In this document: one piece after another, positions 1 to 64,000 of the stretch | Layout: each line of letters starts with the position of its first letter | How positions within the stretch are numbered: position 1 is the first letter of the stretch | Source of the DNA: Geobacter sp. AOG1 | GTDB lineage: Bacteria > Desulfobacterota > Desulfuromonadia > Geobacterales > Geobacteraceae | Assembly (NCBI RefSeq): GCF_019972315.1 | Contig: NZ_BLIZ01000001.1 | Location: 818,513 to 882,512 of the forward strand | DNA: 64,000 nucleotides | Direction of reading: 5' to 3' | Notes under the pieces: model-generated | The model's input: the letters and a program-made list of their open reading frames with translations, nothing else | What the model was told of the DNA's origin: nothing | The model's database searches: none | Position numbers and translations under genes: made by a program

Positions 1-404
1 AGGGAGGCTCCCAGCCCGGCCCACCCCGCCGCATGCAGGCTCCGCTGGAGCGACAGTTCGCCGATGACCGCACCCGCAAAGGGGCCGAGCAGAATTCCCG
101 GTATCCCGAAAAAAATGCCGATCACCCCTCCCAGCAAGGCACCCATCATTGCCCGTCCGGAAGCACCGAAGCGCTTCGCGCCGATGGCCGAGGCGGCAAA
201 CTCCACCAGGTAGGTCAGGACCATCATGACGGCAAGGACCGCCAGCGTCCCCGGCCCCACATAGACAAAATGCTCCGCCCAGGCAGCCAGCAAAAGCCCC
301 GCGAAGAGAAGCGGCGCCCCCGGCAGTGCCGGCAGCACCAGCCCGGCTAGTCCAAGCAGGGTCAACACTCCTGCCCCTATCCACAACACGACGGTAACGT
401 CCAT
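1..404 (-). CDS. DUF456 family membrane protein (3' part beyond the window)
   Basis: The reading frame starts at an ATG at 404 behind an AGGAGAA ribosome binding site and runs off the left edge, so only about the first 134 residues are present. The product is almost entirely hydrophobic and glycine/alanine rich: an N-terminal membrane segment (MDVTVVLWIGAGVLTLLGL), a second one ending near the PALPGAPLL turn, then a small charged stretch (SAIGAKRFGASGRAMMGALL) followed by a glycine-rich hairpin. That layout is typical of the DUF456 (PF04306) family of small inner-membrane proteins, whose function is unknown. It is divergent from the lipoprotein gene at 673. The family call rests on recognising the sequence pattern; no function is claimed. 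Confidence 0.75.
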   Translation of the reverse strand, partial: MDVTVVLWIGAGVLTLLGLAGLVLPALPGAPLLFAGLLLAAWAEHFVYVGPGTLAVLAVMMVLTYLVEFAASAIGAKRFGASGRAMMGALLGGVIGIFFGIPGILLGPFAGAVIGELSLQRSLHAAGWAGLGAS

Positions 405-501
405 TGATTCTCCTCCCTCTTCCCCCATGTACCGGAAAACATAGCGTAACGACCTCTTCACGTAAATGCAAACCGTAACCTGACGAACGGGTCCGGGCAG
501 G

Positions 502-529
502 TTGACAGCAACAGACGACCAATTAGAAT
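502..529 (+). promoter_or_regulatory. sigma-70 type promoter for the glycine-zipper lipoprotein
   Basis: TTGACA at 502-507 is followed, after a 16-base spacer, by TAGAAT at 524-529. The -35 is a perfect match and the -10 matches five of six positions. Transcription would begin near 536, leaving a 5' leader of about 137 bases before the ATG at 673. Confidence 0.7.
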
Positions 530-532
530 TAT

Positions 533-556
533 GAGACACGGCACATGATGTGTCTC
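533..556 (+). other. hairpin at the predicted 5' end of the lipoprotein mRNA
   Basis: GAGACAC (533-539) pairs with GTGTCTC (550-556) around a ten-base loop. It sits at the predicted transcription start, so it could be a 5' stabilising stem or an operator for a dimeric regulator. The sequence alone does not decide between these. Confidence 0.4.
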
Positions 557-672
557 GCCACGCAGGATTGAGTCATCCATTTTTTGCCGATCAAGGGCAA
601 AGACACCCAAAGAACATGTGCGTCGACACCGGTGCGTTTGTCAACGCATCAACTCAAGACGGGAGGAAACAC

Positions 673-1287
673 ATGAACCTGAGAATTGCAGCACTCGTGA
701 CGCTTGCCACCTTTACCCTGGGGATAGCCGGTTGTGCAACCGTTCCGGAAGGGCATGAGGGGGCAACAAAAGGGGCCGGCATCGGCGCGGCGACGGGCGC
801 ACTGGCAGGTGCACTGCTGGCAGGCGAAGGCTCCCGGACCAAGGGGGCGATCCTCGGAGGACTGGCCGGGGCGCTGGTGGGAGGCGTAGTCGGCAATTAC
901 ACCGTCGACAAGAAAAAAACCGCTGCAGAGACGGCAAACAAATACGGCTACCAGCCGTCGGCCGGAATCGTAACGAGGATAGAGAATACGTCCGCAGCCC
1001 CCGCCACCGTGAAAGCCGGCGACAAAGTCGACCTGATGGCCACCTACGCGGTAATGGCACCCACCCCCACCACCCCGGTGGCCATCACCGAATCCCACGA
1101 AATCAGGCTGAACAACGAGCTGGTGGGTAACCCGTCGGTGAACGTCTCCCATCCCGCCGGCACTTACAGCTCCAGCATTCCGCTCTTTCTCCCCCAGGAC
1201 GCAAAAAAAGGGACCTACAAGGTAACCACCACCATCAGCACCGCCAGCGGTAAGGACTCCCGGGAGACGTCGTTCACCGTCCAGTGA
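673..1287 (+). CDS. glycine-zipper outer-membrane lipoprotein
   Basis: The product is 204 residues. The start at 673 is chosen because GGGAGGAA lies just upstream and because it gives a clean signal peptide ending in a lipobox (LGIAGC, Cys near residue 21). Residues 30-80 form a glycine-zipper repeat (alternating G/A with GAGIGAATGALAGALLAG and GGLAGALVGGVVGNY patterns), as in the SlyB/YMGG-type outer-membrane lipoproteins. The remaining 120 residues look like a beta-rich immunoglobulin-like domain that is likely exposed. A strong promoter precedes it and a perfect terminator follows, so it is monocistronic. Role is inferred as envelope structure or integrity; no enzyme motif is seen. Confidence 0.8.
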   Translation: MNLRIAALVTLATFTLGIAGCATVPEGHEGATKGAGIGAATGALAGALLAGEGSRTKGAILGGLAGALVGGVVGNYTVDKKKTAAETANKYGYQPSAGIVTRIENTSAAPATVKAGDKVDLMATYAVMAPTPTTPVAITESHEIRLNNELVGNPSVNVSHPAGTYSSSIPLFLPQDAKKGTYKVTTTISTASGKDSRETSFTVQ

Positions 1288-1314
1288 CCCCAAACCGGTA
1301 TGGGGAGAGAAACA

Positions 1315-1343
1315 GGAAAAGGCGGCCGGTGGCCGCCTTTTCC
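1315..1343 (+). terminator. rho-independent terminator after the lipoprotein gene
   Basis: A perfect 13-bp stem (GGAAAAGGCGGCC with GGCCGCCTTTTCC) closes on a three-base loop. The T tract is inside the stem end, and the mirror-image A tract makes it usable from both strands, including by the convergent gene ending at 1376. Confidence 0.85.
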
Positions 1344-1375
1344 GTTCATGTCCCGAATCCCCCGCTTCCCCCTTC

Positions 1376-2263
1376 TCAAGGGGTCCAGTTGATCACCCGG
1401 TTCCTGAAATCCACATGGTAATGGAGCCCCCGAAGAAAATCCATCCCCAGCAGGCCGTCATAGGGTACCCGCGGGTTACCGTTGCCGATGACGGCCACGT
1501 TCATCTTCGTCCTGGCATGGGGGCCGACCGAGATCTGGTCGAGCCGCACCCCCCGGGCTTCCACGAAGCCTCCCCCCACCACCTGCACGGCACCCGACAC
1601 GGCCTGGTTGAGATTGATATCCAGCTGCGCCGCCACCTGGGGGGTGATGGTGGTCATACTCGCGCCGGTATCCAGGATCAGCCGCGCCTGGACGCTCCGG
1701 GAGCCGAGGGAGAGGGTGACCGGGACGAGGACCGTATTCCCCTCGACGATGACGGGGGTCCCGTTTTTTTCCGGCCGGCCACTCTCGCCGACGAGCCGGT
1801 AGGAAGGAAGGGGGCGATGCCCTTCCAGGGCGCGGGTAAGGGTGGCGGTCAGCCCCGGGTCCAGCTGCTTCAGATGTTCGATTTCCCCGGCTGCCCCCGG
1901 CCGGTCACCAAGGGCCAGCAATGTCAGGCCTAGGTCGTAGTGGGTTTCCGCCCGCGACGGATCCAGTTCCTCTGCCGTGCGCAGCGCCGCCGCCCCCTTT
2001 TCCAGCAGTTCCATATCGGTGGCATGCTGGTTGTCACCCAGCTTCAGATAGGCCCGCCCCAGGCCGGCATAGACGCTGGCGCTCCTGTCGCCACGGTCGA
2101 TAGCCTGGGCGAAGGCTCTGGCCGCCCTGGCATACTCTCCCCGGGCCAGGTAGGCGGCAGCGTCGACGGAAGCCGGTCCGCCACCCGCTGTCGCCCCCCC
2201 CGGCACCCCGACAAACAGGAGAAGCACCACGGCTCTCCGCAGAAAAACGGACCGGAATTCCAT
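1376..2263 (-). CDS. TPR protein with C-terminal retropepsin-like aspartic protease domain
   Basis: The product is 295 residues with an N-terminal signal peptide (cleavage near residue 26), two to three TPR units at about residues 34-140 (EYARAARAFAQAI, AAALRTAEELDP patterns) and a retropepsin-like domain from about 170 to the end. The catalytic signature LILDTGAS places the active aspartate at D198. A second hallmark, GLLGMDFLRG, lies near the C-terminus. Such single-domain clan AA proteases act as dimers. The signal peptide implies a periplasmic location. The start at 2263 has GGGAGGAAGGG directly upstream. Its substrate cannot be read from sequence. It shares the terminator at 1315-1343 with the convergent lipoprotein gene. 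Confidence 0.8.
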   Translation of the reverse strand: MEFRSVFLRRAVVLLLFVGVPGGATAGGGPASVDAAAYLARGEYARAARAFAQAIDRGDRSASVYAGLGRAYLKLGDNQHATDMELLEKGAAALRTAEELDPSRAETHYDLGLTLLALGDRPGAAGEIEHLKQLDPGLTATLTRALEGHRPLPSYRLVGESGRPEKNGTPVIVEGNTVLVPVTLSLGSRSVQARLILDTGASMTTITPQVAAQLDINLNQAVSGAVQVVGGGFVEARGVRLDQISVGPHARTKMNVAVIGNGNPRVPYDGLLGMDFLRGLHYHVDFRNRVINWTP

Positions 2264-2377
2264 CCCTTCCTCCCTGCCGTCAGCCGGTGACGGCCCCCAG
2301 GTAAAAACCTTCCGTTAGTGTACCGTATGGCGGGACAATGGCCAGCACGACGAAGACGCCAGTGCGCGAAAACCCGT

Positions 2378-3364
2378 TCAGGGGAGTTCCAGCGGCGGTT
2401 CGGCAAGTGCCGCCAGCTGTTCCCGCAGCTGGAGAATATGCTCACCCCAGTAGCGCACGGTGTTGAACCAGGGGAAGGTGCCGGGAAAGATCGGATCCTC
2501 CCAGCGGCTGGCGAGCCAGGCAGCGTAGTGGAGCATGCGCAGGGCACGCAGCGCTTCGATCAGCCGTAATTCCCGGGGATCGAAGTCGCTGAACTCCCGG
2601 TACCCCTCCAGCAGCGCATCCAGCTGGGCGGTCTGGCGTTGCCGGTCACCGGAGAGCATCATCCAGAGGTCCTGCACTGCCGGGGCCGTCCGGGCATCGT
2701 CAAAATCGACGAAGTGAGGAACGCCGCCACGCCAGAGAATATTCCCCGCGTGGCAGTCGCCATGGGTCCGGATCTGCCGGATCGGTCCCGCCTCCGCAAG
2801 GCACCCGTCGATGGCATCCAGGAGCTGGTCGGTCACGGCGGTGTAGCTGGGCCGGTACTCCGCCGGGATGAAGCGCTCGCCGATCAGGGCAACACTGTCA
2901 CGGCCGAAGCTTTGAACATTCAGGGCCGGCCGGTGCCTGAAGACATGGACTGCGCCGACGCAATGGATACGGCCGAGCATCCGGCCGAGGATCAGCAGGT
3001 TGTCCAGGTTGTCGAATTCGGGGGCGTGGCCACCCTGGCGGGGATAGAGGGAAAAACCGAACCCTCCGTAGTGGAAGAGGCTCTCCCCTACCCCGTTTCG
3101 CCACGGGGCCACCACCGAAAGCTCCTGGTCGGCCAGCTCCCGACAGAAAGTGTGCTCCTCCAGGATCTGGAGGTCGTTCCAGCGGCCGGGGCGGTAGAAT
3201 TTGGCGATGAGCGGCTGCCCCTCTTCGATCCCCACCTGGTAGACGCGGTTCTCGTAACTGTTCAGGGCAAAGGTGCGGCAGTCGCAGCGAAACCCCTGGC
3301 TCTCCACGGCGTCCATGATGAAACTGGGGGTGAGGGTCTGAAAGGGGTGCGGGCTCTCGGGCAT
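2378..3364 (-). CDS. srkA: SrkA/YihE-type stress response kinase
   Basis: The product is 328 residues, the same length as Escherichia coli YihE/SrkA. The aminoglycoside-phosphotransferase-like fold is recognisable from the start (PFQTLTPSFIMDAVE, ALNSYENRVYQVG) and the catalytic elements are intact: HGDCHAGNILW at 201-211 (Brenner-type catalytic loop) and VDFDDA at 219-224 (metal-binding aspartates D220/D222). In E. coli this cytoplasmic Ser/Thr kinase protects against stress-linked cell death and is regulated by Cpx; that part is family knowledge. Here the upstream neighbour on the same strand is the GTPase at 3454, with about 90 bases between them, so they may be cotranscribed. Confidence 0.88.
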   Translation of the reverse strand: MPESPHPFQTLTPSFIMDAVESQGFRCDCRTFALNSYENRVYQVGIEEGQPLIAKFYRPGRWNDLQILEEHTFCRELADQELSVVAPWRNGVGESLFHYGGFGFSLYPRQGGHAPEFDNLDNLLILGRMLGRIHCVGAVHVFRHRPALNVQSFGRDSVALIGERFIPAEYRPSYTAVTDQLLDAIDGCLAEAGPIRQIRTHGDCHAGNILWRGGVPHFVDFDDARTAPAVQDLWMMLSGDRQRQTAQLDALLEGYREFSDFDPRELRLIEALRALRMLHYAAWLASRWEDPIFPGTFPWFNTVRYWGEHILQLREQLAALAEPPLELP

Positions 3365-3453
3365 GGGTCACGGTTCCCTTGTGAATGTGTGATCGTACCG
3401 ACTTCCCCACCATACCACCAATCGCCGCCGGAACCAAGGAGAAGGGTCGTTCG

Positions 3454-4800
3454 TTACGATCCGCCCGATCGCTCCATGAGCCCGCAGAACGCATCCTTGA
3501 GCGGAGTCCCGGCGATCTCCCCGATGGCATAGGAAACGCGAATAATGGGTTGCGGGCTTGCCAGCAGCCGGTTCAGGTCGATGGGGGTAGCAGCCAGCAC
3601 GAAGTCGGTCGGCACTGCCGCTATGGTGGCGGCCAGGTCCGCCACCTGGCCGGGGGTGTACCCCATGGCGGGGAGTACCGGCCCGATGTGGGGAAAGGCG
3701 GCATAGACCCCGGCCAGGGAGCCCTGTGCCCAGGGGCGGGGGTCCACCACCTCGGCGCCGTGCTTCCGGGCCGCGGCGAGGCCGGCCCCGGAAGGGAGGG
3801 AGCCGTGGGTGACGGATGGGCCGTCCTCGACCACCAGGACCCGTTTTCCCCGGATCCTTTCCCCGTTTGGCACGGTCACGAGCGACGCCGTCCGCACCAC
3901 CCTGGCCGCCGAGTTCACCCTCTTCGCCGCGGCTTCCACCATCTCCACGGCCGCCGGCCCGGCGGCATTCACCTTGTTGACCACCACGAGCTGCGCCCGC
4001 CGCAGGTTGACCTCGCCAGGATACCAGGAGGTCTCGTGTCCCGGACGGAGGGGGTCCGCCACCACGATCTCCAGGTCGGGGCGGAAAAAGGGGAGGTCGT
4101 TATTCCCCCCGTCCCAGATGATAACCTGCGCCTCCCTCTCGGCCCGCCGCAGGATCCGCCGGTAGTCCACCCCCGCATAGACGATGGCGCCATGTTCCAG
4201 CAGATGCTCGTACTCCTCCCGCTCTTCGATGGTGCAGTGGAACCGGTCCAGGTCGGCGGGTTCCGCAAGACGCTCCACCGCCTGGGAAGCCAGGTCGCCG
4301 TAAGGCATGGGATGGCGTACCACCACCGGTAGTATCCCCCGCTCCCGCAAGATGTCGCAGAAATAGCGGACCACCTGGCTCTTGCCACAGCCGGTCCGTA
4401 CGGCGCAGACCGACACCACCGGTCGCCGACTCGCCAGCATGGTGGCGTCCGGGCCCATGAGCCGGAAATCGGCGCCGCAGGCAAGGACGAGGGAGGCGGT
4501 GTGCATCAGCTGTTCATGGGAGATGTCGCTGTAGGCAAAGACCACCTGCCGAACCCGGTGGCGGCGGATCAGGTCGGGGAGCCGCTCCTCGGGATAGATG
4601 GAAATCCCCTTGGGATAGAGCGGCCCGGCCAGGGTGGGAGGGTAGCGCCGGCCGCTGATGGAGGGGATCTGGGCCGCCGTGAACGCCACCACCCTGAACA
4701 GCGGGTTGTCCCGGAAACAGCAGTTGAAGTTGTGGAAGTCCCGTCCCGCCGCCCCCATGATGACGACCCGCGTGGGTCGGCTTCTCCGACCTCTTTCCAT
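3454..4800 (-). CDS. cyclic 2,3-diphosphoglycerate synthetase-like P-loop GTPase
   Basis: The product is 448 residues. The start at 4800 is preferred over the in-frame ATG at 4821 because GGGAGG lies six bases upstream of 4800, while 4821 has no ribosome binding site. An N-terminal Rossmann-like region (VVIMGAAGRDFHNFNCCFR) is followed by a P-loop (VCAVRTGCGKSQVVRYF) in the middle. A WDGGNNDLPFFRPDLEIVVADPLRPGHE block follows, and VVVNKVNAA resembles an NKxD-type nucleotide-specificity motif. This matches the cyclic 2,3-diphosphoglycerate synthetase family named for the methanogen enzyme. Whether the bacterial members make cDPG is not established, so the biochemical label is a family name only. 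It is divergent from the gene at 4931. Confidence 0.8.
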   Translation of the reverse strand: MERGRRSRPTRVVIMGAAGRDFHNFNCCFRDNPLFRVVAFTAAQIPSISGRRYPPTLAGPLYPKGISIYPEERLPDLIRRHRVRQVVFAYSDISHEQLMHTASLVLACGADFRLMGPDATMLASRRPVVSVCAVRTGCGKSQVVRYFCDILRERGILPVVVRHPMPYGDLASQAVERLAEPADLDRFHCTIEEREEYEHLLEHGAIVYAGVDYRRILRRAEREAQVIIWDGGNNDLPFFRPDLEIVVADPLRPGHETSWYPGEVNLRRAQLVVVNKVNAAGPAAVEMVEAAAKRVNSAARVVRTASLVTVPNGERIRGKRVLVVEDGPSVTHGSLPSGAGLAAARKHGAEVVDPRPWAQGSLAGVYAAFPHIGPVLPAMGYTPGQVADLAATIAAVPTDFVLAATPIDLNRLLASPQPIIRVSYAIGEIAGTPLKDAFCGLMERSGGS

Positions 4801-4870
4801 GACCATCCTCCCGTCCGCCATTATCTAGCCATAAGCGTACCACACATTGGCGGCTGTCGCCGACTCCCGC

Positions 4871-4899
4871 TTGACAAATCTCCCTCCGGCGCTTTACTT
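4871..4899 (+). promoter_or_regulatory. probable promoter of the ornithine cyclodeaminase-like gene
   Basis: A perfect TTGACA at 4871-4876 is followed after 17 bases by TTACTT at 4894-4899, a weak -10. It lies in the 130-base divergent gap and would start transcription about 25 bases before the ATG at 4931. Confidence 0.45.
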
Positions 4900-4930
4900 G
4901 TCCCATCTCCCCGACATCCAGGAGGCCATC

Positions 4931-6022
4931 ATGGCAGCCATTCCCCCCTACATCCCCCCCGACTTCTCCCGCCCCGACCTGGCTGCGGCGCCGCCGGCCC
5001 GGACCGAACCGGCAACCGCCGACGGCATTCTCCCCGCCGGCTTCCATGCTACCAGCAACCACCCCGAGTACGTCCACCAGGGAAATGGAGAGTGGCTGCT
5101 GGTCCGGGAAAGTCGAATGGACGCCGTCCTCCTCCTGCGGGACGACACGCTCCAGGCAGTGGAGCCCCGCCTCGTCCGGCAGGGGGACCCGGTCGTCATG
5201 GGACGGAGCGAGAACGGCGAAGAGGGAATCTACGTCCATACCACCGGTTTCGATCCCGCCGGCCCGGCGGCGGAGGGAAAGTTCGCCTTCCGCGTCCGCG
5301 GCACCCGGGAGACCCCCTTCTCCCGCTCCTACGACGAGCTGTACGAGATCCTCCGCCATGACCGTGAGCACGGCTCTATCCTCTGGGTGCTCGGACCGGC
5401 CGTCGCCTTCGATCGGGACAGCCGCGACGCCATGCAGTGGCTGATCGAGAACGGTTACTGCCAGGCCCTGCTGGCGGGCAACGCCCTCGCCACCCACGAC
5501 CTGGAGGCGGCCCTCTTCCGCACCGGCCTCGGCCAGGACATCTACACCCAGGCGCTGGTTCCCGGGGGGCACTACAACCATCTGGACGCCATCAACGAGA
5601 TTCGCCGCCGCGGGTCCCTGGCAAAGACCGTCGCCGATCTGGATATCCGGGACGGTATCATCCCCGCCTGCCTGCGCCGGTCGGCCCCCGTCGTCCTGGC
5701 CGGCTCCATCCGGGACGACGGCCCCCTCCCCGAAGTGATCACCGACACGGTCCAGGCCCAGGATGCCATGCGCTGCCAGACACGCCTGGCCACCACCGTC
5801 ATCGCCGTGGCGACCCAGCTCCATACCATCGCCACCGGCAACATGGTCCCCGACTACCGGGTGATGGATGACGGCACCGTGCGGCCGGTCTTCTTCTACA
5901 TCGTCGACATGTCCGAATTCGGCGCCGACAAGCTGGCGAACCGCGGTTCGGGGCAGGCCCGCGCCATCCTGACCAACGCCCAGGACTTCGTGGTGAACCT
6001 GCGGCATGCCCTGGAGGGATAA
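4931..6022 (+). CDS. LOR/SDH conserved-region protein, archaeal-type ornithine cyclodeaminase family
   Basis: The product is 363 residues. An in-frame ATG exists at 4847, but 4931 has GGAGG at the right distance, so I use it. The C-terminal two thirds carry the pattern of the TIGR00300 family: SILWVLGPAVAFDRDSRDAMQWLIENGY, LLAGNALATHDLEAALF, and GGHYNHLDAINEIRR. The characterised archaeal member makes proline and ammonia from ornithine using NAD, and the same region forms the C-terminal part of cyanobacterial bifunctional arginine-degrading enzymes; this is family knowledge. No arginine dihydrolase domain is present here. The short N-terminal region is proline-rich and low in structure. It is divergent from the cDPG synthetase-like gene. 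Confidence 0.72.
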   Translation: MAAIPPYIPPDFSRPDLAAAPPARTEPATADGILPAGFHATSNHPEYVHQGNGEWLLVRESRMDAVLLLRDDTLQAVEPRLVRQGDPVVMGRSENGEEGIYVHTTGFDPAGPAAEGKFAFRVRGTRETPFSRSYDELYEILRHDREHGSILWVLGPAVAFDRDSRDAMQWLIENGYCQALLAGNALATHDLEAALFRTGLGQDIYTQALVPGGHYNHLDAINEIRRRGSLAKTVADLDIRDGIIPACLRRSAPVVLAGSIRDDGPLPEVITDTVQAQDAMRCQTRLATTVIAVATQLHTIATGNMVPDYRVMDDGTVRPVFFYIVDMSEFGADKLANRGSGQARAILTNAQDFVVNLRHALEG

Positions 6023-6110
6023 GGGCAAACTCCAGCTGGACAAGAGCCGCGGACTGGCATAGGATGCTCCCGTACACCATCACGGCACCGAAGGGACCCG
6101 ACACCCGACC

Positions 6111-7322
6111 ATGCCCCCCTTTTCGCTCCGGCAGCACCGACCGCTAGCCTTCTTCATCGCCGCCCGCGGCGCGGCGACCCTGGCCTACCAGATGGCGGGG
6201 GTCGCCGTCGGCTGGCAGATCTACGGGCTGACCCACCGCGCCCTTGACCTGGGTCTGGTGGGGCTCGTCCAGTTCATCCCGTCGCTTCTCCTTACCCTCT
6301 ATGTGGGGCACCTGGCCGACCGCCACGACCGGCGGCGGATCGTCTCCTTCGCCCTCCTGGCCGAGGCGGCAGCACTGGCCGGTCTCGCCGCGACCACCCT
6401 CCTGCACGGGGGGAGCCGCGAGACCATCCTCCTCTTCGTCCTCGCCATCGGCATCGGCCGCGCCTTCGAATACTCCACCATGCTCGCCCTGGTCCCCTCC
6501 CTGGCGGAATCGGAGATCCTTCCCCAGGCCATAGCCGCCAGCTCCGGGGTCAAGCAGGCGGCCACCATCATCGGCCCAGTGCTGGGGGGCTTTCTCTACC
6601 TCGCCGGTCCCGCCGCGGTCTACGGCATAAGCTTCCTCCTCTTCCTCTTTGCCGCCGTCACCATCCTCTGCATCCGGATCAGGCGCATCCCCCCCTCGCG
6701 GGAACCCATCAGCCTCCAGACCGTCTTCGCCGGAATCGGCTTCATCCGGAGCCGCCCCGTGCTTCTCGGCGCCATATCCCTCGACCTGTTCGCCGTCCTC
6801 CTGGGAGGGGCCACGGCACTCCTCCCCATCTACGCCCGGGACATCCTCCTTACAGGCCCCGAAGGTCTCGGCCTGCTCCGGGGTGCGCCGGCCGTTGGGG
6901 CGCTGGTGGCATCCCTCTATCTTGCCCGGAACCCGCTCCGCCAGAAAGTCGGCCGGGTCATGTTCGCCGCCGTCGCCCTGTTCGGCGCCATGACCGTCGT
7001 CTTCGCCCTCTCCCGCTCCATCCTCCTCTCCTTCGCGGCCCTCGCCATCCTCGGCTGGGCCGACATGATCAGCATCGTCATCCGCGCCTCCCTCATCCAG
7101 CTGGAGACCCCGGACGAGATGCGTGGCCGGGTGAGTGCCGTCAACGCCATCTTCGTCAGCTCCTCCAACGAACTGGGGGAATTCGAATCGGGGCTCACCG
7201 CCGCCTGGTTCGGCGCCGTCCCGGCCGCCCTCATCGGCGGCATCGGCACCCTCGTCGTCGTCCTCATCTGGATACGGCTCTTCCCGGACTTGCTGCGACG
7301 GGAGCGTCTCCAGGGAGGATGA
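6111..7322 (+). CDS. MFS transporter (EntS/MFS_3-like exporter)
   Basis: The product is 403 residues with about twelve predicted membrane segments. The loop 2-3 motif GHLADRHDRRRIVSFALL is the classic MFS motif A, and the YAxLTGPEGLGLLRGAPAVGALVASL region near residue 245 is characteristic of the EntS-like MFS_3 (PF05977) exporters. The start at 6111 has only a weak AAGGGA upstream. About 90 bases separate it from the preceding gene on the same strand, so cotranscription is possible. The substrate is unknown; family members export siderophores or drugs. No terminator follows immediately. Confidence 0.85.
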   Translation: MPPFSLRQHRPLAFFIAARGAATLAYQMAGVAVGWQIYGLTHRALDLGLVGLVQFIPSLLLTLYVGHLADRHDRRRIVSFALLAEAAALAGLAATTLLHGGSRETILLFVLAIGIGRAFEYSTMLALVPSLAESEILPQAIAASSGVKQAATIIGPVLGGFLYLAGPAAVYGISFLLFLFAAVTILCIRIRRIPPSREPISLQTVFAGIGFIRSRPVLLGAISLDLFAVLLGGATALLPIYARDILLTGPEGLGLLRGAPAVGALVASLYLARNPLRQKVGRVMFAAVALFGAMTVVFALSRSILLSFAALAILGWADMISIVIRASLIQLETPDEMRGRVSAVNAIFVSSSNELGEFESGLTAAWFGAVPAALIGGIGTLVVVLIWIRLFPDLLRRERLQGG

Positions 7323-7443
7323 TCAAAACATAAGCAGTTCTTCTGAAAAGAGGCTGTTGGGCAAGAGTAAAAGTGGACCTGGCCATGAACTATTCGATCG
7401 TTAAAGGGAAGTGATTGATTTTGCGAGACTATGAACGTATGGG

Positions 7444-7471
7444 TTGACATTTCCCGATTTTTAACGATAAT
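7444..7471 (+). promoter_or_regulatory. promoter for the riboswitch-controlled transcript
   Basis: TTGACA at 7444-7449, a 16-base spacer and GATAAT at 7466-7471 give a near-consensus sigma-70 promoter. Transcription would begin near 7478, just ahead of the GEMM-I aptamer, which fits its use as a leader promoter. Confidence 0.75.
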
Positions 7472-7489
7472 GCCAACAATTACATAATG

Positions 7490-7581
7490 TTCCAGTGATA
7501 GACGATAATACTAAACCATCCGCGAGGGTGGGGCGGAAAGCCTAACGGATCTCCTCGAGACAGCCGGGTTACCGAAATATC
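7490..7581 (+). ncRNA. GEMM-I riboswitch aptamer, probably the 3',3'-cGAMP-selective subtype
   Basis: The stretch holds the GEMM-I landmarks in order: AAACC (7513-7517), a P2 stem CCATCC-GCGA-GGGTGG with a GNRA tetraloop, GGCGGAAAGCC around 7533-7542, CTAA, a P3 stem and the closing GGGTTACCG (7566-7574). Aligning to the Vibrio Vc2 aptamer by its AAACC and AAAGCC blocks puts an A (7510) at the ligand-contacting position 20, where c-di-GMP aptamers carry G. It also swaps the adjacent 21-46 pair to C(7511)-G(7536). A20 is the published mark of cGAMP-binding GEMM-Ib in Geobacter; the numbering is from memory. A terminator overlaps the 3' side. Confidence 0.88.
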
Positions 7582-7608
7582 TCCGATATTTCCAACCCGG
7601 CTTTTTTT
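7562..7608 (+). terminator. riboswitch expression platform terminator
   Basis: A two-part stem (AGCCGGGTT with AACCCGGCT, then GAAATATC with GATATTTC) is followed by seven T residues. Its left arm is the 3' end of the aptamer, so aptamer folding and terminator folding exclude each other. That predicts an ON switch: ligand binding allows read-through into the gene at 7675. Confidence 0.88.
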
Positions 7609-7674
7609 ATTGGCTCGATGCGAAATGATTCTGCATCGATAACGGCAGGAAAAAATACTCACAAGGATGCGATC

Positions 7675-7878
7675 ATGAACATTATATTTAAAGCGATCAA
7701 CAGTAAACTGAACGATCTGTTCAACACCCCTAAAGTTTGTACCACTCGAATGATCAACGAAGGTCTGTTCGAATGCCTGGTGAAAAAGTCACGGCCCCGA
7801 TACTGTGAATTTTCCTTGTCGTTCGGCAACGGATTTGTCTGCAAACATGAAGACCGCATGAAATTTTCAGGCAAATAG
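7675..7878 (+). CDS. small four-cysteine protein under GEMM-I riboswitch control
   Basis: The product is 67 residues. The start at 7675 has AAGGATG upstream and lies about 70 bases after the riboswitch terminator. I do not recognise a family. It is basic, has no clear signal peptide or membrane segment, and carries four cysteines (22, 34, 44, 56) spaced 10-12 apart, with VCKHED near the end. The spacing could suit a metal site or disulphides. Codon use is more AT-rich than its neighbours. The dedicated promoter and riboswitch argue that it is a real gene. A second-messenger-controlled small effector is the inference; its activity is unknown. Confidence 0.7.
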   Translation: MNIIFKAINSKLNDLFNTPKVCTTRMINEGLFECLVKKSRPRYCEFSLSFGNGFVCKHEDRMKFSGK

Positions 7879-8151
7879 GGAAGACAGGCTGTTACTTTCA
7901 GGAGTGAGGGCGTCTCGGCCGCGGTGACACACCTTTCCAATCCGATAACGTGGGTGAGGCGCAACGGGGTAGTGGAGCGCCAGCGGAACGAAGACCGTCT
8001 GCCGCCGTTGCTTGTAAAAGTCCTCTACAATCTTCAGCAGGAGACTGGCAAACATGACTGAATCAGGGGTTATTTTACTTTACCTAACGGGCCAGCCGTC
8101 GACCCGACCGGGCAGTCTAATCGCCCGGTCGGTGTCCAACTCCTGCCCCCG
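7879..8151. other. intergenic stretch with no supported gene
   Basis: No reading frame here has a ribosome binding site. A 62-codon open frame on the minus strand (8055 to 7867) overlaps the small protein gene and has no start signal. One hairpin, described separately, lies at 8105-8131. Confidence 0.5.
8105..8131 (-). terminator. possible terminator hairpin after the repeat lipoprotein gene
   Basis: CGACCGGGC pairs perfectly with GCCCGGTCG over nine bases around a nine-base loop, just downstream of the minus-strand stop at 8152. There is no T tract on either strand, so it may be a weak terminator or an mRNA 3'-end stabiliser. Confidence 0.4.
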
Positions 8152-9969
8152 CTATTGTATCCAGTGGATCTGGCCATGAAGAGCGGGAGTGGCTCCCTCG
8201 CAATGCTGCTCAAAACGAAGATCGATTGACGTAAGAATTCCGTTGTAATACGTAACATTGTCTACTACATACCAGCCGGTTAAAGTACTGCAACCTCTCC
8301 CATCTCCAGACCAGTTAAGGCCGCCACGCACGGGGTTGTTGAACGGATAGCGCATAAGATTCCCGTAGTAGCCGGGCTGAAACTGGGAGAGAACGTTCAT
8401 GGTCTTGAAATCGCCGTTCCAATTCTTGGTTCCGGAGATATTAACCGTGAGATGCCCACCGTCGGTACCAAGAGCAATAGTAGCAACGCTCGGGGTGTAG
8501 GTGTAATTCTGGCCAGCACCGATATAGTCTCCGGAATCGCTCTGGAGATAAACGTAGTTGCCGGTGGCTGGTGTCGATCCGGAGGCGGGTTGCCAGAGTC
8601 CCGTGGGTGGAGGCGTAACCGGGCCTGCTGGTGCTGTGGTATCGTATGGAGTCCAGTGAATCTGGCCGTGTAGGGCGGGAACACCGCCCTCACAATGCTG
8701 TTCAAAATGCAGGTCGATAGCGTCGAGATTTCCGTTGCTATACGTGGCGTTGTCTACGACAAACCATCCAGTAAGAGTATTACAACCTCGCCCTTCACCA
8801 GACCAGCTAAGACCGCCTACCGCAGGATTGTTAAAGGGATAGCGAGTAAGATTGCTGAAGGTGCCAGGCTGAAGTTGGCTGAGGCTGTTCGGGACCTGGA
8901 AGTAACCAGACCATTTCTGGTCTCCGTTAATACTTGTTGAAAGGAGGTCGCCCGTTGCGCTGACGCCAATCAGGGCATCGGCTTGAGTGTAGGTGTAGGT
9001 GTTGCCGCTTCCGATGTAATCTCCGGTATCGCTCTGAAGATGAACATAATTCGGAATCGTGACACGTACAGTATAGGTTGCTACCGAGTTATCTTCAGCC
9101 GTTACCGTGTAGGCTACGATGTTAGTGAAATTATTCGCCGTTGTTCCGCTCACTTGCACAGCTCCACCCACCTTCACGCTTGCGCCCGTCGTCGTAAAAG
9201 TGGCAACAAGACCGGTAACGTTTGTTCCATAGGGAACGGGCAAGGCCACTGTTTTTGATGATTCGTTGATTGCTCCCGGTATGCCGAGGATGGAAAATGA
9301 CGTTAGGGTTTTTGATGAGTTCAAAGCAACTGTGACAGTAACAGTGTATTGGGTTGTTGAGCCATCCGCCGCAGTCACGGTATATACGACGGGATTCGTG
9401 AAGTCATTCGCCGTTGTCCCGCTTACTTGCACAACTCCACCTACCTTCACGCTTGCGCCCGTCGTCGTGAAAGTGGCAACAAGGCTGGTAATGTTTGTTC
9501 CATAGGGAACGGACAAGGCCACAGTTTTTGATGATTCGTTGATTGCTCCCGGTATGCCGAGGATGGATAATGACGTTAGGGTTTTTGATGAGTTCAAAGC
9601 AACTGTGACTGTAACAGTGTATTGGGTTGTTGAGCCATCCGCCGCAGTCACGGTATATACGACGGGATTCATGAAGTCATTCGCCGTTGTCTCGCTTACT
9701 TGCACAACTCCACCTACCTTCACGCTTGCGCCCGTCGTCGTGAAAGTGGCAACAAGGCCGGTAACGTTTGTTCCATAAGGAACCGTGAGGGATATCGTTT
9801 TAGTGCTCTCATTTACAACACCAGTTACAGGAATATTTGAGAATGAATATGCTGTAATAGCCATTGACGATGAAGACACGCCGGGAGAGTTAGTGCTGGC
9901 ACCACCACATGAAATTAAACCAAAAGCAACCATCAAATAAACCAGGCCCCGGACAATGTTTTTCTTCAT
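8152..9969 (-). CDS. large repeat-built lipoprotein: three DUF5018-like repeats plus a duplicated C-terminal domain
   Basis: The product is 605 residues. The start at 9969 is fixed by AAGGAGGA and yields a lipoprotein signal (lipobox LISC, Cys21, then GG). Residues about 36-300 are three tandem units of 91 residues with the frame TVPYGTNVTGLVATFTTTG...YTVTAADGSTTQYTVTVTV, resembling DUF5018-type beta-sandwich repeats. From about 305 to the end, a 130-residue domain occurs twice (YVHLQSDTGDYIG... ending FEQHCEGG.PALHGQIHW), joined by a proline-rich linker. Conserved features of each copy are the GRGC.TLTGW and HFEQHCEG motifs, with two cysteines each. Surface exposure and a ligand- or matrix-binding role are inferences. 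I do not know the C-terminal family's function. Confidence 0.8.
   Translation of the reverse strand: MKKNIVRGLVYLMVAFGLISCGGASTNSPGVSSSSMAITAYSFSNIPVTGVVNESTKTISLTVPYGTNVTGLVATFTTTGASVKVGGVVQVSETTANDFMNPVVYTVTAADGSTTQYTVTVTVALNSSKTLTSLSILGIPGAINESSKTVALSVPYGTNITSLVATFTTTGASVKVGGVVQVSGTTANDFTNPVVYTVTAADGSTTQYTVTVTVALNSSKTLTSFSILGIPGAINESSKTVALPVPYGTNVTGLVATFTTTGASVKVGGAVQVSGTTANNFTNIVAYTVTAEDNSVATYTVRVTIPNYVHLQSDTGDYIGSGNTYTYTQADALIGVSATGDLLSTSINGDQKWSGYFQVPNSLSQLQPGTFSNLTRYPFNNPAVGGLSWSGEGRGCNTLTGWFVVDNATYSNGNLDAIDLHFEQHCEGGVPALHGQIHWTPYDTTAPAGPVTPPPTGLWQPASGSTPATGNYVYLQSDSGDYIGAGQNYTYTPSVATIALGTDGGHLTVNISGTKNWNGDFKTMNVLSQFQPGYYGNLMRYPFNNPVRGGLNWSGDGRGCSTLTGWYVVDNVTYYNGILTSIDLRFEQHCEGATPALHGQIHWIQ
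9249..9521 (-). repeat. 91-codon tandem repeat, copy 2
   Basis: A 273-base unit that matches the adjacent copy (9522-9794) almost perfectly; in the best-aligned 240 bases I count about six differences. It encodes the second DUF5018-like repeat of the lipoprotein. Confidence 0.85.
9522..9794 (-). repeat. 91-codon tandem repeat, copy 1
   Basis: Partner of the 273-base unit at 9249-9521. The high nucleotide identity, including silent positions, indicates recent tandem duplication or ongoing gene conversion. The third, downstream unit (toward 9140) is more diverged. Confidence 0.85.
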
Positions 9970-10216
9970 CTGAACTTCCTCCTTTAGAAAGTTAAGCGGC
10001 CTTGACCGTTTGACCTGGTCGGCGTTTAGCGGTATTTGCAGGAGTAACGCCATATGATGAGTCGGCTCTTTCCCGTTGGGTGTGCTGTGCTGTTGGGAAG
10101 GTTGTCGAAATATACGCAAACTCTGATAGCCTGTAAATTAAAATTTTCAATAAAACGAGCGATAAGCGTGGCGGCATCTAGAAACAAACAACCATGCAAA
10201 TCCCCCCTTCCCGCAT

Positions 10217-10245
10217 AAAAAAAGGCGGCCAAATCGGCCGCCTTT
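10217..10245 (-). terminator. terminator of the ABC importer operon
   Basis: A ten-base perfect stem (AAAGGCGGCC with GGCCGCCTTT, five-base loop) is followed on the minus strand by a run of seven T residues. It lies 29 bases beyond the ATPase stop codon. Confidence 0.88.
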
Positions 10246-10273
10246 CGCGTTTCGTCACTGATGATGCATAGTC

Positions 10274-11071
10274 TCACTCCTCCGACAGCAACGTCCGGTC
10301 GCTCTCGAAGCTCTTGTGACGGATCTGGTGGAACTTGTCGATGAGCTTTTCCACCGTGAGGGCTTTCTTCTCTTCCCCCGCCGCCTCGAAGATGATCTCC
10401 CCCTTGTCCATCATCAGGAGCCGGTTGCCGTACTCGATGGCATGACTCATGTTGTGGGTGATCATCATGGCGGTAAGCTTGTACTCCGCGATGAACTTGT
10501 TCGTCAGCTCCAGGACGATCTCGGCGTTCTTCGGGTCGAGGGCCGCCGTGTGCTCGTCCAGCAGGATGAGGTCCGGCCGGGAAAGGACCATCATCAGCAG
10601 CGTCAGCGCCTGCCGCTGCCCGCCGGAAAAGAGGGCGAGGTTCTCCTTCATCCGGTCCTCCAGCCCCATCCTGAGCTGGACCAGTTCCGACTTGAAGAAC
10701 TCCCGCATGGAATGGTTCAGGCTCCGCTTCAGCCACTTGAACCCCTTCTTATAGGTGATCATCATGTTGTCTTCCAGGCTCATGTTGGACGCTGTTCCGA
10801 GGAGCGGGTTCTGGAAGATCCTGCCGATGTACCGCGCTCGCTTGTATTCCGGGTCGCGAGTGATGTTCCGGTCGTTCAGGTGGATGGAGCCGACCGTGGG
10901 GGTGATGGTGCCGGCAATCAGGTTGAAGAGAGTGGACTTGCCGGCGCCGTTGCTCCCGATGACGGTGATGAAGTCCCCCTCCCGGACGTTCAGGTTGATG
11001 GTGGAGATCGCCTGGTTCTCGTTCACCGTCCCCTGGTTGAAGATCATGGATACGTTCTTGAGCTCAATCAT
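10274..11071 (-). CDS. ABC transporter ATP-binding protein (TrpXYZ-type importer)
   Basis: The product is 265 residues with all ABC ATPase motifs: Walker A GSNGAGKST near 39-47, signature LFSGGQRQAL, Walker B LILLDEHTAALDP and the switch histidine in MMITHN. It overlaps the permease gene by eight bases, so translation is coupled. With the permease and the ABC_sub_bind-type binding protein upstream it forms a complete importer of the family that includes streptococcal TrpXYZ and related amino-acid uptake systems. The true substrate here is not shown by sequence; an aromatic amino acid is one possibility by family analogy. Confidence 0.9.
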   Translation of the reverse strand: MIELKNVSMIFNQGTVNENQAISTINLNVREGDFITVIGSNGAGKSTLFNLIAGTITPTVGSIHLNDRNITRDPEYKRARYIGRIFQNPLLGTASNMSLEDNMMITYKKGFKWLKRSLNHSMREFFKSELVQLRMGLEDRMKENLALFSGGQRQALTLLMMVLSRPDLILLDEHTAALDPKNAEIVLELTNKFIAEYKLTAMMITHNMSHAIEYGNRLLMMDKGEIIFEAAGEEKKALTVEKLIDKFHQIRHKSFESDRTLLSEE

Positions 11072-11975
11072 GTTTCACCACGGCCCGGACGGCGGCTTTC
11101 TTCAGTTTCTTACTCTGGGTCATCACCAGCAGCACGATGATCAGTATCCCCTTGATCAGGTTCAGGTCGTTGGGGGTCATGTTGATGACGTAGCCGTAGT
11201 AGCGCCCCACGTACATGACCGCATAGAAGCAGATGGAGCCGAGGACCGCGCAGAGCGTCAGGACGCCGATGCGATTGCTCTTCAGGATCAGGAACTCGCC
11301 GATCATGACCGATGCCAGGCCGGAGATGATGATCCCCTGCCCGAGCCCCACGTCGGCGAAGCCGAGATACTGGGCCGCGAAGGCTCCGGAGAGGGCCACC
11401 AGGCCGTTGGAGATCCCGAGGCCGATTGACTTCAGGGTCTTGGGGTTCACCCCCTGGGAGATGACCATCTGCTCGTTGTTCCCCATGGCGCCGATGGTCA
11501 TCCCCAGGTCGGTGCGGAAGAAGAGGTCGAGGAGGATCTTGATGACGATGGTCACCACGGCGAAGAAGACCAGCAGGATGTAGTCATCGGGGATGATCCC
11601 CGTCAGGCGGCCGGTGACCTGGGTCAGGATCGTCTCCTGGTTGAGGAGGGGGACGTTGGCCCGGTTCCCCAGTATCCGGATATTGATGGAGTAGAGCATG
11701 GTCATGGTCAGGATGCCGGCCAGGAGGTTCGGCACCTTGAGGTGGTTATGGATCAGGGAGGTGATCACCCCGGCGGCCACCCCGCCGGCGAAGGCGACGA
11801 GAAGCGCCAGCCAACCGTTCACCCCCATGAGGAGACACTGGGCCATGAGGGCCGCCCCCAGCGGAAACGAGCCGTCCACCGTCAGGTCCGGGAAATCCAG
11901 AACCCTGAAGGAGATGAACACCCCCAGGACCATGATGCCGTAAATGAGTCCTTCGACGAAAATACCTTCGATCAT
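11064..11975 (-). CDS. ABC transporter permease (TrpXYZ-type importer)
   Basis: The product is 303 residues with eight or more membrane segments in the branched-chain permease fold (BPD_transp_2 type). It shows VLDFPDLTVDGSFPLGAAL near the N-terminus and GAMGNNEQMVISQGVNPKTLK as the cytoplasmic coupling loop. An upstream in-frame GTG at 12002 lies inside the MITE-like repeat; the ATG at 11975 with AAAAGG ahead of it is the better start. It overlaps the ATPase gene at its 3' end. About 200 bases, mostly filled by the inverted-repeat element, separate it from the binding-protein gene, which is unusual spacing for such an operon. Confidence 0.88.
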   Translation of the reverse strand: MIEGIFVEGLIYGIMVLGVFISFRVLDFPDLTVDGSFPLGAALMAQCLLMGVNGWLALLVAFAGGVAAGVITSLIHNHLKVPNLLAGILTMTMLYSINIRILGNRANVPLLNQETILTQVTGRLTGIIPDDYILLVFFAVVTIVIKILLDLFFRTDLGMTIGAMGNNEQMVISQGVNPKTLKSIGLGISNGLVALSGAFAAQYLGFADVGLGQGIIISGLASVMIGEFLILKSNRIGVLTLCAVLGSICFYAVMYVGRYYGYVINMTPNDLNLIKGILIIVLLVMTQSKKLKKAAVRAVVKHD

Positions 11976-11997
11976 GGGAAACCTTTTAAAAAAATCT

Positions 11998-12172
11998 ACC
12001 ACAGAGACACAGGGGCACGGAGAAAAGCAACACCTTCTGTTAACAGGGATATTCAGGATTAAAGTCTTTGATTTTTAAACCAAAAAATGGTTCTGGTTTT
12101 TATCCTGAATATCCTGTCCATCCCTGTTAATCGATTTTCCTGATGTTCTCCGTGTCTCTGTGCCTCTGTGGT
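11998..12172. repeat. MITE-like inverted-repeat element inside the ABC operon
   Basis: A 175-base element. The outer arms (11998-12024 and 12146-12172) are inverted copies that differ at three of 27 positions, with the motif ACCACAGAG.CACAG. The inner arms (12040-12063 and 12100-12130) match as TTAACAGGGA and TATTCAGGAT, except that the left arm lacks eight bases. The whole would fold into one long hairpin. Similar CACAGAGACACAGAG and ATATTCAGGAT modules are, to my knowledge, common dispersed repeats in deltaproteobacteria. It lies between the binding-protein stop and the permease start. Confidence 0.8.
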
Positions 12173-12181
12173 GGTTCTGGG

Positions 12182-13171
12182 TTATTTCTTCGTCAACTTG
12201 CCGTTCTCCACCACCCTGTTGGCGGTTTTGACGACATCCTTCGGGATGGTGAGGCCGAGCTTCTTCGCCACGTCCAGGTTCACCAGCAGGTCCACATCCG
12301 ACGCCTTGGTCATGAACCGGGTCGGTATCTGCTCCGGCTTCTTCCCCTTGAGGATCTCGGCGACCATCTTGCCCGTGGCCCGTCCCATCTTGTAGTAGTC
12401 GAAACCCCAGGCAGCCAGCACAGGATGGGTCTCGGCGGAGCTCGGGTCGGCCGACATGACCGGCACCTTGTTCTTCATGGCCACGTCCGTGACGGCGCTC
12501 ATGGCCGATACCACCGTGTTGTCAGTGCTGATGTAGAGGGCATCCACCCGCTTGATGATCGCCTGGGTCGCCTGTTTCACTTCGGCGGATTTGGAGACCG
12601 TGGTCTCCACGTACTCGATCCCCATTACCCGGCAGACCTGCTTCACGACCCCCGCCAGCACCACCGCATTCTCCTCGGAACTGGTGTAGATGTGGCCGAG
12701 CCGCTTGACCTTCTTTATCTTGAGGAGCAGCTCGATCTGCTCTTTCACCGGGGTCATGTCGGAAACGCCGGTCACCGTCTTCTCCCCCTTTTTCAGGGAC
12801 TTGACCAGGCCGGCCTTGACCGGGTCGGTCACCGCCGAGAAGACCACGGGGGTCCCCTTCAGGGTGTTCACCAGTGCCTGGGCGGTGGGGGTGGCGATGC
12901 CGATGGCCAGGGTGACTTTTTCCGACTGGAACTTGTTGGCAATGGACGCCGCGGTATTGGCATCGCCGTTGGCGTTCTGCAGGTCGTACTGGGCGTTGAC
13001 CTTAAGAGCGGCGAGCTCGTCCTGGATCCCCTTTTCAACGGCATCCAGGGCCGGGTGGGAGACGATTTTCGATATCCCGATGAGGGGCTTTGCCGGATCC
13101 GCGGCAAAGGCCGAGGAAAGCAGCATCAGGGAAACTGCGAGGAAGATCACCAGGCTCATTCTTGTACGCAC
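12182..13171 (-). CDS. ABC transporter substrate-binding protein (ABC_sub_bind family)
   Basis: The product is 329 residues. The GTG at 13171 is used because GGAGG lies six bases upstream; an ATG four codons later is too far from it. A signal peptide (SLVIFLAVSLMLLSSAFA) directs it to the periplasm. The body shows the ABC_sub_bind (PF04392) pattern: IGISKIVSHPALDAVEKGIQDEL, IGIATPTAQAL, VVFSAVTDPV, and SADPSSAETHPVLAAWGFDYYKMGRATG. It binds the ligand for the permease and ATPase that follow. Related proteins bind tryptophan or other amino acids. A perfect 18-base palindrome upstream (13206-13223) is a candidate operator or leader stem. Confidence 0.9.
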   Translation of the reverse strand: MRTRMSLVIFLAVSLMLLSSAFAADPAKPLIGISKIVSHPALDAVEKGIQDELAALKVNAQYDLQNANGDANTAASIANKFQSEKVTLAIGIATPTAQALVNTLKGTPVVFSAVTDPVKAGLVKSLKKGEKTVTGVSDMTPVKEQIELLLKIKKVKRLGHIYTSSEENAVVLAGVVKQVCRVMGIEYVETTVSKSAEVKQATQAIIKRVDALYISTDNTVVSAMSAVTDVAMKNKVPVMSADPSSAETHPVLAAWGFDYYKMGRATGKMVAEILKGKKPEQIPTRFMTKASDVDLLVNLDVAKKLGLTIPKDVVKTANRVVENGKLTKK

Positions 13172-13205
13172 GTAACACCTCCGGGACGATAGTAAATTTT
13201 CCGCA

Positions 13206-13223
13206 CCCTTGCCGCGGCAAGGG
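13206..13223. promoter_or_regulatory. 18-base perfect palindrome upstream of the ABC importer operon
   Basis: CCCTTGCCGCGGCAAGGG is its own reverse complement and lies 35 bases before the GTG start of the binding protein. It may be a repressor site or an RNA stem in the leader. The rest of the 237-base gap also holds a GGGG-TTCG-CCCC hairpin (13266-13277) and no supported gene. Confidence 0.45.
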
Positions 13224-13409
13224 GGAAGAATAGCACCCCGGAAGAGTTGTCGTCAACGTGATTCTGGGGTTCGCCCCGTCGATGGCAACTGGTAAGACCT
13301 GAAAAAGGCCACGCCCCGAACGTAGCGACATAAAGAGGTCAAAACGTCGAACCTGGCGCGGTGCCAGCCCAACCAACGACGGCACCGCATCCGCTCCCCC
13401 GCTCCCCCC

Positions 13410-15518
13410 TCAGGCCAGTTCCCATGCCGTCAGTTCGGCAATGGTGTGCTGGAACTTATGCCGGGTCTCCCGGATCACGAAGGGGATGTCCCGCGGCGCG
13501 CCCAGCATCCGGAAGCGGGTCGCCAGCGCCTCCTTCAGCCCATCCAGGGTCCAGACCGGCTCGCCGGCATCGCGGTAGCCACCGAGCCACTCCTCTTTTT
13601 TCGTGAACTCCTCCAGCCAGGTATAGGGGGAAGTAATCACCAGCAGGCCGCCGGGATTCATCCGCTCGTGGATGGTGGAGAGGAATCGGCGCGGCGCGTA
13701 GAGCCGGTCGATGAGGTTGGCGGCCAGCACCAGGTCGTAGCCGGTGAACTTGTCCGGCAGGTTGCAGGCGTCCGCCTGGAAGAACGCCACCCGGTCCCGG
13801 ACCTCCGCCAGCCCCAGTTCGGCGAGACCGATTTCGTGGAAGGAGACGATCTCCCCCTCCTCGGGCAGGGCAAAGCGCAGGTACCCTTCCTCCTGCATCC
13901 GGGCTGCCAGGCGGAAGAAGCGGGTGGAGAAGTCGAGCCCGGTGACCCGTTCGAAGCCCCCCTTCGCCAGTTCGAAGGAAGCCCGCCCCACGGCACACCC
14001 CAGGTCGAGGGCGGCACCCCTGGTGCGCCCCTCCATCAACTCCAGGCATATCCGGGCGCAGGTCGCCGGAAAATTCGCCACGTCGAAGTGGGCCGGCCCG
14101 TAGTGGGCGTCGCAGTACTGGGCCGCCAGGGTGTCGGTCTCGTACTGGTCCTGGTGGACCACCACCGGGGCAACGCTCTCCACGTAACGGAAACCGGCAT
14201 GCTGGAAGAAATGGCGCCGGAAGGCATAGCGGGAATCGCGGGTCGCCTCGTTGCCGGTGGATATCCAGGAGCCCCCCTTGATCAGGTTGTGGCGGGTGTC
14301 GAAGGTGGGGGTGGAAAAGTCGTCGTACCAGGGGTGGATCTGGAAGCCGTGGAAGGGGTAGATGGGGGTCTCGGTCCACTGCCAGACATTCCCGAGCACG
14401 TCGTAGAACGGGCCGAAGGGGAAACGGTCCACCGGGCAGGAGGAGCTCCACTGCTCCAGGTTGATGTTGCCGGGGGCCTTGTCCCAGTATGGCTGGTCGG
14501 GAATGGCGCAGACGTCCCGCAGCCGGTTCCACTCGTCCTCGGTAGGGAGGCGGACCGGCCGGCCGCTCCGCTCGGCCTTCCAGTTGCAGAAGGCCTTCGC
14601 CTCGAGGCAGTTCACCTCCACCGGCCAGTTCCAGGGGAGGGGGATGACCGAGGCCATGGTGCGCAGCTTCCAGCCGGCACCGTCCCTGATCCAGAAGAGC
14701 GGATGCTCTGCCTGCTTGAACTGGCACCAGTTCCATCCCTCCTCGGTCCACCACCGCTGTTCGCGGTAGCCGCCAGCCTCGACGAACGCCAGGAACTCAC
14801 GGTTGGAAACCAGGTAGCGGGAGGCCCTGAACGCCTCCACCTCCGCCTCATGCCGTCCGTACTCGTTGTCCCAGCCGTAGAGCGGATGGTCCTTCGGCTT
14901 CCCCAGGATTACTTTGCCCCCCGCCACCGGCAGCAGTTCATTGGCCGGCGGCTCTCCCGACTCGCGGCAGATCTCCCAGAAGGGGAGCTGCACCACCTGA
15001 TCGAGGGGAAGCTGGCGGATCAGCACCGACGAGGTCTCCAGGTGGATGCGCTCGTGTTCGATTCCCATCATAATCCCCCAGAAGGGGTCCTCCCAGGTTA
15101 TGGGGAGCGTAAGGGGGAGACGGCGGATCAGGCCGTCCACCAGTTCCCGGACCTTGTCCCGGTACTCCTTCACCTCCTGGCGGGTCGGCCAGTCGTAGTG
15201 GGTGGCGTCCAGGTCGTCCCAGGACATCTCGTCCACCCCCACGGCGAACATGGATTCGAAGCGCGGGTTGATCCGGGTGTCGATCACCCGGGCAATGGTC
15301 AGCTTGTTGATGAAGAAGGTGGCGGTGTGGCCAAAGTAGAAGATGAGGGGATGCCGGAGCCGGTCGGCCCGCAGGTAGAAGGTGTCGTCGTACTTCAGGG
15401 TTTCGTAGAGCTTCTCGTCGATGTCGAACGTCCGGTGGAAATACTCCAGTATCTCCATCCGTTTCCGCTCCGGGTCCCCCTCGTTCAGGACGATGGTACG
15501 GGTTTTCTTCAGGTCCAT
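13410..15518 (-). CDS. ovoA: OvoA: 5-histidylcysteine sulfoxide synthase with fused methyltransferase
   Basis: The product is 702 residues with the three-part OvoA layout: an N-terminal DinB-like domain (1-190), an FGE-sulfatase-like domain (about 195-460) and a C-terminal SAM methyltransferase (about 480-702, motif ALDLGCAVGRAS near 501). The iron ligands of the family are visible as GIEHERIHLE (H155, H159 in the HxxxHxE motif) and probably H64 in YFGHT. OvoA joins cysteine to histidine with O2, and its methyltransferase part N-methylates the mercaptohistidine, leading to ovothiol A; this is family knowledge. The enzyme is cytoplasmic. It requires oxygen, which is notable if the host is an anaerobe. 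No lyase-type OvoB gene is beside it. Confidence 0.92.
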   Translation of the reverse strand: MDLKKTRTIVLNEGDPERKRMEILEYFHRTFDIDEKLYETLKYDDTFYLRADRLRHPLIFYFGHTATFFINKLTIARVIDTRINPRFESMFAVGVDEMSWDDLDATHYDWPTRQEVKEYRDKVRELVDGLIRRLPLTLPITWEDPFWGIMMGIEHERIHLETSSVLIRQLPLDQVVQLPFWEICRESGEPPANELLPVAGGKVILGKPKDHPLYGWDNEYGRHEAEVEAFRASRYLVSNREFLAFVEAGGYREQRWWTEEGWNWCQFKQAEHPLFWIRDGAGWKLRTMASVIPLPWNWPVEVNCLEAKAFCNWKAERSGRPVRLPTEDEWNRLRDVCAIPDQPYWDKAPGNINLEQWSSSCPVDRFPFGPFYDVLGNVWQWTETPIYPFHGFQIHPWYDDFSTPTFDTRHNLIKGGSWISTGNEATRDSRYAFRRHFFQHAGFRYVESVAPVVVHQDQYETDTLAAQYCDAHYGPAHFDVANFPATCARICLELMEGRTRGAALDLGCAVGRASFELAKGGFERVTGLDFSTRFFRLAARMQEEGYLRFALPEEGEIVSFHEIGLAELGLAEVRDRVAFFQADACNLPDKFTGYDLVLAANLIDRLYAPRRFLSTIHERMNPGGLLVITSPYTWLEEFTKKEEWLGGYRDAGEPVWTLDGLKEALATRFRMLGAPRDIPFVIRETRHKFQHTIAELTAWELA

Positions 15519-15596
15519 GGCGTCACTCCGTGTCAGTAGCGATGTGGCGCATAGATGCGCTTTATGAGTATACCACGGAGATCGGGGCCTTCTCTC

Positions 15597-16352
15597 CTAC
15601 TGAAGCAATGCCATATCTTTCAGGATATCCGTCAGCTTCTTCACGTTCGGCGTCGGCTCCCCCTTGGTCACCACGATGACCGGCGACGAAACCACCGGCG
15701 CCTTCGGCACCCTTACCCCGGCGGCGATGTAGCCGGAAGGGGCGATGCCGATGGCGCCCGGCGTCTCCATGACCCGCTTCCGCACCTCGTCGTAGCTGTT
15801 GACGGTGAGCAGTTTCGGCGCGAACGACGCTCCTCCGAGGATATCCTTGACGAACATATCGTTCTCCGCCTCCGCCTCCAGGTTCCAGACCACCACGATC
15901 GCCCTGTTGGCCCCCTTCAGCTGTTTCCAGTTGGTGATCCTGCCGGCGAAGATGGACCTGAGCTGTTTTTTCGTCAGTTTTTTTATGCTGTTTTTCCTGT
16001 TGAGAAAAATGACCGTGTCATTTTTACCGACCTCGGTGCTCCGCAGCCCTGCCGGGTCGATCACCACCTTTTCATCCGCCGCGGCGCGCACAAGATCGGC
16101 CAGGGACTGCACCGAAACAACGACATCCACCACCCCTTTCTCCAGGTCAGCAAGCTCGTTTCCCGGCCTGCTCCGGACGATCTCGAGGGTGACCCCCGCG
16201 TTTTCCTCTTCAAAGGTCTCCTTGGCCGGCAGGACAAAACCGCTGATGGACCCATCCTCGCCACCGACCCGCAGTACCTTGCCGGACGGCGCGCATCCTG
16301 CTGCGCAGCCTATGCATAGGGCAATAATCACTGTCTTTACAAATCGCGTCAT
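15597..16352 (-). CDS. PstS-like substrate-binding lipoprotein
   Basis: The product is 251 residues. A TTG two codons upstream is possible, but the ATG at 16352 with GGAGAG upstream is preferred. A lipobox (CIGCAAGC) follows a short hydrophobic segment. The mature part has the PBP-like phosphate-binding fold: VLRVGGEDGSISGF, LTKKQLRSIFAGRITNWKQL and ETPGAIGIAPSGYI are the typical PstS-family blocks. There is no permease or ATPase nearby, so it is an orphan binding protein, perhaps a sensor or scavenging factor. It lies 78 bases upstream of ovoA on the same strand and could share its transcript. Confidence 0.82.
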   Translation of the reverse strand: MTRFVKTVIIALCIGCAAGCAPSGKVLRVGGEDGSISGFVLPAKETFEEENAGVTLEIVRSRPGNELADLEKGVVDVVVSVQSLADLVRAAADEKVVIDPAGLRSTEVGKNDTVIFLNRKNSIKKLTKKQLRSIFAGRITNWKQLKGANRAIVVVWNLEAEAENDMFVKDILGGASFAPKLLTVNSYDEVRKRVMETPGAIGIAPSGYIAAGVRVPKAPVVSSPVIVVTKGEPTPNVKKLTDILKDMALLQ

Positions 16353-16433
16353 GGACAACTCTCCGTCAGTTTGAAATCTCCTCGCATACCATCAATCTTG
16401 CAGTGCCGCCAGGGGATCGGCCCGGCGGCACCT

Positions 16434-17666
16434 TCATCCCGGCAGGGAATCCCGGAGTCGGTCAAGATGGGCACGGGACGCCCGCCGGAACCCGACGTGG
16501 AACAGCACCGTCGCCAGCAGCGTGCAGCCTCCCGCCACGGCGAACCCCCACCCGAAGCCGACGCGGTGGATGACCCCCCCCATGGTGGCCGAACTGAGCA
16601 TCATCCCCAGGTAGATGCAGCTGTTGTACACCCCAAGGCCAAGCCCTCGCTCCTCACGGGAGACCACCTCGGCCACCAGCGCTCCGAGCGCGGTGAAACT
16701 CACCCCCATCCCCGCGCCGACCACCGCGGCGCAGGCCGCAAGCGGCATCAGTCCGTTGAAGATTCCGACCGTCCCCAGGCTCAAGCCTAACAGTGCCAGC
16801 CCCCATGCCGACATGGTGCCGCGGTTGAGCCGGTCGCTAAGCCGTCCCAGGGGGATCCGCAGCAGAACGTTGGCCAGCGCCTGCATGCCGAACACCATCC
16901 CCACATGTCCCGCATTGAGCCCCTCGGCCCTGGCGTGCAGGGGGAGGAAGGAGACGAACATTCCGAATCCGAAACACCCCCCCAGGGTGCCGACGAGGGC
17001 AGCGACGAACCGATGGTTCCCCAGGAGTGCCGCGACGGCACGCCAGACGGAGCGATGCTCCCGGTCGGGAAAGGGATGGGAGTCGGCACGGGAGAGGAAC
17101 GCCAGCATGAACGGAAGCGCCAGGAACACCGTCCCCCCGGAGGCCCAGAACACCCGTCCGAGCCCCCACGCACGGCCAAGAAAGCCGCCGATGGCCGGCC
17201 CGACGGTCATCCCGAGGTAGACCGCCGTGGTGTAGAAGCTGTACGCCCGTCCCAGATGCGACGCCGGTGTTATGTTCGCCACGTATGACATCATGGTGGG
17301 GGCAAAGGCCGCCAGACCGGCACCGAAGAGGAGGTAGACGCACCCCATGGTCAACGGTCCCGAACAGAACGGTATCAGGAGCGACGAGCAGGCGATGGTC
17401 AGAAGCCCCGCCAGCAGCATCGGCCACTGGCCGAACCGGTCGGAGAGGAGCCCCGAGGGGATCGCCAGGAGACCGGCGGAGAGCATGAAGGCCGCGTTGA
17501 TCATCCCCACCTGGGGAGTGGTGGCCCCGAGGGAGGCGGCAAAGAGCGGCAGTACCGGAATCCGCATGTAGGCGCCGAAGAAGCAGAGAAAGCCGATGCC
17601 GCAGCAGACGAGGAGATGGATACCCTGGCGGTGAGTCGGATGCATCCTGTCTCCGTTCACGGACAT
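16434..17666 (-). CDS. MFS transporter
   Basis: The product is 410 residues with about twelve membrane segments. The start at 17666 has AAGGAAGG six bases upstream. Motif A appears as GLLSDRFGQWPMLLAG in the first half and GRLSDRLNRGTMSAWG in the second, the symmetric pair expected for an MFS protein of the drug/sugar exporter type. The neighbours give no substrate clue. It is divergent from the other MFS gene at 17873, with about 200 bases between them. Confidence 0.85.
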   Translation of the reverse strand: MSVNGDRMHPTHRQGIHLLVCCGIGFLCFFGAYMRIPVLPLFAASLGATTPQVGMINAAFMLSAGLLAIPSGLLSDRFGQWPMLLAGLLTIACSSLLIPFCSGPLTMGCVYLLFGAGLAAFAPTMMSYVANITPASHLGRAYSFYTTAVYLGMTVGPAIGGFLGRAWGLGRVFWASGGTVFLALPFMLAFLSRADSHPFPDREHRSVWRAVAALLGNHRFVAALVGTLGGCFGFGMFVSFLPLHARAEGLNAGHVGMVFGMQALANVLLRIPLGRLSDRLNRGTMSAWGLALLGLSLGTVGIFNGLMPLAACAAVVGAGMGVSFTALGALVAEVVSREERGLGLGVYNSCIYLGMMLSSATMGGVIHRVGFGWGFAVAGGCTLLATVLFHVGFRRASRAHLDRLRDSLPG

Positions 17667-17872
17667 GCTGCACCTTCCTTGCGCGATCCCCGAACCTTGT
17701 ACGTCACGTTTTCGTCCCCCCCCTCCCAAGAATCATCCCAGCATACCCCCGGACCCCCTCCGAAGCGAAGCGAAAAATGCAACGCCGCCACCCTCCTTTT
17801 CTGCTTGCCTCCCCCCCGGTTACGCTATAGGATTGGCAGCACCTTAACCCCTAGCCCAAGGAAGCCTCTGCT

Positions 17873-19030
17873 ATGTTCGAATCCCATCAGAAACCGATGT
17901 TCCGCTTCCTTGCCGTCCTCACCGCCGCCTCCATGGTCGGCCTGCAGGGGTATGCCATCCTCATCAACAACTTCGCCGTTGAATCGGTGCACCTGGAGGG
18001 AAAGCACATCGGCATCATCCAGTCGGTGCGGGAGATTCCCGGTTTTCTGGCCCTGACGGCCGTCTACGTGATGATGGTAATCCGCGAGCACCGCCTGTCG
18101 GCCTTTTCCATCGCCCTGCTCGGCATCGGCGTCGGTCTGACCGGCTTCTTCCCCTCCTTCGCCGGCGTGACCCTCACCTCCCTGGTCCTGAGCTTCGGCT
18201 TCCACTACTACGAAACCACCAACCAGTCCCTGACCCTCCAGTACTTCTCCACCCACCTCTCCCCCCTGGTGATGGGGAAACTGCGGAGTCTGGCGGCCAT
18301 CTCCAGTATCGTCGCGGCCGGGGCGATCTGGGTCATGGGGGGATTCCTGGGCTACCGGGGGATGTTCCTGGTACTGGGAGGAGTGGTCTTCTGCCTGGGT
18401 ATCTGGGCACTTTTCCAGGACCCGACCCACGAGAGCATTCCCCCCCAAAAGCTCCGGATGTTCCTGAAACGGCGCTACTGGCTCTATTATGCCCTCACCT
18501 TCATGTCCGGCGCCCGCCGGCAGATATTCATGGTCTTCTCCATATTCCTCCTGGTGAAGCTCTTCCACTTCTCGGTGCGGGAGATGACCATCCTCTTCAT
18601 CGTCAACAACGCCATCAACTGGTTCGTCAACCCCCTCATCGGCCGGGCCATCAACGCCTTCGGTGAGCGGCTCCTCTGCTCCATCGAGTACATCGGCGTC
18701 GTGGCCATTTTCCTCACCTACGCCTACGCGTCGTCCAAGGGGATGGTAGCCGCCATGTACATCATCGACTCCATCCTCTTCAACTTCGCCGTGGCCATCC
18801 GGACCTACTTCCAGAAGATCGCCGATCGCGAGGACATCGCCCCCACCACCGCCGTCGGCTTCACCATCAACCACATCGCCGCCGTCTTCCTCCCTGCCCT
18901 GGGGGGGTACCTCTGGATGATCGACTACCGGATCCCCTTTATCGGCGGCGCCGCGCTGGGAGTGGTCTCCCTGGTCCTGGCCCAGTTCATCCGTCTCCCG
19001 GCCAGGACCGGTCAGGCTGCCGCTCACTGA
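17873..19030 (+). CDS. MFS transporter, second type
   Basis: The product is 385 residues with ten to twelve membrane segments and an AAGGAAG site ahead of the ATG. It differs from the divergent neighbour: it begins MFRFLAVLTAASMVGLQGY, has LEGKHIGIIQSVREIPGFLAL in the first cytoplasmic loop instead of a canonical motif A, and a large central loop (ETTNQSLTLQYFSTHLSPLVMGKLRSLAAIS). The C-terminal half keeps NPLIGRAINAFGERLL, a degenerate motif A. A terminator-like hairpin follows. No substrate can be assigned. Confidence 0.82.
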   Translation: MFESHQKPMFRFLAVLTAASMVGLQGYAILINNFAVESVHLEGKHIGIIQSVREIPGFLALTAVYVMMVIREHRLSAFSIALLGIGVGLTGFFPSFAGVTLTSLVLSFGFHYYETTNQSLTLQYFSTHLSPLVMGKLRSLAAISSIVAAGAIWVMGGFLGYRGMFLVLGGVVFCLGIWALFQDPTHESIPPQKLRMFLKRRYWLYYALTFMSGARRQIFMVFSIFLLVKLFHFSVREMTILFIVNNAINWFVNPLIGRAINAFGERLLCSIEYIGVVAIFLTYAYASSKGMVAAMYIIDSILFNFAVAIRTYFQKIADREDIAPTTAVGFTINHIAAVFLPALGGYLWMIDYRIPFIGGAALGVVSLVLAQFIRLPARTGQAAAH

Positions 19031-19037
19031 CCGGCTT

Positions 19038-19067
19038 CCCCAGTAGTTTTTCACCGAACTGCTGGGG
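19038..19067 (+). terminator. hairpin after the second MFS gene
   Basis: CCCCAGTAGTT pairs with AACTGCTGGGG (one G-T pair) around an eight-base loop just downstream of the stop at 19030. No T tract follows, so it may only partly terminate before the kinase gene. Confidence 0.45.
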
Positions 19068-19127
19068 TATGGCGAGGTTTGTGGTATCTTTTACCTGGAT
19101 GCCAAATCATCTTCTCAGGAGCCCCCC

Positions 19128-20918
19128 GTGTCACCGCTCCCCTATCATTACCCTGCAGCTGCGTGCCATCTGCGTCGCGGCATGACGGCGCTTTTCCTTC
19201 TCCTGGCGCTCCTGCTCGTCCCCTTCCATGCCGGTTCCGTTGTCGCCGAGACGCTTCTGTCCCATCCGAAAAATGTGATCGTCGTGGGGGGAGACCGGGA
19301 TTACCCCCCCTACGAGTTCATCGACCGGGACGGTAATCCGTCCGGCTACAACGTGGAGCTCACCAGGGCCATCGCCAACGTGATGGGGATGAAGGTCGAA
19401 TTCCGCCTCGGCGGCTGGTCGGAGATGCGCACCGCCCTGCAGAACGGCACGGTCGACGTGCTTCAGGGTATCTCCTATTCGGATGAACGGGTGAATGAAG
19501 TCGACTTTTCCCTCCCCCACACCATCGTCAACCATGCGGTCTTCGCCCGCCGCGATTCCCCCATGATCAACTCCCTCAAGGAGGCCGAGGGGAAGAGCGT
19601 GGCCGTCCACCGAGGGGGGATCATGCACGATCTCCTGGCCAGGAAGGGCTTCGCCGGGAACCTGGTCCTGACCGACACCCCCGCCGACGCCCTGCGCCTC
19701 CTTGCCGCGGGGAAATGCGACTACGCCATCGTGGCCATCGTACCGGGGATGTACCTCATCCGTGAACTGAAGCTGACCAACCTGCTGCCGGTGGTGCGCA
19801 ACGTGGCCACCTACCGTTACTGCTACGCGGTGAAGAAGGGGAACAAGGAGCTCCTCTCCCGCTTCGACGAGGGGCTGGCCATCCTCAAGCAGACCGGGCA
19901 GCACCAGGCGATCTACGAAAAGTGGCTGGGGGTGCTGGAACCGGAGCGGGTAGACTGGCGGACCATCGTCAAGTACGGGGCGGTGGTGGTAATTCCCCTG
20001 GTCCTGCTGCTCGGTGGTTTTGCCCTCTGGTCCCGGACCCTGCACCGGCAGGTGGCCCTGCGCACCGCCGACCTGACGCGGGAGATCGCCGAGCGCCGGC
20101 ATGCCGAGGAGGAACTGCTCCTCAATCAGCAGCAGCTGGTCCAGGCCGACAAGATGGCGGCCCTGGGGGTCCTGGTCTCCGGCGTGGCCCACGAGATCAA
20201 TAACCCCACCGGCCTCATCCTGCTGGATATCCCGATCCTGAAGCGGGCCCACCGGGACACGGCCCCCATCCTGGAAGAGCACTTCCGACAAGGGGGGGAT
20301 TTCCCCATCGGCGGGGTCCCCTACACGGAGATGCGGGACGAGATTCCACGGATACACGACGAAATGCTGGAGGGAGCCCACAGGATCAAGCGTATCGTCA
20401 ACGACCTGAAGGACTTTGCCCGGCGGGACGACACGGGGGACAAGGGGACCATGGACTTCACCGCCGTCGTGAAGACGGCGATACGCCTGGTCGATCCGAC
20501 CATCCGCAAGGCGACGAACAGCTTCACCGCCGCCTGCGAGGAAGGACTTCCCCAGGTCTGGGGGAACGCCCAGCGGATCGAGCAGGTAGTGGTCAACCTG
20601 CTCCTCAACGCCTGCCAGGCCCTTCCCGACACGGCCCGGAAGATTGCACTCGACATTCGCCACGACCGGGAGCAGGGGCAGGTCGTCCTGCAGGTGCGTG
20701 ATGAAGGGGTCGGCATCGATCCCGAGCACCTCTCCCGGCTGACCGACCCCTTTTTCACCACGAAACGGGACAGCGGCGGAACCGGTCTCGGCCTGTCGGT
20801 TTCCGCCGGCATCGTCAAGGAGCATGGCGGAACCCTCACCTTCGAATCGGAAGTCGGCAAGGGGACCACCGTGACGCTGATGCTGCCCATACCCAGGAAT
20901 GAGCAATCCGACACCTGA
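19128..20918 (+). CDS. histidine kinase with periplasmic solute-binding (SBP_bac_3) sensor domain
   Basis: The product is 596 residues, read from a GTG at 19128 with CAGGAG upstream. Order: signal/membrane segment (about 20-38), a type 3 solute-binding domain (about 48-275; VVGGDRDYPPYEFIDRDGNPSGYNVEL, GWSEMRTALQNGTVDVLQGISYSDER), one membrane segment (about 285-305), a coiled coil, and a kinase core with H355 in GVAHEINNP, then N, G1 (DEGVGIDP), F and G2 (GGTGLGLSVSAGIV) boxes. The HExNNP-type core is that of the NtrB/DctB-like kinases that pair with sigma-54 regulators. It is followed 36 bases later by such a regulator, and then by dcuB, so a C4-dicarboxylate or related signal is a reasonable inference. 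Confidence 0.9.
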   Translation: MSPLPYHYPAAACHLRRGMTALFLLLALLLVPFHAGSVVAETLLSHPKNVIVVGGDRDYPPYEFIDRDGNPSGYNVELTRAIANVMGMKVEFRLGGWSEMRTALQNGTVDVLQGISYSDERVNEVDFSLPHTIVNHAVFARRDSPMINSLKEAEGKSVAVHRGGIMHDLLARKGFAGNLVLTDTPADALRLLAAGKCDYAIVAIVPGMYLIRELKLTNLLPVVRNVATYRYCYAVKKGNKELLSRFDEGLAILKQTGQHQAIYEKWLGVLEPERVDWRTIVKYGAVVVIPLVLLLGGFALWSRTLHRQVALRTADLTREIAERRHAEEELLLNQQQLVQADKMAALGVLVSGVAHEINNPTGLILLDIPILKRAHRDTAPILEEHFRQGGDFPIGGVPYTEMRDEIPRIHDEMLEGAHRIKRIVNDLKDFARRDDTGDKGTMDFTAVVKTAIRLVDPTIRKATNSFTAACEEGLPQVWGNAQRIEQVVVNLLLNACQALPDTARKIALDIRHDREQGQVVLQVRDEGVGIDPEHLSRLTDPFFTTKRDSGGTGLGLSVSAGIVKEHGGTLTFESEVGKGTTVTLMLPIPRNEQSDT

Positions 20919-20954
20919 CCACCCTCGGTACCATGTGGCAGAGAGGAATACCCC

Positions 20955-22370
20955 ATGAGTGAATCCCCCTATCCCAGCTACAAGATTCTCCTTGTCGACG
21001 ACGAGCCGGCATGGCTCAAGTCGCTTTCGCTCACCCTCAGGAGCTGCGCGGGTCTGACCAACATCGTCACCTGCCAGGAGAGCCGGGAGGTCATGGGGAT
21101 CCTGGACCGGGGGGGAATCGGCCTGGTCCTGCTCGATCTCACCATGCCCCACCTGTCGGGAGAAGAGCTCCTCCGGCAGATCGGCGAGCGCCACCCCGAC
21201 ATCACCACCATCGTGGTCAGCGGTCTCAATCAGCTGGAGACCGCCGTTCGCTGCATGCGGCTCGGCGCTTACGACTACTTCATCAAGACCGACGAGGAAG
21301 ACCGGATTGTCGGGGGGGTACTCAGGGCTGTGCGGATGGTGGAGATGCAGCGCGAGTACCAGGAGATGTCCAGCCGGCTCGTTTCCGGGGAGCTCCGCCA
21401 CCCCGAGGCATTTTCCGCCATCGTCACCGGGGACCGGGGGATGCTGGCCGTCTTTTCCTACATCGAAGCGGTAGCCACAAGCCCCCAACCGCTCCTCATC
21501 ACCGGAGAGAGCGGCGTCGGCAAGGAGCTCATCGCCCATGCCGCCCATACCCTGAGCGGCTGCCGGGGGAAGCTCGTGGCGGTTAACGTGGCGGGGCTCG
21601 ACGACACCATCTTTGCCGATACCCTCTTCGGTCACGTGCGGGGGGCCTACACAGGAGCGGAGACGGTCCGCCGCGGGATGGTGGAGGAGGCAGCCGACGG
21701 CACCCTGTTCCTCGACGAGATCGGCGACCTGAGCATCCCCTCCCAGGTAAAGCTCCTCCGCCTGCTCCAGGAGGGGGAGTATTTCCCCCTCGGTACGGAC
21801 CAGCCCAAACGGATCAAGGCGCGGGTCATCGTCGCCACCCACCGGAACCTGGCCGCCAAAGAGGCGGCGGGGGAGTTCCGCCGGGACCTCTACTACCGGC
21901 TCCGCACCCACAAGGTTCATGTTCCGCCTCTCCGGGAACGGAAGGGCGATATCCCGCTCCTCCTCGACCATTTCCTCGCCGAGGCGGCCCGCACCCTCGG
22001 GAAGAAGAAACCGACCCCCCCCAAGGGGCTGGCCCAGTTCCTCGCCACCTACGGCTTTCCCGGCAACGTGCGCGAACTGAAGGCCATGGTCTACGACGCC
22101 GTCAGCATCCATCGCGACGGTCTGCTCTCCATGGACTCCTTCATCGCCGCCGTGGAGCAGGGACGGACGGAGGCGGGACCGGCCGCTGTAGCGCCATCCC
22201 GGCAGAATCCCTTCGCCGGTTTCATCGAACTCCCCACCTTCAGTGAAGCGGCCGGTTTCCTGGTGATGGAAGCCATGGACCGGGCCAGCGGCAACCAGAC
22301 CCTGGCGGCGCGACTCCTCGGCATATCCCAGCCGGCGCTCAACAAGCGGCTCAAGATAATGCGGAGTTGA
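20955..22370 (+). CDS. sigma-54-dependent response regulator (NtrC/DctD type)
   Basis: The product is 471 residues: receiver domain (1-125, phospho-acceptor D61 in LVLLDLTMP, acidic pair D15/D16), AAA+ domain (about 140-380; Walker A GESGVGKE near 185, GAYTGA near 231 for sigma-54 contact, Walker B TLFLDEIGD, arginine finger region YYRLRTHKVHVPPLRER) and a Fis-type helix-turn-helix at the end (QTLAARLLGISQPALNKRL). The GAFTGA motif has Tyr for Phe, an allowed variant. It follows the histidine kinase by 36 bases with GAGAGG ahead of the ATG. Two palindromes and a -24/-12 promoter lie directly downstream before dcuB, its likely target. Confidence 0.92.
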   Translation: MSESPYPSYKILLVDDEPAWLKSLSLTLRSCAGLTNIVTCQESREVMGILDRGGIGLVLLDLTMPHLSGEELLRQIGERHPDITTIVVSGLNQLETAVRCMRLGAYDYFIKTDEEDRIVGGVLRAVRMVEMQREYQEMSSRLVSGELRHPEAFSAIVTGDRGMLAVFSYIEAVATSPQPLLITGESGVGKELIAHAAHTLSGCRGKLVAVNVAGLDDTIFADTLFGHVRGAYTGAETVRRGMVEEAADGTLFLDEIGDLSIPSQVKLLRLLQEGEYFPLGTDQPKRIKARVIVATHRNLAAKEAAGEFRRDLYYRLRTHKVHVPPLRERKGDIPLLLDHFLAEAARTLGKKKPTPPKGLAQFLATYGFPGNVRELKAMVYDAVSIHRDGLLSMDSFIAAVEQGRTEAGPAAVAPSRQNPFAGFIELPTFSEAAGFLVMEAMDRASGNQTLAARLLGISQPALNKRLKIMRS

Positions 22371-22374
22371 CCAC

Positions 22375-22393
22375 GTATAACCCGAGGTTATAC
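22375..22393 (+). promoter_or_regulatory. palindromic activator site 1 upstream of dcuB
   Basis: GTATAACC-CGA-GGTTATAC is a perfect 19-base palindrome starting four bases after the regulator stop codon. It shares its half-site with the second palindrome at 22463. The centre is about 200 bases before the predicted transcription start, an allowed distance for an enhancer-binding regulator. Confidence 0.75.
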
Positions 22394-22462
22394 CCATAAC
22401 CGTTTGTTTAAACTGGCTTAACATACTTACATCATTACACTTTCAAATATCGCTCCCCCGCT

Positions 22463-22483
22463 GGTATAACCTGCGGTTATGCC
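22463..22483 (+). promoter_or_regulatory. palindromic activator site 2 upstream of dcuB
   Basis: GGTATAACC-TGC-GGTTATGCC is a 21-base palindrome with one mismatch pair and the same GTATAACC half-site as site 1, centred 89 bases from it and about 111 bases before the predicted transcription start. The spacing and symmetry fit a DctD/NtrC-type upstream activator sequence. Confidence 0.75.
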
Positions 22484-22556
22484 GGTTCCCCCGCCACAAA
22501 ACCTGCCCACGACCAAATAGCGCAGTACTTTCAGCATGTTGCAGATAAATTCCTTT

Positions 22557-22573
22557 CTGGCATTGTCCATGCT
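22557..22573 (+). promoter_or_regulatory. sigma-54 (-24/-12) promoter of dcuB
   Basis: CTGGCATTGTCCATGCT contains the invariant GG (22559-22560) and GC (22571-22572) at the required 12-base offset, within good matches to TGGCA and TGC. Transcription should begin near 22584, about 59 bases before the dcuB ATG. Confidence 0.8.
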
Positions 22574-22642
22574 CTTACCTCTGCAGAAAGAGACGGGCGA
22601 CCAACTGACCCGTCCAGCTCATGGTAAGAATGGAGGTTCGTC

Positions 22643-23971
22643 ATGGCAATGTTCTGGATCCAATTTGTGCTCGTCCTCGGTGCCATCCTCATCGGTATCA
22701 GACGGGGCGGAGTGGCCCTCGGTCTCATCGGCGGGCTCGGTGTAGCGCTGCTCACGCTCGGGTTCCGCAGCTCTCCTGCCGAGCCGCCGGTCGGCGTCAT
22801 GCTCATCATCCTGGCGGTGGTTACCGCTGCGGCCACGCTACAGGTTGCCGGCGGCCTCGACTACCTGGTGCAGCTCACCGAAAAGCTACTCCGCGCCCAT
22901 CCCAAGTACGTGACCATCCTCGCCCCCTTGAGCACTTTCTTTCTCACGGTCTGCGTCGGTACCGGCCACGCGGTGTATGCGCTGCTGCCGGTCATTGCCG
23001 ATGTTGCCATCAAGACCGGTACCCGGCCCGAACGGCCCATGGCGATCGCCAGCGTCGCATCCCAGATGGGGATCACCGCCAGCCCGGTAGCCGCGGCCGT
23101 CACCTTCTTTCTCGGTTTTGCCGCCAAGACCGGTCATCCCGTCACCCTCATCGATATCATCTCCGTAACCATGCCGGCAGGGATTGTCGGTGTCGTGGCT
23201 GCCTCGGCCTGGAGCTTCAACCGCGGCAAGGATCTGGACAAGGACCCCGAGTACCAGGGACGTCTGCAGGACCCGGAGTTCCGCAAATCGATCAACTCCA
23301 ACGTCACCACCCTCGACAAAAAAATCACCACCACAGCCAAGGTGTCGGTGGCACTTTTCTTCACCGGCGTGGCCACCATCATCCTCTTCGCCGTCTGGCC
23401 GGACCTGCTCCCCCTTGGCGCGGACAAGAAGCCAGTGCCGATGACCACGGTCGTCCAGTTCGTCATGCTCGCCTATGGCGCCTTCATCATGTTCGCTGGC
23501 AATGTCAAAGCCAAGGAGATCGCCAATTCGAGCGTCTTCATCGCCGGCATGACCGCTGTTGTCTCCATCTTCGGCATTGCCTGGATGAGCGACACCTTCA
23601 TCACCGCCAACAAGAAGTTCCTGGTGGACAACATCGGGATCATGGTGAAGATGGCGCCCTGGACCTTTGCCATCGCCACGTTCTGCATCTCCGCCTTCGT
23701 CAAGAGCCAGGCCGCTACGCTGGCCATCACCCTGCCGCTCGGTCTGGCCCTGGGGCTGCCGGTGACGCTCCTACTCGGGCTCGTCCCCGCCAGCTATGCG
23801 TACTTCTTCTTCGCCTTCTATCCGAGCGATCTGGCGGCCATCAACTTCGACCGCACCGGCACCACCCGGATCGGCAAATACCTCCTCAACCACAGCTTCA
23901 TGATCCCCGGCCTCATCGGTGTCGGCGTCTCCACCGTGGTGGCGTACTTCATCGCGACCGTCCTGCTGTAA
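22643..23971 (+). CDS. dcuB: anaerobic C4-dicarboxylate transporter DcuB
   Basis: The product is 442 residues, close to E. coli DcuB (446). Diagnostic DcuB stretches are present: RRGGVALGLIGGLG, LLRAHPKYVTILAP, GTGHAVYALLPVI, TRPERPMAIASVASQMG, GKDLDKD and FYPSDLAAINFDRTGTTRIGK, which separate it from DcuA. It is an inner-membrane exchanger of fumarate, succinate, malate or aspartate, used in fumarate respiration. The ATG at 22643 has GGAGG seven bases upstream. A sigma-54 promoter and two activator palindromes precede it, and the kinase-regulator pair just upstream is its likely controller. A strong terminator follows. Confidence 0.93.
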   Translation: MAMFWIQFVLVLGAILIGIRRGGVALGLIGGLGVALLTLGFRSSPAEPPVGVMLIILAVVTAAATLQVAGGLDYLVQLTEKLLRAHPKYVTILAPLSTFFLTVCVGTGHAVYALLPVIADVAIKTGTRPERPMAIASVASQMGITASPVAAAVTFFLGFAAKTGHPVTLIDIISVTMPAGIVGVVAASAWSFNRGKDLDKDPEYQGRLQDPEFRKSINSNVTTLDKKITTTAKVSVALFFTGVATIILFAVWPDLLPLGADKKPVPMTTVVQFVMLAYGAFIMFAGNVKAKEIANSSVFIAGMTAVVSIFGIAWMSDTFITANKKFLVDNIGIMVKMAPWTFAIATFCISAFVKSQAATLAITLPLGLALGLPVTLLLGLVPASYAYFFFAFYPSDLAAINFDRTGTTRIGKYLLNHSFMIPGLIGVGVSTVVAYFIATVLL

Positions 23972-23998
23972 CGGTAACGTATCAGGCAATCTGCACAT

Positions 23999-24035
23999 AA
24001 AAAGCTGGGGTGCCTAGGGCATCCCAGCTTTTTTT
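23999..24035 (+). terminator. rho-independent terminator of dcuB
   Basis: A 12-bp stem (AGCTGGGGTGCC with GGCATCCCAGCT, one G-T pair, loop TAG) is followed by a run of T residues, 28 bases after the dcuB stop codon. Confidence 0.9.
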
Positions 24036-24335
24036 GCCTTTGAACGGCAGTTGAAAGAGGTCAGCCTGAGCAACCGGAGACTTCCGGCAACTGCCACGTC
24101 CATCGCCACCCCTTACTCACCGTCACCGCTCCCAGAATTGCGGTCCTTCGGGGCAGAGAGTCAACTGAAAAAGGACAGGCGGTTGATTGGCCGGACTATC
24201 ATCTGCCTGTCTCCCCGCAGTTCCCTTTGGATGCCCGACCGTAGAGCCGGCAGCTTTTTCGGTCAGGCATGATACACTTGATGCATTGTCACCCTATCAC
24301 GAACTACGGGGGAAAATAACTCAGGAGGTCAGCGT
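24036..24335. other. 300-base gap with no supported gene
   Basis: Short open frames exist but none has a ribosome binding site or protein-like composition. The last part must hold the promoter of the superoxide reductase gene. I see no clear -35/-10 pair, only TTGATG at 24278-24283 without a good partner. Confidence 0.4.
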
Positions 24336-24815
24336 ATGGATCGTCGGACATTTCTCAGGACAACGTTAGTCGGAGCCATGGCAGCAGGCGTCACGGGCAA
24401 CGCCGTAGCGGCAGAAATCTACTTTCCGACAAAGGTCGACAAGTCGCTCTTTGAAGGGATCAATCGCGTGAAAGATCCCACCAGCAAAACACCGCTGGAG
24501 AAAGGGCACGCGCCGGTCATCACGGCACCTGCATCCGTAAAGGCCGGCGAGCCGTTCACCGTCGAAGTCTCGGTGGGAGAAACCCTGCACCCCATGGGAC
24601 CGTCCCACTGGATCGAGTTCATCGAGCTCAGCATCGGCAATGAGCCTGCCGGAAGGGTGGATTTTCAGCCACGGGGCTTTCTCAAGCCCAGGGCAATCTT
24701 TACCGTCGTAATCCCCAAGGATACCGCTCCTGAGGGGAAACTGACCCTTTTGGCCAGGCAGCACTGCAACCTCCATGGAATGTGGGAGGGAAGCTTTACC
24801 ATTACCGTGACGTAA
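24336..24815 (+). CDS. Tat-exported class II superoxide reductase (neelaredoxin type)
   Basis: The product is 159 residues with AGGAGG-type spacing to the ATG. A twin-arginine signal (MDRRTFLRTT, cleavage after AVAA near 26) shows export folded, with its metal, to the periplasm. The neelaredoxin/desulfoferrodoxin active-site ligands are complete: H58 (EKGHAP), H85 and H91 (TLHPMGPSHWIEF), C144 and H147 (QHCNLHGMW), the His4Cys iron site. No N-terminal desulforedoxin domain is present, hence class II. It reduces superoxide to hydrogen peroxide. A periplasmic location is less common than the cytoplasmic form. It is flanked by a gap and a terminator, so it is monocistronic. Confidence 0.9.
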   Translation: MDRRTFLRTTLVGAMAAGVTGNAVAAEIYFPTKVDKSLFEGINRVKDPTSKTPLEKGHAPVITAPASVKAGEPFTVEVSVGETLHPMGPSHWIEFIELSIGNEPAGRVDFQPRGFLKPRAIFTVVIPKDTAPEGKLTLLARQHCNLHGMWEGSFTITVT

Positions 24816-24895
24816 GCAGGGGTAAGCTGGGAACACATGGCCGGAAATGCCGGCATGCCTGACCGGTCCCGACCGGGGGAAAATCCATCACACAA

Positions 24896-24923
24896 GAGGC
24901 GGCCGGCTGCAACGGCCGCCTTT
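24896..24923 (+). terminator. terminator after the superoxide reductase gene
   Basis: AGGCGGCCG pairs with CGGCCGCCT over nine bases with a seven-base loop, followed by TT. The T tract is short, so termination may be partial. Confidence 0.65.
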
Positions 24924-24963
24924 AACTTGGCATACGCCCCTGACAAAGTTTTGTCATAATTTT

Positions 24964-24993
24964 TTGAAGAGCATGCTCGTTTCAGTGTAATAT
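24964..24993 (+). promoter_or_regulatory. promoter overlapping a probably leaderless glycosyltransferase mRNA
   Basis: TTGAAG at 24964-24969, an 18-base spacer and TAATAT at 24988-24993 form a promoter whose start point would fall at or within a base or two of the ATG at 24999. No ribosome binding site precedes that ATG. Confidence 0.5.
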
Positions 24994-24998
24994 TACCC

Positions 24999-26177
24999 AT
25001 GACCATCCTCTTCTGGATCGCCGCTGCGACACTCATCCTCACCATCCTGGCCGCCCTCGACCTGATCGTCGGCAACCGTTCCGTGGCCGCTTTGCGCGAT
25101 CTGTCGCCCGACCCCGCCCCCCTTCTCCCCCGTGTTTCCATTATCGTCGCCGCCCGCAACGAGCAGCGGAACATCCGCGAGGCGCTGCAGTCGCTGCTGC
25201 ACCTCGGCTATCCCGACTACGAATTGATCGTGGTGGATGACCGCTCCGGGGACGAAACCGGCCGCATACTGGACGAAATGGCAGTTACGGACAGCCGGTT
25301 GCGGGTGATCCATGTGGAGGCCCTGCCACCGGGGTGGCTGGGGAAGAACCACGCCCTGTGGATTGCCAGCCGACGGGCCTGCGGGGATCTCTTGCTATTC
25401 ACCGACGCCGATATCATCATGGAACCGACGCTGGTCACCCGTGCCGTGACGTATCTCAAGCTGAACGGACTCGACCACCTTGCCGCGACCCCCTCCATCC
25501 ACATGCCGACCACCTTCCTGGGAATGTTCGGAACGGCCTTCATCGTCTTCTTTTCACTCTTCTCGCGCCCCTGGAAGGCCAGGGACCCCAAAAGCCTCTG
25601 CCACATCGGCATCGGCGCCTTCAACCTGGTCAAAACCTCGGTCTACCGGCAGGTGGGGGGGCACGAGACCATCCGTCTCCGGCCGGACGATGACATCAAG
25701 TTGGGTAAAATCATCAAGCGGGCAGGCTTCCACCAGGACGTGGTCTATGCCCCCGACTTCATGACGGTGGAGTGGTATGCGTCGCTGCGTGAAGTAATCA
25801 GGGGGCTGGAGAAGAACGCCTTCTCCGGTGCGGACTACAGCATTCCGCGGGTGCTGGGGGGCGCGCTGCTCCTCACTCTGGGCAGCATCTGGCCCTTTGC
25901 GGCCATCTTCCTTGCCCGTGGGGCGGTGCAGGGAATCTATCTGGCCACGGCGGCCCTGATCATGCTGGCTGTCGCCGACAGCGCCCGATTTCACCGCGCC
26001 CGGCCGTGGCATGCCATCGGCTACCCCCTGACGGCGACCCTGTTCGTCTTCATCCTGCTGCGCACCATGGCGCTGAACCTCTGGCAGGGTGGAATTTACT
26101 GGCGCGGCACGTTTTATCCGCTGAAAGAGCTGAAGGCCAACCGGATACCACGGCATTCTCTTGACAAACGGGCATAA
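24999..26177 (+). CDS. membrane-bound family 2 glycosyltransferase
   Basis: The product is 392 residues: one N-terminal membrane anchor (FWIAAATLILTILAAL), a GT2 catalytic domain at about 45-280 and three C-terminal membrane segments. Motifs are SIIVAARNEQRNIREAL, VVDDRSGDETG, the metal-binding DAD in LLFTDADIIM, and RLRPDDDIKLGKIIKRAG. This layout is that of the CrtQ/HpnB-like glycosyltransferases linked to carotenoid or hopanoid modification; no such biosynthesis genes are nearby, so the acceptor is unknown. The ATG lacks a ribosome binding site, and a promoter sits so close that the mRNA may be leaderless. Confidence 0.85.
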   Translation: MTILFWIAAATLILTILAALDLIVGNRSVAALRDLSPDPAPLLPRVSIIVAARNEQRNIREALQSLLHLGYPDYELIVVDDRSGDETGRILDEMAVTDSRLRVIHVEALPPGWLGKNHALWIASRRACGDLLLFTDADIIMEPTLVTRAVTYLKLNGLDHLAATPSIHMPTTFLGMFGTAFIVFFSLFSRPWKARDPKSLCHIGIGAFNLVKTSVYRQVGGHETIRLRPDDDIKLGKIIKRAGFHQDVVYAPDFMTVEWYASLREVIRGLEKNAFSGADYSIPRVLGGALLLTLGSIWPFAAIFLARGAVQGIYLATAALIMLAVADSARFHRARPWHAIGYPLTATLFVFILLRTMALNLWQGGIYWRGTFYPLKELKANRIPRHSLDKRA

Positions 26178-26225
26178 TACCGCCACCATAAACCGATCAT
26201 TACCCTGATACTAAAGGAGCAGACG

Positions 26226-26918
26226 ATGAACCAGTACGACATAGGTTACCCCCAGACCGGCGACCAGCTCGTTGCCGCCCAGAACACCCTCATCCGCCAG
26301 GTGTACGCCTGGATGGGGACGGGGCTTCTCCTTACCGCCCTGATGGCCGTGGTCACCCTCTCTTCCCCGACGCTCCTGCAAGCCATCACCGGCAACCGGC
26401 TCCTCTTCTACGGCCTGGTGTTCGGCGAGCTTGGTCTGGTGATCGCCCTTTCCAGCGCCATAAACCGGTTGAGCGCCGCCACGGCGACCATGCTGTTTCT
26501 CGTCTATTCGGCCCTGAACGGCATCACCTTCTCCATCATCTTCCTCGTTTACACCGCCGACTCCATCGCCTCCACCTTTCTCGTCACCGCCGGGATGTTC
26601 GGCGCCATGAGCGGTTACGGCTACATCACCAGGCGCGACCTCACTTCGTGGGGGAGCTTTCTCTTCATGGGACTGATCGGCGTGGTGATCGCGTCGGTCG
26701 TCAACATCTTCGTCGGCAGCAGCAGGGTTTCCTGGATCATCTCCGCCATAGGGGTGATCGTCTTCACGGGGCTGACCGCCTACGATACCTGGAAGATCAA
26801 GGCGATGGCCGCACAGGGGGGCGGGCGGAAGCCGGCCATCATGGGAGCTCTCACCCTCTACCTGGACTTCATAAACCTTTTCCTTATGCTGCTAAGGCTA
26901 GGGGGTAACCGGCGCTAG
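26226..26918 (+). CDS. Bax inhibitor-1/YccA family membrane protein
   Basis: The product is 230 residues with seven membrane segments, preceded by AAAGGAG. It has the BI-1 signatures: RQVYAWMGTGLLLTALMA near the N-terminus, NGITFSIIFLVYT in the middle and VFTGLTAYDTWKIKAMA toward the end, with the conserved aspartates of the pH-sensitive calcium-leak site (the AYDTW and LDFIN regions). Bacterial members are thought to be ion channels or FtsH-linked factors. It lies 48 bases after the glycosyltransferase gene. Confidence 0.9.
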   Translation: MNQYDIGYPQTGDQLVAAQNTLIRQVYAWMGTGLLLTALMAVVTLSSPTLLQAITGNRLLFYGLVFGELGLVIALSSAINRLSAATATMLFLVYSALNGITFSIIFLVYTADSIASTFLVTAGMFGAMSGYGYITRRDLTSWGSFLFMGLIGVVIASVVNIFVGSSRVSWIISAIGVIVFTGLTAYDTWKIKAMAAQGGGRKPAIMGALTLYLDFINLFLMLLRLGGNRR

Positions 26919-26963
26919 CCAGTTTCCGTCCAGTGATATCAGATGGATTGTAACGGGGGGAAA

Positions 26964-27209
26964 ATGACGCCGGAACAACGGCCAGACCATGGGGAAGAAG
27001 GAATCGAGGTTCCCTACGACCGGATAAGCCCGGAAACCTTGCGGAACATGATCGAGGAGTTCGTCACGCGGGAGTGGGCGGATCTGAGCGATTCGGGGCA
27101 TACGCTCGATGACAAGGTCAATCAGGTCATGCAGCAGCTGCGGGAGGGGAAGGTTAAGGTGGTGTTCGACTTCCGGTCGGAGACCGGGAACATCGTCGTC
27201 TGCCGGTGA
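26964..27209 (+). CDS. YheU family (UPF0270) small protein
   Basis: The product is 81 residues. The ATG at 26964 is chosen because GGGGGG lies just ahead of it; the ATG at 26943 has no ribosome binding site. The core VPYDRISPETLRNMIEEFVTREWAD followed by TLDDKVNQVMQQLREGKVKVVFD matches the YheU/UPF0270 family, which is of unknown function and normally about 70-90 residues. It is acidic and helical, with no membrane segment. A bidirectional terminator follows. Confidence 0.85.
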   Translation: MTPEQRPDHGEEGIEVPYDRISPETLRNMIEEFVTREWADLSDSGHTLDDKVNQVMQQLREGKVKVVFDFRSETGNIVVCR

Positions 27210-27233
27210 AGGGAAGGACTCACACGCCGCACA

Positions 27234-27263
27234 GCAAAAAGCCCGCATAAGCGGGCTTTTTGC
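27234..27263. terminator. bidirectional terminator between yheU-like and His/Lys-rich genes
   Basis: GCAAAAAGCCCGC and GCGGGCTTTTTGC form a perfect 13-bp stem with loop ATAA. The A and T tracts on either side serve the two convergent genes. Confidence 0.9.
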
Positions 27264-27292
27264 GTTCCATCCGATGGGCCGGCGGGGCCGGA

Positions 27293-27538
27293 TCAATCGT
27301 CATGCTTGCCGTGTTTCTTGTGTTTCTTGTGCTCCTTGTAATGACCCTTGTGCTTGCCGTTGTCCTTCCTCCCCTCTTTGACGATGACCGTTTCCTGACG
27401 CACCACGGTCACGGGAGGGGGCTGGGGAGTGCCGACCTGCACCCTCACGTTGGGGGTGGCGACGTCGACGCCGACGCCGGCGATGGCAAAACTGGCAGTG
27501 GCAAGAACACCTACAATGCTGGCTAGTACCTTCTTCAT
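27293..27538 (-). CDS. small secreted protein with His/Lys-rich tail
   Basis: The product is 81 residues. Start 27538 has AAGGAG upstream and gives a signal peptide (MKKVLASIVGVLATASFAIA). A short beta-rich segment (VDVATPNVRVQVGTPQPPPVTVV) is followed by a tail of about 25 residues made almost only of His, Lys, Gly and Glu, with seven histidines. The tail would bind divalent metals or act as a polycation. I know no named family. The start signal, signal peptide and terminator make it a real periplasmic or secreted protein. Confidence 0.75.
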   Translation of the reverse strand: MKKVLASIVGVLATASFAIAGVGVDVATPNVRVQVGTPQPPPVTVVRQETVIVKEGRKDNGKHKGHYKEHKKHKKHGKHDD

Positions 27539-27687
27539 TTCAGATTTCTCCTTCCTGCCCATAACGTGTTGATATATAGGGGAATAACAATAGATGACTT
27601 TCCCCCGGAAGTCAATCTTTACCTGAGCCCACCTGCCGCTGCCGGGAGCGGGCTTTCGCACCGCCTGAAGCGACGTCGACGCATCGC

Positions 27688-27716
27688 AAAAAAGCCCGGG
27701 GTGAGCGGGCTTTTTT
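27688..27716 (-). terminator. terminator of the hotdog thioesterase gene
   Basis: AAAAAAGCCCG pairs with CGGGCTTTTTT over eleven bases with a seven-base loop, giving a T tract on both strands. It lies 28 bases past the stop codon at 27744. Confidence 0.88.
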
Positions 27717-27743
27717 CATGGTCGTCGTGCCGTGAAATCGGGA

Positions 27744-28802
27744 TCAGTCTACCCGCTGGCGATAGGCATTCAGGAACCGGGCGTCCTCGTCGTAGGTGAC
27801 CGGGAAGATGAACGGCACCGGCTGCGGCTGCATGGTGGCGTCGACGTTTCTGAAGGTAAAGAGACAGGAGTTGGAGAGTGCCTTGTCGCCGACGCCCCGA
27901 GCAAACCGCTCGATATTCGACTGGACGGTGATGGTCGTCTTGCCGGTATAGACCACTCGCGCGGTAAATTTCAGCTGGTCGCCGAGAAGCACCGGCTGGT
28001 TGAAGTTGATCCGGTTCACCTGGCACGGCACCACCCGGTCAGGGGCCACCATCTCGGCGGCCAGGGCGGCCAGTTCGTAGGCCCTCCTGATGAGATACCC
28101 GCCGAAAATGGTTTTTGGAACGTTTTCCTGTTCGGGATAGGCCCGCTGGGTGGATTGCAGCACGAGGGCGCTGGCACGGATGCCGCTGAATCCTTCGGCC
28201 TCCTGCTTCTTGTGCAACCCCTTGAGGAGCAGGTATTCATCGAGGGACGGCATCTCCTCGGCCTTTGCCAGGCTCTCCCGGTAAGTCTGCCGCCGCTGGT
28301 TGGCCTTTTCGTACCGTCGCTTCTCGGTGTCGAGGACATAGGCGAGGGGTGGCAGGGTGAGGCTCCGTCCCTGGCCCCCCTCGGTGGAACGTGCCACCAT
28401 GGTGAAGTAAGCAGTCGCCACGTGTCCCGATCCCGGTCCCAGGTGTTCGATCCGGATACCGATTTCGAGGGACGATTTCCCCACGTGGTTGATCTGGGCC
28501 GAAAAGACCAGGTCGTGCTTCGTATCGGCCGGATGCCGCACTACCACACTGTCGATGGCGGCGGTGACGACCCTGGCGTCGGGGTAGAACCTGTTGACGT
28601 AAGCAAGGGCGGTGTTCTCGGCCACCTTGTCGAGGGTTTCGAGCAGCTTGCCGAACCGGATGTTGCCGGCCACGTCCCGATCGGTGGCGAGAAACCGCCG
28701 CGCCAGGGCGGGGTCTGTCGAGAAGGGAAGGACGAACAGATACCGCGTGTCGTGGGGCGTCAAGGTTTCGTCATGCTTCGATGATGGATCGTCTGGACTC
28801 AT
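27744..28802 (-). CDS. double-hotdog acyl-CoA thioesterase family protein
   Basis: The product is 352 residues. The ATG at 28802 is used; the frame is open further up but without a start signal, and even here the ribosome binding site is weak. Two hotdog folds are visible: residues about 35-165 (NIRFGKLLETLDKVAENTALAYVNR, VVTAAIDSVVVRHPADTKHDLVFSAQINHVGKSSLEIGIRIE) and about 240-345 (KTIFGGYLIRRAYELAALAAEMVAPDRVVPCQVNRINFNQPVLLGDQLKFTARVVYTGKTTITVQ). This is the arrangement of ACOT9-like acyl-CoA thioesterases, which hydrolyse acyl-CoA in the cytoplasm. The chain-length preference cannot be read. Confidence 0.82.
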   Translation of the reverse strand: MSPDDPSSKHDETLTPHDTRYLFVLPFSTDPALARRFLATDRDVAGNIRFGKLLETLDKVAENTALAYVNRFYPDARVVTAAIDSVVVRHPADTKHDLVFSAQINHVGKSSLEIGIRIEHLGPGSGHVATAYFTMVARSTEGGQGRSLTLPPLAYVLDTEKRRYEKANQRRQTYRESLAKAEEMPSLDEYLLLKGLHKKQEAEGFSGIRASALVLQSTQRAYPEQENVPKTIFGGYLIRRAYELAALAAEMVAPDRVVPCQVNRINFNQPVLLGDQLKFTARVVYTGKTTITVQSNIERFARGVGDKALSNSCLFTFRNVDATMQPQPVPFIFPVTYDEDARFLNAYRQRVD

Positions 28803-28906
28803 GGGGCTACCCGTTCCCGTGGATTTCCCAGCTGCGTTGATAATACCTGCCAGAGCGGGGTATGTCAAACGCACGCCATTTCTCCCGCGCACCACGCAAA
28901 ATTGGG

Positions 28907-28935
28907 TTGCAATGACGCGCAAAATTAAGTATTAC
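28907..28935 (+). promoter_or_regulatory. promoter of the 80-residue protein gene
   Basis: TTGCAA at 28907-28912, a 17-base spacer and TATTAC at 28930-28935. Transcription would start about 24 bases before the ATG at 28965. Confidence 0.5.
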
Positions 28936-28964
28936 TAAGACACTGCCGGTAAGGAGAATTGATC

Positions 28965-29207
28965 ATGCAGATACCCGTCGTGTACACCAATGGGTCCAAC
29001 GGATTTGTCCCTTCCACTGCACTGGACTATCTGATCGAAGAGCAAGAAGTCGTCGCCTTCTGGGGATCGGATGGACTCATGCGCGCTTGCCACAATCCCC
29101 TGCAAAAGGAACCACGATCCGGACATGAGTCGGGAGAGCGGGCGAGTGACATGCCGTCGAACGGGGTCATGTTGCACCAGTATCGCCACATATGCATGGT
29201 TAAGTGA
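28965..29207 (+). CDS. small conserved-type hypothetical protein
   Basis: The product is 80 residues with AAGGAGA seven bases ahead of its ATG. The first half (IPVVYTNGSNGFVPSTALDYLIEEQEVVAFWGSDGLM) resembles small proteins I associate with Geobacter genomes, containing a P-V-x-Y-x-N/D-G start and a SDG turn, possibly an SH3-like or winged fold. The second half is charged and probably disordered. It has its own promoter and terminator. Function is unknown. Confidence 0.65.
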   Translation: MQIPVVYTNGSNGFVPSTALDYLIEEQEVVAFWGSDGLMRACHNPLQKEPRSGHESGERASDMPSNGVMLHQYRHICMVK

Positions 29208-29285
29208 TTCTCCCCCTTTCCACGTCCCCGCCGCAACGCACAAAGCCACACAAGCACAAATGCCGACAACCGTTTCACTATTCGC

Positions 29286-29326
29286 AAAAAAGCCGGAAAC
29301 ACCCCATGGGGCGCTCCCGGCTTTTT
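29286..29326 (+). terminator. rho-independent terminator
   Basis: AAAAAGCCGG and CCGGCTTTTT frame an inner CCCC-AT-GGGG stem, ending in a T tract. It lies about 80 bases after the small gene. Confidence 0.8.
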
Positions 29327-29339
29327 CATCTGACTTCTT

Positions 29340-29464
29340 ATACCAATTTCAGATCAAGGATGAAATCAAGGCGGCGAGGATTGAGGCGACGCAGGCGTAC
29401 AGACAGTACGTTGAGGAGCCGAAGATGAGCCAACGCAGATAGCGCCTTGATGTGGAATTGGTAT
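29340..29464. repeat. MITE-like element with ATACCAATT ends
   Basis: A 125-base element with inverted ends: ATACCAATTTCAGATCAAGG at the left and CCTTGATG..GAATTGGTAT at the right. The left arm is longer: it contains a second CTTGAT-related block missing at the right, as if one arm lost about 12 bases by recombination between short repeats. Between the arms lies a GAGGAGCCGAAGATGAGCC stretch that I associate with dispersed repeats in deltaproteobacteria. No gene is encoded. Confidence 0.7.
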
Positions 29465-29473
29465 TAATGGGGG

Positions 29474-30661
29474 CTACTTCTTCAGCACTTCCTCAGCAAT
29501 AGTCCGCCCTAGGGCCTCGCACTGCTCCAGCACCTCCGGACGGGGGGTGAAAGGGGTACGGACGAAGGGGACCGGCAGCTTGAAATTGAGCCCCTTCAGG
29601 CGCTCCTCGGCCATCTTGCACGCCTCGCCGCTCCAGCCGTAGCTGCCAAAGACGGCGGCAATGGCAGTTTTCAGCTTGACCGAGGAGAGATAGGCGAGTA
29701 CGTCCCACATCGGCTTGGGGATGTCCCGGTTGATGGTGGGGATGCCGAAGATGAGGGCGTCCGCCTCCTCCATGTGGTCGCGGATCTCGTCGACGGTGAG
29801 ATGGTTGATGTGGTAGTTGAGCACTTCCACCCCCGGCAGAGCCGCACCCTTGGCGACGGCCGCCGCCATCTTTTCCGTGTTGCCATGGGGGGAGAGGAAG
29901 AATATGACCACCCTTTTCCCTTCGGCAACAGGCTGGCACCAGGTCTCATAGTAGCCGATATATTTCCACGGGTCGGAACGAAGCACCGGGCCGTGGCTGG
30001 GGCAGACCACCTCGAGCCGCTCCCCCTTGATCTTGGCGATGGCTGCCAGCGCCCGGTCCTTGAAGGGGCGCATGATACAGTCGAAGTAGAACTGCATGTC
30101 CTTGAGGTATTCCGGCAATTCGTCGTTGAAGATGGACGGGCCGCAGTAATGGGCACCGAAGGCATCACAGGTGAAGAGGGCGCCGTCCTCTTCCAGCAGG
30201 GCGAACATGGTATCGGGCCAGTGAAGGAACGGGGCGACGATAAAGCGGACATGCCGGTCCCCCAGGTCGATCACCTCCCCGTCCTTGACGATGTGGGCAG
30301 GGAACTCGGTGTGGATCAGGTTCTTGAGGAAGGTGTTGGCCGCCTGGGTGGAGACCACGGTCGCCTTAGGGCAGTTCTTGAGCATGAAAGCCAGCGACCC
30401 GGAATGATCCGGCTCGGTGTGGTTGATGATGAAGTAGTCCACCTCGGCAGGGTCGACGAGCTTTTTCACCTTGGCGAGGAACTCTTCGGCCCGTTCCTCC
30501 TTCACCGTGTCGACGATGGCGATCTTCTCCTTCCCCTTGATGAGGTAGGAGTTGTAGGTAGTCCCCTGCTCCGTGGGAAAGAGATCGTCGAAGGTGCGCA
30601 GGTCGGGGTCTTCGACCCCTATCCAGTAGAGTCCCGGTTTTATCTCGATCACGTCGTTCAT
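29474..30661 (-). CDS. fprA: flavodiiron protein (A-type flavoprotein, FprA)
   Basis: The product is 395 residues. The start at 30661 has AAGGAG upstream. The N-terminal metallo-beta-lactamase-like domain (1-250) carries the diiron ligands HTEPDHSG (H-x-E-x-D-H), and a C-terminal flavodoxin domain begins at VVIFFLSPHGNTEKMAAAVAKG. It reduces O2 to water (or NO to N2O) in the cytoplasm with electrons from rubredoxin or F420-type donors. No rubredoxin domain or gene is adjacent. The promoter is described at 30707-30735. A class A enzyme is fully supported by the two-domain length. Confidence 0.93.
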   Translation of the reverse strand: MNDVIEIKPGLYWIGVEDPDLRTFDDLFPTEQGTTYNSYLIKGKEKIAIVDTVKEERAEEFLAKVKKLVDPAEVDYFIINHTEPDHSGSLAFMLKNCPKATVVSTQAANTFLKNLIHTEFPAHIVKDGEVIDLGDRHVRFIVAPFLHWPDTMFALLEEDGALFTCDAFGAHYCGPSIFNDELPEYLKDMQFYFDCIMRPFKDRALAAIAKIKGERLEVVCPSHGPVLRSDPWKYIGYYETWCQPVAEGKRVVIFFLSPHGNTEKMAAAVAKGAALPGVEVLNYHINHLTVDEIRDHMEEADALIFGIPTINRDIPKPMWDVLAYLSSVKLKTAIAAVFGSYGWSGEACKMAEERLKGLNFKLPVPFVRTPFTPRPEVLEQCEALGRTIAEEVLKK

Positions 30662-30706
30662 GGAATCTATCTCCTTGTTGAGTAGTCGAATATGGCAAGC
30701 CCACAA

Positions 30707-30735
30707 ATAATACCAAACTAGTCCTGTTGGGGCAA
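30707..30735 (-). promoter_or_regulatory. promoter of the flavodiiron protein gene
   Basis: On the minus strand TTGCCC (30735-30730), a 17-base spacer and TATTAT (30712-30707, five of six) form a good sigma-70 promoter about 45 bases upstream of the ATG. Confidence 0.7.
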
Positions 30736-30805
30736 GGGAGAAGGTGGTAACACTTGAAAATCGATCGACGCTCGGCGCCACCATCGCGACGATAAAATCC
30801 TCTCC

Positions 30806-30835
30806 TTGACTTGTTTCGGAGCTTTCCGGTACTCT
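30806..30835 (+). promoter_or_regulatory. promoter of ttcA
   Basis: TTGACT (30806-30811), an 18-base spacer and TACTCT (30830-30835). A start near 30842 leaves only a 24-base leader to the GTG at 30866, which argues for that start codon rather than the ATG at 30845. Confidence 0.5.
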
Positions 30836-30865
30836 TTAATCTTTATGAAAAAATGGGGAGTTCGT

Positions 30866-31642
30866 GTGGCACTGATTGAGGACAAACTATACAAGCGGAT
30901 CAAGAACGGTGTGGGGAGAGCAATTGCCGACTTCGGCCTGATCGAGGAGGGAGACCGGATCGCAGTGGCAGTGTCGGGAGGGAAGGACTCCTACACCCTG
31001 CTCCATATCCTGGCCGAACTGCAGCGGCGAGCCCCCATAAAATACGACATCATGGCGATAAATATCGACTCCGGCTATCCCGGCTTCAGGACCGACATCA
31101 TCGTCGAGCACTTGCGGGAACACGGTTTCACCCACCACATGGAGGCGACCGACCACTACGGGATTATCAAGGAGAAGCGACGCCCCGACTCCTCCTACTG
31201 TTCCATCTGCGCCCGGCTCAAGCGGGGGGTGCTCTACGGCCTCGCCCAGCGGTTCGACTGCAACAAGCTGGCCCTGGGTCATCACATGGACGACTTCGTA
31301 GAAACTCTCCTGCTGAACCAGTTCTTCGTCGGGTCGCTCAAGGCAATGGCACCGCGTATGCTGGCTGACAACGGACATACCACTGTTATCCGTCCTCTGG
31401 TCTACGTGGAGGAGCAGGACATCGTCACCTTCTCCCGCCAGAACCGCTTCCCGGTAGTCTGCTGCTGCTGCCCAGTCTGCGGCGCTGCGGACCAGCAGCG
31501 CAAGCGGATGAAGGAACTGCTGCGCCACCTGGAGCAGGATATCCCCCACGTCAAGCGGAGCCTTTTGCGGGCACTTGCCAACGTGCAGCCGCGGCACCTG
31601 CTCGACCCGCTGCTACACAAAGTGACCTGCGCCGATGGCTAA
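30866..31642 (+). CDS. ttcA: TtcA-like tRNA 2-thiolation enzyme
   Basis: The product is 258 residues from a GTG with GGGGAG upstream; an ATG at 30845 would add seven residues but has no ribosome binding site. The PP-loop ATPase motif is VAVSGGKDS. The two CxxC pairs for the TtcA [4Fe-4S] cluster are in SYCSICARLKRG and CCCCPVCGAADQQRKRMKELL, with LALGHHMDDFVETLLLN between them. TtcA makes 2-thiocytidine at position 32 of certain tRNAs in the cytoplasm. The length is shorter than E. coli TtcA (311), as in many anaerobe members. Its 3' end overlaps a small antisense gene. Confidence 0.85.
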   Translation: MALIEDKLYKRIKNGVGRAIADFGLIEEGDRIAVAVSGGKDSYTLLHILAELQRRAPIKYDIMAINIDSGYPGFRTDIIVEHLREHGFTHHMEATDHYGIIKEKRRPDSSYCSICARLKRGVLYGLAQRFDCNKLALGHHMDDFVETLLLNQFFVGSLKAMAPRMLADNGHTTVIRPLVYVEEQDIVTFSRQNRFPVVCCCCPVCGAADQQRKRMKELLRHLEQDIPHVKRSLLRALANVQPRHLLDPLLHKVTCADG

Positions 31643-31763
31643 TCGCCCTGACGGTGGCCCGGACTTTAACCCGGCTCCGCCGCCAGTCGCGCCATGTATC
31701 CATGGCCGCTAGATATCCACAGTAGAGCACCAGTCCCGCACCGAACACCACGATCGGTTCCAT
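31551..31763 (-). CDS. small membrane protein, antisense-overlapping ttcA
   Basis: The product is 70 residues. GGGAGGAAACGAC precedes the ATG at 31763, an excellent ribosome binding site, and the first 22 residues (MEPIVVFGAGLVLYCGYLAAM) are a membrane segment. The rest is basic and arginine-rich. The last 30 codons overlap the 3' end of ttcA on the opposite strand, so either the C-terminus is real and antisense or the original stop was lost by mutation. Family unknown. The start signal is the main evidence. Confidence 0.5.
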   Translation of the reverse strand: MEPIVVFGAGLVLYCGYLAAMDTWRDWRRSRVKVRATVRAISHRRRSLCVAAGRAGAAAARWQVPAKGSA

Positions 31764-31808
31764 GTCGTTTCCTCCCTCTTGGTCGATGGTGACAGGATAC
31801 CAGTACGG

Positions 31809-31827
31809 TGTGACAAAATGTGTCGCA
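31809..31827. promoter_or_regulatory. candidate CRP/FNR-family operator
   Basis: TGTGACA-AAATG-TGTCGCA is an inverted repeat with one mismatch in the seven-base arms, in the divergent gap between the small membrane protein gene and the polyferredoxin gene. It resembles CRP/FNR-type half-sites. Which regulator uses it is unknown. Confidence 0.45.
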
Positions 31828-31862
31828 ACAACAACGTTCTGGTCCAGCGCTCACTTCAAAAT

Positions 31863-31888
31863 CTGAAGGTTGCATGCGCAACCTTCAG
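31863..31888 (+). promoter_or_regulatory. leader hairpin directly before a ribosome binding site
   Basis: CTGAAGGTTGC and GCAACCTTCAG form a perfect 11-bp stem with loop ATGC. The stem abuts the GGGAGG used by the gene at 31898, so it could modulate translation or mark a processed 5' end. Confidence 0.55.
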
Positions 31889-31897
31889 GGAGGCATC

Positions 31898-32875
31898 ATG
31901 GGTAAACGTTTCATGCAGCCGCTCCGGATCGCCGTGCAGTGGGGGTATCTCCTCTTCATGGTCTATCTGGGCGTGGAATTTTTCCGCTTCGTTCGCTACT
32001 GCCGCACCGGAGGGGCCACCCCCTTTGTCCCCCGGCCGGAGGGGGTGGAGGGGTTCCTCCCCATCTCCGCCCTGGTAAGCCTCAAGGAGTGGGTACTGAC
32101 GAAGGAGATCAACCCGGTCCACCCGGCAGGGCTCGTTATCTTCCTCACCATCGCCGTCGTCTCCCTCCTCCTCAAGCGCTCCTTCTGCTCTTGGGTCTGC
32201 CCGGTCGGCACCCTGTCTGAATTCTTCTGGAAGGGGGGGTTCGGCCTGCTCCGCCGCAACTATCGCCCCCCCCGCTGGCTCGACGTGGCACTGCGCGGCA
32301 TCAAGTACCTGCTGCTCGTCTTCTTCCTCTACTCCATCCTTGTGGTCATGGGACCGGAGCAGGTGACAACCTTCGTCTATTCCGACTACAACAAGACCGC
32401 AGACGTGCGTATGCTCGACTTTTTCCTCCACCTCTCCCCCTTCGCCCTCGGGGTCTTCCTTTTTCTCACACTCCTTTCACTGCCGGTACGCAACCCCTTC
32501 TGCCGCTTCCTTTGTCCCTACGGCGCTCTCGTTGGACTCATCTCCATGCTGTCGCCCGCCAAGGTCAGCCGTGAGGGAGAGCTGTGTGTCTCGTGCGGCG
32601 TCTGCACCCAGGTCTGCCCTTCCTACATACCGGTCATGGCTAAGCGGCGGGTCCATTCCCCCGAATGCATCGGCTGCTGGCGCTGTATCAGCCACTGCCG
32701 TGCCGAGGGTGCCCTGGAGATGAAACTGACCGGACAGAAGGTCATCGTCCCCGGCCTACTGTTCGCCATCCTGGTGGTGCTCCTCTTCTGGGGGGGGACC
32801 ATGGTGGGGCGGCTGACCGGCCACTGGCACACGGCGATCACGGTCCAGGAGTATATGCGGCTCATGGGGCGGTAG
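31898..32875 (+). CDS. NapH/YccM-like membrane polyferredoxin
   Basis: The product is 325 residues with AGGGAGG ahead of the ATG at 31898. It has about six membrane segments and the CxxxCP signatures of the NapH/NosR/YccM family (CSWVCPVGTLSEF, CRFLCPYGAL), plus two [4Fe-4S] motifs (CVSCGVCTQVCP and CIGCWRCISHC). These proteins move electrons between the quinone pool or cytoplasmic donors and a periplasmic partner. No reductase gene is adjacent, so its partner is unknown. A hairpin and a possible operator lie upstream. Confidence 0.87.
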   Translation: MGKRFMQPLRIAVQWGYLLFMVYLGVEFFRFVRYCRTGGATPFVPRPEGVEGFLPISALVSLKEWVLTKEINPVHPAGLVIFLTIAVVSLLLKRSFCSWVCPVGTLSEFFWKGGFGLLRRNYRPPRWLDVALRGIKYLLLVFFLYSILVVMGPEQVTTFVYSDYNKTADVRMLDFFLHLSPFALGVFLFLTLLSLPVRNPFCRFLCPYGALVGLISMLSPAKVSREGELCVSCGVCTQVCPSYIPVMAKRRVHSPECIGCWRCISHCRAEGALEMKLTGQKVIVPGLLFAILVVLLFWGGTMVGRLTGHWHTAITVQEYMRLMGR

Positions 32876-32923
32876 GGCAGTCCTTCGTGCCTCCATGGTG
32901 ACTAGTTTATTGGGGATTCGGGA

Positions 32924-33841
32924 ATGGCCGACAAGCGTTACAATGCATTTTCCGAGGAGCTGAAGCGGGTCTTCGGCTGCCGAGTACATCGGATATCCGT
33001 GGATGCCGGTTTCACCTGCCCGAACCGTGACGGCACCGTGGGGACGGATGGGTGCATTTACTGCGGCGGAGACGGGTCCGGTTCTTTCGGCATCTCACGC
33101 GGCCTCTCCATCACCGAGCAGTTGGCGGACGGAAAGGAGGTCATGGTCCGCAAGTACAAGGCAGCAAAGTTCATCGCCTACTTCCAGCCCTATTCCAACA
33201 CCTACGCCCCGGTGGCGCGGTTGCGTACTCTCTACGACGAAGCGCTGGCAGTCCCTGACGTGGTCGGGCTCATCGTCGGGACCCGCCCCGATTGCCTCCC
33301 CCCCCCTGTCCTCGACCTCCTCGCCGACTACCACCGGCGCACCTACTTCTGGCTGGAGCTGGGGCTCCAGTCGGTCCACGACCGGACTCTTGCCCTCATC
33401 AACCGTGGTCATGACGCCGCGGTAACGGTGGCAGCCATCCGGGCCGCTAGTTCACGCGGCTTGCGTATCTGCGCCCATGTTATTCTGGGGCTGCCAGGGG
33501 AGAGCCGCGAGGAGACACTTGCAACAGCCGGTATGCTCAACGAGATGGGGGTGGAGGGGGTGAAGCTTCACCTTCTCCATGTCATGAGGGGAACGGAGCT
33601 GGCAGATCTCTATGAACAGGGGGACGTCAGGCTGCTTGACCGGGACGATTATGTGGGACTGGTTTGCGACTTCCTGGAACGGCTCGATCCACGCATCTTC
33701 ATCCAGCGGCTCACCGGGGACGGTGGAAGGGACCACCTGATCGCGCCGCTCTGGTCCCTGGCTAAGTTCGAAGTGTTGAACGCCATAGACGCCGAACTTG
33801 CACGGCGAGGAACGCGGCAGGGGCAGCGGCTGACACCATGA
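32924..33841 (+). CDS. radical SAM protein of the YhcC/TIGR01212 family
   Basis: The product is 305 residues, the usual family length. The radical SAM cluster cysteines are in VDAGFTCPNRDGTVGTDGCIYCGGDGSGSF, the long-spaced pattern unique to this family, followed by SITEQLADGKEVMVRKYKAAKFIAYFQPYSNTYAP. Further markers are VGTRPDCLPPPVLDLL and LELGLQSVHDRTLALINRGHD. Members are cytoplasmic; the reaction is not established. It lies 48 bases after the polyferredoxin gene on the same strand, and is convergent with another radical SAM gene. Confidence 0.9.
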   Translation: MADKRYNAFSEELKRVFGCRVHRISVDAGFTCPNRDGTVGTDGCIYCGGDGSGSFGISRGLSITEQLADGKEVMVRKYKAAKFIAYFQPYSNTYAPVARLRTLYDEALAVPDVVGLIVGTRPDCLPPPVLDLLADYHRRTYFWLELGLQSVHDRTLALINRGHDAAVTVAAIRAASSRGLRICAHVILGLPGESREETLATAGMLNEMGVEGVKLHLLHVMRGTELADLYEQGDVRLLDRDDYVGLVCDFLERLDPRIFIQRLTGDGGRDHLIAPLWSLAKFEVLNAIDAELARRGTRQGQRLTP

Positions 33842-33845
33842 CGGC

Positions 33846-34727
33846 TCAGTAGTACTCTTCTCCATTCTCAGGAACCCCGTCGAGAAATCCGGGCACCCTT
33901 GCCGCACGCTCCATCGCCCCGTCCACGGCAGCGATGATCCTCTCCCGGTCCTTGGGATAGCTGCCGGCGAGGTTGAGAAAGTTGGAGACGTGGTTGGAAC
34001 GGAGAATGGTCCGGGTGGGATTGAGGTTGTAGACGATCTCCCGCGCTTCGAGCATCAGCTCGCGACGGCTGCACTGCTGAAGGGTCCGGATAAAGTCGTC
34101 GTTGTGGCGGTGGAAGAGGGTAAGGAGGGAGAAGTACTCCGGATTGACCAGATTGACCCAGGCGGCCGTGGCCAGAGCGTGGTCCAGGCTCCGCCTGCTA
34201 CCTGCCAGGCCAAGGATGGCAGTAACGGAAAGTTTAATTCCAGCTCCCCGCGCCTTCAGTGCCAGCTCGGCCATGGTGGCGGCATCGAACCCCTTACTTA
34301 TGCTCTTCAGCGTGAGGTCGTCCCCCGACTCCAGACCGAAATAGAGGATACTGAGCCCTTTTCCCCTGAGCAGGGCAAGCTCAGCGGCGGATTTGGTGGT
34401 GAGACTGTTGGGTGAGGCATAGGAACCAACCCGGGCAAGCCGGGGGAAAAATGCCGCCAGGTCGTCGAGAATGGCCATGAGGCCGTCAAAGGGGTAGACG
34501 AGAGCATCACCATCGGCCAGGAAGACACGATCCACCTGGGAGCGATACTGGGACGGTAGTGAGACGATCTCATCCCGGACCTCGCCAACCGGTTTCAGGC
34601 GGAATTTCTTCCCCTTGTACATGCCACAGAAGTTGCAGTGGTTCTGTGAGCAGCCGATGGTGATCTGGAAGATGAGGCTGCGGGCCTCAGAGGGGGGTCG
34701 GAACAAGGGTTCGACGTAGTGGGGCAT
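33846..34727 (-). CDS. radical SAM protein with CGMYKGK motif
   Basis: The product is 293 residues. The cluster motif is GCSQNHCNFCGMYKGKKF, i.e. C-x4-C-x2-C rather than the usual C-x3-C-x2-C. Further conserved blocks are DRVFLADGDALVYPFDGL, ARVGSYASPNSLTTKSAAELALLRGKGLSILYFGLESGDD (the GGE and SAM-ribose contact region) and RTILRSNHVSNFLNLAGSYPKDRERI, typical of a radical SAM subfamily widespread in deltaproteobacteria and clostridia with unknown reaction. It is convergent with the YhcC-like gene, only four bases apart. Confidence 0.85.
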   Translation of the reverse strand: MPHYVEPLFRPPSEARSLIFQITIGCSQNHCNFCGMYKGKKFRLKPVGEVRDEIVSLPSQYRSQVDRVFLADGDALVYPFDGLMAILDDLAAFFPRLARVGSYASPNSLTTKSAAELALLRGKGLSILYFGLESGDDLTLKSISKGFDAATMAELALKARGAGIKLSVTAILGLAGSRRSLDHALATAAWVNLVNPEYFSLLTLFHRHNDDFIRTLQQCSRRELMLEAREIVYNLNPTRTILRSNHVSNFLNLAGSYPKDRERIIAAVDGAMERAARVPGFLDGVPENGEEYY

Positions 34728-34740
34728 GGTTAGGCTTCCT

Positions 34741-35190
34741 TCACTTCACGTCCGTCAGGTCCACCTCGAACCCTTCAAAAGTTGGGAGCACCTCCGCTTC
34801 ATCGTCCTCGTGGTAGTAGGCATAGACGAATTCGAGCCGCGCCGGTTTCTTCCCTGGCGGAACCGGCAGGGAGAGTCCCTGGTGGAGGAACGAGCCGGGC
34901 TGAACAACGGTGGGGAAAAAGGCGAAGGTGGCGCGACCGAGTTCTTCTCCTGTTACCGAAAGATGCCGCGTTCGCAACTCAAGGTTACGGATCGGCTGGG
35001 AGCCCACGGCGCGAATCCCACCGGTAACGGCAAGCTGGTCACCATTTTTCCAGACCCGCCACATGACTACAAGGTCCTTGAACTCGCGGGCACCTGATAT
35101 GCCGGGACCATCGTCCCCTCCCCTGGCGGGTGCAGACATGCAGGTTCCACAAAGAACGAGGACGAGCAGGACGATAGTGATCGTCTTCAC
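34741..35190 (-). CDS. secreted beta-sandwich protein of unknown function
   Basis: The product is 149 residues from a GTG at 35190, which has GGAGG eight bases upstream and gives a proper signal peptide (KTITIVLLVLVLCGTCMSA); an ATG at 35217 overlaps the preceding stop codon but would put acidic residues before the signal. The mature part alternates beta-strand patterns (FKDLVVMWRVWKNGDQLAVTGGIRAVGS, NLELRTRHLSVTGEELGRATFAFFP, ARLEFVYAYYHEDDEAEVLP), resembling a small extracytoplasmic immunoglobulin-like domain. It forms an operon with the 65-residue protein upstream. Confidence 0.68.
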   Translation of the reverse strand: MKTITIVLLVLVLCGTCMSAPARGGDDGPGISGAREFKDLVVMWRVWKNGDQLAVTGGIRAVGSQPIRNLELRTRHLSVTGEELGRATFAFFPTVVQPGSFLHQGLSLPVPPGKKPARLEFVYAYYHEDDEAEVLPTFEGFEVDLTDVK

Positions 35191-35213
35191 GTAGGTCTCC
35201 TCCACCCCTGCCA

Positions 35214-35411
35214 TCATCGGTACTGGAGCATCTCCTGCAGATGCTCATACTCCTCCAGTTGCCGCTCAAGGGTTCGGAGTTCGGCGGGGGTATATACCGC
35301 CTCCCCCCGGGCGATCTCTCTCCGGAGCCGTACGAGTCGCTCGGTGATACTGTCAGTCCGCCGAGGGTTCGGTTCCTCCCCGAGCAGTTCCCGGTCTTTC
35401 ACCTCGCCCAT
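35214..35411 (-). CDS. 65-residue coiled-coil protein
   Basis: GGGAGGGG precedes the ATG. The product is fully helical and highly charged (TERLVRLRREIARGEAVYTPAELRTLERQLEEYEHLQEML), predicted as a helical hairpin with a turn at YTPAE. It has no cysteine, membrane segment or export signal. Function unknown. It overlaps or abuts the secreted protein gene downstream, so they are likely cotranscribed. Confidence 0.65.
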   Translation of the reverse strand: MGEVKDRELLGEEPNPRRTDSITERLVRLRREIARGEAVYTPAELRTLERQLEEYEHLQEMLQYR

Positions 35412-35496
35412 TTCCCCTCCCTCATCCAGCGTCAGTATATCAATTATACGGGCGCTCCGCCAGCAGCTCGCAAACTACCATCACGTTCAATTTGGA

Positions 35497-35844
35497 CTAG
35501 CCCCATTCACCTTTTTCCCAACGATCGATTGCGCACCGGGCGCGGAATCCGATGAGCCCTGCCTCGCGCGCAACACGACGCAGCGCCATCAGCGCCTCTT
35601 CCGGTTTACGGGGGAGCAGGTAGACCGCTGCCATCCCAGCCACCACCGGGTCTGGATTGCGAGTAAGCGTAACAAGCCCCTCCTCTCCAGCCTCACCCCC
35701 ACCAAGGATGCCAGCGGCAATCCGTGCTATGACATCTGCCTGGCGGTTGGCCGTTTCTTCGTCTAAGGATTCCAGTGCAGCGTGATGGCGCCGGGAAGCC
35801 CACACTAAGCGATTGAGAAGTCTTTCAAGTTGTGCAGATTCCAT
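35497..35844 (-). CDS. 115-residue helical protein, HEAT-like
   Basis: The product begins MESAQLERLLNRLVWASRRHHAALESLDEETANRQADVIARIAAGI and continues with paired helices (GLVTLTRNPDPVVAGMAAVYLLPRKPEEALMALRRVA, GLIGFRARCAIDRWEKGEWG) typical of HEAT or DUF2019-type repeats. No clear ribosome binding site precedes the ATG, so the start is uncertain. It is soluble and of unknown function. It lies upstream of the 65-residue gene on the same strand. Confidence 0.6.
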   Translation of the reverse strand: MESAQLERLLNRLVWASRRHHAALESLDEETANRQADVIARIAAGILGGGEAGEEGLVTLTRNPDPVVAGMAAVYLLPRKPEEALMALRRVAREAGLIGFRARCAIDRWEKGEWG

Positions 35845-35931
35845 ATATTCAGTACAAACCGCAATAATTGTATTCCAGCACCATGCAACTGGGCTCCAAG
35901 CAACCTATTGTATTTCGTAAGGGTATAGACG

Positions 35932-35962
35932 AAAAAACCCCTCTACCGGTGGGAAGAGGGGC
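35932..35962 (-). terminator. terminator of the nuo operon
   Basis: On the minus strand CCCCTCT and AGAGGGG form a seven-base stem with a ten-base loop, followed by six T residues. It lies 24 bases after the nuoN stop codon. Confidence 0.82.
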
Positions 35963-35986
35963 TCTCATTTTTCATAACATGCCTGA

Positions 35987-37450
35987 CTAGAGAAGTATCG
36001 CTTTCTGTGCCAGTTGCAGGATGATGCTCGGCACGATCCCCGGCACGATGACACCTACCGCCGAGATAGCGATGGATGCCCAGATTGCGGGACTGAGCTT
36101 CATCCAGTCGAATTCCTCAACCGGGTCCTTCATATACATGTAGACCATGACCCGGAGATAATAATAGCACGAAGCGGCACTGTTGAGGACACCGATGACG
36201 ACGAGCCAGACATATCCGGATTTGAGTGCGGCGGAGAAGAGATAGAACTTACCGACAAAGCCGGCGGTGGGTGGCATCCCCGCAAGGGAGAAAAGGAAGA
36301 GCGCCATGATCATGGCAAGCACCGGATGTTTGACGCCGAATCCGGCGTAATCTTCCACATTGTTGTTCGGTTCACCCTTCTTGCCCACCAAGATGATGAT
36401 GGCAAAGGCACCGATGTTCATGAATGCATAGGAGAGCATGTAGAAGAGAATGCCGGCAGTTCCTTCGCCATTGCCTGCGGTAAAACCGACCAGAGCATAC
36501 CCTGCATGGGCAATGGAAGAGTAGGCGAGCATCCGTTTGATGTTGTTCTGGCTCAGGGCTATGATATTACCAACGGTCATGGTCAGCACTGCCAGTATCC
36601 AGAGAAGGTCACTCCAATCGGCCTTGAGCGTTGGCATAGCAACCATGAGCACGCGAATGAAAGCAGCGAAACCGGCAGCCTTAGGTCCTGCTGACATAAA
36701 GGCGGTCATGGGGGTCGGTGCTCCTTCATAAACGTCAGGGGTCCACATGTGGAACGGAGCAGCTGCGATCTTGAAAGAGAACCCCACCGCCATGAGCAGC
36801 ATGCCGACCACAAACATCGGGTTGCTGGAAAGGGTGGCGTCCAAGGCTGCTGCTGAGGCTATCTTAGCAATTTTGGTGGTGCCGGTGGCACCGTAGGTAA
36901 GTGCCATACCGTAGAGGAGAAACCCGGTTGAAAAGGCCCCGAGAAGAAAGTACTTGAGACCAGCCTCGTTTGACTTGATGTTGGAACGGTTGTAGCCGGC
37001 CAGCACATAAAGGGAGACCGAAAGAACCTCCAGACCAAGGAAGATGGTCATGAGGTCCGTGCCGGACGCCATCAGCATCATGCCGGCCGTTGCAAAGAGG
37101 ATAAGCGGATAGAGTTCGCCATAGTTGCACTCTTCCTTGACCATGTAGTGGTCGGAGATCAGGACCGCCAGCCCGGCTGAGATGAGAAATATCGCCTTGA
37201 AGAAGAGGGAGAAGTTGTCTTGCAGCACGGAGCCGTTGAACCCTTCCTGCATAGGAAGCGGAGCATTCCAGCCGCTGACGACGCTGAAGAAGGCGACGAC
37301 GATGCCGATTAAGCTCAGGTAAGCCAAGTAGGCCTTCTGCTCGCCGGGAACGAAGACGTTGAGGAGCAGCAGCACCATGGCAACGATCGACAAGATCGTC
37401 TCAGGCATGATTGCGGCGAAGTTTATGGCTGGCATAACGAGTGTTTCCAT
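35987..37450 (-). CDS. nuoN: NADH-quinone oxidoreductase subunit N
   Basis: The product is 487 residues, matching E. coli NuoN (485). The ATG at 37450 has GGAGGAA upstream; a TTG one codon earlier is not needed. It is a 14-helix antiporter-like proton-pumping subunit of complex I. Visible key residues are the TM5 glutamate region (GLEVLSVSLYVLAGYNRSNIKSNEAGLKYFLLGAFS), the broken-helix lysines (AAPFHMWTPDVYEGAPTPMTAFMS and NNIKRMLAYSSIAHAGYALVG). It is the last gene of the operon, 42 bases after nuoM. Confidence 0.96.
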   Translation of the reverse strand: METLVMPAINFAAIMPETILSIVAMVLLLLNVFVPGEQKAYLAYLSLIGIVVAFFSVVSGWNAPLPMQEGFNGSVLQDNFSLFFKAIFLISAGLAVLISDHYMVKEECNYGELYPLILFATAGMMLMASGTDLMTIFLGLEVLSVSLYVLAGYNRSNIKSNEAGLKYFLLGAFSTGFLLYGMALTYGATGTTKIAKIASAAALDATLSSNPMFVVGMLLMAVGFSFKIAAAPFHMWTPDVYEGAPTPMTAFMSAGPKAAGFAAFIRVLMVAMPTLKADWSDLLWILAVLTMTVGNIIALSQNNIKRMLAYSSIAHAGYALVGFTAGNGEGTAGILFYMLSYAFMNIGAFAIIILVGKKGEPNNNVEDYAGFGVKHPVLAMIMALFLFSLAGMPPTAGFVGKFYLFSAALKSGYVWLVVIGVLNSAASCYYYLRVMVYMYMKDPVEEFDWMKLSPAIWASIAISAVGVIVPGIVPSIILQLAQKAILL

Positions 37451-37491
37451 CAAATATTTCCTCCGGTGACTATTCTGAAACCGTTATCGTG

Positions 37492-39060
37492 TTACTTCAT
37501 CTCCAGAGCGGGGGGAGCCGCCATGGGAGCTGCCTGGGGGAGCATTGCAGGCATTTGCTGCTGAAGGCGCGCAGCCTGCTTGGTTTTGGTAAGCTGAATC
37601 ATCCTGTCGATTGCCGGGTTCATCTTATCGATAAAAGGAGTGGGATAAACACCCATGACGAAGATCATGATTATGAGCGGCACCATGATGACTATCTCGC
37701 GTGCGTTGAGGTCTTTCAAGGTCTGATTCTTGGGATTGTTGAGCTCGCCGAACATGACCCGCTGGAACATCCAGAGCATATAGACGGCGGAAAGAATGAC
37801 ACCACTGGTTGCAATGATGGTGTACCAGCGCAGTTTGCTCTCGAAGGCACCGAGCAGGACGAGGAACTCGCCGACGAAGCCGTTTGTACCGGGTAGGCCG
37901 ATGGACGACAGAGTTACGATCATAAAGACTGTGGCAAAGATCGGCATCTGCTTGGAGAGGCCGCCAAAGTCGGTGATCAGCCGGGTATGCCGGCGTTCAT
38001 AGATAAAGCCGACGATAAGGAAGAGTGCTCCGGTGGAAACCCCGTGATTGAGCATCTGCAGCAGGCCGCCCGCTACCCCCTGCTGATTGAGGGCAAACAC
38101 ACCGAGCATGACGAAACCAAGGTGGGCGACAGATGAGTAGGCGACCAGTTTTTTGACGTCCTCCTGCACCATGGCTACCAGTGCAGCATAAATGATACCA
38201 ATGACCGACAGGGTGGCGAATAACGGAGTAAACTTCTCAGTGGCATCGGGGAAAAGCGGCATGGCAAAGCGGACAAAACCGTAAGTGCCCATCTTCAGGA
38301 GGATGGCGGCCAGGATAACGGAGCCGGCTGTCGGTGCTTCGGTATGCGCGTCGGGCAACCAGGTGTGAAGAGGAAACATAGGAACTTTAATGGCAAATGC
38401 AAGTGCGAAAGCAAGGAACAGCCAGGTCTGGGTCCCCGGGTCAAGAGCAACCTGGTAGAAGTGGAGCAGGTTGAAATCGCCAGCACCTGCCTTGAAGTAG
38501 AGGAAGATAAGAGCCACCAGCATGAGGAGCGAACCGACCATGGTGTAGATGAAGAACTTGACGGCTGCGTAGATCTTCCGCTTGCCGCCCCAGATACCGA
38601 TGATAAAGTACATCGGAATGAGCATGACTTCCCAGAAGATGTAGAAGAGGAACAGATCGATGGAGATGAAGGCCCCGAGCATGCCTACTTCAAGCAGCAG
38701 CAGGCAGATCATGTATTCCTTGACCTTTTCCTCCACGGCGGTCCAGGTGGAAAGCACCGCGATCGGCATTATGAAGGTGGTGAGGATCACGAGCCAGAGA
38801 CTGATACCGTCAATACCGACGTGATAGTTCATCTGGAAGGGCCCGGCTGCGATCCAGGGAACCATCTCCACGAACTGAAACTCGGCGTTGGTCTGGAACC
38901 CGGTAACCAGCGGCAGGGATGCCAGGAAGGCAATAAGAGTCACCACCATTGTGAGTCCGCGGAGTACGGAGTGGTTATTCTTGTTGATGAAGAGGAGAAG
39001 AATTACCCCAATCAGCGGTGTGAAAGTAATTATGCTCAGTAACGCGGGCATCTGGTTCAT
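37492..39060 (-). CDS. nuoM: NADH-quinone oxidoreductase subunit M
   Basis: The product is 522 residues (E. coli 509). It is an antiporter-like proton-pumping subunit with the conserved [28 protein letters not shown] segment (TM5 Glu), [30 protein letters not shown] and [19 protein letters not shown] blocks. Its C-terminus is longer than usual and rich in Gln, Met and Pro, probably cytoplasmic. AAAGGAG precedes the ATG. Confidence 0.96.
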   Translation of the reverse strand: [522 protein letters not shown]

Positions 39061-39101
39061 TTACTCTGCTCCTTTTGCTCCTGTTAAAAATTGTCTGGGT
39101 A

Positions 39102-41108
39102 CTACCGGAAGATATAGAACGCAACAATCACTACGGCGCCGAGGGTCATGCTGAACGCATAGTTAAATACATAGCCCGACTGGATGTAGCGCAGTATGCC
39201 ACTGAAGCCCATGACGATGCTCCCCACTCCGTTGACAATACCGTCCACCACGACCACGTCGAACCCTTTCCAGAGGAAATTCCCCAAGGCCTTGCAGGGG
39301 TTGACGAAGAGGAAATCATAGAGCTCGTCAATGTACCATTTATTGTACACCGCCCGGTGCAGGGCCGGAAAAGCAGAGGTGAACTTTGCGGGAATCGTAG
39401 TGTCCTTCACATAGAGGACGAAGGCGATGCCGATACCGACAAAGGCAATCAGAACCGACAGCCCCATGAGTCCCCATTCAAGCGCCACGCTATGGTGACC
39501 GGCGACATGGGCATGTGCCTTGGTGAACTCCTCTGAAAATTCAAATACGGGCGCCAGGAAGTGTTCAAAGTAGTTGGGTATTCCGCCAAGCAATTCACCG
39601 AGGATCTTCGGCATGCCGATATAGCCGCCGACCACCGACAGAAACGCGAGAACGATGAGCGGGAAAACGATCACCATGGGTGATTCGTGGAGGTGGTCCT
39701 TTGCCTTGGGGGTAATCCGGCATTCCCCGTGAAAGGTCATGAATACGAGACGGAACATGTAGAAAGCGGTAAGCAGCGCCGCACAAGCACCGAAGGCCCA
39801 GAGCAGAATGTTCAGGCTGCCGTGGTGCGGATTGGCAAACGCCTGCCAGAGAATTTCGTCTTTTGAGAAGAAACCAGCAAAGCCTGGGATACCTGCGATC
39901 GCGATGGTTGCAATGAGGAACGTACCGTAAGTAAGGGGCATTTTCGACTTTAAGCCACCCATGTTTCGCATGTCCTGTGCGTCATCATGGGAATGACAGT
40001 GGTGCAGGGCGTGGTGCATGGAGTGAATAACGGCACCGGACCCGAGGAACAGACAGGCCTTGAAGAAGGCGTGGGTCATCAGGTGGAAAATGCCTGCGGC
40101 AAAGGCTCCGACCCCCATGGCCAAGAACATGTAGCCGAGCTGGGAGACGGTGGAGTAGGCAAGGACCCGTTTGATGTCGTTCTGAGCCGTGCCGATGGTG
40201 GCAGCGAACAGTGCCGTTGCGCCACCGATGAGAGCTACCACCATCATGGTGGTGGGAGCTTGTATGTAGAGGAAATTCATGCGACCGATCATGTAGACAC
40301 CGGCAGTGACCATGGTGGCTGCATGGATGAGTGCAGAAACCGGCGTCGGGCCCTCCATAGCATCAGGCAACCATGTGTAGAGTGGTATCTGTGCAGATTT
40401 ACCAGTGGCGCCGACGAAGAAGACAAGCGTTATAACCGTCAGCAGCGTGCACCCCTGGAAGAGTTCGGCATGCTTGGCAAGTTCGGTAAATTGTATGGTC
40501 CAGATACCATGATTCTGGCCAAGCCACCAGTAGAGGGTGAACACGCCGAGAAGAAACCCGAAGTCACCGACCCGGTTCATGACGAATGCCTTTTTGCCTG
40601 CATCTCCGGCGGATTTCTTGTGGAAATAGTAGCCAATGAGAAGATATGAGCAGAGACCGACACCCTCCCAACCGACGAACATGAGGAGCAGGTTGTTCCC
40701 CATCACCAAGAGGAGCATGGAGAAGGTGAACAGGTTGAGGTAGGCGAAGAAACGGTAGAACCCTTCCTCACCGTGCATGTAACCGATGGAGTAAACATGA
40801 ATCAGGAATCCGACTCCTGTCACCACCATGAGCATGACGCAGGAAAGGGGATCGATCAGGAAGGCGACATCAGCCTGGAATGTCCCTGATTTTATCCACG
40901 TGAATACCGGGACATTATGCACCCGTTCGTGAACTGGCAGGGATATGATGTTGAAGAGCGTCATGCACGCCACCGCGAAAGAGCAAAGCACTGCGAGCGC
41001 GCCAATCCCGCCGATCACCTTTTCTTCCTTGATGGCCTTTCCGAATAATCCGTTAATCAAAAAACCGATCAGGGGAAAGAGAGGTATAAGCCATACATTA
41101 TCAAACAT
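39102..41108 (-). CDS. nuoL: NADH-quinone oxidoreductase subunit L
   Basis: The product is 668 residues (E. coli 613). It is the largest antiporter-like subunit and carries the lateral helix at its C-terminus. Conserved blocks are FVGWEGVGLCSYLLIGYYFHKKSAGDAGKKAFVMNRVGDFGF, GKSAQIPLYTWLPDAMEGPTPVSALIHAATMVTAGVYMIGR and DIKRVLAYSTVSQLGYMFLAMG. A His-rich HSMHHALHHCHSHDDAQDM insertion follows TM12. AAGGAG precedes the ATG. Confidence 0.96.
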   Translation of the reverse strand: MFDNVWLIPLFPLIGFLINGLFGKAIKEEKVIGGIGALAVLCSFAVACMTLFNIISLPVHERVHNVPVFTWIKSGTFQADVAFLIDPLSCVMLMVVTGVGFLIHVYSIGYMHGEEGFYRFFAYLNLFTFSMLLLVMGNNLLLMFVGWEGVGLCSYLLIGYYFHKKSAGDAGKKAFVMNRVGDFGFLLGVFTLYWWLGQNHGIWTIQFTELAKHAELFQGCTLLTVITLVFFVGATGKSAQIPLYTWLPDAMEGPTPVSALIHAATMVTAGVYMIGRMNFLYIQAPTTMMVVALIGGATALFAATIGTAQNDIKRVLAYSTVSQLGYMFLAMGVGAFAAGIFHLMTHAFFKACLFLGSGAVIHSMHHALHHCHSHDDAQDMRNMGGLKSKMPLTYGTFLIATIAIAGIPGFAGFFSKDEILWQAFANPHHGSLNILLWAFGACAALLTAFYMFRLVFMTFHGECRITPKAKDHLHESPMVIVFPLIVLAFLSVVGGYIGMPKILGELLGGIPNYFEHFLAPVFEFSEEFTKAHAHVAGHHSVALEWGLMGLSVLIAFVGIGIAFVLYVKDTTIPAKFTSAFPALHRAVYNKWYIDELYDFLFVNPCKALGNFLWKGFDVVVVDGIVNGVGSIVMGFSGILRYIQSGYVFNYAFSMTLGAVVIVAFYIFR

Positions 41109-41150
41109 TCCAGACTCCTTGTCCGTATAGTTCCTGAAACTTGAGTGCAG

Positions 41151-41447
41151 TTACAACTTCATCACATTAATATCTTCTACGTCGATCGACTCGCGGTTCT
41201 TGAAGAAGGCAATCATCAGCGCCAGACCGACAGCCGCCTCGGCAGCAGCAACCGTCATGACGAAGAAGACGAAGACCTGACCGTCGATATTGCCCAAGTG
41301 TTTTGAAAGGGCAATGAATGTCAGGTTGACTGCGTTGAGCATCATCTCGACGCACATGAAGATGACGATGGCGTTTCGTCTGATCAGCACCCCGAGGGTC
41401 CCGATGGAGAACAGTATTGCGCTCAGAATGAGGTACTTCTCTAACAT
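41151..41447 (-). CDS. nuoK: NADH-quinone oxidoreductase subunit K
   Basis: The product is 98 residues (E. coli 100) with three membrane helices. The membrane-buried glutamates needed for proton transfer are present in [19 protein letters not shown] (TM2) and [16 protein letters not shown] (TM3). Confidence 0.96.
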
Positions 41448-41465
41448 TTCATCACCCCTGACTGG

Positions 41466-41972
41466 TTAGATTTTCTTTTTCGACAGGATAACTGCACCGA
41501 TAATAGCGACCAGAAGTAGCAGTGACGTAATCTCAAAGGGGAGGAGGAATTCGCTGTACATGGCCTTCCCTATCAATTCGGTATGCCCGATCTTTTCGAT
41601 CACGTTGCTGGTAAGCGGCCCCATCCCTTCCTTGGCTGGCGTGCTTCGGAACAGGAAGTAGCAGGCCTCAAAGAGTACAAAGAAGGCAAGAATGCTACTG
41701 ACGGCAACGGCATGGTTCGTACGTTTCCCCGTTTCACTCCTGATATTGAGGAGCATGATGACGAAGACGATGAGGACCATGATCGCACCCGCGTAGACAA
41801 TGACCTGGATGGCCGCCATGAACGGAGCATCCAGCATGACGTAGAAGGTCGCCAGGCAAAAGAAGGTCATGACCAGAGACAGTGCGCTGTTGATCGGGTT
41901 CTTGCAGGTGATGACCAGGATGCTGGAAAGGACAGCCACTGCTGCCACAATGGTAAAGAAGAGGGTTTCCAT
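41466..41972 (-). CDS. nuoJ: NADH-quinone oxidoreductase subunit J
   Basis: The product is 168 residues (E. coli 184), with five membrane helices. The TM3 pi-bulge region with its conserved tyrosine and glycine is seen as FMAAIQVIVYAGAIMVLIVFVIMLLN, the hallmark of this subunit. Confidence 0.95.
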   Translation of the reverse strand: METLFFTIVAAVAVLSSILVITCKNPINSALSLVMTFFCLATFYVMLDAPFMAAIQVIVYAGAIMVLIVFVIMLLNIRSETGKRTNHAVAVSSILAFFVLFEACYFLFRSTPAKEGMGPLTSNVIEKIGHTELIGKAMYSEFLLPFEITSLLLLVAIIGAVILSKKKI

Positions 41973-41982
41973 TGCTGCTCCT

Positions 41983-42381
41983 TTATTTCTTTTCTAAGAG
42001 TCTTTCTTTAACGAAAACGAAGTCTTCACGCTTATAGTTGGCCAGTTCAAACTCCTGGGTCATCTTCAGTGCATCGACGGGGCAGGCCTCAACGCAGTAT
42101 CCGCAGAATATGCAGCGGAGCAGGTCTATTTCGTAGCGTGCCGCATACTTGTCGTGCTTTGCGTCCTCTCCCGCCTCAACGGTAATACATTTAGCCGGGC
42201 AGACCGTCGGGCAGAGATAACAGGCAACACATTTAGCCTGTTCATGGGAAACCTTGAGAGCGTGAAGTCCACGGTAATTCGGGACGACGACGGGTCGTTC
42301 TTTCGGATACTGGAGGGTAACCGGCTTCTTGAACATGTGGAGAAACGTTATCTTCAGACCTTGCAGCAATGGCATTATCAT
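41983..42381 (-). CDS. nuoI: NADH-quinone oxidoreductase subunit I
   Basis: The product is 132 residues, shorter than E. coli NuoI (180) because the C-terminal tail is reduced. Two [4Fe-4S] motifs are complete: CVACYLCPTVCP and CIFCGYCVEACP, which hold clusters N6a and N6b. It is peripheral, anchored by its N-terminal helix (QGLKITFLHMFKKPVTLQYP). Confidence 0.96.
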   Translation of the reverse strand: MIMPLLQGLKITFLHMFKKPVTLQYPKERPVVVPNYRGLHALKVSHEQAKCVACYLCPTVCPAKCITVEAGEDAKHDKYAARYEIDLLRCIFCGYCVEACPVDALKMTQEFELANYKREDFVFVKERLLEKK

Positions 42382-42410
42382 GCGAATTTACCTCTTTTCG
42401 TTATTAATCC

Positions 42411-43502
42411 CTACATGATGAATGAAAACCACGGTTCGGTTCCAAACGCCATAATCCAGAGAGCGGTGAGAACAACAAGTACCAGCGTGATCGGCAGAAA
42501 TACCTTCCATCCCAGTCGCATAAGCTGGTCATAACGGTAGCGCGGGTAGGTAGCCCGAATCCACATGCAGCAGAAGATCAGGAAATAGACCTTGGCAACG
42601 AACCACATCCATCCCGGAAGGAACGCCGGCCCATGCCACCCTCCCAGGAAAAGGGTCGTAGTGACCGCGCAGACCGTTACCATGTTGGCATACTCAGCCA
42701 TGAAGAACATGGCGTATTTCATACTGGAATACTCGGTACAGAAGCCGGAGACCAGTTCTGTTTCCGCTTCGGGAAGGTCGAAGGGGGTGCGGTTGATTTC
42801 AGCAATTGAGCAGATGAAGAATATGATCCCTGCCACAAAGGTGCAGGGGTTACGGAACAGGTACCATCCGGTTACACCGAAGGCCCCGGCCTGGTCCGCA
42901 ACGATCTGGTTAAGGGAAAGAGATCCCGACATGAGAAAGACAGTAATGATTGCAAGGCCTGCGGCCAGTTCGTAGGAGATCATCTGTGCCGAAGCGCGGA
43001 GACCACCCAGCAGAGAGTATTTGCTGTTGGAGGACCACCCGGCAAGGACAATGCCGTAAACGCCGAGGGACGCCATGCCGAGTATATAGAGAACGCCGAC
43101 ATTTAAGTCGAGCACTTTACCTACCTGGGGGTCATACACCGATGCAATCTGCAGAGGGATCGTGTAGCCGAATACTTCGATGTTGCCGCCGAAGGGGATG
43201 ACGGCAAAGGAGATGAACGCGGGCACCAGGGCGATGAGCGGTGCAACCAGGAAGGCAAAGGTACTCGCCTGTTTCGGGATGATCTCTTCCTTGAAAAAAA
43301 GTTTGAGCCCGTCCGCAATCGGCTGGAGAAGGCCATACCAACCGGTCCGCATCGGTCCCAGCCGTACCTGCATGAAACCGATGACTTTCCGTTCTGCGTA
43401 GGTTGCATAAGCCACCGTCAACAGTACGAATACAAAGGCTACGAGAACCTTGGCGACCATGGCGACATAGTACATCGGTGGCAGTGCTAATAGAGCGTCC
43501 AT
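42411..43502 (-). CDS. nuoH: NADH-quinone oxidoreductase subunit H
   Basis: The product is 363 residues (E. coli 325). It is the membrane subunit at the quinone chamber, with blocks [77 protein letters not shown] (the quinone-site acidic loop) and [35 protein letters not shown]-type end. GAGGAAC precedes the ATG. Confidence 0.96.
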   Translation of the reverse strand: [363 protein letters not shown]

Positions 43503-43545
43503 GTGTTCCTCTTCCCCTCGAAAATAATTGGTATAGGAGTAGTTG

Positions 43546-46035
43546 CTACTTACTGATGCTGACCCAGGTTACCGCCGCACCGGCGGCGATGCTATTGACG
43601 GATGCCTCGCCAAAATGGTAAGGGGCAAAGACAACCCCTTGGGGCATGCGTGTTCCAACCTTGGCCTTTAGCTTGAGTTCTCCGGATGCGGATTTGACCA
43701 CAACCGTATCCCCCTCTTTGACACTGAGAGCCCGAGCATCGTCGCGCCCCAGTTCCACGTAGCCTTCCGGACATACGTGCATGGGGCCTTCACCGAAGCG
43801 GGACATGGTCCCACAGTGATAGAGAGCACTTCCGGTTACGAGGGCTAACTTGCCGCTCTCCACCGGGATTACCGCAGCCCCTGCCGGCACGAAGCGCGGT
43901 TTTATCGTGACAGGAAGAATGGCCCCTGTGTCACCCAGTTCGGCCAAAGAGAGGCCGGCATAGGCGGGAACGGTTGCCGCGATCTCGGCGAATACCGCCG
44001 CTACATCGGCATAGGGCGCACTACCGGTTAGGCTGGCGACGAGACCATTGAGGATGGCAAAATCGCTCCGTGCTTCTCCAACAGGTTTGATGGCCTGGTT
44101 AATCCGCTGCACCGCACGCCCGACGCTGGTGTAGGTACCGCCCTTCTCGGCAAATGAACAGGCCGGCAACACCACGTGGGCCTTGGCCGCCGTTTCAGTC
44201 AGGAAGAGGTCCTGCACAACGAGGAATTCCACCTTGTCGAGCGCTGCCTCCACCCGCTTCCGGTCGGGGTAGGAGACAACCGGATTTTCTCCAGCCACGA
44301 TCAGAGTCTTGATGGAGCCGTTCAGACAGCCCGTCATGATGGCATCCGCATCGGCACCACCGGCAGTCGGGTAGACGCCGAGGTCTGCCGCACCCTGGCT
44401 GTTGTTCTTCTCACCCAGGTAGAGGACCCCGCACCCTTCCTTGCCGACCTTGCCGGTCAGCAGTGTCAGATTGGCGATGGCCTGTGCCAGGGCTTTGCCG
44501 TGGCCCGGATAGCCGAGGCCAAGAGGAAGGATGATAAGCGCCTTTGCTGCCTTGGCATAGTCTCTAGCAAGGTTCTTGATGGCATCAGCATCCAGGCCAC
44601 AGGTTGCAGCAACGTTTTCGGGAGCGTAATCTGCCAGTTGTTGCTTCAGGGCTTCAAATCCTTCAATACCAGTAGCAGTGGCATCCTGAAGATTTTCGGC
44701 CAGGATCACCTGGGCAAGGGCATTGACCAGCGCCACTTCCTGTCCCGGCTTGTGAACGTAGGTAACTGCCTTGGGAAGTTTGGCCAGCTTGCCGCGCTTA
44801 TCTGAGATGATCCTGAGGTCGATCTCCTTGCGCTTGACCCCCAGATTGATTTCGAAGCCGAGTACCGGGTGGGTTTCGTAGGCATCAGTCTTCACCACGA
44901 GCAGGAGGTCGGATGCCTGGATATCAGAAATGGCCGCCGGTGAAGCTACGGTACCAAAGCTCTCCATTGCACCTGCGGTGAGGGCTGCATGGGCATACCC
45001 CGCCGAATGGTCAATGTTGTCCGAGCCGAGACCGTCCTTGAAGAGTTTCTTGAAGAGGAACAGTTCCTCATTCGTGAGCCGTGCGGTTACCAAGCCAGCA
45101 ACTGCTTTTCCGCCGGCATTTTTCGCCTCGGCAAGCTTTGCAGCGACGAGAGTCAGCGCCTCGTCCCAGCTGGCCTGCTGCAGGACACCATTTTTCCGGA
45201 TGAGCGGTGTTGCCAGACGCTTGTCGCTGTTGACAAACTGGTAACCGAAACGCCCCCGGGTACAGAGTTGGCCATTATGGAAGCCCTGGTTCTCGTCGTA
45301 AATGGTGGTGAGGACCTTGCCGTCCTTGACCCCCAGAGTCAATTGGCAGCCGGTACCGCAGTAGGAACAAACCGATTTTACCTTATTGAGAGCCCACCAG
45401 CGGGCCTTGAACTTGAAGGGACGAGAGATGAGCGCGCCCACGGGACAGACCGAGACGCAGGAACCGCAGAATTCACAGTTGAGGGGACCATCAAACTCGG
45501 TCCCTATCTTCGCCTCGATACCACGGTTCATGAACGTATAGGCCCCGTAGGAAACGATCTCGTCGCATATCCGGGCACACTTGCCGCAGTGGATGCAGCG
45601 GTTCATGTCCCGCTCTATGAGGGGGTTCTCGTAGTCGATCTGGTGTTGGAATTTTTCGTCCTGGAAGCGGTTGAGGTTGACCTTGTATTCATAGGTAAGA
45701 TTCTGGAGGTCACAGTCACCAGCCGCATCGCAGACCGGACAGTCGATGGGGTGCTTGAGCAGCAAGAGTTCCAGCACCAGCTTACGGGCCTTGACAATTT
45801 CGTCGGTGGTAGTCCGAACGATCATCCCCTCGGTCACCGGGGTGGTGCAGGCGGGAATCTGCCGTCCCTTCATCTGCTCAACCTCCACGAGACACATACG
45901 GCATCCGCCGAACGGCTGGAGCTTCTTATCGTGACAGAGGATCGGTATTCTTATGCCGGCTGCCTTGGCCGCATCAAATATGGTAGCGTCTTTCGGTACC
46001 GTTACCTGTGTATCGTCGATTGTAAGATTTACCAT
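43546..46035 (-). CDS. nuoG: NADH-quinone oxidoreductase subunit G
   Basis: The product is 829 residues. N-terminal ferredoxin part: CHDKKLQPFGGCRMCLVEV (2Fe-2S, N1b), then HPIDCPVCDAAGDCDLQNL (His-ligated cluster N5) and CIHCGKCARICDE with CEFCGSCVSVCPVGAL (cluster N4 region). The rest is a formate-dehydrogenase-like fold beginning CSYCGTGCQLTLG, which could hold the extra N7 cluster. It links NuoF to the rest of the peripheral arm. The molybdopterin cofactor itself is normally absent from NuoG. Confidence 0.95.
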   Translation of the reverse strand: MVNLTIDDTQVTVPKDATIFDAAKAAGIRIPILCHDKKLQPFGGCRMCLVEVEQMKGRQIPACTTPVTEGMIVRTTTDEIVKARKLVLELLLLKHPIDCPVCDAAGDCDLQNLTYEYKVNLNRFQDEKFQHQIDYENPLIERDMNRCIHCGKCARICDEIVSYGAYTFMNRGIEAKIGTEFDGPLNCEFCGSCVSVCPVGALISRPFKFKARWWALNKVKSVCSYCGTGCQLTLGVKDGKVLTTIYDENQGFHNGQLCTRGRFGYQFVNSDKRLATPLIRKNGVLQQASWDEALTLVAAKLAEAKNAGGKAVAGLVTARLTNEELFLFKKLFKDGLGSDNIDHSAGYAHAALTAGAMESFGTVASPAAISDIQASDLLLVVKTDAYETHPVLGFEINLGVKRKEIDLRIISDKRGKLAKLPKAVTYVHKPGQEVALVNALAQVILAENLQDATATGIEGFEALKQQLADYAPENVAATCGLDADAIKNLARDYAKAAKALIILPLGLGYPGHGKALAQAIANLTLLTGKVGKEGCGVLYLGEKNNSQGAADLGVYPTAGGADADAIMTGCLNGSIKTLIVAGENPVVSYPDRKRVEAALDKVEFLVVQDLFLTETAAKAHVVLPACSFAEKGGTYTSVGRAVQRINQAIKPVGEARSDFAILNGLVASLTGSAPYADVAAVFAEIAATVPAYAGLSLAELGDTGAILPVTIKPRFVPAGAAVIPVESGKLALVTGSALYHCGTMSRFGEGPMHVCPEGYVELGRDDARALSVKEGDTVVVKSASGELKLKAKVGTRMPQGVVFAPYHFGEASVNSIAAGAAVTWVSISK

Positions 46036-46076
46036 CTCGCCCTCTGTTCTCCCTCGGATGTTTACTTGGTGATCAG

Positions 46077-47858
46077 CTACTCAATGGCCATGAAACGGCA
46101 GGCGTCGTAACAAGACTTGCACTTGGTGCAGTTTTCCTTGATGAGAAAAGCGACTTGCCCTTTCTCCCAGCGGATGGCGTTGGAAGGGCAGGCCTTGAGG
46201 CAGGCGCCGCACTTGACACACTTGTCTTCCACCACCTGCCACAGGAGCAGTTCCTTGCAGCAGTTGGAGGGGCAGCGCTTGTCGTTGATGTGTGCCTCGT
46301 ACTCGTGGCGGAAATACTTGACTGTAGAGAGGATCGGGTTCGGAGCTGTCTGGCCAAGGCCGCAGAGAGACGCCTTCTTGATGGTGGTCCCCATCTCCAG
46401 AAGAGTCTCGATGTCCTGGGCCTCACCCCTTCCTTCAGTGATCCGCGTAAGAATATCGAGCATGGCCTTGAGGCCAATCCGGCAGGGGACACACTTGCCG
46501 CACGACTCCATTCTGGTAAAGGCAAGAAAGAACTTGGCCACGTCCACCATGCAGGTGGTCTCGTCCATGACCACTAGTCCACCGGACCCCATCATGGCAC
46601 CTGCTTTGATGAGAGAGTCGTAGTCAACAGGAGTGTCGAGCACTTCCGCGGGGATGCAACCCCCGGACGGCCCCCCCGCCTGAACCGCTTTGAACTTGCG
46701 GTTGTTGGCGATGCCGCCACAGACATCGTAGATGACCTGACGGACCGTCATCCCGGCCGGAACCTCGACGAGACCCGTATGCTTGACCTTCCCGGTCACG
46801 GCGAAGATCTTGGTCCCCTTGGTCGTCTCGGTGCCAAGGGATGCATACCAATCGGCACCCTTGTTGATGATATGACGGACGTTGGCAAAGGTTTCCACGT
46901 TGTTGATGTTGGTCGGCTTACCCCACAGACCCTTGACCGCCGGAAACGGAGGACGGGGTCGTGGCATACCGCGCTCGCCTTCGATGGAGGCCATGAGCGC
47001 GGTCTCTTCGCCACAGACGAAGGCGCCCGCACCCATTTTTATCCGCATGTCGAAGTCGAAGCCCCACCCTTGGATGTTCTTGCCAAGCCAGCCCTTCTCG
47101 TAGCAGGTATCGATGGCACGCTGCAAGCGCTCGATGGCCAGCGGGTACTCGGCCCGGACGTAGACGTAGCCGTAGTAGCAGCCTATTGCATAGGCAGCGA
47201 TCATCATCCCCTCGATGATACAGAAGGGGTCCCCTTCGAGAACTGAGCGGTCCATAAAGGCACCGGGGTCGCCCTCGTCGGCGTTGCAGATCAGGTACTT
47301 TTTGTCGCCAGGCGAAGCGGCGCAGAAGGACCATTTCATGCCGGTGGGGAATCCACCACCACCACGACCACGCAGTCCCGACTTCTTGACTTCCTCGGTA
47401 ACTTCAGCAGGCTTCATGGACTTGATGCATTTTTCGATCGCCTTGAAGCCATCCTCTTCCAGATAGGCATCCAGGCTATCGGGGTCTATCTGACCACAAC
47501 CGGTCATGACGATGCGCATCTGCTGGTCGACGAAGGTGTTGTAGTAGGGCTTCGCCTTCCGTTTCTCCATGGTTGTCTTGTTGATAATGTGCTCTTCGAC
47601 GATTTGTTCGACCTCTTCCGCCTTGACAAAGTCGTAGGTGACCCGTCCCTGCTCAGGGGTGATGATATCGACGAGGACATCGTTTGCGCAGAGGCCGCGG
47701 CAACCGGTCTTGATGACGTCACAGCGCTTGCCGACGACGGCATCAACACCTTTTTCCGCGATTTGCTTGATGAATGCCGCCTCAACGTCCTTGGCACCCA
47801 TGGAAACGCCACCAGTTCCCTGGCAGATCAGAATTTTTATCGCTGCGTTTTCGCTCAT
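46077..47858 (-). CDS. nuoF: NADH-quinone oxidoreductase subunit F with extra thioredoxin-like and ferredoxin domains
   Basis: The product is 593 residues against about 445 for E. coli NuoF. Residues 1-100 are a thioredoxin-like [2Fe-2S] domain (KILICQGTGGVSMG, KRCDVIKTGCRGLCAND). The core (about 110-520) has the NADH/FMN site GLRGRGGGGFPTG near 160 and the N3 cluster ESCGKCVPCRIG near 450. The last 60 residues add two [4Fe-4S] motifs: CVKCGACLKACP and CTKCKSCYDAC. This is the layout of hydrogenase and bifurcating flavoprotein subunits (HydB/HndC type), so ferredoxin may be an extra electron partner. That is family inference. Confidence 0.93.
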   Translation of the reverse strand: MSENAAIKILICQGTGGVSMGAKDVEAAFIKQIAEKGVDAVVGKRCDVIKTGCRGLCANDVLVDIITPEQGRVTYDFVKAEEVEQIVEEHIINKTTMEKRKAKPYYNTFVDQQMRIVMTGCGQIDPDSLDAYLEEDGFKAIEKCIKSMKPAEVTEEVKKSGLRGRGGGGFPTGMKWSFCAASPGDKKYLICNADEGDPGAFMDRSVLEGDPFCIIEGMMIAAYAIGCYYGYVYVRAEYPLAIERLQRAIDTCYEKGWLGKNIQGWGFDFDMRIKMGAGAFVCGEETALMASIEGERGMPRPRPPFPAVKGLWGKPTNINNVETFANVRHIINKGADWYASLGTETTKGTKIFAVTGKVKHTGLVEVPAGMTVRQVIYDVCGGIANNRKFKAVQAGGPSGGCIPAEVLDTPVDYDSLIKAGAMMGSGGLVVMDETTCMVDVAKFFLAFTRMESCGKCVPCRIGLKAMLDILTRITEGRGEAQDIETLLEMGTTIKKASLCGLGQTAPNPILSTVKYFRHEYEAHINDKRCPSNCCKELLLWQVVEDKCVKCGACLKACPSNAIRWEKGQVAFLIKENCTKCKSCYDACRFMAIE

Positions 47859-47890
47859 GACGAATAGTCCCCTACTGGATAAGTATCGAG

Positions 47891-48400
47891 CTACTTCTTC
47901 ATCGGCCTCTGGCTGTAATCGGCAATAATCTCTCCGACTTTCTGCACCGTCATCGAACCGTAGGTGGAATCATTCACCATGGCCAGTGGTGCCATACCAC
48001 AGGCACCGAGACAGGCGACCTTCTCGAAAGTGAAGCGCAAGTCGGGAGTGGTTTCAGCGTGTCCAATTCCCAGCTTATCAAAGAACGTCTCAACGATACG
48101 AGGAGCGCCCTGGACGTGGCACGCAGTTCCAACGCAGACCCTGATAATGAACTTCCCCCGCGGCTTGAGGTGGAACTGGGCATAGAAGGTGAGGACACCG
48201 TAGATCTGGCTCGGGTAAATGTTCAGCCGCTCCGCCACCAGGTCGATGGTCGGTTTGGGCACGTAACCGTATTCTTCCTGGATTCCCTGAAGGACCGGCA
48301 TCAGGTTGCCCGGCAGGGTCAGGTACTTGTCGATGACGTGATTGGCAAGTGCCAAATCGATATCTGCAGTCGGTATTTCTTCGGCTGGAGCGTTACTCAT
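47891..48400 (-). CDS. nuoE: NADH-quinone oxidoreductase subunit E
   Basis: The product is 169 residues. The ATG at 48400 has AAAGGAG at nine bases; an ATG three codons earlier touches the ribosome binding site and is rejected. The thioredoxin-like [2Fe-2S] cluster N1a is bound by CVGTACHVQGA and CLGACGMAP. The helical N-terminus has YGYVPKPTIDLVAERLNIYPSQIYGVLTFYAQF. Confidence 0.95.
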   Translation of the reverse strand: MSNAPAEEIPTADIDLALANHVIDKYLTLPGNLMPVLQGIQEEYGYVPKPTIDLVAERLNIYPSQIYGVLTFYAQFHLKPRGKFIIRVCVGTACHVQGAPRIVETFFDKLGIGHAETTPDLRFTFEKVACLGACGMAPLAMVNDSTYGSMTVQKVGEIIADYSQRPMKK

Positions 48401-48426
48401 GTACTCCATCTCCTTTAATAAGTGAG

Positions 48427-49599
48427 TTACCTGTCGATTTCGCCAAGGACGATGTCGAGCGTTCCGATGACCGCTACGAGGTCGGCAATCATGGCACCTT
48501 TTGCCATTTTCTCGATAGCACCGAGGTTGACGAATGAGGGGGGACGAATCCGCATCCGGTACGGTTTGTTCCCGCCATCGCTGACCAGATAGTACCCCAA
48601 CTCACCTTTGGGATTTTCCACCGACTGGTACACCTCCCCTTCCGGAACAGGAAAGCCTTCGCTGGCAATCTTGAAGTGGTGGATCAGCCCTTCAATGGTG
48701 TTGTAGACATCATCCTTCGGAGGGTAGCAGACCTGAGGCGCATCGGCCAAAATCGGCCCCGGTTTGAGGGAGTCCAAAGCCTGTTTGATGATCTTCACCG
48801 CTTCGCGCATCTCCACGAGGCGTACCTTGTACCGGTCATAGGTGTCGCAGTTCTTACCGACCGGCACCTGGAAGTTATACTTTTCATAACCACTGTAGGG
48901 ATTGTCTCTCCGCAGGTCCCAGTCTACGCCCGAGCCGCGCAGTGCCGGGCCGGTGATACCGTAATCTATGGCGTCTTCGGCCGAGATCACACCATTACCG
49001 ACGGTCCGCTGGACCCAGATGGTGTTCTTGGTCAGAAGCCCCTCGTAAGTGTCGAAATGGCCGGGAAAGGTGTCAACAACTTCCTTCACATCTCTCTCGA
49101 ACCCGTCGTAGACCTCGGAGGAAAGCCCGCCGATACGGAAGTAGTTGCTCGTCATCCTCGCACCGGAGATCTTTTCGTAGATGGCCATTACCTTCTCGCG
49201 CTCACGGAAGGCGTAAATGAAGACCGTCATGGCCCCGATGTCGAGGGCATGGCAGGCGATCCAGACGAGATGGGACTTGAGACGAGTCAATTCGGCCATT
49301 ATAACCCGGATCGTCTGAGCTCTCTCCGGCACCTCAATCCCGAGCAGTTTTTCAACCGCCAGCACGTAGCCGAGGTTGTTGCTCATGGGAGCAAGGTAGT
49401 CGAGTCGGTCGGTCAGGGGGAGTGTCTGGTGGTAGGTCCGGTGCTCCGACAGCTTCTCGACCCCCCGGTGCAGGTACCCGATGTGCGGCGTGATCTTCTG
49501 GATTACTTCACCGTCCAGTTCGACAACTAGCCGCAAAACCCCGTGCGTACTCGGGTGCTGCGGGCCCATGTTTACTGTCATGATCTCTGTACTAGCCAT
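48427..49599 (-). CDS. nuoD: NADH-quinone oxidoreductase subunit D
   Basis: The product is 390 residues and separate from NuoC, unlike the fused E. coli NuoCD. It is the 49-kDa subunit that forms the quinone-binding cavity with NuoB. Conserved stretches are MGPQHPSTHGVLRLVVELDGE, HIGYLHRGVEKLSEHRTYHQTLPLTDRLDYLAPMSNN and GARMTSNYFRIGGLS. Confidence 0.95.
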   Translation of the reverse strand: MASTEIMTVNMGPQHPSTHGVLRLVVELDGEVIQKITPHIGYLHRGVEKLSEHRTYHQTLPLTDRLDYLAPMSNNLGYVLAVEKLLGIEVPERAQTIRVIMAELTRLKSHLVWIACHALDIGAMTVFIYAFREREKVMAIYEKISGARMTSNYFRIGGLSSEVYDGFERDVKEVVDTFPGHFDTYEGLLTKNTIWVQRTVGNGVISAEDAIDYGITGPALRGSGVDWDLRRDNPYSGYEKYNFQVPVGKNCDTYDRYKVRLVEMREAVKIIKQALDSLKPGPILADAPQVCYPPKDDVYNTIEGLIHHFKIASEGFPVPEGEVYQSVENPKGELGYYLVSDGGNKPYRMRIRPPSFVNLGAIEKMAKGAMIADLVAVIGTLDIVLGEIDR

Positions 49600-49651
49600 T
49601 CGTCGCCTCTATGTGTTGGATAGAATAAGTTTTGTAAGCGTATGGTTTAAA

Positions 49652-50146
49652 TTAGGACAGCCTGCCCTTGTACGGTTCGCGATCCGGGCCCTGGAGCGGA
49701 TAGTCCTTCCGCAGCGGGTGACCGACCCAGTCGTCCGTCATGAGGATTCTGCGCAGGTCAGGATGGCCGGTGAAGGTGATGCCGAACAGATCATACACTT
49801 CACGCTCCAGGAAGTTGGCGGCATTCCAGAGGCAGGTGGCGCTGGCAATGGACGTGTCCGACTCCTCCACCGGTGCCTTGACCCTGAGACGGTCCTTGGT
49901 GGGAATAGAGTACAGGTTGTAGACCACCATGAAACGGGGAGCTTTCCCGCAATAGTCAACCGCAGTCACGTCGGTCAGCAGGTTATACCCCATCTCTTCC
50001 TTCAGGCATTTGCAGATTGCGATGATGTCCTCTTTCTTGACGGTCACCGTCACTTCACCGCGGAATTCCTTGATTTCCAAAAGAGAAGAAGCAAATTTTT
50101 CCTTCAGCCCCATCACTGCACGATTGTTCTCAGCCATATTAGTCAT
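49652..50146 (-). CDS. nuoC: NADH-quinone oxidoreductase subunit C
   Basis: The product is 164 residues, the 30-kDa subunit. The conserved block EREVYDLFGITFTGHPDLRRILMTDDWVGHPLRKDYPLQGPDREPY near the end is diagnostic. It packs against NuoD. AAAGGAAAAGG precedes the ATG. Confidence 0.95.
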   Translation of the reverse strand: MTNMAENNRAVMGLKEKFASSLLEIKEFRGEVTVTVKKEDIIAICKCLKEEMGYNLLTDVTAVDYCGKAPRFMVVYNLYSIPTKDRLRVKAPVEESDTSIASATCLWNAANFLEREVYDLFGITFTGHPDLRRILMTDDWVGHPLRKDYPLQGPDREPYKGRLS

Positions 50147-50170
50147 ACCTTTTCCTTTGGTATTGATCCC

Positions 50171-50686
50171 TTACGCAGCCGGCTCCAGCCTCTCACCGAG
50201 GCCGATTGACGAACCGAAGGAGTTTTTCTCCTTCATGATCTTGTCCTGGAGCTTCATCAGTCCGAAGAGGAGCGCCTCGGGGCGCGGAGGACAGCCGGGG
50301 ATATAGACATCAACAGGAAGCGCTTCATCGATCCCCTGTACCACGCTGTACGTATCGAAAATGCCCCCCGAACAGGCGCATGCCCCCATGGCCACGACCC
50401 ACTTCGGCTCCGGCATCTGCTCATAAACGGTCTTGATCACAGGAAGCATCTTCTTGGTGACCGTACCAGCGATGATGATACAGTCCGACTGACGGGGTGA
50501 CGCCCGGAAGATGATGCCGAAACGGTCCAGGTCGTGGTGGGACGCCCCGGTGGCCATCATCTCGATGGCGCAGCAGGCCAGACCGAAGGTCATGGGCCAG
50601 ATCGACGATTTACGTGCCCAGTTGACCAGGCCGTCCAACGACGCGGTAATGATGTTATCACCCAATGGCTGCTGATCTACTCCCAT
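50171..50686 (-). CDS. nuoB: NADH-quinone oxidoreductase subunit B
   Basis: The product is 171 residues. The ATG at 50686 (AAAAGGAG seven bases upstream) overlaps the end of nuoA by ten bases, so the two are coupled. Cluster N2 ligands are seen in [11 protein letters not shown] (tandem Cys), MGACACSGG and IPGCPPRPE. Confidence 0.96.
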
Positions 50687-51048
50687 TCCAATGCTCCTTT
50701 TTTCCAAACGTATATGTAGCCGACGAAGAGAATGACGATGAAGACACCCATCTCAGCAAGAATGAATGGACCGAGGCCGGCGGCGATGAACTTCTTGAAG
50801 ACAACCGCCCACGGATAGAGGAACACCGCCTCTATGTCAAACAGGATGAAGAGCATCGCAATGATGTAGAACTTGATCGAGAACCGCTCGCGCGCACTTC
50901 CGACCGGCTCGCACCCACACTCGTAAGGAGCCAGTTTTACTTCGGAAGGCTTTTTCGGTCCGATAAGGGACGAAAAAATAAGCGAGCCAAGGCCGAACAG
51001 GATTGCAATCGTTACCAGGACGATTATGGGTAGATAAGCACCAAGCAT
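50677..51048 (-). CDS. nuoA: NADH-quinone oxidoreductase subunit A
   Basis: The product is 123 residues with three membrane helices. The conserved [43 protein letters not shown] region, including the loop cysteine of the quinone gate, identifies it. It is the first gene of the 14-gene operon and is divergent from hemL. Confidence 0.96.
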
Positions 51049-51177
51049 CTTTTCCCTCCAATTTTCTAAAAACGTTAAAAATGTTTTGTTGCAGATTGAA
51101 ACAGACTCTTTAGCCAGTTTTTACGCTTCTACCGCATCAGTAACCACTGGATCGTACACAGATTTTCCTTCAGAAGC

Positions 51178-51190
51178 GTATACTGTATAC
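51178..51190. promoter_or_regulatory. GTATAC-T-GTATAC operator-like palindrome upstream of nuo
   Basis: Two GTATAC blocks flank a single T. The motif lies just inside the predicted nuo transcript, about 10-22 bases past the likely start. The symmetry suggests a dimeric repressor such as a GntR-type protein. The regulator is unknown. Confidence 0.4.
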
Positions 51191-51206
51191 AATTTCAATT
51201 GGTCGA

Positions 51207-51235
51207 AACTTATTTCATTTCCAAATTATTGTCAA
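51207..51235 (-). promoter_or_regulatory. candidate promoter of the nuo operon
   Basis: On the minus strand TTGACA (51235-51230), 17 bases, then TAAGTT (51212-51207). The -35 is perfect, the -10 weak. It leaves a leader of about 150 bases before nuoA. The 350-base divergent gap (51049-51396) holds no supported gene. Confidence 0.45.
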
Positions 51236-51325
51236 GAAAAAAAAGTTCTAATTTTTTCGCCTCTGGCCGCGGTTTTTCCCGGCTCCGGCACAGTCCGGCA
51301 CCGCTCTTCCGCGCGCTATTAACCC

Positions 51326-51331
51326 TTGACA
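51326..51331 (+). promoter_or_regulatory. probable -35 box of the hemL promoter
   Basis: A perfect TTGACA lies 66 bases before the hemL ATG. The expected -10 (around 51348-51354, GTGGTACC) is a poor match, so this is an incomplete promoter call. Confidence 0.35.
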
Positions 51332-51396
51332 TCATGCGGAGTTATGTGGTACCACGCCCACGTCGTAGCGAGAAAAAACAAGTGAGGTGGCAAGCC

Positions 51397-52680
51397 ATGA
51401 AAAACGGACGTTCCGTGCAGTTGTTTCAAGAGGCCCAGCAATACATACCCGGTGGTGTCAACAGCCCGGTACGCGCCTTCAAGTCTGTCGGCTTCGACCC
51501 TCTCTTCATCAAAAAGGCGAATGGCTCCAAAATTTACGATGAAGACGGTAATGAATTCGTAGATTATGTCGGTTCCTGGGGACCGATGATCCTGGGGCAT
51601 TGCCATCCCGACGTCGTTACTGCGGTGCTGGCCGCAGTGGCAAATGGAAGCAGCTTTGGGGCGCCAACCGAACTGGAGATAATTCTGGCGGAAATGGTCG
51701 TACAGGCGGTCCCCTCTATAGAAATGGTGCGGATGGTAAGTTCCGGCACCGAGGCTACCATGAGCGCGATCCGCCTTGCCCGTGGATATACCGGTCGGGA
51801 CAAGATACTGAAATTCGCCGGTTGCTATCACGGTCACGCCGATGCCCTACTGGTGAAGGCCGGCTCCGGAGCAGCCACCTTCGGAGTCCCCGACTCCCCC
51901 GGAGTGCCGAAGGATTTCGCCAAGCTTACCCTGACTGCGACCTTCAACGACCTGGAATCGGTGCGTACCCTCATCGCCGAAAACAGCGGAGAGGTCGCCT
52001 GCATCATCGTCGAGCCGGTGGCCGGCAACATGGGGACCGTTCCACCCCGAGATGGTTTCCTTGAAGGGCTGCGGGACATCTGCACGAACGAAGGGATCGT
52101 TCTTATCTTCGACGAGGTGATGTCCGGCTTTCGGGTTGCCTATGGCGGCGCCCAGGAGGTGTACGGCGTCACCCCCGACATGACCACCCTGGGAAAAATC
52201 ATCGGCGGGGGCCTCCCGGTTGGCGCGTTCGGCGGTAAGAAGGAGATCATGCAACTCCTTTCCCCTTCGGGCGGCGTCTACCAAGCCGGCACCCTCTCCG
52301 GTAATCCGCTCGCCATGACCGCAGGCATTGCCACCCTGCGATTGCTCCAACAGGAAGGCTTCTACCGGAAGCTGGAAGAGAAGAGCGCCTGTCTGTCGGC
52401 CGGTATCGCCCAGGCGGCCAAAGACGCAGGCTACCCGATCTATTCCACCCGTGTCGGGAGCATGTTCTGCGCCTTCTTCACGAGGGGCGAGGTCCGCGAC
52501 TGGCCGACCGCAGCCCAATGTGACACGAAGGCCTTCGCAACATATTTCCGCACCATGCTGGAAGAAGGCATCTATCTGGCCCCCTCCCAGTTCGAAACCG
52601 CCTTTGTTTCCGCTGCCCATAGCGACAGCGACCTCGATCGGACCATCGCGGCGGCCCGCAAGGCATTCAAGGCCCTGTAG
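51397..52680 (+). CDS. hemL: glutamate-1-semialdehyde 2,1-aminomutase
   Basis: The product is 427 residues, the normal length. The start at 51397 has GAGGTGG upstream. The PLP lysine is in [18 protein letters not shown], and other blocks are [62 protein letters not shown] and [10 protein letters not shown]. It converts glutamate-1-semialdehyde to 5-aminolevulinate, the entry to tetrapyrroles for cytochrome haem. It is divergent from nuo and upstream of the atp cluster. Confidence 0.97.
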
Positions 52681-52699
52681 CCCGTCGGCAAAAAGGTAG

Positions 52700-52728
52700 T
52701 TGACACGATTGGCCCAATATGCTATTTA
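52700..52728 (+). promoter_or_regulatory. promoter of the atpZ-atpI-atpB-atpE operon
   Basis: TTGACA (52700-52705), a 17-base spacer and TATTTA (52723-52728). It starts only 20 bases after the hemL stop codon, so the atp genes have their own promoter. Confidence 0.6.
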
Positions 52729-52769
52729 GCTTTGGTTTTTCACCATACTCTGGCAGTCAGGTTCCGACC

Positions 52770-53015
52770 ATGGAAAAGGATACAAAGAGCCTGATAAAAA
52801 CCCTGGGAATGGTGTCGAGCATGGGAATCTCGGTGGCGCTTGCCATTGCCATCGGGGTATTCATCGGGCTGCAGCTGGACAAGTGGCTCGGAACCGGCCC
52901 ATGGTTTTTCTTTATCTTTCTCTTTTTCGGCATAGCGGCCGGCTTCCGGAACATCTACATCATTGCCGGCAAAGAAATTCACAGAAATGACCGTGGTGAC
53001 GATAAAGGAGAATGA
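52770..53015 (+). CDS. atpZ: AtpZ-type small ATP synthase assembly protein
   Basis: The product is 81 residues with two membrane segments (LGMVSSMGISVALAIAIGVFIG and WFFFIFLFFGIAAGFRNIYII), the usual AtpZ hairpin. A charged N-terminus and C-terminus face the cytoplasm. AtpZ acts with AtpI in ATP synthase assembly or Mg/Ca handling in other bacteria. It overlaps atpI in another frame. Confidence 0.8.
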   Translation: MEKDTKSLIKTLGMVSSMGISVALAIAIGVFIGLQLDKWLGTGPWFFFIFLFFGIAAGFRNIYIIAGKEIHRNDRGDDKGE

Positions 53016-53373
53016 CTACTTCACTGCCGTCACTACCGGCAGTTGGTGCCTGCTAGCCGCCCTGACCATCGGGGGAGCCTGTTTCGGCTCACTCAGGTTC
53101 GCCGGGGGGGTGCTGGCGGGAGGACTGATTGCCATCGGCAATTACTACTGGCTGCTGAGCATCATGCAGCGGGTGCTGTACCGGCAGCAGGAAAACCCCG
53201 AGCGTTTTGCCATTCTGCGCTACCTGCTCCGGCTTACCGTCATCGGTGCCCTGATATACCTGCTCATCGTAAAGCTTGACATTGACATCCGGGGGCTTCT
53301 CCTCGGCCTGTCAATTCTGGTCATGACCATAACCGCACTCGCGCTCTATATGCTGAACACAAAAGGAGAGTAG
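52987..53373 (+). CDS. atpI: AtpI-family ATP synthase protein I
   Basis: The product is 128 residues with four membrane helices (PF03899 pattern: GGVLAGGLIAIGNYYWLLSIMQRVL, RYLLRLTVIGALIYLLIVK). The ATG at 52987 has no ribosome binding site and lies within atpZ, which suggests translational coupling; GTG codons at 52993 and 52996 are alternative starts. It helps c-ring assembly in characterised systems. Confidence 0.78.
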   Translation: MTVVTIKENDYFTAVTTGSWCLLAALTIGGACFGSLRFAGGVLAGGLIAIGNYYWLLSIMQRVLYRQQENPERFAILRYLLRLTVIGALIYLLIVKLDIDIRGLLLGLSILVMTITALALYMLNTKGE

Positions 53374-53376
53374 TCC

Positions 53377-54069
53377 ATGGTTCATCCGTTACTGTTTTTG
53401 CAGTTCTTCAGAGAGCTTCTGGTGGAGACGTTCCACATTTCCGAAGCCGGCGCCGATGCCATCGCCTACACCTGGCTGGTCATGGCCCTCCTGCTGATCG
53501 TCTCCCTGCTCGCCACCAAGGGGCTGAAGACTGTTCCCGGCGGCCTGCAGAATTTCATGGAAGTCATCGTCGGCGGCATCGAAAACATGGTAGTAGAGAC
53601 CATGGGAGAGCATGGACGCCCCTACTTTCCGCTCATCGCGACCATCGCTCTCTTCGTCCTTGTCTCCAACCTGATCGGCCTTGTCCCCGGCTTCTACCCG
53701 CCGACCGCCAATCTCAACACCACCGCCGCCTGCGCCATCATCGTCTTCCTTTCCACCCATATCGTCGGGGTCAAGGAGCACGGATTCCATTACCTCAAGC
53801 ATTTCATGGGGCCGATCTGGTGGCTGGCGCCGATCATGTTTTTCATCGAGGTCATCGGCCATCTCAGTCGCCCCATCTCGCTCTCCCTCCGTCTTTTCGG
53901 CAACATGAACGGCCACGAACTGGTGCTCATGATCTTCTTCGGGCTCGTCCCGTTCCTGGTACCCCTCCCCATGATGGTCATGGGGGTGCTGGTCTCCTTC
54001 ATCCAGGCCTTCGTCTTCATGCTGCTGGCCATGATCTACATCCAGGGTTCCCTTGAGGAAGCCCATTAA
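53377..54069 (+). CDS. atpB: F0F1 ATP synthase subunit a
   Basis: The product is 230 residues, preceded by AAAGGAG. The essential arginine of the proton path is in [30 protein letters not shown]. Other blocks are [21 protein letters not shown] and [15 protein letters not shown]. It forms the ion channel with the c ring. It belongs to a separate F0 operon without atpF, H, A, G, D or C, as in other Geobacter. Confidence 0.95.
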
Positions 54070-54123
54070 GCATTCGACTTCCTATACTATTTAGGAGATA
54101 TTTCACGAAAGGAGGAACCAACA

Positions 54124-54399
54124 ATGAGCTTTTTCACTATGTGCGTACTCGCCGCCGGTATCGGCATGGCACTGGGCACCCTCGGAACCGGTATCGGCCA
54201 GGGGCTTGCCGTCAAGAGTGCGGTAGAAGGCGTTTCCCGTAATCCGGGCGCTTCCGGCAAGATCCTCACCACCATGATGATCGGTCTCGCCATGATCGAG
54301 TCTCTCGCCATCTACGCTCTGGTCGTCTGTCTTATCATCCTGTTCGCCAACCCCTACAAAGACATCGCCCTCAAGCTGGCAGAAACCGTCGCAAAGTAA
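54124..54399 (+). CDS. atpE: F0F1 ATP synthase subunit c
   Basis: The product is 91 residues, a two-helix hairpin with the glycine-rich first helix (GIGMALGTLGTGIGQGLAV) and the ion-binding carboxylate E59 in MIGLAMIESLAIYALVV. Q26 in the first helix and S60 next to the carboxylate match two of the residues seen in sodium-binding c subunits, but the threonine that completes that site is Leu61 here. A strong AAGGAGG site precedes the ATG and a terminator follows. Confidence 0.95.
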   Translation: MSFFTMCVLAAGIGMALGTLGTGIGQGLAVKSAVEGVSRNPGASGKILTTMMIGLAMIESLAIYALVVCLIILFANPYKDIALKLAETVAK

Positions 54400-54419
54400 T
54401 CGGGCCTAACCAGCCTATG

Positions 54420-54453
54420 AAAAAAGGTGTGTCTTGCGACACACCTTTTTTTA
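54420..54453. terminator. bidirectional terminator between atpE and pepA
   Basis: AAAAAAGGTGTGTC pairs perfectly with GACACACCTTTTTT over 14 bases with loop TTGC. It serves atpE on the plus strand and pepA on the minus strand. Confidence 0.93.
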
Positions 54454-54474
54454 TTTCTGCATTCTTCCGTCCCC

Positions 54475-55959
54475 TTAACAGATAGCACGGAGGTATTCGA
54501 TCAGCAACCTCACCCCAACCCCCGTCGCCCCCTTGGGAATGTGGGGTTGCCCTTTCTCCTCCCAAGCAGTGCCAGCGATATCCAGATGAGCCCAGCGCGC
54601 TTTCCCCGCAAACTGCTGGAGGAACCACCCTGCGGAAATGGTACCTGCCGTCGGGCCGCCGGCATTTTTCACGTCAGCGATATCGCTCTTCATCAGTTCG
54701 CCGTACTCCTCCCAGAGGGGAAGTTCCCAGACCCGCTCACCGCTTGCCTCTCCGGCCCTCTGCAGTGACCGTTTGAGATTGTTGTCGTTCCCCATCAGGC
54801 CGGTGGCGACGTTGCCGAGGGCAACGATGCAGGCCCCCGTCAGGGTCGCCAGGTCGATGAGCGCGGCCGGGCGATAGCGCTGGGCGTAATGAAGGGCATC
54901 GCAGAGGAGCAGCCTCCCTTCCGCATCGGTGTTGATGACCTCGATGGTTTTGCCGGACATGGCAGTCACCACATCTCCCGGCTTGTATGCCCCACCGCCG
55001 GGAAGGTTTTCTGCGGCCGGCACCAGTCCCACCAAGTGCAGAGGGAGGCGCAAGGCGGCGGCAGCCTGGAGCGTGCCGAGCACGGCAGCGGCACCCGCCA
55101 TGTCGTCCTTCATCCGCTCCATCCCGGCCCCTGGTTTGAGCGATATCCCCCCCGAATCGAAGGTAACCCCCTTCCCAACCAGCACGACCGGCCGTCCTTT
55201 CGCGCCATCCCCATGGTATTCCAGGATGATGAACCGCGGCGGCTGGTGGGACCCGCGACTCACGGCAAGCAAGGCCTCCATGCCGAGACGTTCCAGCTCC
55301 TCCCGCTCCAGCACCTGGCACGTCATGCCCTGCCGGGCCGCCATCTCCAGCCCTTTTTCTGCCAGATAGGTCGGGGTAGCCACATTCCCCGGCTGGGAAA
55401 CAAGGTCTCTTGCAAAAGAGACTGCATCGCAGACGCAGACGGCTTCAGCAACAAACGACTCCACGCTAGTCCTTACGTTTTTGTCAGGACAGAGGAAGGT
55501 CAGTTCGGTGACAGCACTCTCATCACCTGCGGCAGTTTTGTACTGAGAGAACTCATAACTGCCGAGCAACGCACCTTCTGCAACCGCCCGGATCTTGGCC
55601 GGTTCGTCGCCGGCGACACAGAGAAGCAGACTGCTCCCACGCTCAAGCCTGGCCTTCTTCAGCACCTGCACCATTGTTCCTGAGGCTCGCCGCAGGCGCT
55701 CCACGGTGAAATCCTTCCGTTTCCCCAAGCCGACCAGGAGGATTCGTTCAGCCGGCAGTCGACCCAGGGTATGCACCATCTTGGTCTTGTCAAGCTTGCC
55801 GGCAAAATCCTCCTGCCGGCAGAGGGGCAGGAGTCTCCCCTCCATGGCCCGGTCCAGCCTGGTAATCCATTCCAGCTCCCCATCTTCCTCAAAACATCCC
55901 GCCACCAGAACCGGACAGGAGTGTTTCAGATAATCCCCCACCACCAACGAAATGCGCAT
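54475..55959 (-). CDS. pepA: leucyl aminopeptidase (M17)
   Basis: The product is 494 residues. The ATG at 55959 has GGAGG seven bases upstream; the frame is open further but without start signals. The M17 metal and catalytic blocks are VLVGKGVTFDSGGISLKPGAGMERMKDDMAGAAAV, AAENLPGGGAYKPGDV and the signature NTDAEGRLLLCDAL. Two zinc or manganese ions bind in this C-terminal domain. It is a cytoplasmic hexamer that removes N-terminal residues. Confidence 0.96.
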   Translation of the reverse strand: MRISLVVGDYLKHSCPVLVAGCFEEDGELEWITRLDRAMEGRLLPLCRQEDFAGKLDKTKMVHTLGRLPAERILLVGLGKRKDFTVERLRRASGTMVQVLKKARLERGSSLLLCVAGDEPAKIRAVAEGALLGSYEFSQYKTAAGDESAVTELTFLCPDKNVRTSVESFVAEAVCVCDAVSFARDLVSQPGNVATPTYLAEKGLEMAARQGMTCQVLEREELERLGMEALLAVSRGSHQPPRFIILEYHGDGAKGRPVVLVGKGVTFDSGGISLKPGAGMERMKDDMAGAAAVLGTLQAAAALRLPLHLVGLVPAAENLPGGGAYKPGDVVTAMSGKTIEVINTDAEGRLLLCDALHYAQRYRPAALIDLATLTGACIVALGNVATGLMGNDNNLKRSLQRAGEASGERVWELPLWEEYGELMKSDIADVKNAGGPTAGTISAGWFLQQFAGKARWAHLDIAGTAWEEKGQPHIPKGATGVGVRLLIEYLRAIC

Positions 55960-56024
55960 TACTGGACCTCCAGATAAAGGTTGTGCTACAGTAGCCAACA
56001 AACACAATAAAAGGTTGGAAATTC

Positions 56025-56738
56025 ATGCAGATTGTCGCCGACATGCACACCCACACCATCGCCTCGGGGCACGCCTATTCCACCGTCAACGAACTGGCAC
56101 AGGAAGCGGCCCGCAAAGGGCTTCTGGCTCTGGCCGTTACCGACCACGGGCCGGCCATTCCCGGCGGTCCCCATCTCTACCATTTCGGCGCCATGCGGTT
56201 TTTCCCCCAAAGCATTCAGGGAGTACGCATCCTGACCGGTGTGGAGGCCAACATAATCGACCTCAACGGCACCCTCGATCTCCCCGAGGAATACCTCCAG
56301 AAGCTCGACTTCGTCATGGCAGGCCTCCACGAAGGGTGCGGCATGGACGGGCTGGGAGCGGATCAGAACACCCGTGCCGTCATCGCGGCCATGTCAAATC
56401 CCCGGGTGAAAGCCATCTCCCACCCCGGTAACCCCGTCTTTCCCCTCCATTATGAAACAATCGTCGAGGCCGCCCGTCAGACCGGCACCGCCCTGGAAAT
56501 CAACAACTCCTCGTTCATCATCAGCCGCAAGGGGAGCCGCCCGAACTGCGAGTCCCTCGCGGAGCTCATTGCACATGCAGGGACACCGGTAATAGTCGGG
56601 AGCGACGCCCACATTGCCCAAGTGGTGGGAGAATTCACCGCCGCACTCGAGGTGCTGGAATGTGCGGGGGTGAGGGAGGAGCAGGTAATCAACTCCTCTC
56701 TCGAACGCCTCTTCGCCTTTCTCGACCTCACCTCGTAA
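56025..56738 (+). CDS. PHP-domain phosphatase/phosphoesterase (YcdX type)
   Basis: The product is 237 residues. Metal-ligand motifs run in order: DMHTHTIASGHAYS, LAVTDHGPAIPG, TGVEANIIDLNG, FVMAGLHEG, ISHPGNP and VGSDAHIAQVVGEF, as in E. coli YcdX with its trinuclear zinc site. It hydrolyses phosphate monoesters; the physiological substrate is unknown. It is divergent from pepA, with 66 bases between. Confidence 0.92.
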   Translation: MQIVADMHTHTIASGHAYSTVNELAQEAARKGLLALAVTDHGPAIPGGPHLYHFGAMRFFPQSIQGVRILTGVEANIIDLNGTLDLPEEYLQKLDFVMAGLHEGCGMDGLGADQNTRAVIAAMSNPRVKAISHPGNPVFPLHYETIVEAARQTGTALEINNSSFIISRKGSRPNCESLAELIAHAGTPVIVGSDAHIAQVVGEFTAALEVLECAGVREEQVINSSLERLFAFLDLTS

Positions 56739-56743
56739 CCGGC

Positions 56744-56774
56744 AAAAAAAGAGGTCGCCCGACAGGGCGACCTC
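56744..56774 (-). terminator. terminator of the degP operon
   Basis: GAGGTCGCCC and GGGCGACCTC form a ten-base perfect stem with loop GACA; on the minus strand seven T residues follow. It serves the degP operon, ending 25 bases past its stop codon. Confidence 0.9.
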
Positions 56775-56798
56775 CTTGCATCGTTCATCAGCCGGGGG

Positions 56799-58202
56799 TC
56801 ATTCAACTTTAAGTGCCACAAACAGCGAACTGTCGCCACGACGCAGGAGCACGCGCATGAGGCTCCCCTTTTTGTGGGCTGCCAGCGCCTTTTCGCAGTC
56901 GGGCACCGACGAAATAATCATTCCGTTGATTTCCCGGATGATGTCCCCCTTCGCAATGCCCGCATCCTCCGCAACGCTCCCCGGCTTGACCTCCGCGACC
57001 ACGACCCCTTTTGTATCCTTCGCACCCAGCTGAGCGGCCAGTTCCCTAGTCAGTTCCCGAACAGTCATGCCGAGCCGGTCCGTGCCAAGCGACTGACCGT
57101 CACCATCGCTACCGTCCTTCAACAAGTCGATGGCAACCGTAAGCTCCTCCTGCTTGCCGTCGCGCAACACCTTGAGTGGAACTTTCTTCCCCACCGGCGT
57201 GGTCGCAACGAGCCGGGGGAGTTCGTTCATCTCGTGAATATCCCTTCCGTCGAATTCGAGTATGATGTCACCCGCCTTCAGTCCTGCCTTGTCGGCTGGG
57301 CTCTCCTTTACCACGTCGGCAACCAGCGCCCCCCCCTTTGTAGCCGCCAGGCCGAAGGATTGTGCCAGCTCCTGCGTTATGGGCTGTATGGAAACACCGA
57401 GCCACCCCCGAGTGACCCGTCCCTTGTCCCTTAACTGGGGGATGATGTTCTTGGCCATGTTGACCGGGATGGCAAAGCCGATCCCTTGCCCCCCGGCCAC
57501 GATCGCGGTGTTGATGCCGATCACCTCTCCCCGGGCATTGAAGAGCGGCCCTCCCGAATTGCCGGGATTGATGGACGCGTCGGTCTGAATGAAGTCATCA
57601 TAGGGGCCGCTGCCGATGACCCGCCCCTTAGCACTGACGATGCCTGCCGTCACAGTCTCGGCTAGCCCGAAAGGGTTGCCGATTGCCATCACCCATTCAC
57701 CAATCTGGATACCGTCACTGTCACCCAAGACGGCCGCCGGCAACGGTTCCTTGGCGTCAATCTTGATGAGTGCCAGGTCAAGCTTTTCGTCCAGCCCTTT
57801 TATCTCTCCCCCGAACTCCCTGCCGTCGGCAAGTTTCACCTTTATCTCGCTGGAACCTGCCACTACATGGTTGTTGGTGAGGATATACCCTTCATTGCTG
57901 ATAATGAATCCCGACCCAAGGCTACGCTCCTTGCGGGGACGCTGCGGCATCTCTTCGAAAAACCGTTCGAAGAAATCCTCAAAGGGGTCAGTTCCAAATG
58001 GGCTGGGAGAGGGGCGCTTCAGACGTTTCTGGGGTGTGATGACTTTTGCGGTGCTGATGTTAACGACCGTTGGCTTCAGTTTCCGGGCCAGTTCGACGAA
58101 GTCCGGCACCACTGCTTTGGCGAATGCGGTTCCGCTCACCGCCATCACAAGGAAGAAAACTGGAAGAAACCACTTTCCGCTGCGCACGAGAATGTTTACC
58201 AT
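56799..58202 (-). CDS. degP: DegP/HtrA periplasmic serine protease
   Basis: The product is 467 residues with GAGGAGG ahead of the ATG at 58202. After a signal peptide (SGKWFLPVFFLVMAVSGTAFA), the protease domain has the catalytic triad in ILTNNHVVAG (His), DLALIKID (Asp) and INPGNSGGPLFN (Ser). Two PDZ domains follow (about 280-365 and 390-467; GWLGVSIQPITQEL, GVVVAEVKPGSVAEDAGIAKGDIIREI). It degrades or refolds misfolded envelope proteins in the periplasm. It is the third gene of a response regulator-kinase-degP operon, so it probably reports to that system. Confidence 0.95.
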   Translation of the reverse strand: MVNILVRSGKWFLPVFFLVMAVSGTAFAKAVVPDFVELARKLKPTVVNISTAKVITPQKRLKRPSPSPFGTDPFEDFFERFFEEMPQRPRKERSLGSGFIISNEGYILTNNHVVAGSSEIKVKLADGREFGGEIKGLDEKLDLALIKIDAKEPLPAAVLGDSDGIQIGEWVMAIGNPFGLAETVTAGIVSAKGRVIGSGPYDDFIQTDASINPGNSGGPLFNARGEVIGINTAIVAGGQGIGFAIPVNMAKNIIPQLRDKGRVTRGWLGVSIQPITQELAQSFGLAATKGGALVADVVKESPADKAGLKAGDIILEFDGRDIHEMNELPRLVATTPVGKKVPLKVLRDGKQEELTVAIDLLKDGSDGDGQSLGTDRLGMTVRELTRELAAQLGAKDTKGVVVAEVKPGSVAEDAGIAKGDIIREINGMIISSVPDCEKALAAHKKGSLMRVLLRRGDSSLFVALKVE

Positions 58203-58233
58203 GGAGACCTCCTCTTCTGACGTTCCCCACAAT

Positions 58234-59691
58234 TTAATGTCGTCGCAGCGGCTTGTCAACCTTTCCGGAATCATCTGTGGAGGGGCTGTCGGCAAGCGGT
58301 AGAAAGACCGTGAAGGTACTCCCCTTGCCGACTTCGCTGACGACTTCGATTCGCCCGCCATGGGCTTCGGTGTATGACTTGACCAGCGACAGGCCAAGGC
58401 CGCTGCCACCATGGGCACGATTGCGCGCCCTATCGACCCGATAAAACCGGTCGAATATACATGAGATATCCTCGGCGGGAATCCCCTGCCCCGTATCGGA
58501 AACCGCTACCTTTGCATACCCGTTGCCGGTCTCCAGGAAAAGCCGGACCTTGCCTCCGCTCTCCGTATACTTGAGGGCATTTCCCAGGAGGTTCAAAAAT
58601 ACCTGGTGCAGACGCACCCGGTCTCCCTGTACATGGACCGGCAGGGTGCCGGCGAATTCCAGCTGAACCCCTTTTTCGTCGGCCAGGGTGCGGAGTTGTT
58701 GCGTGACTTCCTGAAGGAGCTCACAAAGCTCCACCTCCTGAAGATTAAGCGACAGACCCTTCTCCTCCGCACGTGACAGCTCAAGAAGCGATTCGATGAT
58801 TCCCGACATCCGATTCACTTCTTCAAGATTGCTCTGCATCAGTTCGCGGAACTCCGCCGGTTCCTTCGCCCATTTGAGGCCTACCTCGATTTCGCCGCGC
58901 AAGATGGTAAGGGGGGTACGCAGCTCATGGGAAACATCGGCGGAGAACCGGCGGGTCCGGTTAAAGGAATTCTCCAACCGTGCCAGGGTAGTGTTGAAGG
59001 TCTCTGCCAGCCGTCCGATCTCGTCGCGGGGGTTAACCACGTCAAGCCGGTGACTCAGGTTTTCAGCAGTGATTCTCCTGGCGCTCCGGGTTATCAGGTC
59101 GACGGGCTTGAGTGCCCTGCCGGCAAGAAACCAGCCGCCATACACCAGCAGAAGCAGGGAAAGGGGGATGGAAACGGTGAAGATGAGGAGAATTTTGTTG
59201 AGGATTTCAGTCGGACCCACCAGCGACGAGCCTACCTGCACGATGGTATCCAGTTGTCCGCGGACAAGGAGCGGATAGGAGATGACCCGGACGGGATAGC
59301 GGTCGCTGTCGCGGTGGGTTTCGTAGGCGATTCTGTTGGCGGCTGCAGCGATAAGAGCCCGCTGGTTCGGCGGAAGGCTGATATTACCCAGATTGCTGGT
59401 CGCTGCACGGGGCTCGCCACGCCTGTCCAGAATCCGGACGTACTTGCCGGCGACGCGAGCCCCGATGAAATCCTCCAGGAGTTGATCCATTTCGGCGGGG
59501 GCACTGCGGTAAAACGGCTCGAAGGTGGGGCTTGCTATTGCTTCCGCAACAGCAAGCAGGTCCCTGTCCACTTCTTCGTACAGCTGGTTCCGGAGGGTCG
59601 CGTAGAGGAACGAGCTGAATACAATCAGGATTAAGGCAAGCGTTACCGAATACCAGAGGGTAAGCGTAAAGCGGATTGATTTGAAGAACAA
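58234..59691 (-). CDS. sensor histidine kinase of the degP operon
   Basis: The product is 485 residues. The start appears to be a TTG at 59691, with GGAGG nine bases upstream; no ATG lies nearby. Two membrane segments (about 10-32 and 165-185) frame a periplasmic sensor of about 130 residues. HAMP (about 187-238), the H-box FSADVSHELRTPLTIL, N-box NLLGNALKYTESGG, G1 VSDTGQGIP, F FDRFYRVDRARNRAHGG and G2 GLGLSLVKSYTEAHGG follow, complete. It is the class I HK type. It lies four bases downstream of its response regulator, and degP is next. Confidence 0.93.
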   Translation of the reverse strand: MFFKSIRFTLTLWYSVTLALILIVFSSFLYATLRNQLYEEVDRDLLAVAEAIASPTFEPFYRSAPAEMDQLLEDFIGARVAGKYVRILDRRGEPRAATSNLGNISLPPNQRALIAAAANRIAYETHRDSDRYPVRVISYPLLVRGQLDTIVQVGSSLVGPTEILNKILLIFTVSIPLSLLLLVYGGWFLAGRALKPVDLITRSARRITAENLSHRLDVVNPRDEIGRLAETFNTTLARLENSFNRTRRFSADVSHELRTPLTILRGEIEVGLKWAKEPAEFRELMQSNLEEVNRMSGIIESLLELSRAEEKGLSLNLQEVELCELLQEVTQQLRTLADEKGVQLEFAGTLPVHVQGDRVRLHQVFLNLLGNALKYTESGGKVRLFLETGNGYAKVAVSDTGQGIPAEDISCIFDRFYRVDRARNRAHGGSGLGLSLVKSYTEAHGGRIEVVSEVGKGSTFTVFLPLADSPSTDDSGKVDKPLRRH

Positions 59692-59695
59692 CTAA

Positions 59696-60370
59696 TCAAT
59701 CCTCCTCTTTGAGAATGTAGCCCACCCCTCGCACGGTATGGATAAGTTTCTTGTCCGCATCCCGGTCGATCTTTTTCCGCAGGTAGTTGACGTACACATC
59801 GATGATGTTGGTGAAGCTGTCAAAGGTATAGTCCCACACGTGGTCGGCGATCATGGTGCGGGTCAACACCTGGTTCGGATTCCGCATGAAGTATTCCAAC
59901 AGGGCATACTCCTTGGCGGTAAGATCGATCTCCTTCTCGCTGCGCCAGACCTTGTGGGTTACCGGATCGATACGCAGGTCGGCAAAGCGGAGTTCCGCAC
60001 CACGGTCCATTTCACTGCGGCGCAGCAGGGCTCTTACGCGCGCAAGCAGTTCGGCAAAGGCAAACGGTTTGGTGAGATAATCGTCAGAGCCCGAGTCGAG
60101 GCCAGCGACTATATCCTCGACGGAATCCTTGGCCGTGAGCATGAGCACCGGCGTCATGGTGCTTCTGCCACGCATTTCCCTGACCACGCTCAAACCGTCC
60201 CGCTTGGGAAGCATCCAGTCGAGAACGATCAGGTCATATGCCTTTTCGAGGGCCATGCGGAGCCCTTCTTCTCCATCATTGGCGATATCCACGTCATACT
60301 TCTCTTCCTCAAGGCCCCGCTTGATGAAACTGGATACTTTCTTCTCATCTTCGACCACAAGAATTTTCAT
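59696..60370 (-). CDS. OmpR/PhoB-type response regulator of the degP operon
   Basis: The product is 224 residues. The ATG at 60370 gives the receiver start MKILVVEDEKKVSSFI; upstream in-frame ATG codons have no ribosome binding site. The phospho-acceptor is in DLIVLDWMLPKRDGL, the conserved Lys in DDYLTKPFAFAEL, and the winged-helix DNA-binding domain ends VYVNYLRKKIDRDADKKLIHTVRGVGYIL. It probably controls degP and its own operon. The signal is inferred to be envelope stress from the company it keeps. Confidence 0.94.
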   Translation of the reverse strand: MKILVVEDEKKVSSFIKRGLEEEKYDVDIANDGEEGLRMALEKAYDLIVLDWMLPKRDGLSVVREMRGRSTMTPVLMLTAKDSVEDIVAGLDSGSDDYLTKPFAFAELLARVRALLRRSEMDRGAELRFADLRIDPVTHKVWRSEKEIDLTAKEYALLEYFMRNPNQVLTRTMIADHVWDYTFDSFTNIIDVYVNYLRKKIDRDADKKLIHTVRGVGYILKEED

Positions 60371-60423
60371 GTTCCGCACCTCTCTGACGATAGTTTTGTC
60401 TCTCATGTCCATCTATGGACATC

Positions 60424-61236
60424 TCAGCAGTTAAAGTAGGTATTGAGCCGCTTCAGTATCTCCGCCGCCGACTCCTCCACCGACTTGTTCGTTACGTCGA
60501 TGACCAGCCACTCGGGATGTCGGCGGTATATCCGCATGCACCAGCCAAGCTCTTCTTCCACATGCTCGTAATCTGCATAGCTGCCGCGCGGGCTCTGGTG
60601 AAGATTACGCAACCGGGCAGTGCGGATTTCCACCAACCGCTTGGGATCGATGGTCAGTCCCACCACCCGGTGCTGGTGGATTTCGAACAGTTCGGGAGGA
60701 GGGTCAATCCCCTTGACCAGCGGAACATTGGCCACCTTGTACCCTCGGTGAGCCAGGTACATGGAAAGCGGCGTCTTGGAGGTCCGGGAGACGCCGACGA
60801 GGACGACGTCCGCCTTGTGAAGGCTGCGCAGTTCCTGGCCATCATCCTGCTTGACCGTATAATCGACCGCCTCCACCCGCTTATGGTATTCGGAGTTGAT
60901 CTGATAGAGGAGCCCCGGCACCTTTTGGGGGGGCATCCGAAAAATATCCGACAGTTTGTACAGGAGCGGACTGATGAGGTCCACGGCATCCAACCCATGG
61001 GCCTCCACTTCGTTCCGGAGGAGCTGCGCCAGTTCCGGGTCAACCAGGGTATAGATGATGATCCCCGGCTGGACCGTTGCCTGGGTCACCGCCGTCAAAA
61101 TATCCTCATGACTTCGCAGACCGCTCAACCGGTGCAGCCGTATGTCCACGTCCTTGAACTGGGACAGGGCAGCCCGCACCACCCGCTCAACCGTCTCCCC
61201 CGTCGCATCGGAGAGAAGATATACATGCTGTTCCAT
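60424..61236 (-). CDS. ppsR: PEP synthase / pyruvate-phosphate dikinase regulatory protein
   Basis: The product is 270 residues, read from the ATG at 61236 with GAGAGG upstream. The DUF299/PpsR signatures are [15 protein letters not shown] at the start, [26 protein letters not shown] in the middle, the P-loop-like [30 protein letters not shown] and [19 protein letters not shown] near the end. It switches PEP synthase or PPDK activity by ADP-dependent phosphorylation and phosphorolysis. Which target it has here is not shown. Confidence 0.93.
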
Positions 61237-61308
61237 GGGCCTCTCGACTACGCTGCAACCGTAATTTTCATTAACATATACCACGATTTCTTTAATGTGC
61301 AAATAAAT

Positions 61309-62475
61309 TCATGAACCTGTGAATTCATCCCACATTTTTTTACGCAGTTCAGGCCGGGCAATGAGTTCCGCCGCCGTCAGCGCCATTGCCGTCGCCCCCT
61401 CGACCACCGCCTCTCTTCCCTGCTCCGAGATAGTTGCCCGGGCAAAGTCCTCCGTATGGATATGGACGCCCGCGCCGATGGGGACGTGGGGATGGATGGT
61501 CGGCACTACCTGCGACACATTGCCGATATCGGACGAACCAAGGTTTTTGTCGGCGGGGGCTGTTGCCTCGGGAAGGCCCAGATGGACAAGCTGTTCGGAA
61601 TACAGCCCCGAAAGGGTATGGTTGATTTTCAGCGGTGCCAGCACGCGCTCGTCGGCGGCAACCTCCAGCCGGCAGCCGGTTGCCCTGGCAGCCCCTTCGG
61701 CACAGGCGACAACCCGTTCCCGCACCCGACCGACCTCGTCCAGGTCTGTTGCCCGGACATAGAAATGGCATGCCGCCGTGGCCGGGATGATATTGGGGGC
61801 TACCCCCCCGTCAGTGATGATCCCATGGACACGCACGTCCTGGCGCAGTTGCTGGCGGAGGGCGTTGATGCCGTTGAAGGTCTGGATCACTCCGTCCAGG
61901 GCGTTAACCCCTTCTTCGGGGTAGGCGGCAGCATGGGCCGGCCGGCCGAAAAAGGTGAAGCGGATCCGGGCGAGCCCCAGGTAATGCTTGATGACCAGAC
62001 GTCTCGAGGATGGATGGACCATCATGGCAGCATCCACCCCCTGGAAAATCCCCGCCTTGACCAGTTCCACCTTGCCGATACCAAGTTCCTCGGCAGGCGT
62101 CCCGAGCACGACGATTCGGGCTTCTCCGATAGGAACAGCTTGCCGCAGGGCAATGGCCGCACCGACTGCGGCAGCGGCGATGACATTATGACCGCAGGCA
62201 TGTCCCAGCCCCGGCAACGCGTCCATTTCCGCGAGAATGGCGATAGTCGGTCCGTCAGAACCGTAAGCGGCACGAAACGCGGTATCCATCCCTGCCAAAC
62301 TCCGCTCCAGCCGGAACCCTTCCCGCTCCAAGATATCCGCCAGCAGGGCAGCGCTCCGGTATTCCTGCAAACCCGTTTCGGGGAACCGGAAGAGCTGTTC
62401 GGCGATATCGGTCAGTTCATTCCTGCGCTGACCCACCACCCCTGCAATGGCCTGTTTGAGTGCCGCTAGTTCCAT
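61309..62475 (-). CDS. M20D family amidohydrolase
   Basis: The product is 388 residues. Metal-site blocks are ILAEMDALPGLGHACGHNVIAAAAVGAA, GTPAEELGIGKVELVKAGIF and HPSSRRLVIKHYLGLARIRFTFFGRPAHAAAYPEEGVNALDGVI, with the lid-domain ending IHTEDFARATISEQGREAVV. This is the layout of AbgA/AbgB-like p-aminobenzoyl-glutamate hydrolases and N-acyl-amino acid amidohydrolases. The substrate cannot be set. It lies between ppsR and prmA; the gap to ppsR is short, so they may be cotranscribed. Confidence 0.88.
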   Translation of the reverse strand: MELAALKQAIAGVVGQRRNELTDIAEQLFRFPETGLQEYRSAALLADILEREGFRLERSLAGMDTAFRAAYGSDGPTIAILAEMDALPGLGHACGHNVIAAAAVGAAIALRQAVPIGEARIVVLGTPAEELGIGKVELVKAGIFQGVDAAMMVHPSSRRLVIKHYLGLARIRFTFFGRPAHAAAYPEEGVNALDGVIQTFNGINALRQQLRQDVRVHGIITDGGVAPNIIPATAACHFYVRATDLDEVGRVRERVVACAEGAARATGCRLEVAADERVLAPLKINHTLSGLYSEQLVHLGLPEATAPADKNLGSSDIGNVSQVVPTIHPHVPIGAGVHIHTEDFARATISEQGREAVVEGATAMALTAAELIARPELRKKMWDEFTGS

Positions 62476-62611
62476 TTTCGCCCCGAACTATTTTAATGAG
62501 GATTTCACATGAAAAGGGCCGATTTGTCAAGGTTTTTTGTTGTCAGGCGTGCATTGTTTTGCTACGGTACGCAGTAATGTCCTATCGTCAACGCTCCGGA
62601 GTGACCGCCTG

Positions 62612-63556
62612 ATGGAAAATATGGTATGGGCCGAGGTTTCCTGCACCGTTCCGGCCACGATGGTGGACGAGGTGGCGGAATTTCTCGTCGACCTTTCCGG
62701 CAGCGGCGTGAGTATTGACAACCTCTTTCTCGACACCTTCTCCCTCGACACCGTCGAAGAGTCCGATCGGAAAACGGTCAAAGCGTACCTCCCCGCCGAT
62801 GCAGACCTATCGAGTAAAGTCGACGCCATAACCGCATTCCTGGCCAAGCACGGTCCGGCATTTCCCGGTTTCACCTTTCTGCAACCGACCATCTCCCTGC
62901 TCCGGGAAGAAGACTGGGCCAACAACTGGAAACAGTACTTCAAACCGGCCCGTATCGGCAAACGGCTGGTTATCAAACCGACCTGGGAAACATTTTCCCC
63001 CGATCCCGATGATCTTATCATCGAACTGGACCCCGGCATGGCCTTCGGCACTGGCACCCACGCCACCACCAGATTATGCCTTGAGGCCCTGGAACAGCTC
63101 TTTTTCCGGGAAGGGGCGTGGGCGGATGGGCATGGGCCGGTACCGGCCACGGTTCTCGACGTGGGGACAGGTTCGGGGATTCTTGCCATCGCCGCCGCCA
63201 AACTGGGGGGGGCACGGATTGTCGGCCTGGACATCGACCCCCGGGCGATTGAGGTGGCGCGGGAGAACGTGCGCCAGAACGGGGAAGGGGAGAACGTGGA
63301 ACTGGACACCACCCCCCTCACGGAGGTAAAGGGCCAGTTCGACGTGGTGCTCGCCAACATCCTGGCTGAAGAACTGGTGAGGCTCGCCAGCCCCCTGATC
63401 GACCACCTCGTGCAAGGGGGAACGCTCGTACTGTCGGGGATACTGACGGAAAGGGAAGAATTTGTCAGGGCCGGTTTTGCCGGCCATGGCGTGACGTTAC
63501 TGACAACCACTCGCCATGACGAGTGGAGTTGCCTCTGTTATCGGCGGGATGCCTGA
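62612..63556 (+). CDS. prmA: ribosomal protein L11 methyltransferase
   Basis: The product is 314 residues. An N-terminal L11-binding domain (VWAEVSCTVPATMVDEVAEFLVDL) is followed by the SAM domain with WANNWKQYFKPARIGKRLVIKPTWE, the MAFGTGTHATTRLCLEALEQ loop, motif I VLDVGTGSGILAIAAAKLGG, and NPPY-like VVLANILAEEL. It methylates L11 in the cytoplasm. Its last eight bases overlap rsmE, so both are translated together. Confidence 0.95.
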   Translation: MENMVWAEVSCTVPATMVDEVAEFLVDLSGSGVSIDNLFLDTFSLDTVEESDRKTVKAYLPADADLSSKVDAITAFLAKHGPAFPGFTFLQPTISLLREEDWANNWKQYFKPARIGKRLVIKPTWETFSPDPDDLIIELDPGMAFGTGTHATTRLCLEALEQLFFREGAWADGHGPVPATVLDVGTGSGILAIAAAKLGGARIVGLDIDPRAIEVARENVRQNGEGENVELDTTPLTEVKGQFDVVLANILAEELVRLASPLIDHLVQGGTLVLSGILTEREEFVRAGFAGHGVTLLTTTRHDEWSCLCYRRDA

Positions 63557-64000
63557 GGTGCGACGTTTCTTCGTTCCTCCCGGAAGCCTGAACCGGGAAA
63601 CGCTCACGGTCAGCGGCGAACTCCACCACCACATGATCAGGGTGCTCCGCCTGAAGGCCGGAACCACTTTGCTTCTGGCCGACGGCGATGGGCACGAGGC
63701 GCACGGGGTCATTGCTCAGGTCGGCAAAGAAAGTCTGACCATTGCACTGGAGGGGAAAGCCCTGCCGGTCGCCACCGAAACGGGACCGGCCATAACCCTT
63801 TACCAGGGGCTGCCGAAGGGTGACAAGCTGGAACTGGTCCTCCAAAAGGGGACCGAACTTGGCGCCGCCGCCATCGTGCCGTTTCAGTCAGGTCGGTCTG
63901 TTTCCCGAATCGGCCTCGACCAGCGCAGTGGCAAGGTCGAGCGATGGCAGCGGATAGCCGACGAGGCAGCCCGCCAATCACAGCGCGCTTCCTTGCCCCG
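63549..64000 (+). CDS. rsmE: 16S rRNA (m3U1498) methyltransferase, N-terminal part
   Basis: The frame begins at an ATG that overlaps the prmA stop (ATGCCTGA) and runs off the right edge after about 150 residues. The visible part shows the PUA-like start MPEVRRFFVPPG and ELHHHMIRVLRLKAGTTLLLADGDGHEAHG, then VTLYQGLPKGDKLELVLQKGTELGAAAIVPFQSGRSVSR and RWQRIADEAARQSQRASLP, the pattern of RsmE. The catalytic SPOUT knot lies beyond the window. The prmA-rsmE pair is a common arrangement. Confidence 0.9.
   Translation, partial: MPEVRRFFVPPGSLNRETLTVSGELHHHMIRVLRLKAGTTLLLADGDGHEAHGVIAQVGKESLTIALEGKALPVATETGPAITLYQGLPKGDKLELVLQKGTELGAAAIVPFQSGRSVSRIGLDQRSGKVERWQRIADEAARQSQRASLP

What the first reader, a model, noticed from the sequence alone, without database searches (positions are those of the whole stretch)
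22375..22643. Readable circuit: sensor kinase and NtrC-type regulator, two matching palindromes, a -24/-12 promoter, then dcuB
The gap between the regulator and dcuB contains two copies of GTATAACC-N3-GGTTATAC and a promoter with exact GG/GC offset, at distances suited to an enhancer-binding protein. The kinase senses through a type 3 solute-binding domain rather than the PAS or Cache sensors of DctB/DcuS. This would be a dicarboxylate-exchange control system with an amino-acid-type binding sensor.
Basis: partly seen in the sequence, partly recalled or inferred. Interest (0 to 1): 0.65.

Follow-up and report, generated by a model that had tools for sequence, protein, structure and literature searches.

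The report
Sigma-54 switch for fumarate/succinate exchanger gene
A membrane sensor and its DNA-binding partner sit next to the gene for the fumarate/succinate exchanger in a Geobacter-like bacterium, and the DNA between them carries conserved docking sites and a sigma-54 promoter; the promoter and gene order were already published for relatives, but the docking sites, their three-part layout and the way they change with the regulator appear to be new.

Summary
The palindrome at 22375-22393 is perfect; the one at 22464-22482 has one mismatch. A third, decayed copy abuts the first (22394-22412). A -24/-12 promoter follows, then dcuB. In this genome the exact core motif occurs only at dcuB. In some relatives the same array precedes an unlinked flavocytochrome c (fumarate-reductase-like) gene. 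Paralogous regulators beside dctA or a rotamase-bearing Dcu carrier have different palindromes that track changes in the recognition helix, which points to the adjacent regulator as the binder. Already known: sigma-54 dependence of dcuB (Leang 2009), the kinase/regulator/dcuB gene order (G. bemidjiensis 2010), and a crystal structure of a 68%-identical sensor domain (3H7M). The sensor has the amino-acid-binding fold but lacks the Asp that holds an amino group, so 'amino-acid-type sensor' is probably wrong about the ligand; a C4-dicarboxylate is likelier but unproven.

The parts
19128..20918 (+). Sensor histidine kinase: signal/TM, periplasmic SBP_bac_3 domain (residues about 45-272), TM about 277-300, divergent HisKA with His355, HATPase
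   Evidence: Pfam; motifs and hydropathy; AlphaFold model pLDDT 92; closest solved structure 3H7M
20955..22370 (+). NtrC-type response regulator: receiver (Asp61), AAA+ with Walker A 184, GAYTGA 230, Walker B 249, Fis-type HTH 446-467 (recognition helix SQPALNKRL)
   Evidence: Pfam; motif positions
22375..22393 (.). Operator site 1, perfect palindrome GTATAACC-CGA-GGTTATAC, centre about -200
   Evidence: conserved in relatives
22394..22412 (.). Operator site 2, 19 bp from site 1; one good half (CATAACC), decayed second half here; 1 mismatch in the closest relative L006 and intact in others (e.g. L016, L019, L021)
22464..22482 (.). Operator site 3, palindrome with one mismatch, GTATAACC-TGC-GGTTATGC, centre about -111
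22558..22573 (+). -24/-12 sigma-54 promoter TGGCATTGTCCATGCT; predicted start about 22584
   Evidence: GGCA-N8-GC[TA] in 29 of 29 dcuB upstream regions; primer extension on the G. sulfurreducens orthologue
22632..22636 (+). Ribosome-binding site GGAGG
   Evidence: conserved in the alignment
22643..23971 (+). dcuB, anaerobic C4-dicarboxylate (fumarate/succinate) exchanger
   Evidence: Pfam PF03605 E 5.8e-140; NCBIfam NF009136 and TIGR00770 above cut-off
23999..24033 (+). Intrinsic-terminator-like hairpin after dcuB (16 pairs, then T run)

Best explanation
A dedicated sigma-54 two-component switch for dcuB. The kinase's periplasmic solute-binding-type domain responds to an outside signal, most likely a C4-dicarboxylate such as fumarate (inferred), and phosphorylates Asp61 of the adjacent regulator (inferred from motifs). 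The regulator, as dimers, occupies the tandem sites at about -200/-181 and the site at about -111, oligomerises, loops to the sigma-54 polymerase at -24/-12 and drives dcuB, providing the fumarate/succinate exchange needed for fumarate respiration. Shown here: anatomy, conservation, motif specificity and helix/operator covariation. Shown by others in G. sulfurreducens: sigma-54-dependent dcuB promoter. Inferred: binding by this regulator, phosphotransfer, ligand. The confidence given is for the regulator/operator/promoter part; for a C4-dicarboxylate as the directly bound signal it is about 0.5.
For: Palindromes: 29 of 29 dcuB upstream regions have a core site at up to 1 mismatch (26 have two or more), against 0 of 5156 control windows and 0 of 2900 shuffles; all 29 have GGCA-N8-GC at -79 to -99 from the ATG. 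All 26 dcuB-bearing genomes of the family likewise; exact motif in 21 of 26 genomes with dcuB and 2 of 22 without. Sites stay with dcuB when the regulator gene is 0.5-4 kb away or 8, 12.6 and 24.5 kb away. They stay with the regulator when the transporter is a 46-48%-identical Dcu protein (L028, L029, L032). Recognition helix SQPAL goes with ATAACC half-sites, S[APG]PAL with TTAACC (10 of 10), SQPTL/SQSAL with GTATKCC (8 of 9, the ninth has none), with no cross-over. Same array before an unlinked flavocytochrome c gene in L175, L176, L178. Regulator has all parts of an NtrC-type activator. dcuB is sigma-54-dependent in G. sulfurreducens.
Against: No binding, phosphotransfer or ligand experiment exists here. 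The covariation groups are few and phylogenetically clustered, and the paralogue operators were read from the same data. Many SQPALSKRL regulators outside the dcuB/dctA clades have no recognised operator nearby. The homologous sensor 3H7M is reported as closed without ligand, so direct ligand sensing is not assured. dcuB also changes in a gsu1771 mutant, so other regulators act on it, directly or not.
Confidence: 0.85

Rival explanations
1. The circuit is as described, but the sensor does not bind a free dicarboxylate: the closed solute-binding domain is a structural switch whose state is set by another partner, for example the transporter itself (as DctA does for DcuS) or a periplasmic protein.
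For: 3H7M, 68% identical, is described as closed and unliganded and compared with BvgS; the AlphaFold model is closest to closed forms; published DcuS works as a DctA/DcuS complex (abstract).
Against: Pocket residues, including the carboxylate-binding Arg121, are invariant in 69 kinases, which suggests that a small acid is bound.
Confidence: 0.3
2. The sensor binds an amino acid (for example aspartate, which can feed fumarate) and the system couples dcuB to amino-acid supply.
For: The fold and nearest ABC-transporter relatives are amino-acid binders; DcuB-family carriers can carry aspartate (general knowledge).
Against: The Asp that holds the amino group (Asp161 of LAO/HisJ) is Ala203 here, Ala or Ser in all 69 family kinases, including those beside dctA.
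Confidence: 0.12
3. The palindromes are bound by a different regulator (another enhancer-binding protein or a repressor); the adjacent regulator acts elsewhere.
For: The genome encodes some 20 regulators of this class, and binding has not been tested; in several genomes the sites lie far from the regulator gene.
Against: Operator type changes in step with the adjacent regulator's recognition helix across paralogues, and sites persist with the regulator when the transporter is replaced. Site spacing and sigma-54 promoter fit an enhancer.
Confidence: 0.08

Closest known systems
dcuB (GSU2751) of Geobacter sulfurreducens, RpoN regulon (Leang et al. 2009, PMC2725144)
   Same: Same gene, sigma-54 -24/-12 promoter proven by primer extension there
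   Different: That text does not name the activator, and the passages read describe no operator; the operators, their three-site layout and the likely activator are added here
Kinase/regulator pairs before dcuB, dctA and a porin in G. bemidjiensis (PMC2996986)
   Same: [quoted passage not shown] parallel dicarboxylate pathways suggested
   Different: No DNA sites or promoters described in the section read; operator code and second target are added here
HK29 sensor domain, PDB 3H7M (G. sulfurreducens)
   Same: 68% identical over 224 residues, same solute-binding fold (Z 33.7)
   Different: 3H7M was not linked to dcuB in what could be read; whether it is the dcuB-linked kinase of that species could not be settled here
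DctB/DctD (C4-dicarboxylate, sigma-54)
   Same: Kinase plus NtrC-type regulator, upstream sites, sigma-54 promoter, C4-dicarboxylate carrier as target
   Different: DctB senses through PAS/Cache-like domains and the target is dctA (general knowledge); here the sensor is a type 3 solute-binding domain and the target dcuB
DcuS/DcuR of E. coli
   Same: Two-component control of dcuB
   Different: DcuS has a PAS/Cache sensor (general knowledge) and dcuB uses RpoD with FNR and CRP there; no sigma-54

Membership tests
NtrC-type (group I) sigma-54 enhancer-binding response regulators | Receiver domain with phospho-acceptor Asp | tested here: met
   PF00072 E 3.6e-20; Asp61 in LLDLTMP
NtrC-type (group I) sigma-54 enhancer-binding response regulators | AAA+ domain with Walker A/B and GAFTGA-type sigma-54 loop | tested here: met
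   PF00158 E 1.4e-52; GESGVGKE, GTLFLDE, GAYTGA (Phe to Tyr variant)
NtrC-type (group I) sigma-54 enhancer-binding response regulators | Fis-type HTH at C terminus | tested here: met
   PF02954 (HTH_8) 26.9 bits against cut-off 22
Sigma-54-dependent promoter | GG-N10-GC -24/-12 element, conserved | tested here: met
   29 of 29; 26 of 26 genomes
Sigma-54-dependent promoter | Transcription from this site depends on RpoN | not testable with these tools
   Published for the G. sulfurreducens orthologue; not measured in this organism
DctB/DctD and DcuS/DcuR | PAS/Cache periplasmic sensor | tested here: not met
   Sensor is SBP_bac_3, E 7.7e-36; model matches 3H7M
Type 3 solute-binding domain sensor kinases (HK29/BvgS type) | SBP_bac_3 domain in a membrane histidine kinase | tested here: met
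Amino-acid-binding type 3 solute-binding proteins | Arg for the alpha-carboxylate | tested here: met
   Arg121, invariant in 69 of 69
Amino-acid-binding type 3 solute-binding proteins | Asp for the alpha-amino group | tested here: not met
   Ala203 here; Ala 68, Ser 1 of 69
DcuB anaerobic C4-dicarboxylate carriers | Above curated Dcu model cut-offs | tested here: met
   NF009136 627 bits (cut-off 396), TIGR00770 464 bits (cut-off 331)

The most novel reading that the evidence does not exclude
In Geobacterales a duplicated set of sigma-54 two-component systems with solute-binding-fold sensors for C4-dicarboxylates has insulated itself by co-changing recognition helix, half-site and half-site spacing (ATAACC-N3 for dcuB and, in some genomes, a flavocytochrome c gene; ATAACC-N2 or TTAACC-N2 for dctA; GTATKCC-N4 for a rotamase-bearing Dcu carrier), all with a similar upstream-cluster-plus-one enhancer layout.
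Probability: 0.5. Interest if true: 0.5.

Novelty: new variant of a known kind. Interest (0 to 1): 0.45.

Why it matters
It names the likely activator and operators for dcuB, the fumarate/succinate exchanger that is essential for fumarate respiration in G. sulfurreducens (a usual laboratory electron acceptor), whose activator the 2009 study left unnamed. It also offers a compact natural series for studying how duplicated enhancer-binding regulators stay apart, and a solute-binding-fold sensor that has probably moved from amino acids to dicarboxylates.

Tried and rejected
IHF site between site 3 and the promoter: 7 of 29 regions at up to 1 mismatch against 2.3 expected, positions scattered; not convincing. 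Other targets in the own genome: no further exact core sites; 1- and 2-mismatch sites are no more frequent than the reversed control. Autoregulation: no second palindrome array in the window. Sigma-70 promoter for dcuB: none on the + strand in the gap by a simple scan. Extra exact palindromes in G034 (inside a coding frame) and G030:C1 (before a small gene, no second site or promoter seen) judged chance; the G020:C1 pair and G038 (before a paralogous kinase gene) left open. Identity of HK29 as the dcuB-linked kinase of G. sulfurreducens: 3H7M is about equally similar (66-71%) to dcuB- and dctA-linked kinases, so undecided. No paper was found naming the regulator of dcuB in Geobacter, but only open-licence papers were searchable. 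The species of the window was not established; it is called Geobacter-like because its nearest relatives in the search are Geobacter records.

Full report
What is there. Between the stop of an NtrC-type regulator gene (22370) and the start of dcuB (22643) lie a perfect palindrome (22375-22393), a decayed copy directly after it (22394-22412), a third copy with one mismatch (22464-22482) and a GG-N10-GC element (22558-22573). Two such palindromes are not expected by chance (0.03 per window), and the exact core motif is found nowhere else in the 3.68-Mb genome. The promoter element alone would not stand out in the window; it is believed because it is conserved and because the orthologous promoter was mapped.

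Genes. The kinase (19128-20918) carries a periplasmic SBP_bac_3 domain between two membrane segments, a divergent HisKA with His355 and a HATPase; the regulator (20955-22370) has receiver Asp61, AAA+ with GAYTGA and a Fis-type HTH; dcuB passes the curated Dcu cut-offs and is followed by a terminator-like hairpin at 23999-24033.

Conservation. Eighty loci with relatives of the regulator were fetched. In the 29 upstream regions of a close dcuB (window included), every one has a core site at up to one mismatch, 26 have two or more, and all have GGCA-N8-GC 79-99 bases before the ATG; 5156 control windows and 2900 shuffles gave none at that stringency. The layout is nearly constant: first site at about -263 to -285 from the ATG, often a second 18-19 bp on, a last one about 87-100 bp from the first, and the promoter about 92-97 bp after that. 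A second set of 48 family genomes (partly overlapping in species) agrees: all 26 with dcuB have sites and promoter; exact sites occur in 21 of 26 genomes with dcuB and 2 of 22 without; the same-genus genome G007 has neither dcuB nor exact sites.

Linkage breaks. In L012, L019, L020, L021, L024 and L048 other DNA lies between regulator and dcuB, and the sites stay with dcuB. In three more genomes the distance is 8.0, 12.6 and 24.5 kb, again with the sites at dcuB. Conversely L028, L029 and L032 have a transporter only 46-48% identical, yet the operator type persists beside the same kind of regulator. The motif is therefore a promoter element and not a relic of the regulator gene's 3' end.

A second target. 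In G016 and G017 (L175, L176) and in G023 (L178) the same palindromes and a TTGGCATCNCTCGTGCT promoter precede a haem-bearing flavocytochrome c of the fumarate-reductase kind (TIGR01813, 536 bits against cut-off 285, for L175), on contigs or regions without a close regulator gene. That ties the operator to fumarate-type metabolism independently of dcuB; the substrate of this flavocytochrome is not known.

Who binds. Paralogous regulators (60-74% identical) stand before dctA (SDF family) or a Dcu carrier with an inserted PPIC rotamase domain, many with palindromes and -24/-12 promoters of their own. Across all loci with a recognised operator, helix SQPAL goes with ATAACC half-sites (N3 before dcuB, N2 before dctA), S[APG]PAL with TTAACC-N2 (10 of 10), SQPTL/SQSAL with GTATKCC-N4 (8 of 8 with an operator); nothing crosses over. 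This is the best sequence evidence that the neighbouring regulator is the binder. It is limited by shared ancestry and by motif definitions taken from the same loci.

The sensor. An AlphaFold model (mean pLDDT 92) matches 3H7M best (Z 33.7) and then amino-acid-binding proteins, mostly ligand-bound forms. Of the two anchors of an amino-acid ligand, the carboxylate Arg (Arg121) is invariant in 69 kinases, but the amino-group Asp is Ala (68) or Ser (1). A carboxylate without amino group fits, and a C4-dicarboxylate fits the regulated genes, but 3H7M is reported closed and empty, so indirect sensing remains possible.

What was known. Leang et al. 2009 (PMC2725144) showed by microarray and primer extension that G. 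sulfurreducens dcuB is RpoN-dependent, called it the first such dcuB promoter, and spoke of an unnamed 'active EBP'. The G. bemidjiensis genome paper (PMC2996986) noted the kinase/regulator pairs before dcuB, dctA and a porin. New here, as far as the searchable papers show: the operators and their three-site layout, single-locus specificity in this genome, the flavocytochrome c target, the helix/operator covariation and the altered sensor pocket. All of it is computational.

Noticed in passing
L053:6952-8646 (also L054, L056-L059, L062, L065): Dcu-family C4-dicarboxylate carrier split by an inserted PPIC-type rotamase (peptidyl-prolyl isomerase) domain (Pfam on L053; the others show the same split match), beside a paralogous sensor kinase/regulator pair with its own palindrome type.
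   Followed up: partly
L175:4264-6018, L178:4106-6043: Flavocytochrome c (cytochrome c3-type haem domain plus fumarate-reductase flavoprotein domain) gene, unlinked to dcuB but with the same palindromes and -24/-12 promoter.
   Followed up: yes
window 13410-15518 (-): OvoA: 5-histidylcysteine sulfoxide synthase fused to the methyltransferase of ovothiol synthesis (TIGR04344 718 bits, TIGR04345 335 bits), in a Geobacter-like anaerobe.
   Followed up: partly
window 24336-24815 (+): Tat-signal-like protein with a desulfoferrodoxin iron-binding domain (below the TIGR00332 cut-off) downstream of dcuB, after a terminator-like hairpin.
   Followed up: no
L181:4037-4053: Palindrome of the same core type before a paralogous kinase gene in a genome without dcuB: possible autoregulation there.
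   Followed up: no
L177:3987-4086: Two exact core palindromes 83 bp apart away from dcuB in G020; no -24/-12 promoter was looked for in detail.
   Followed up: no
L066 and L174/L141: Regulator frame broken, and dcuB with a TGA stop or frame shift, in a Geotalea toluenoxydans draft (L066) and a family genome (G032); may be sequencing error.
   Followed up: no
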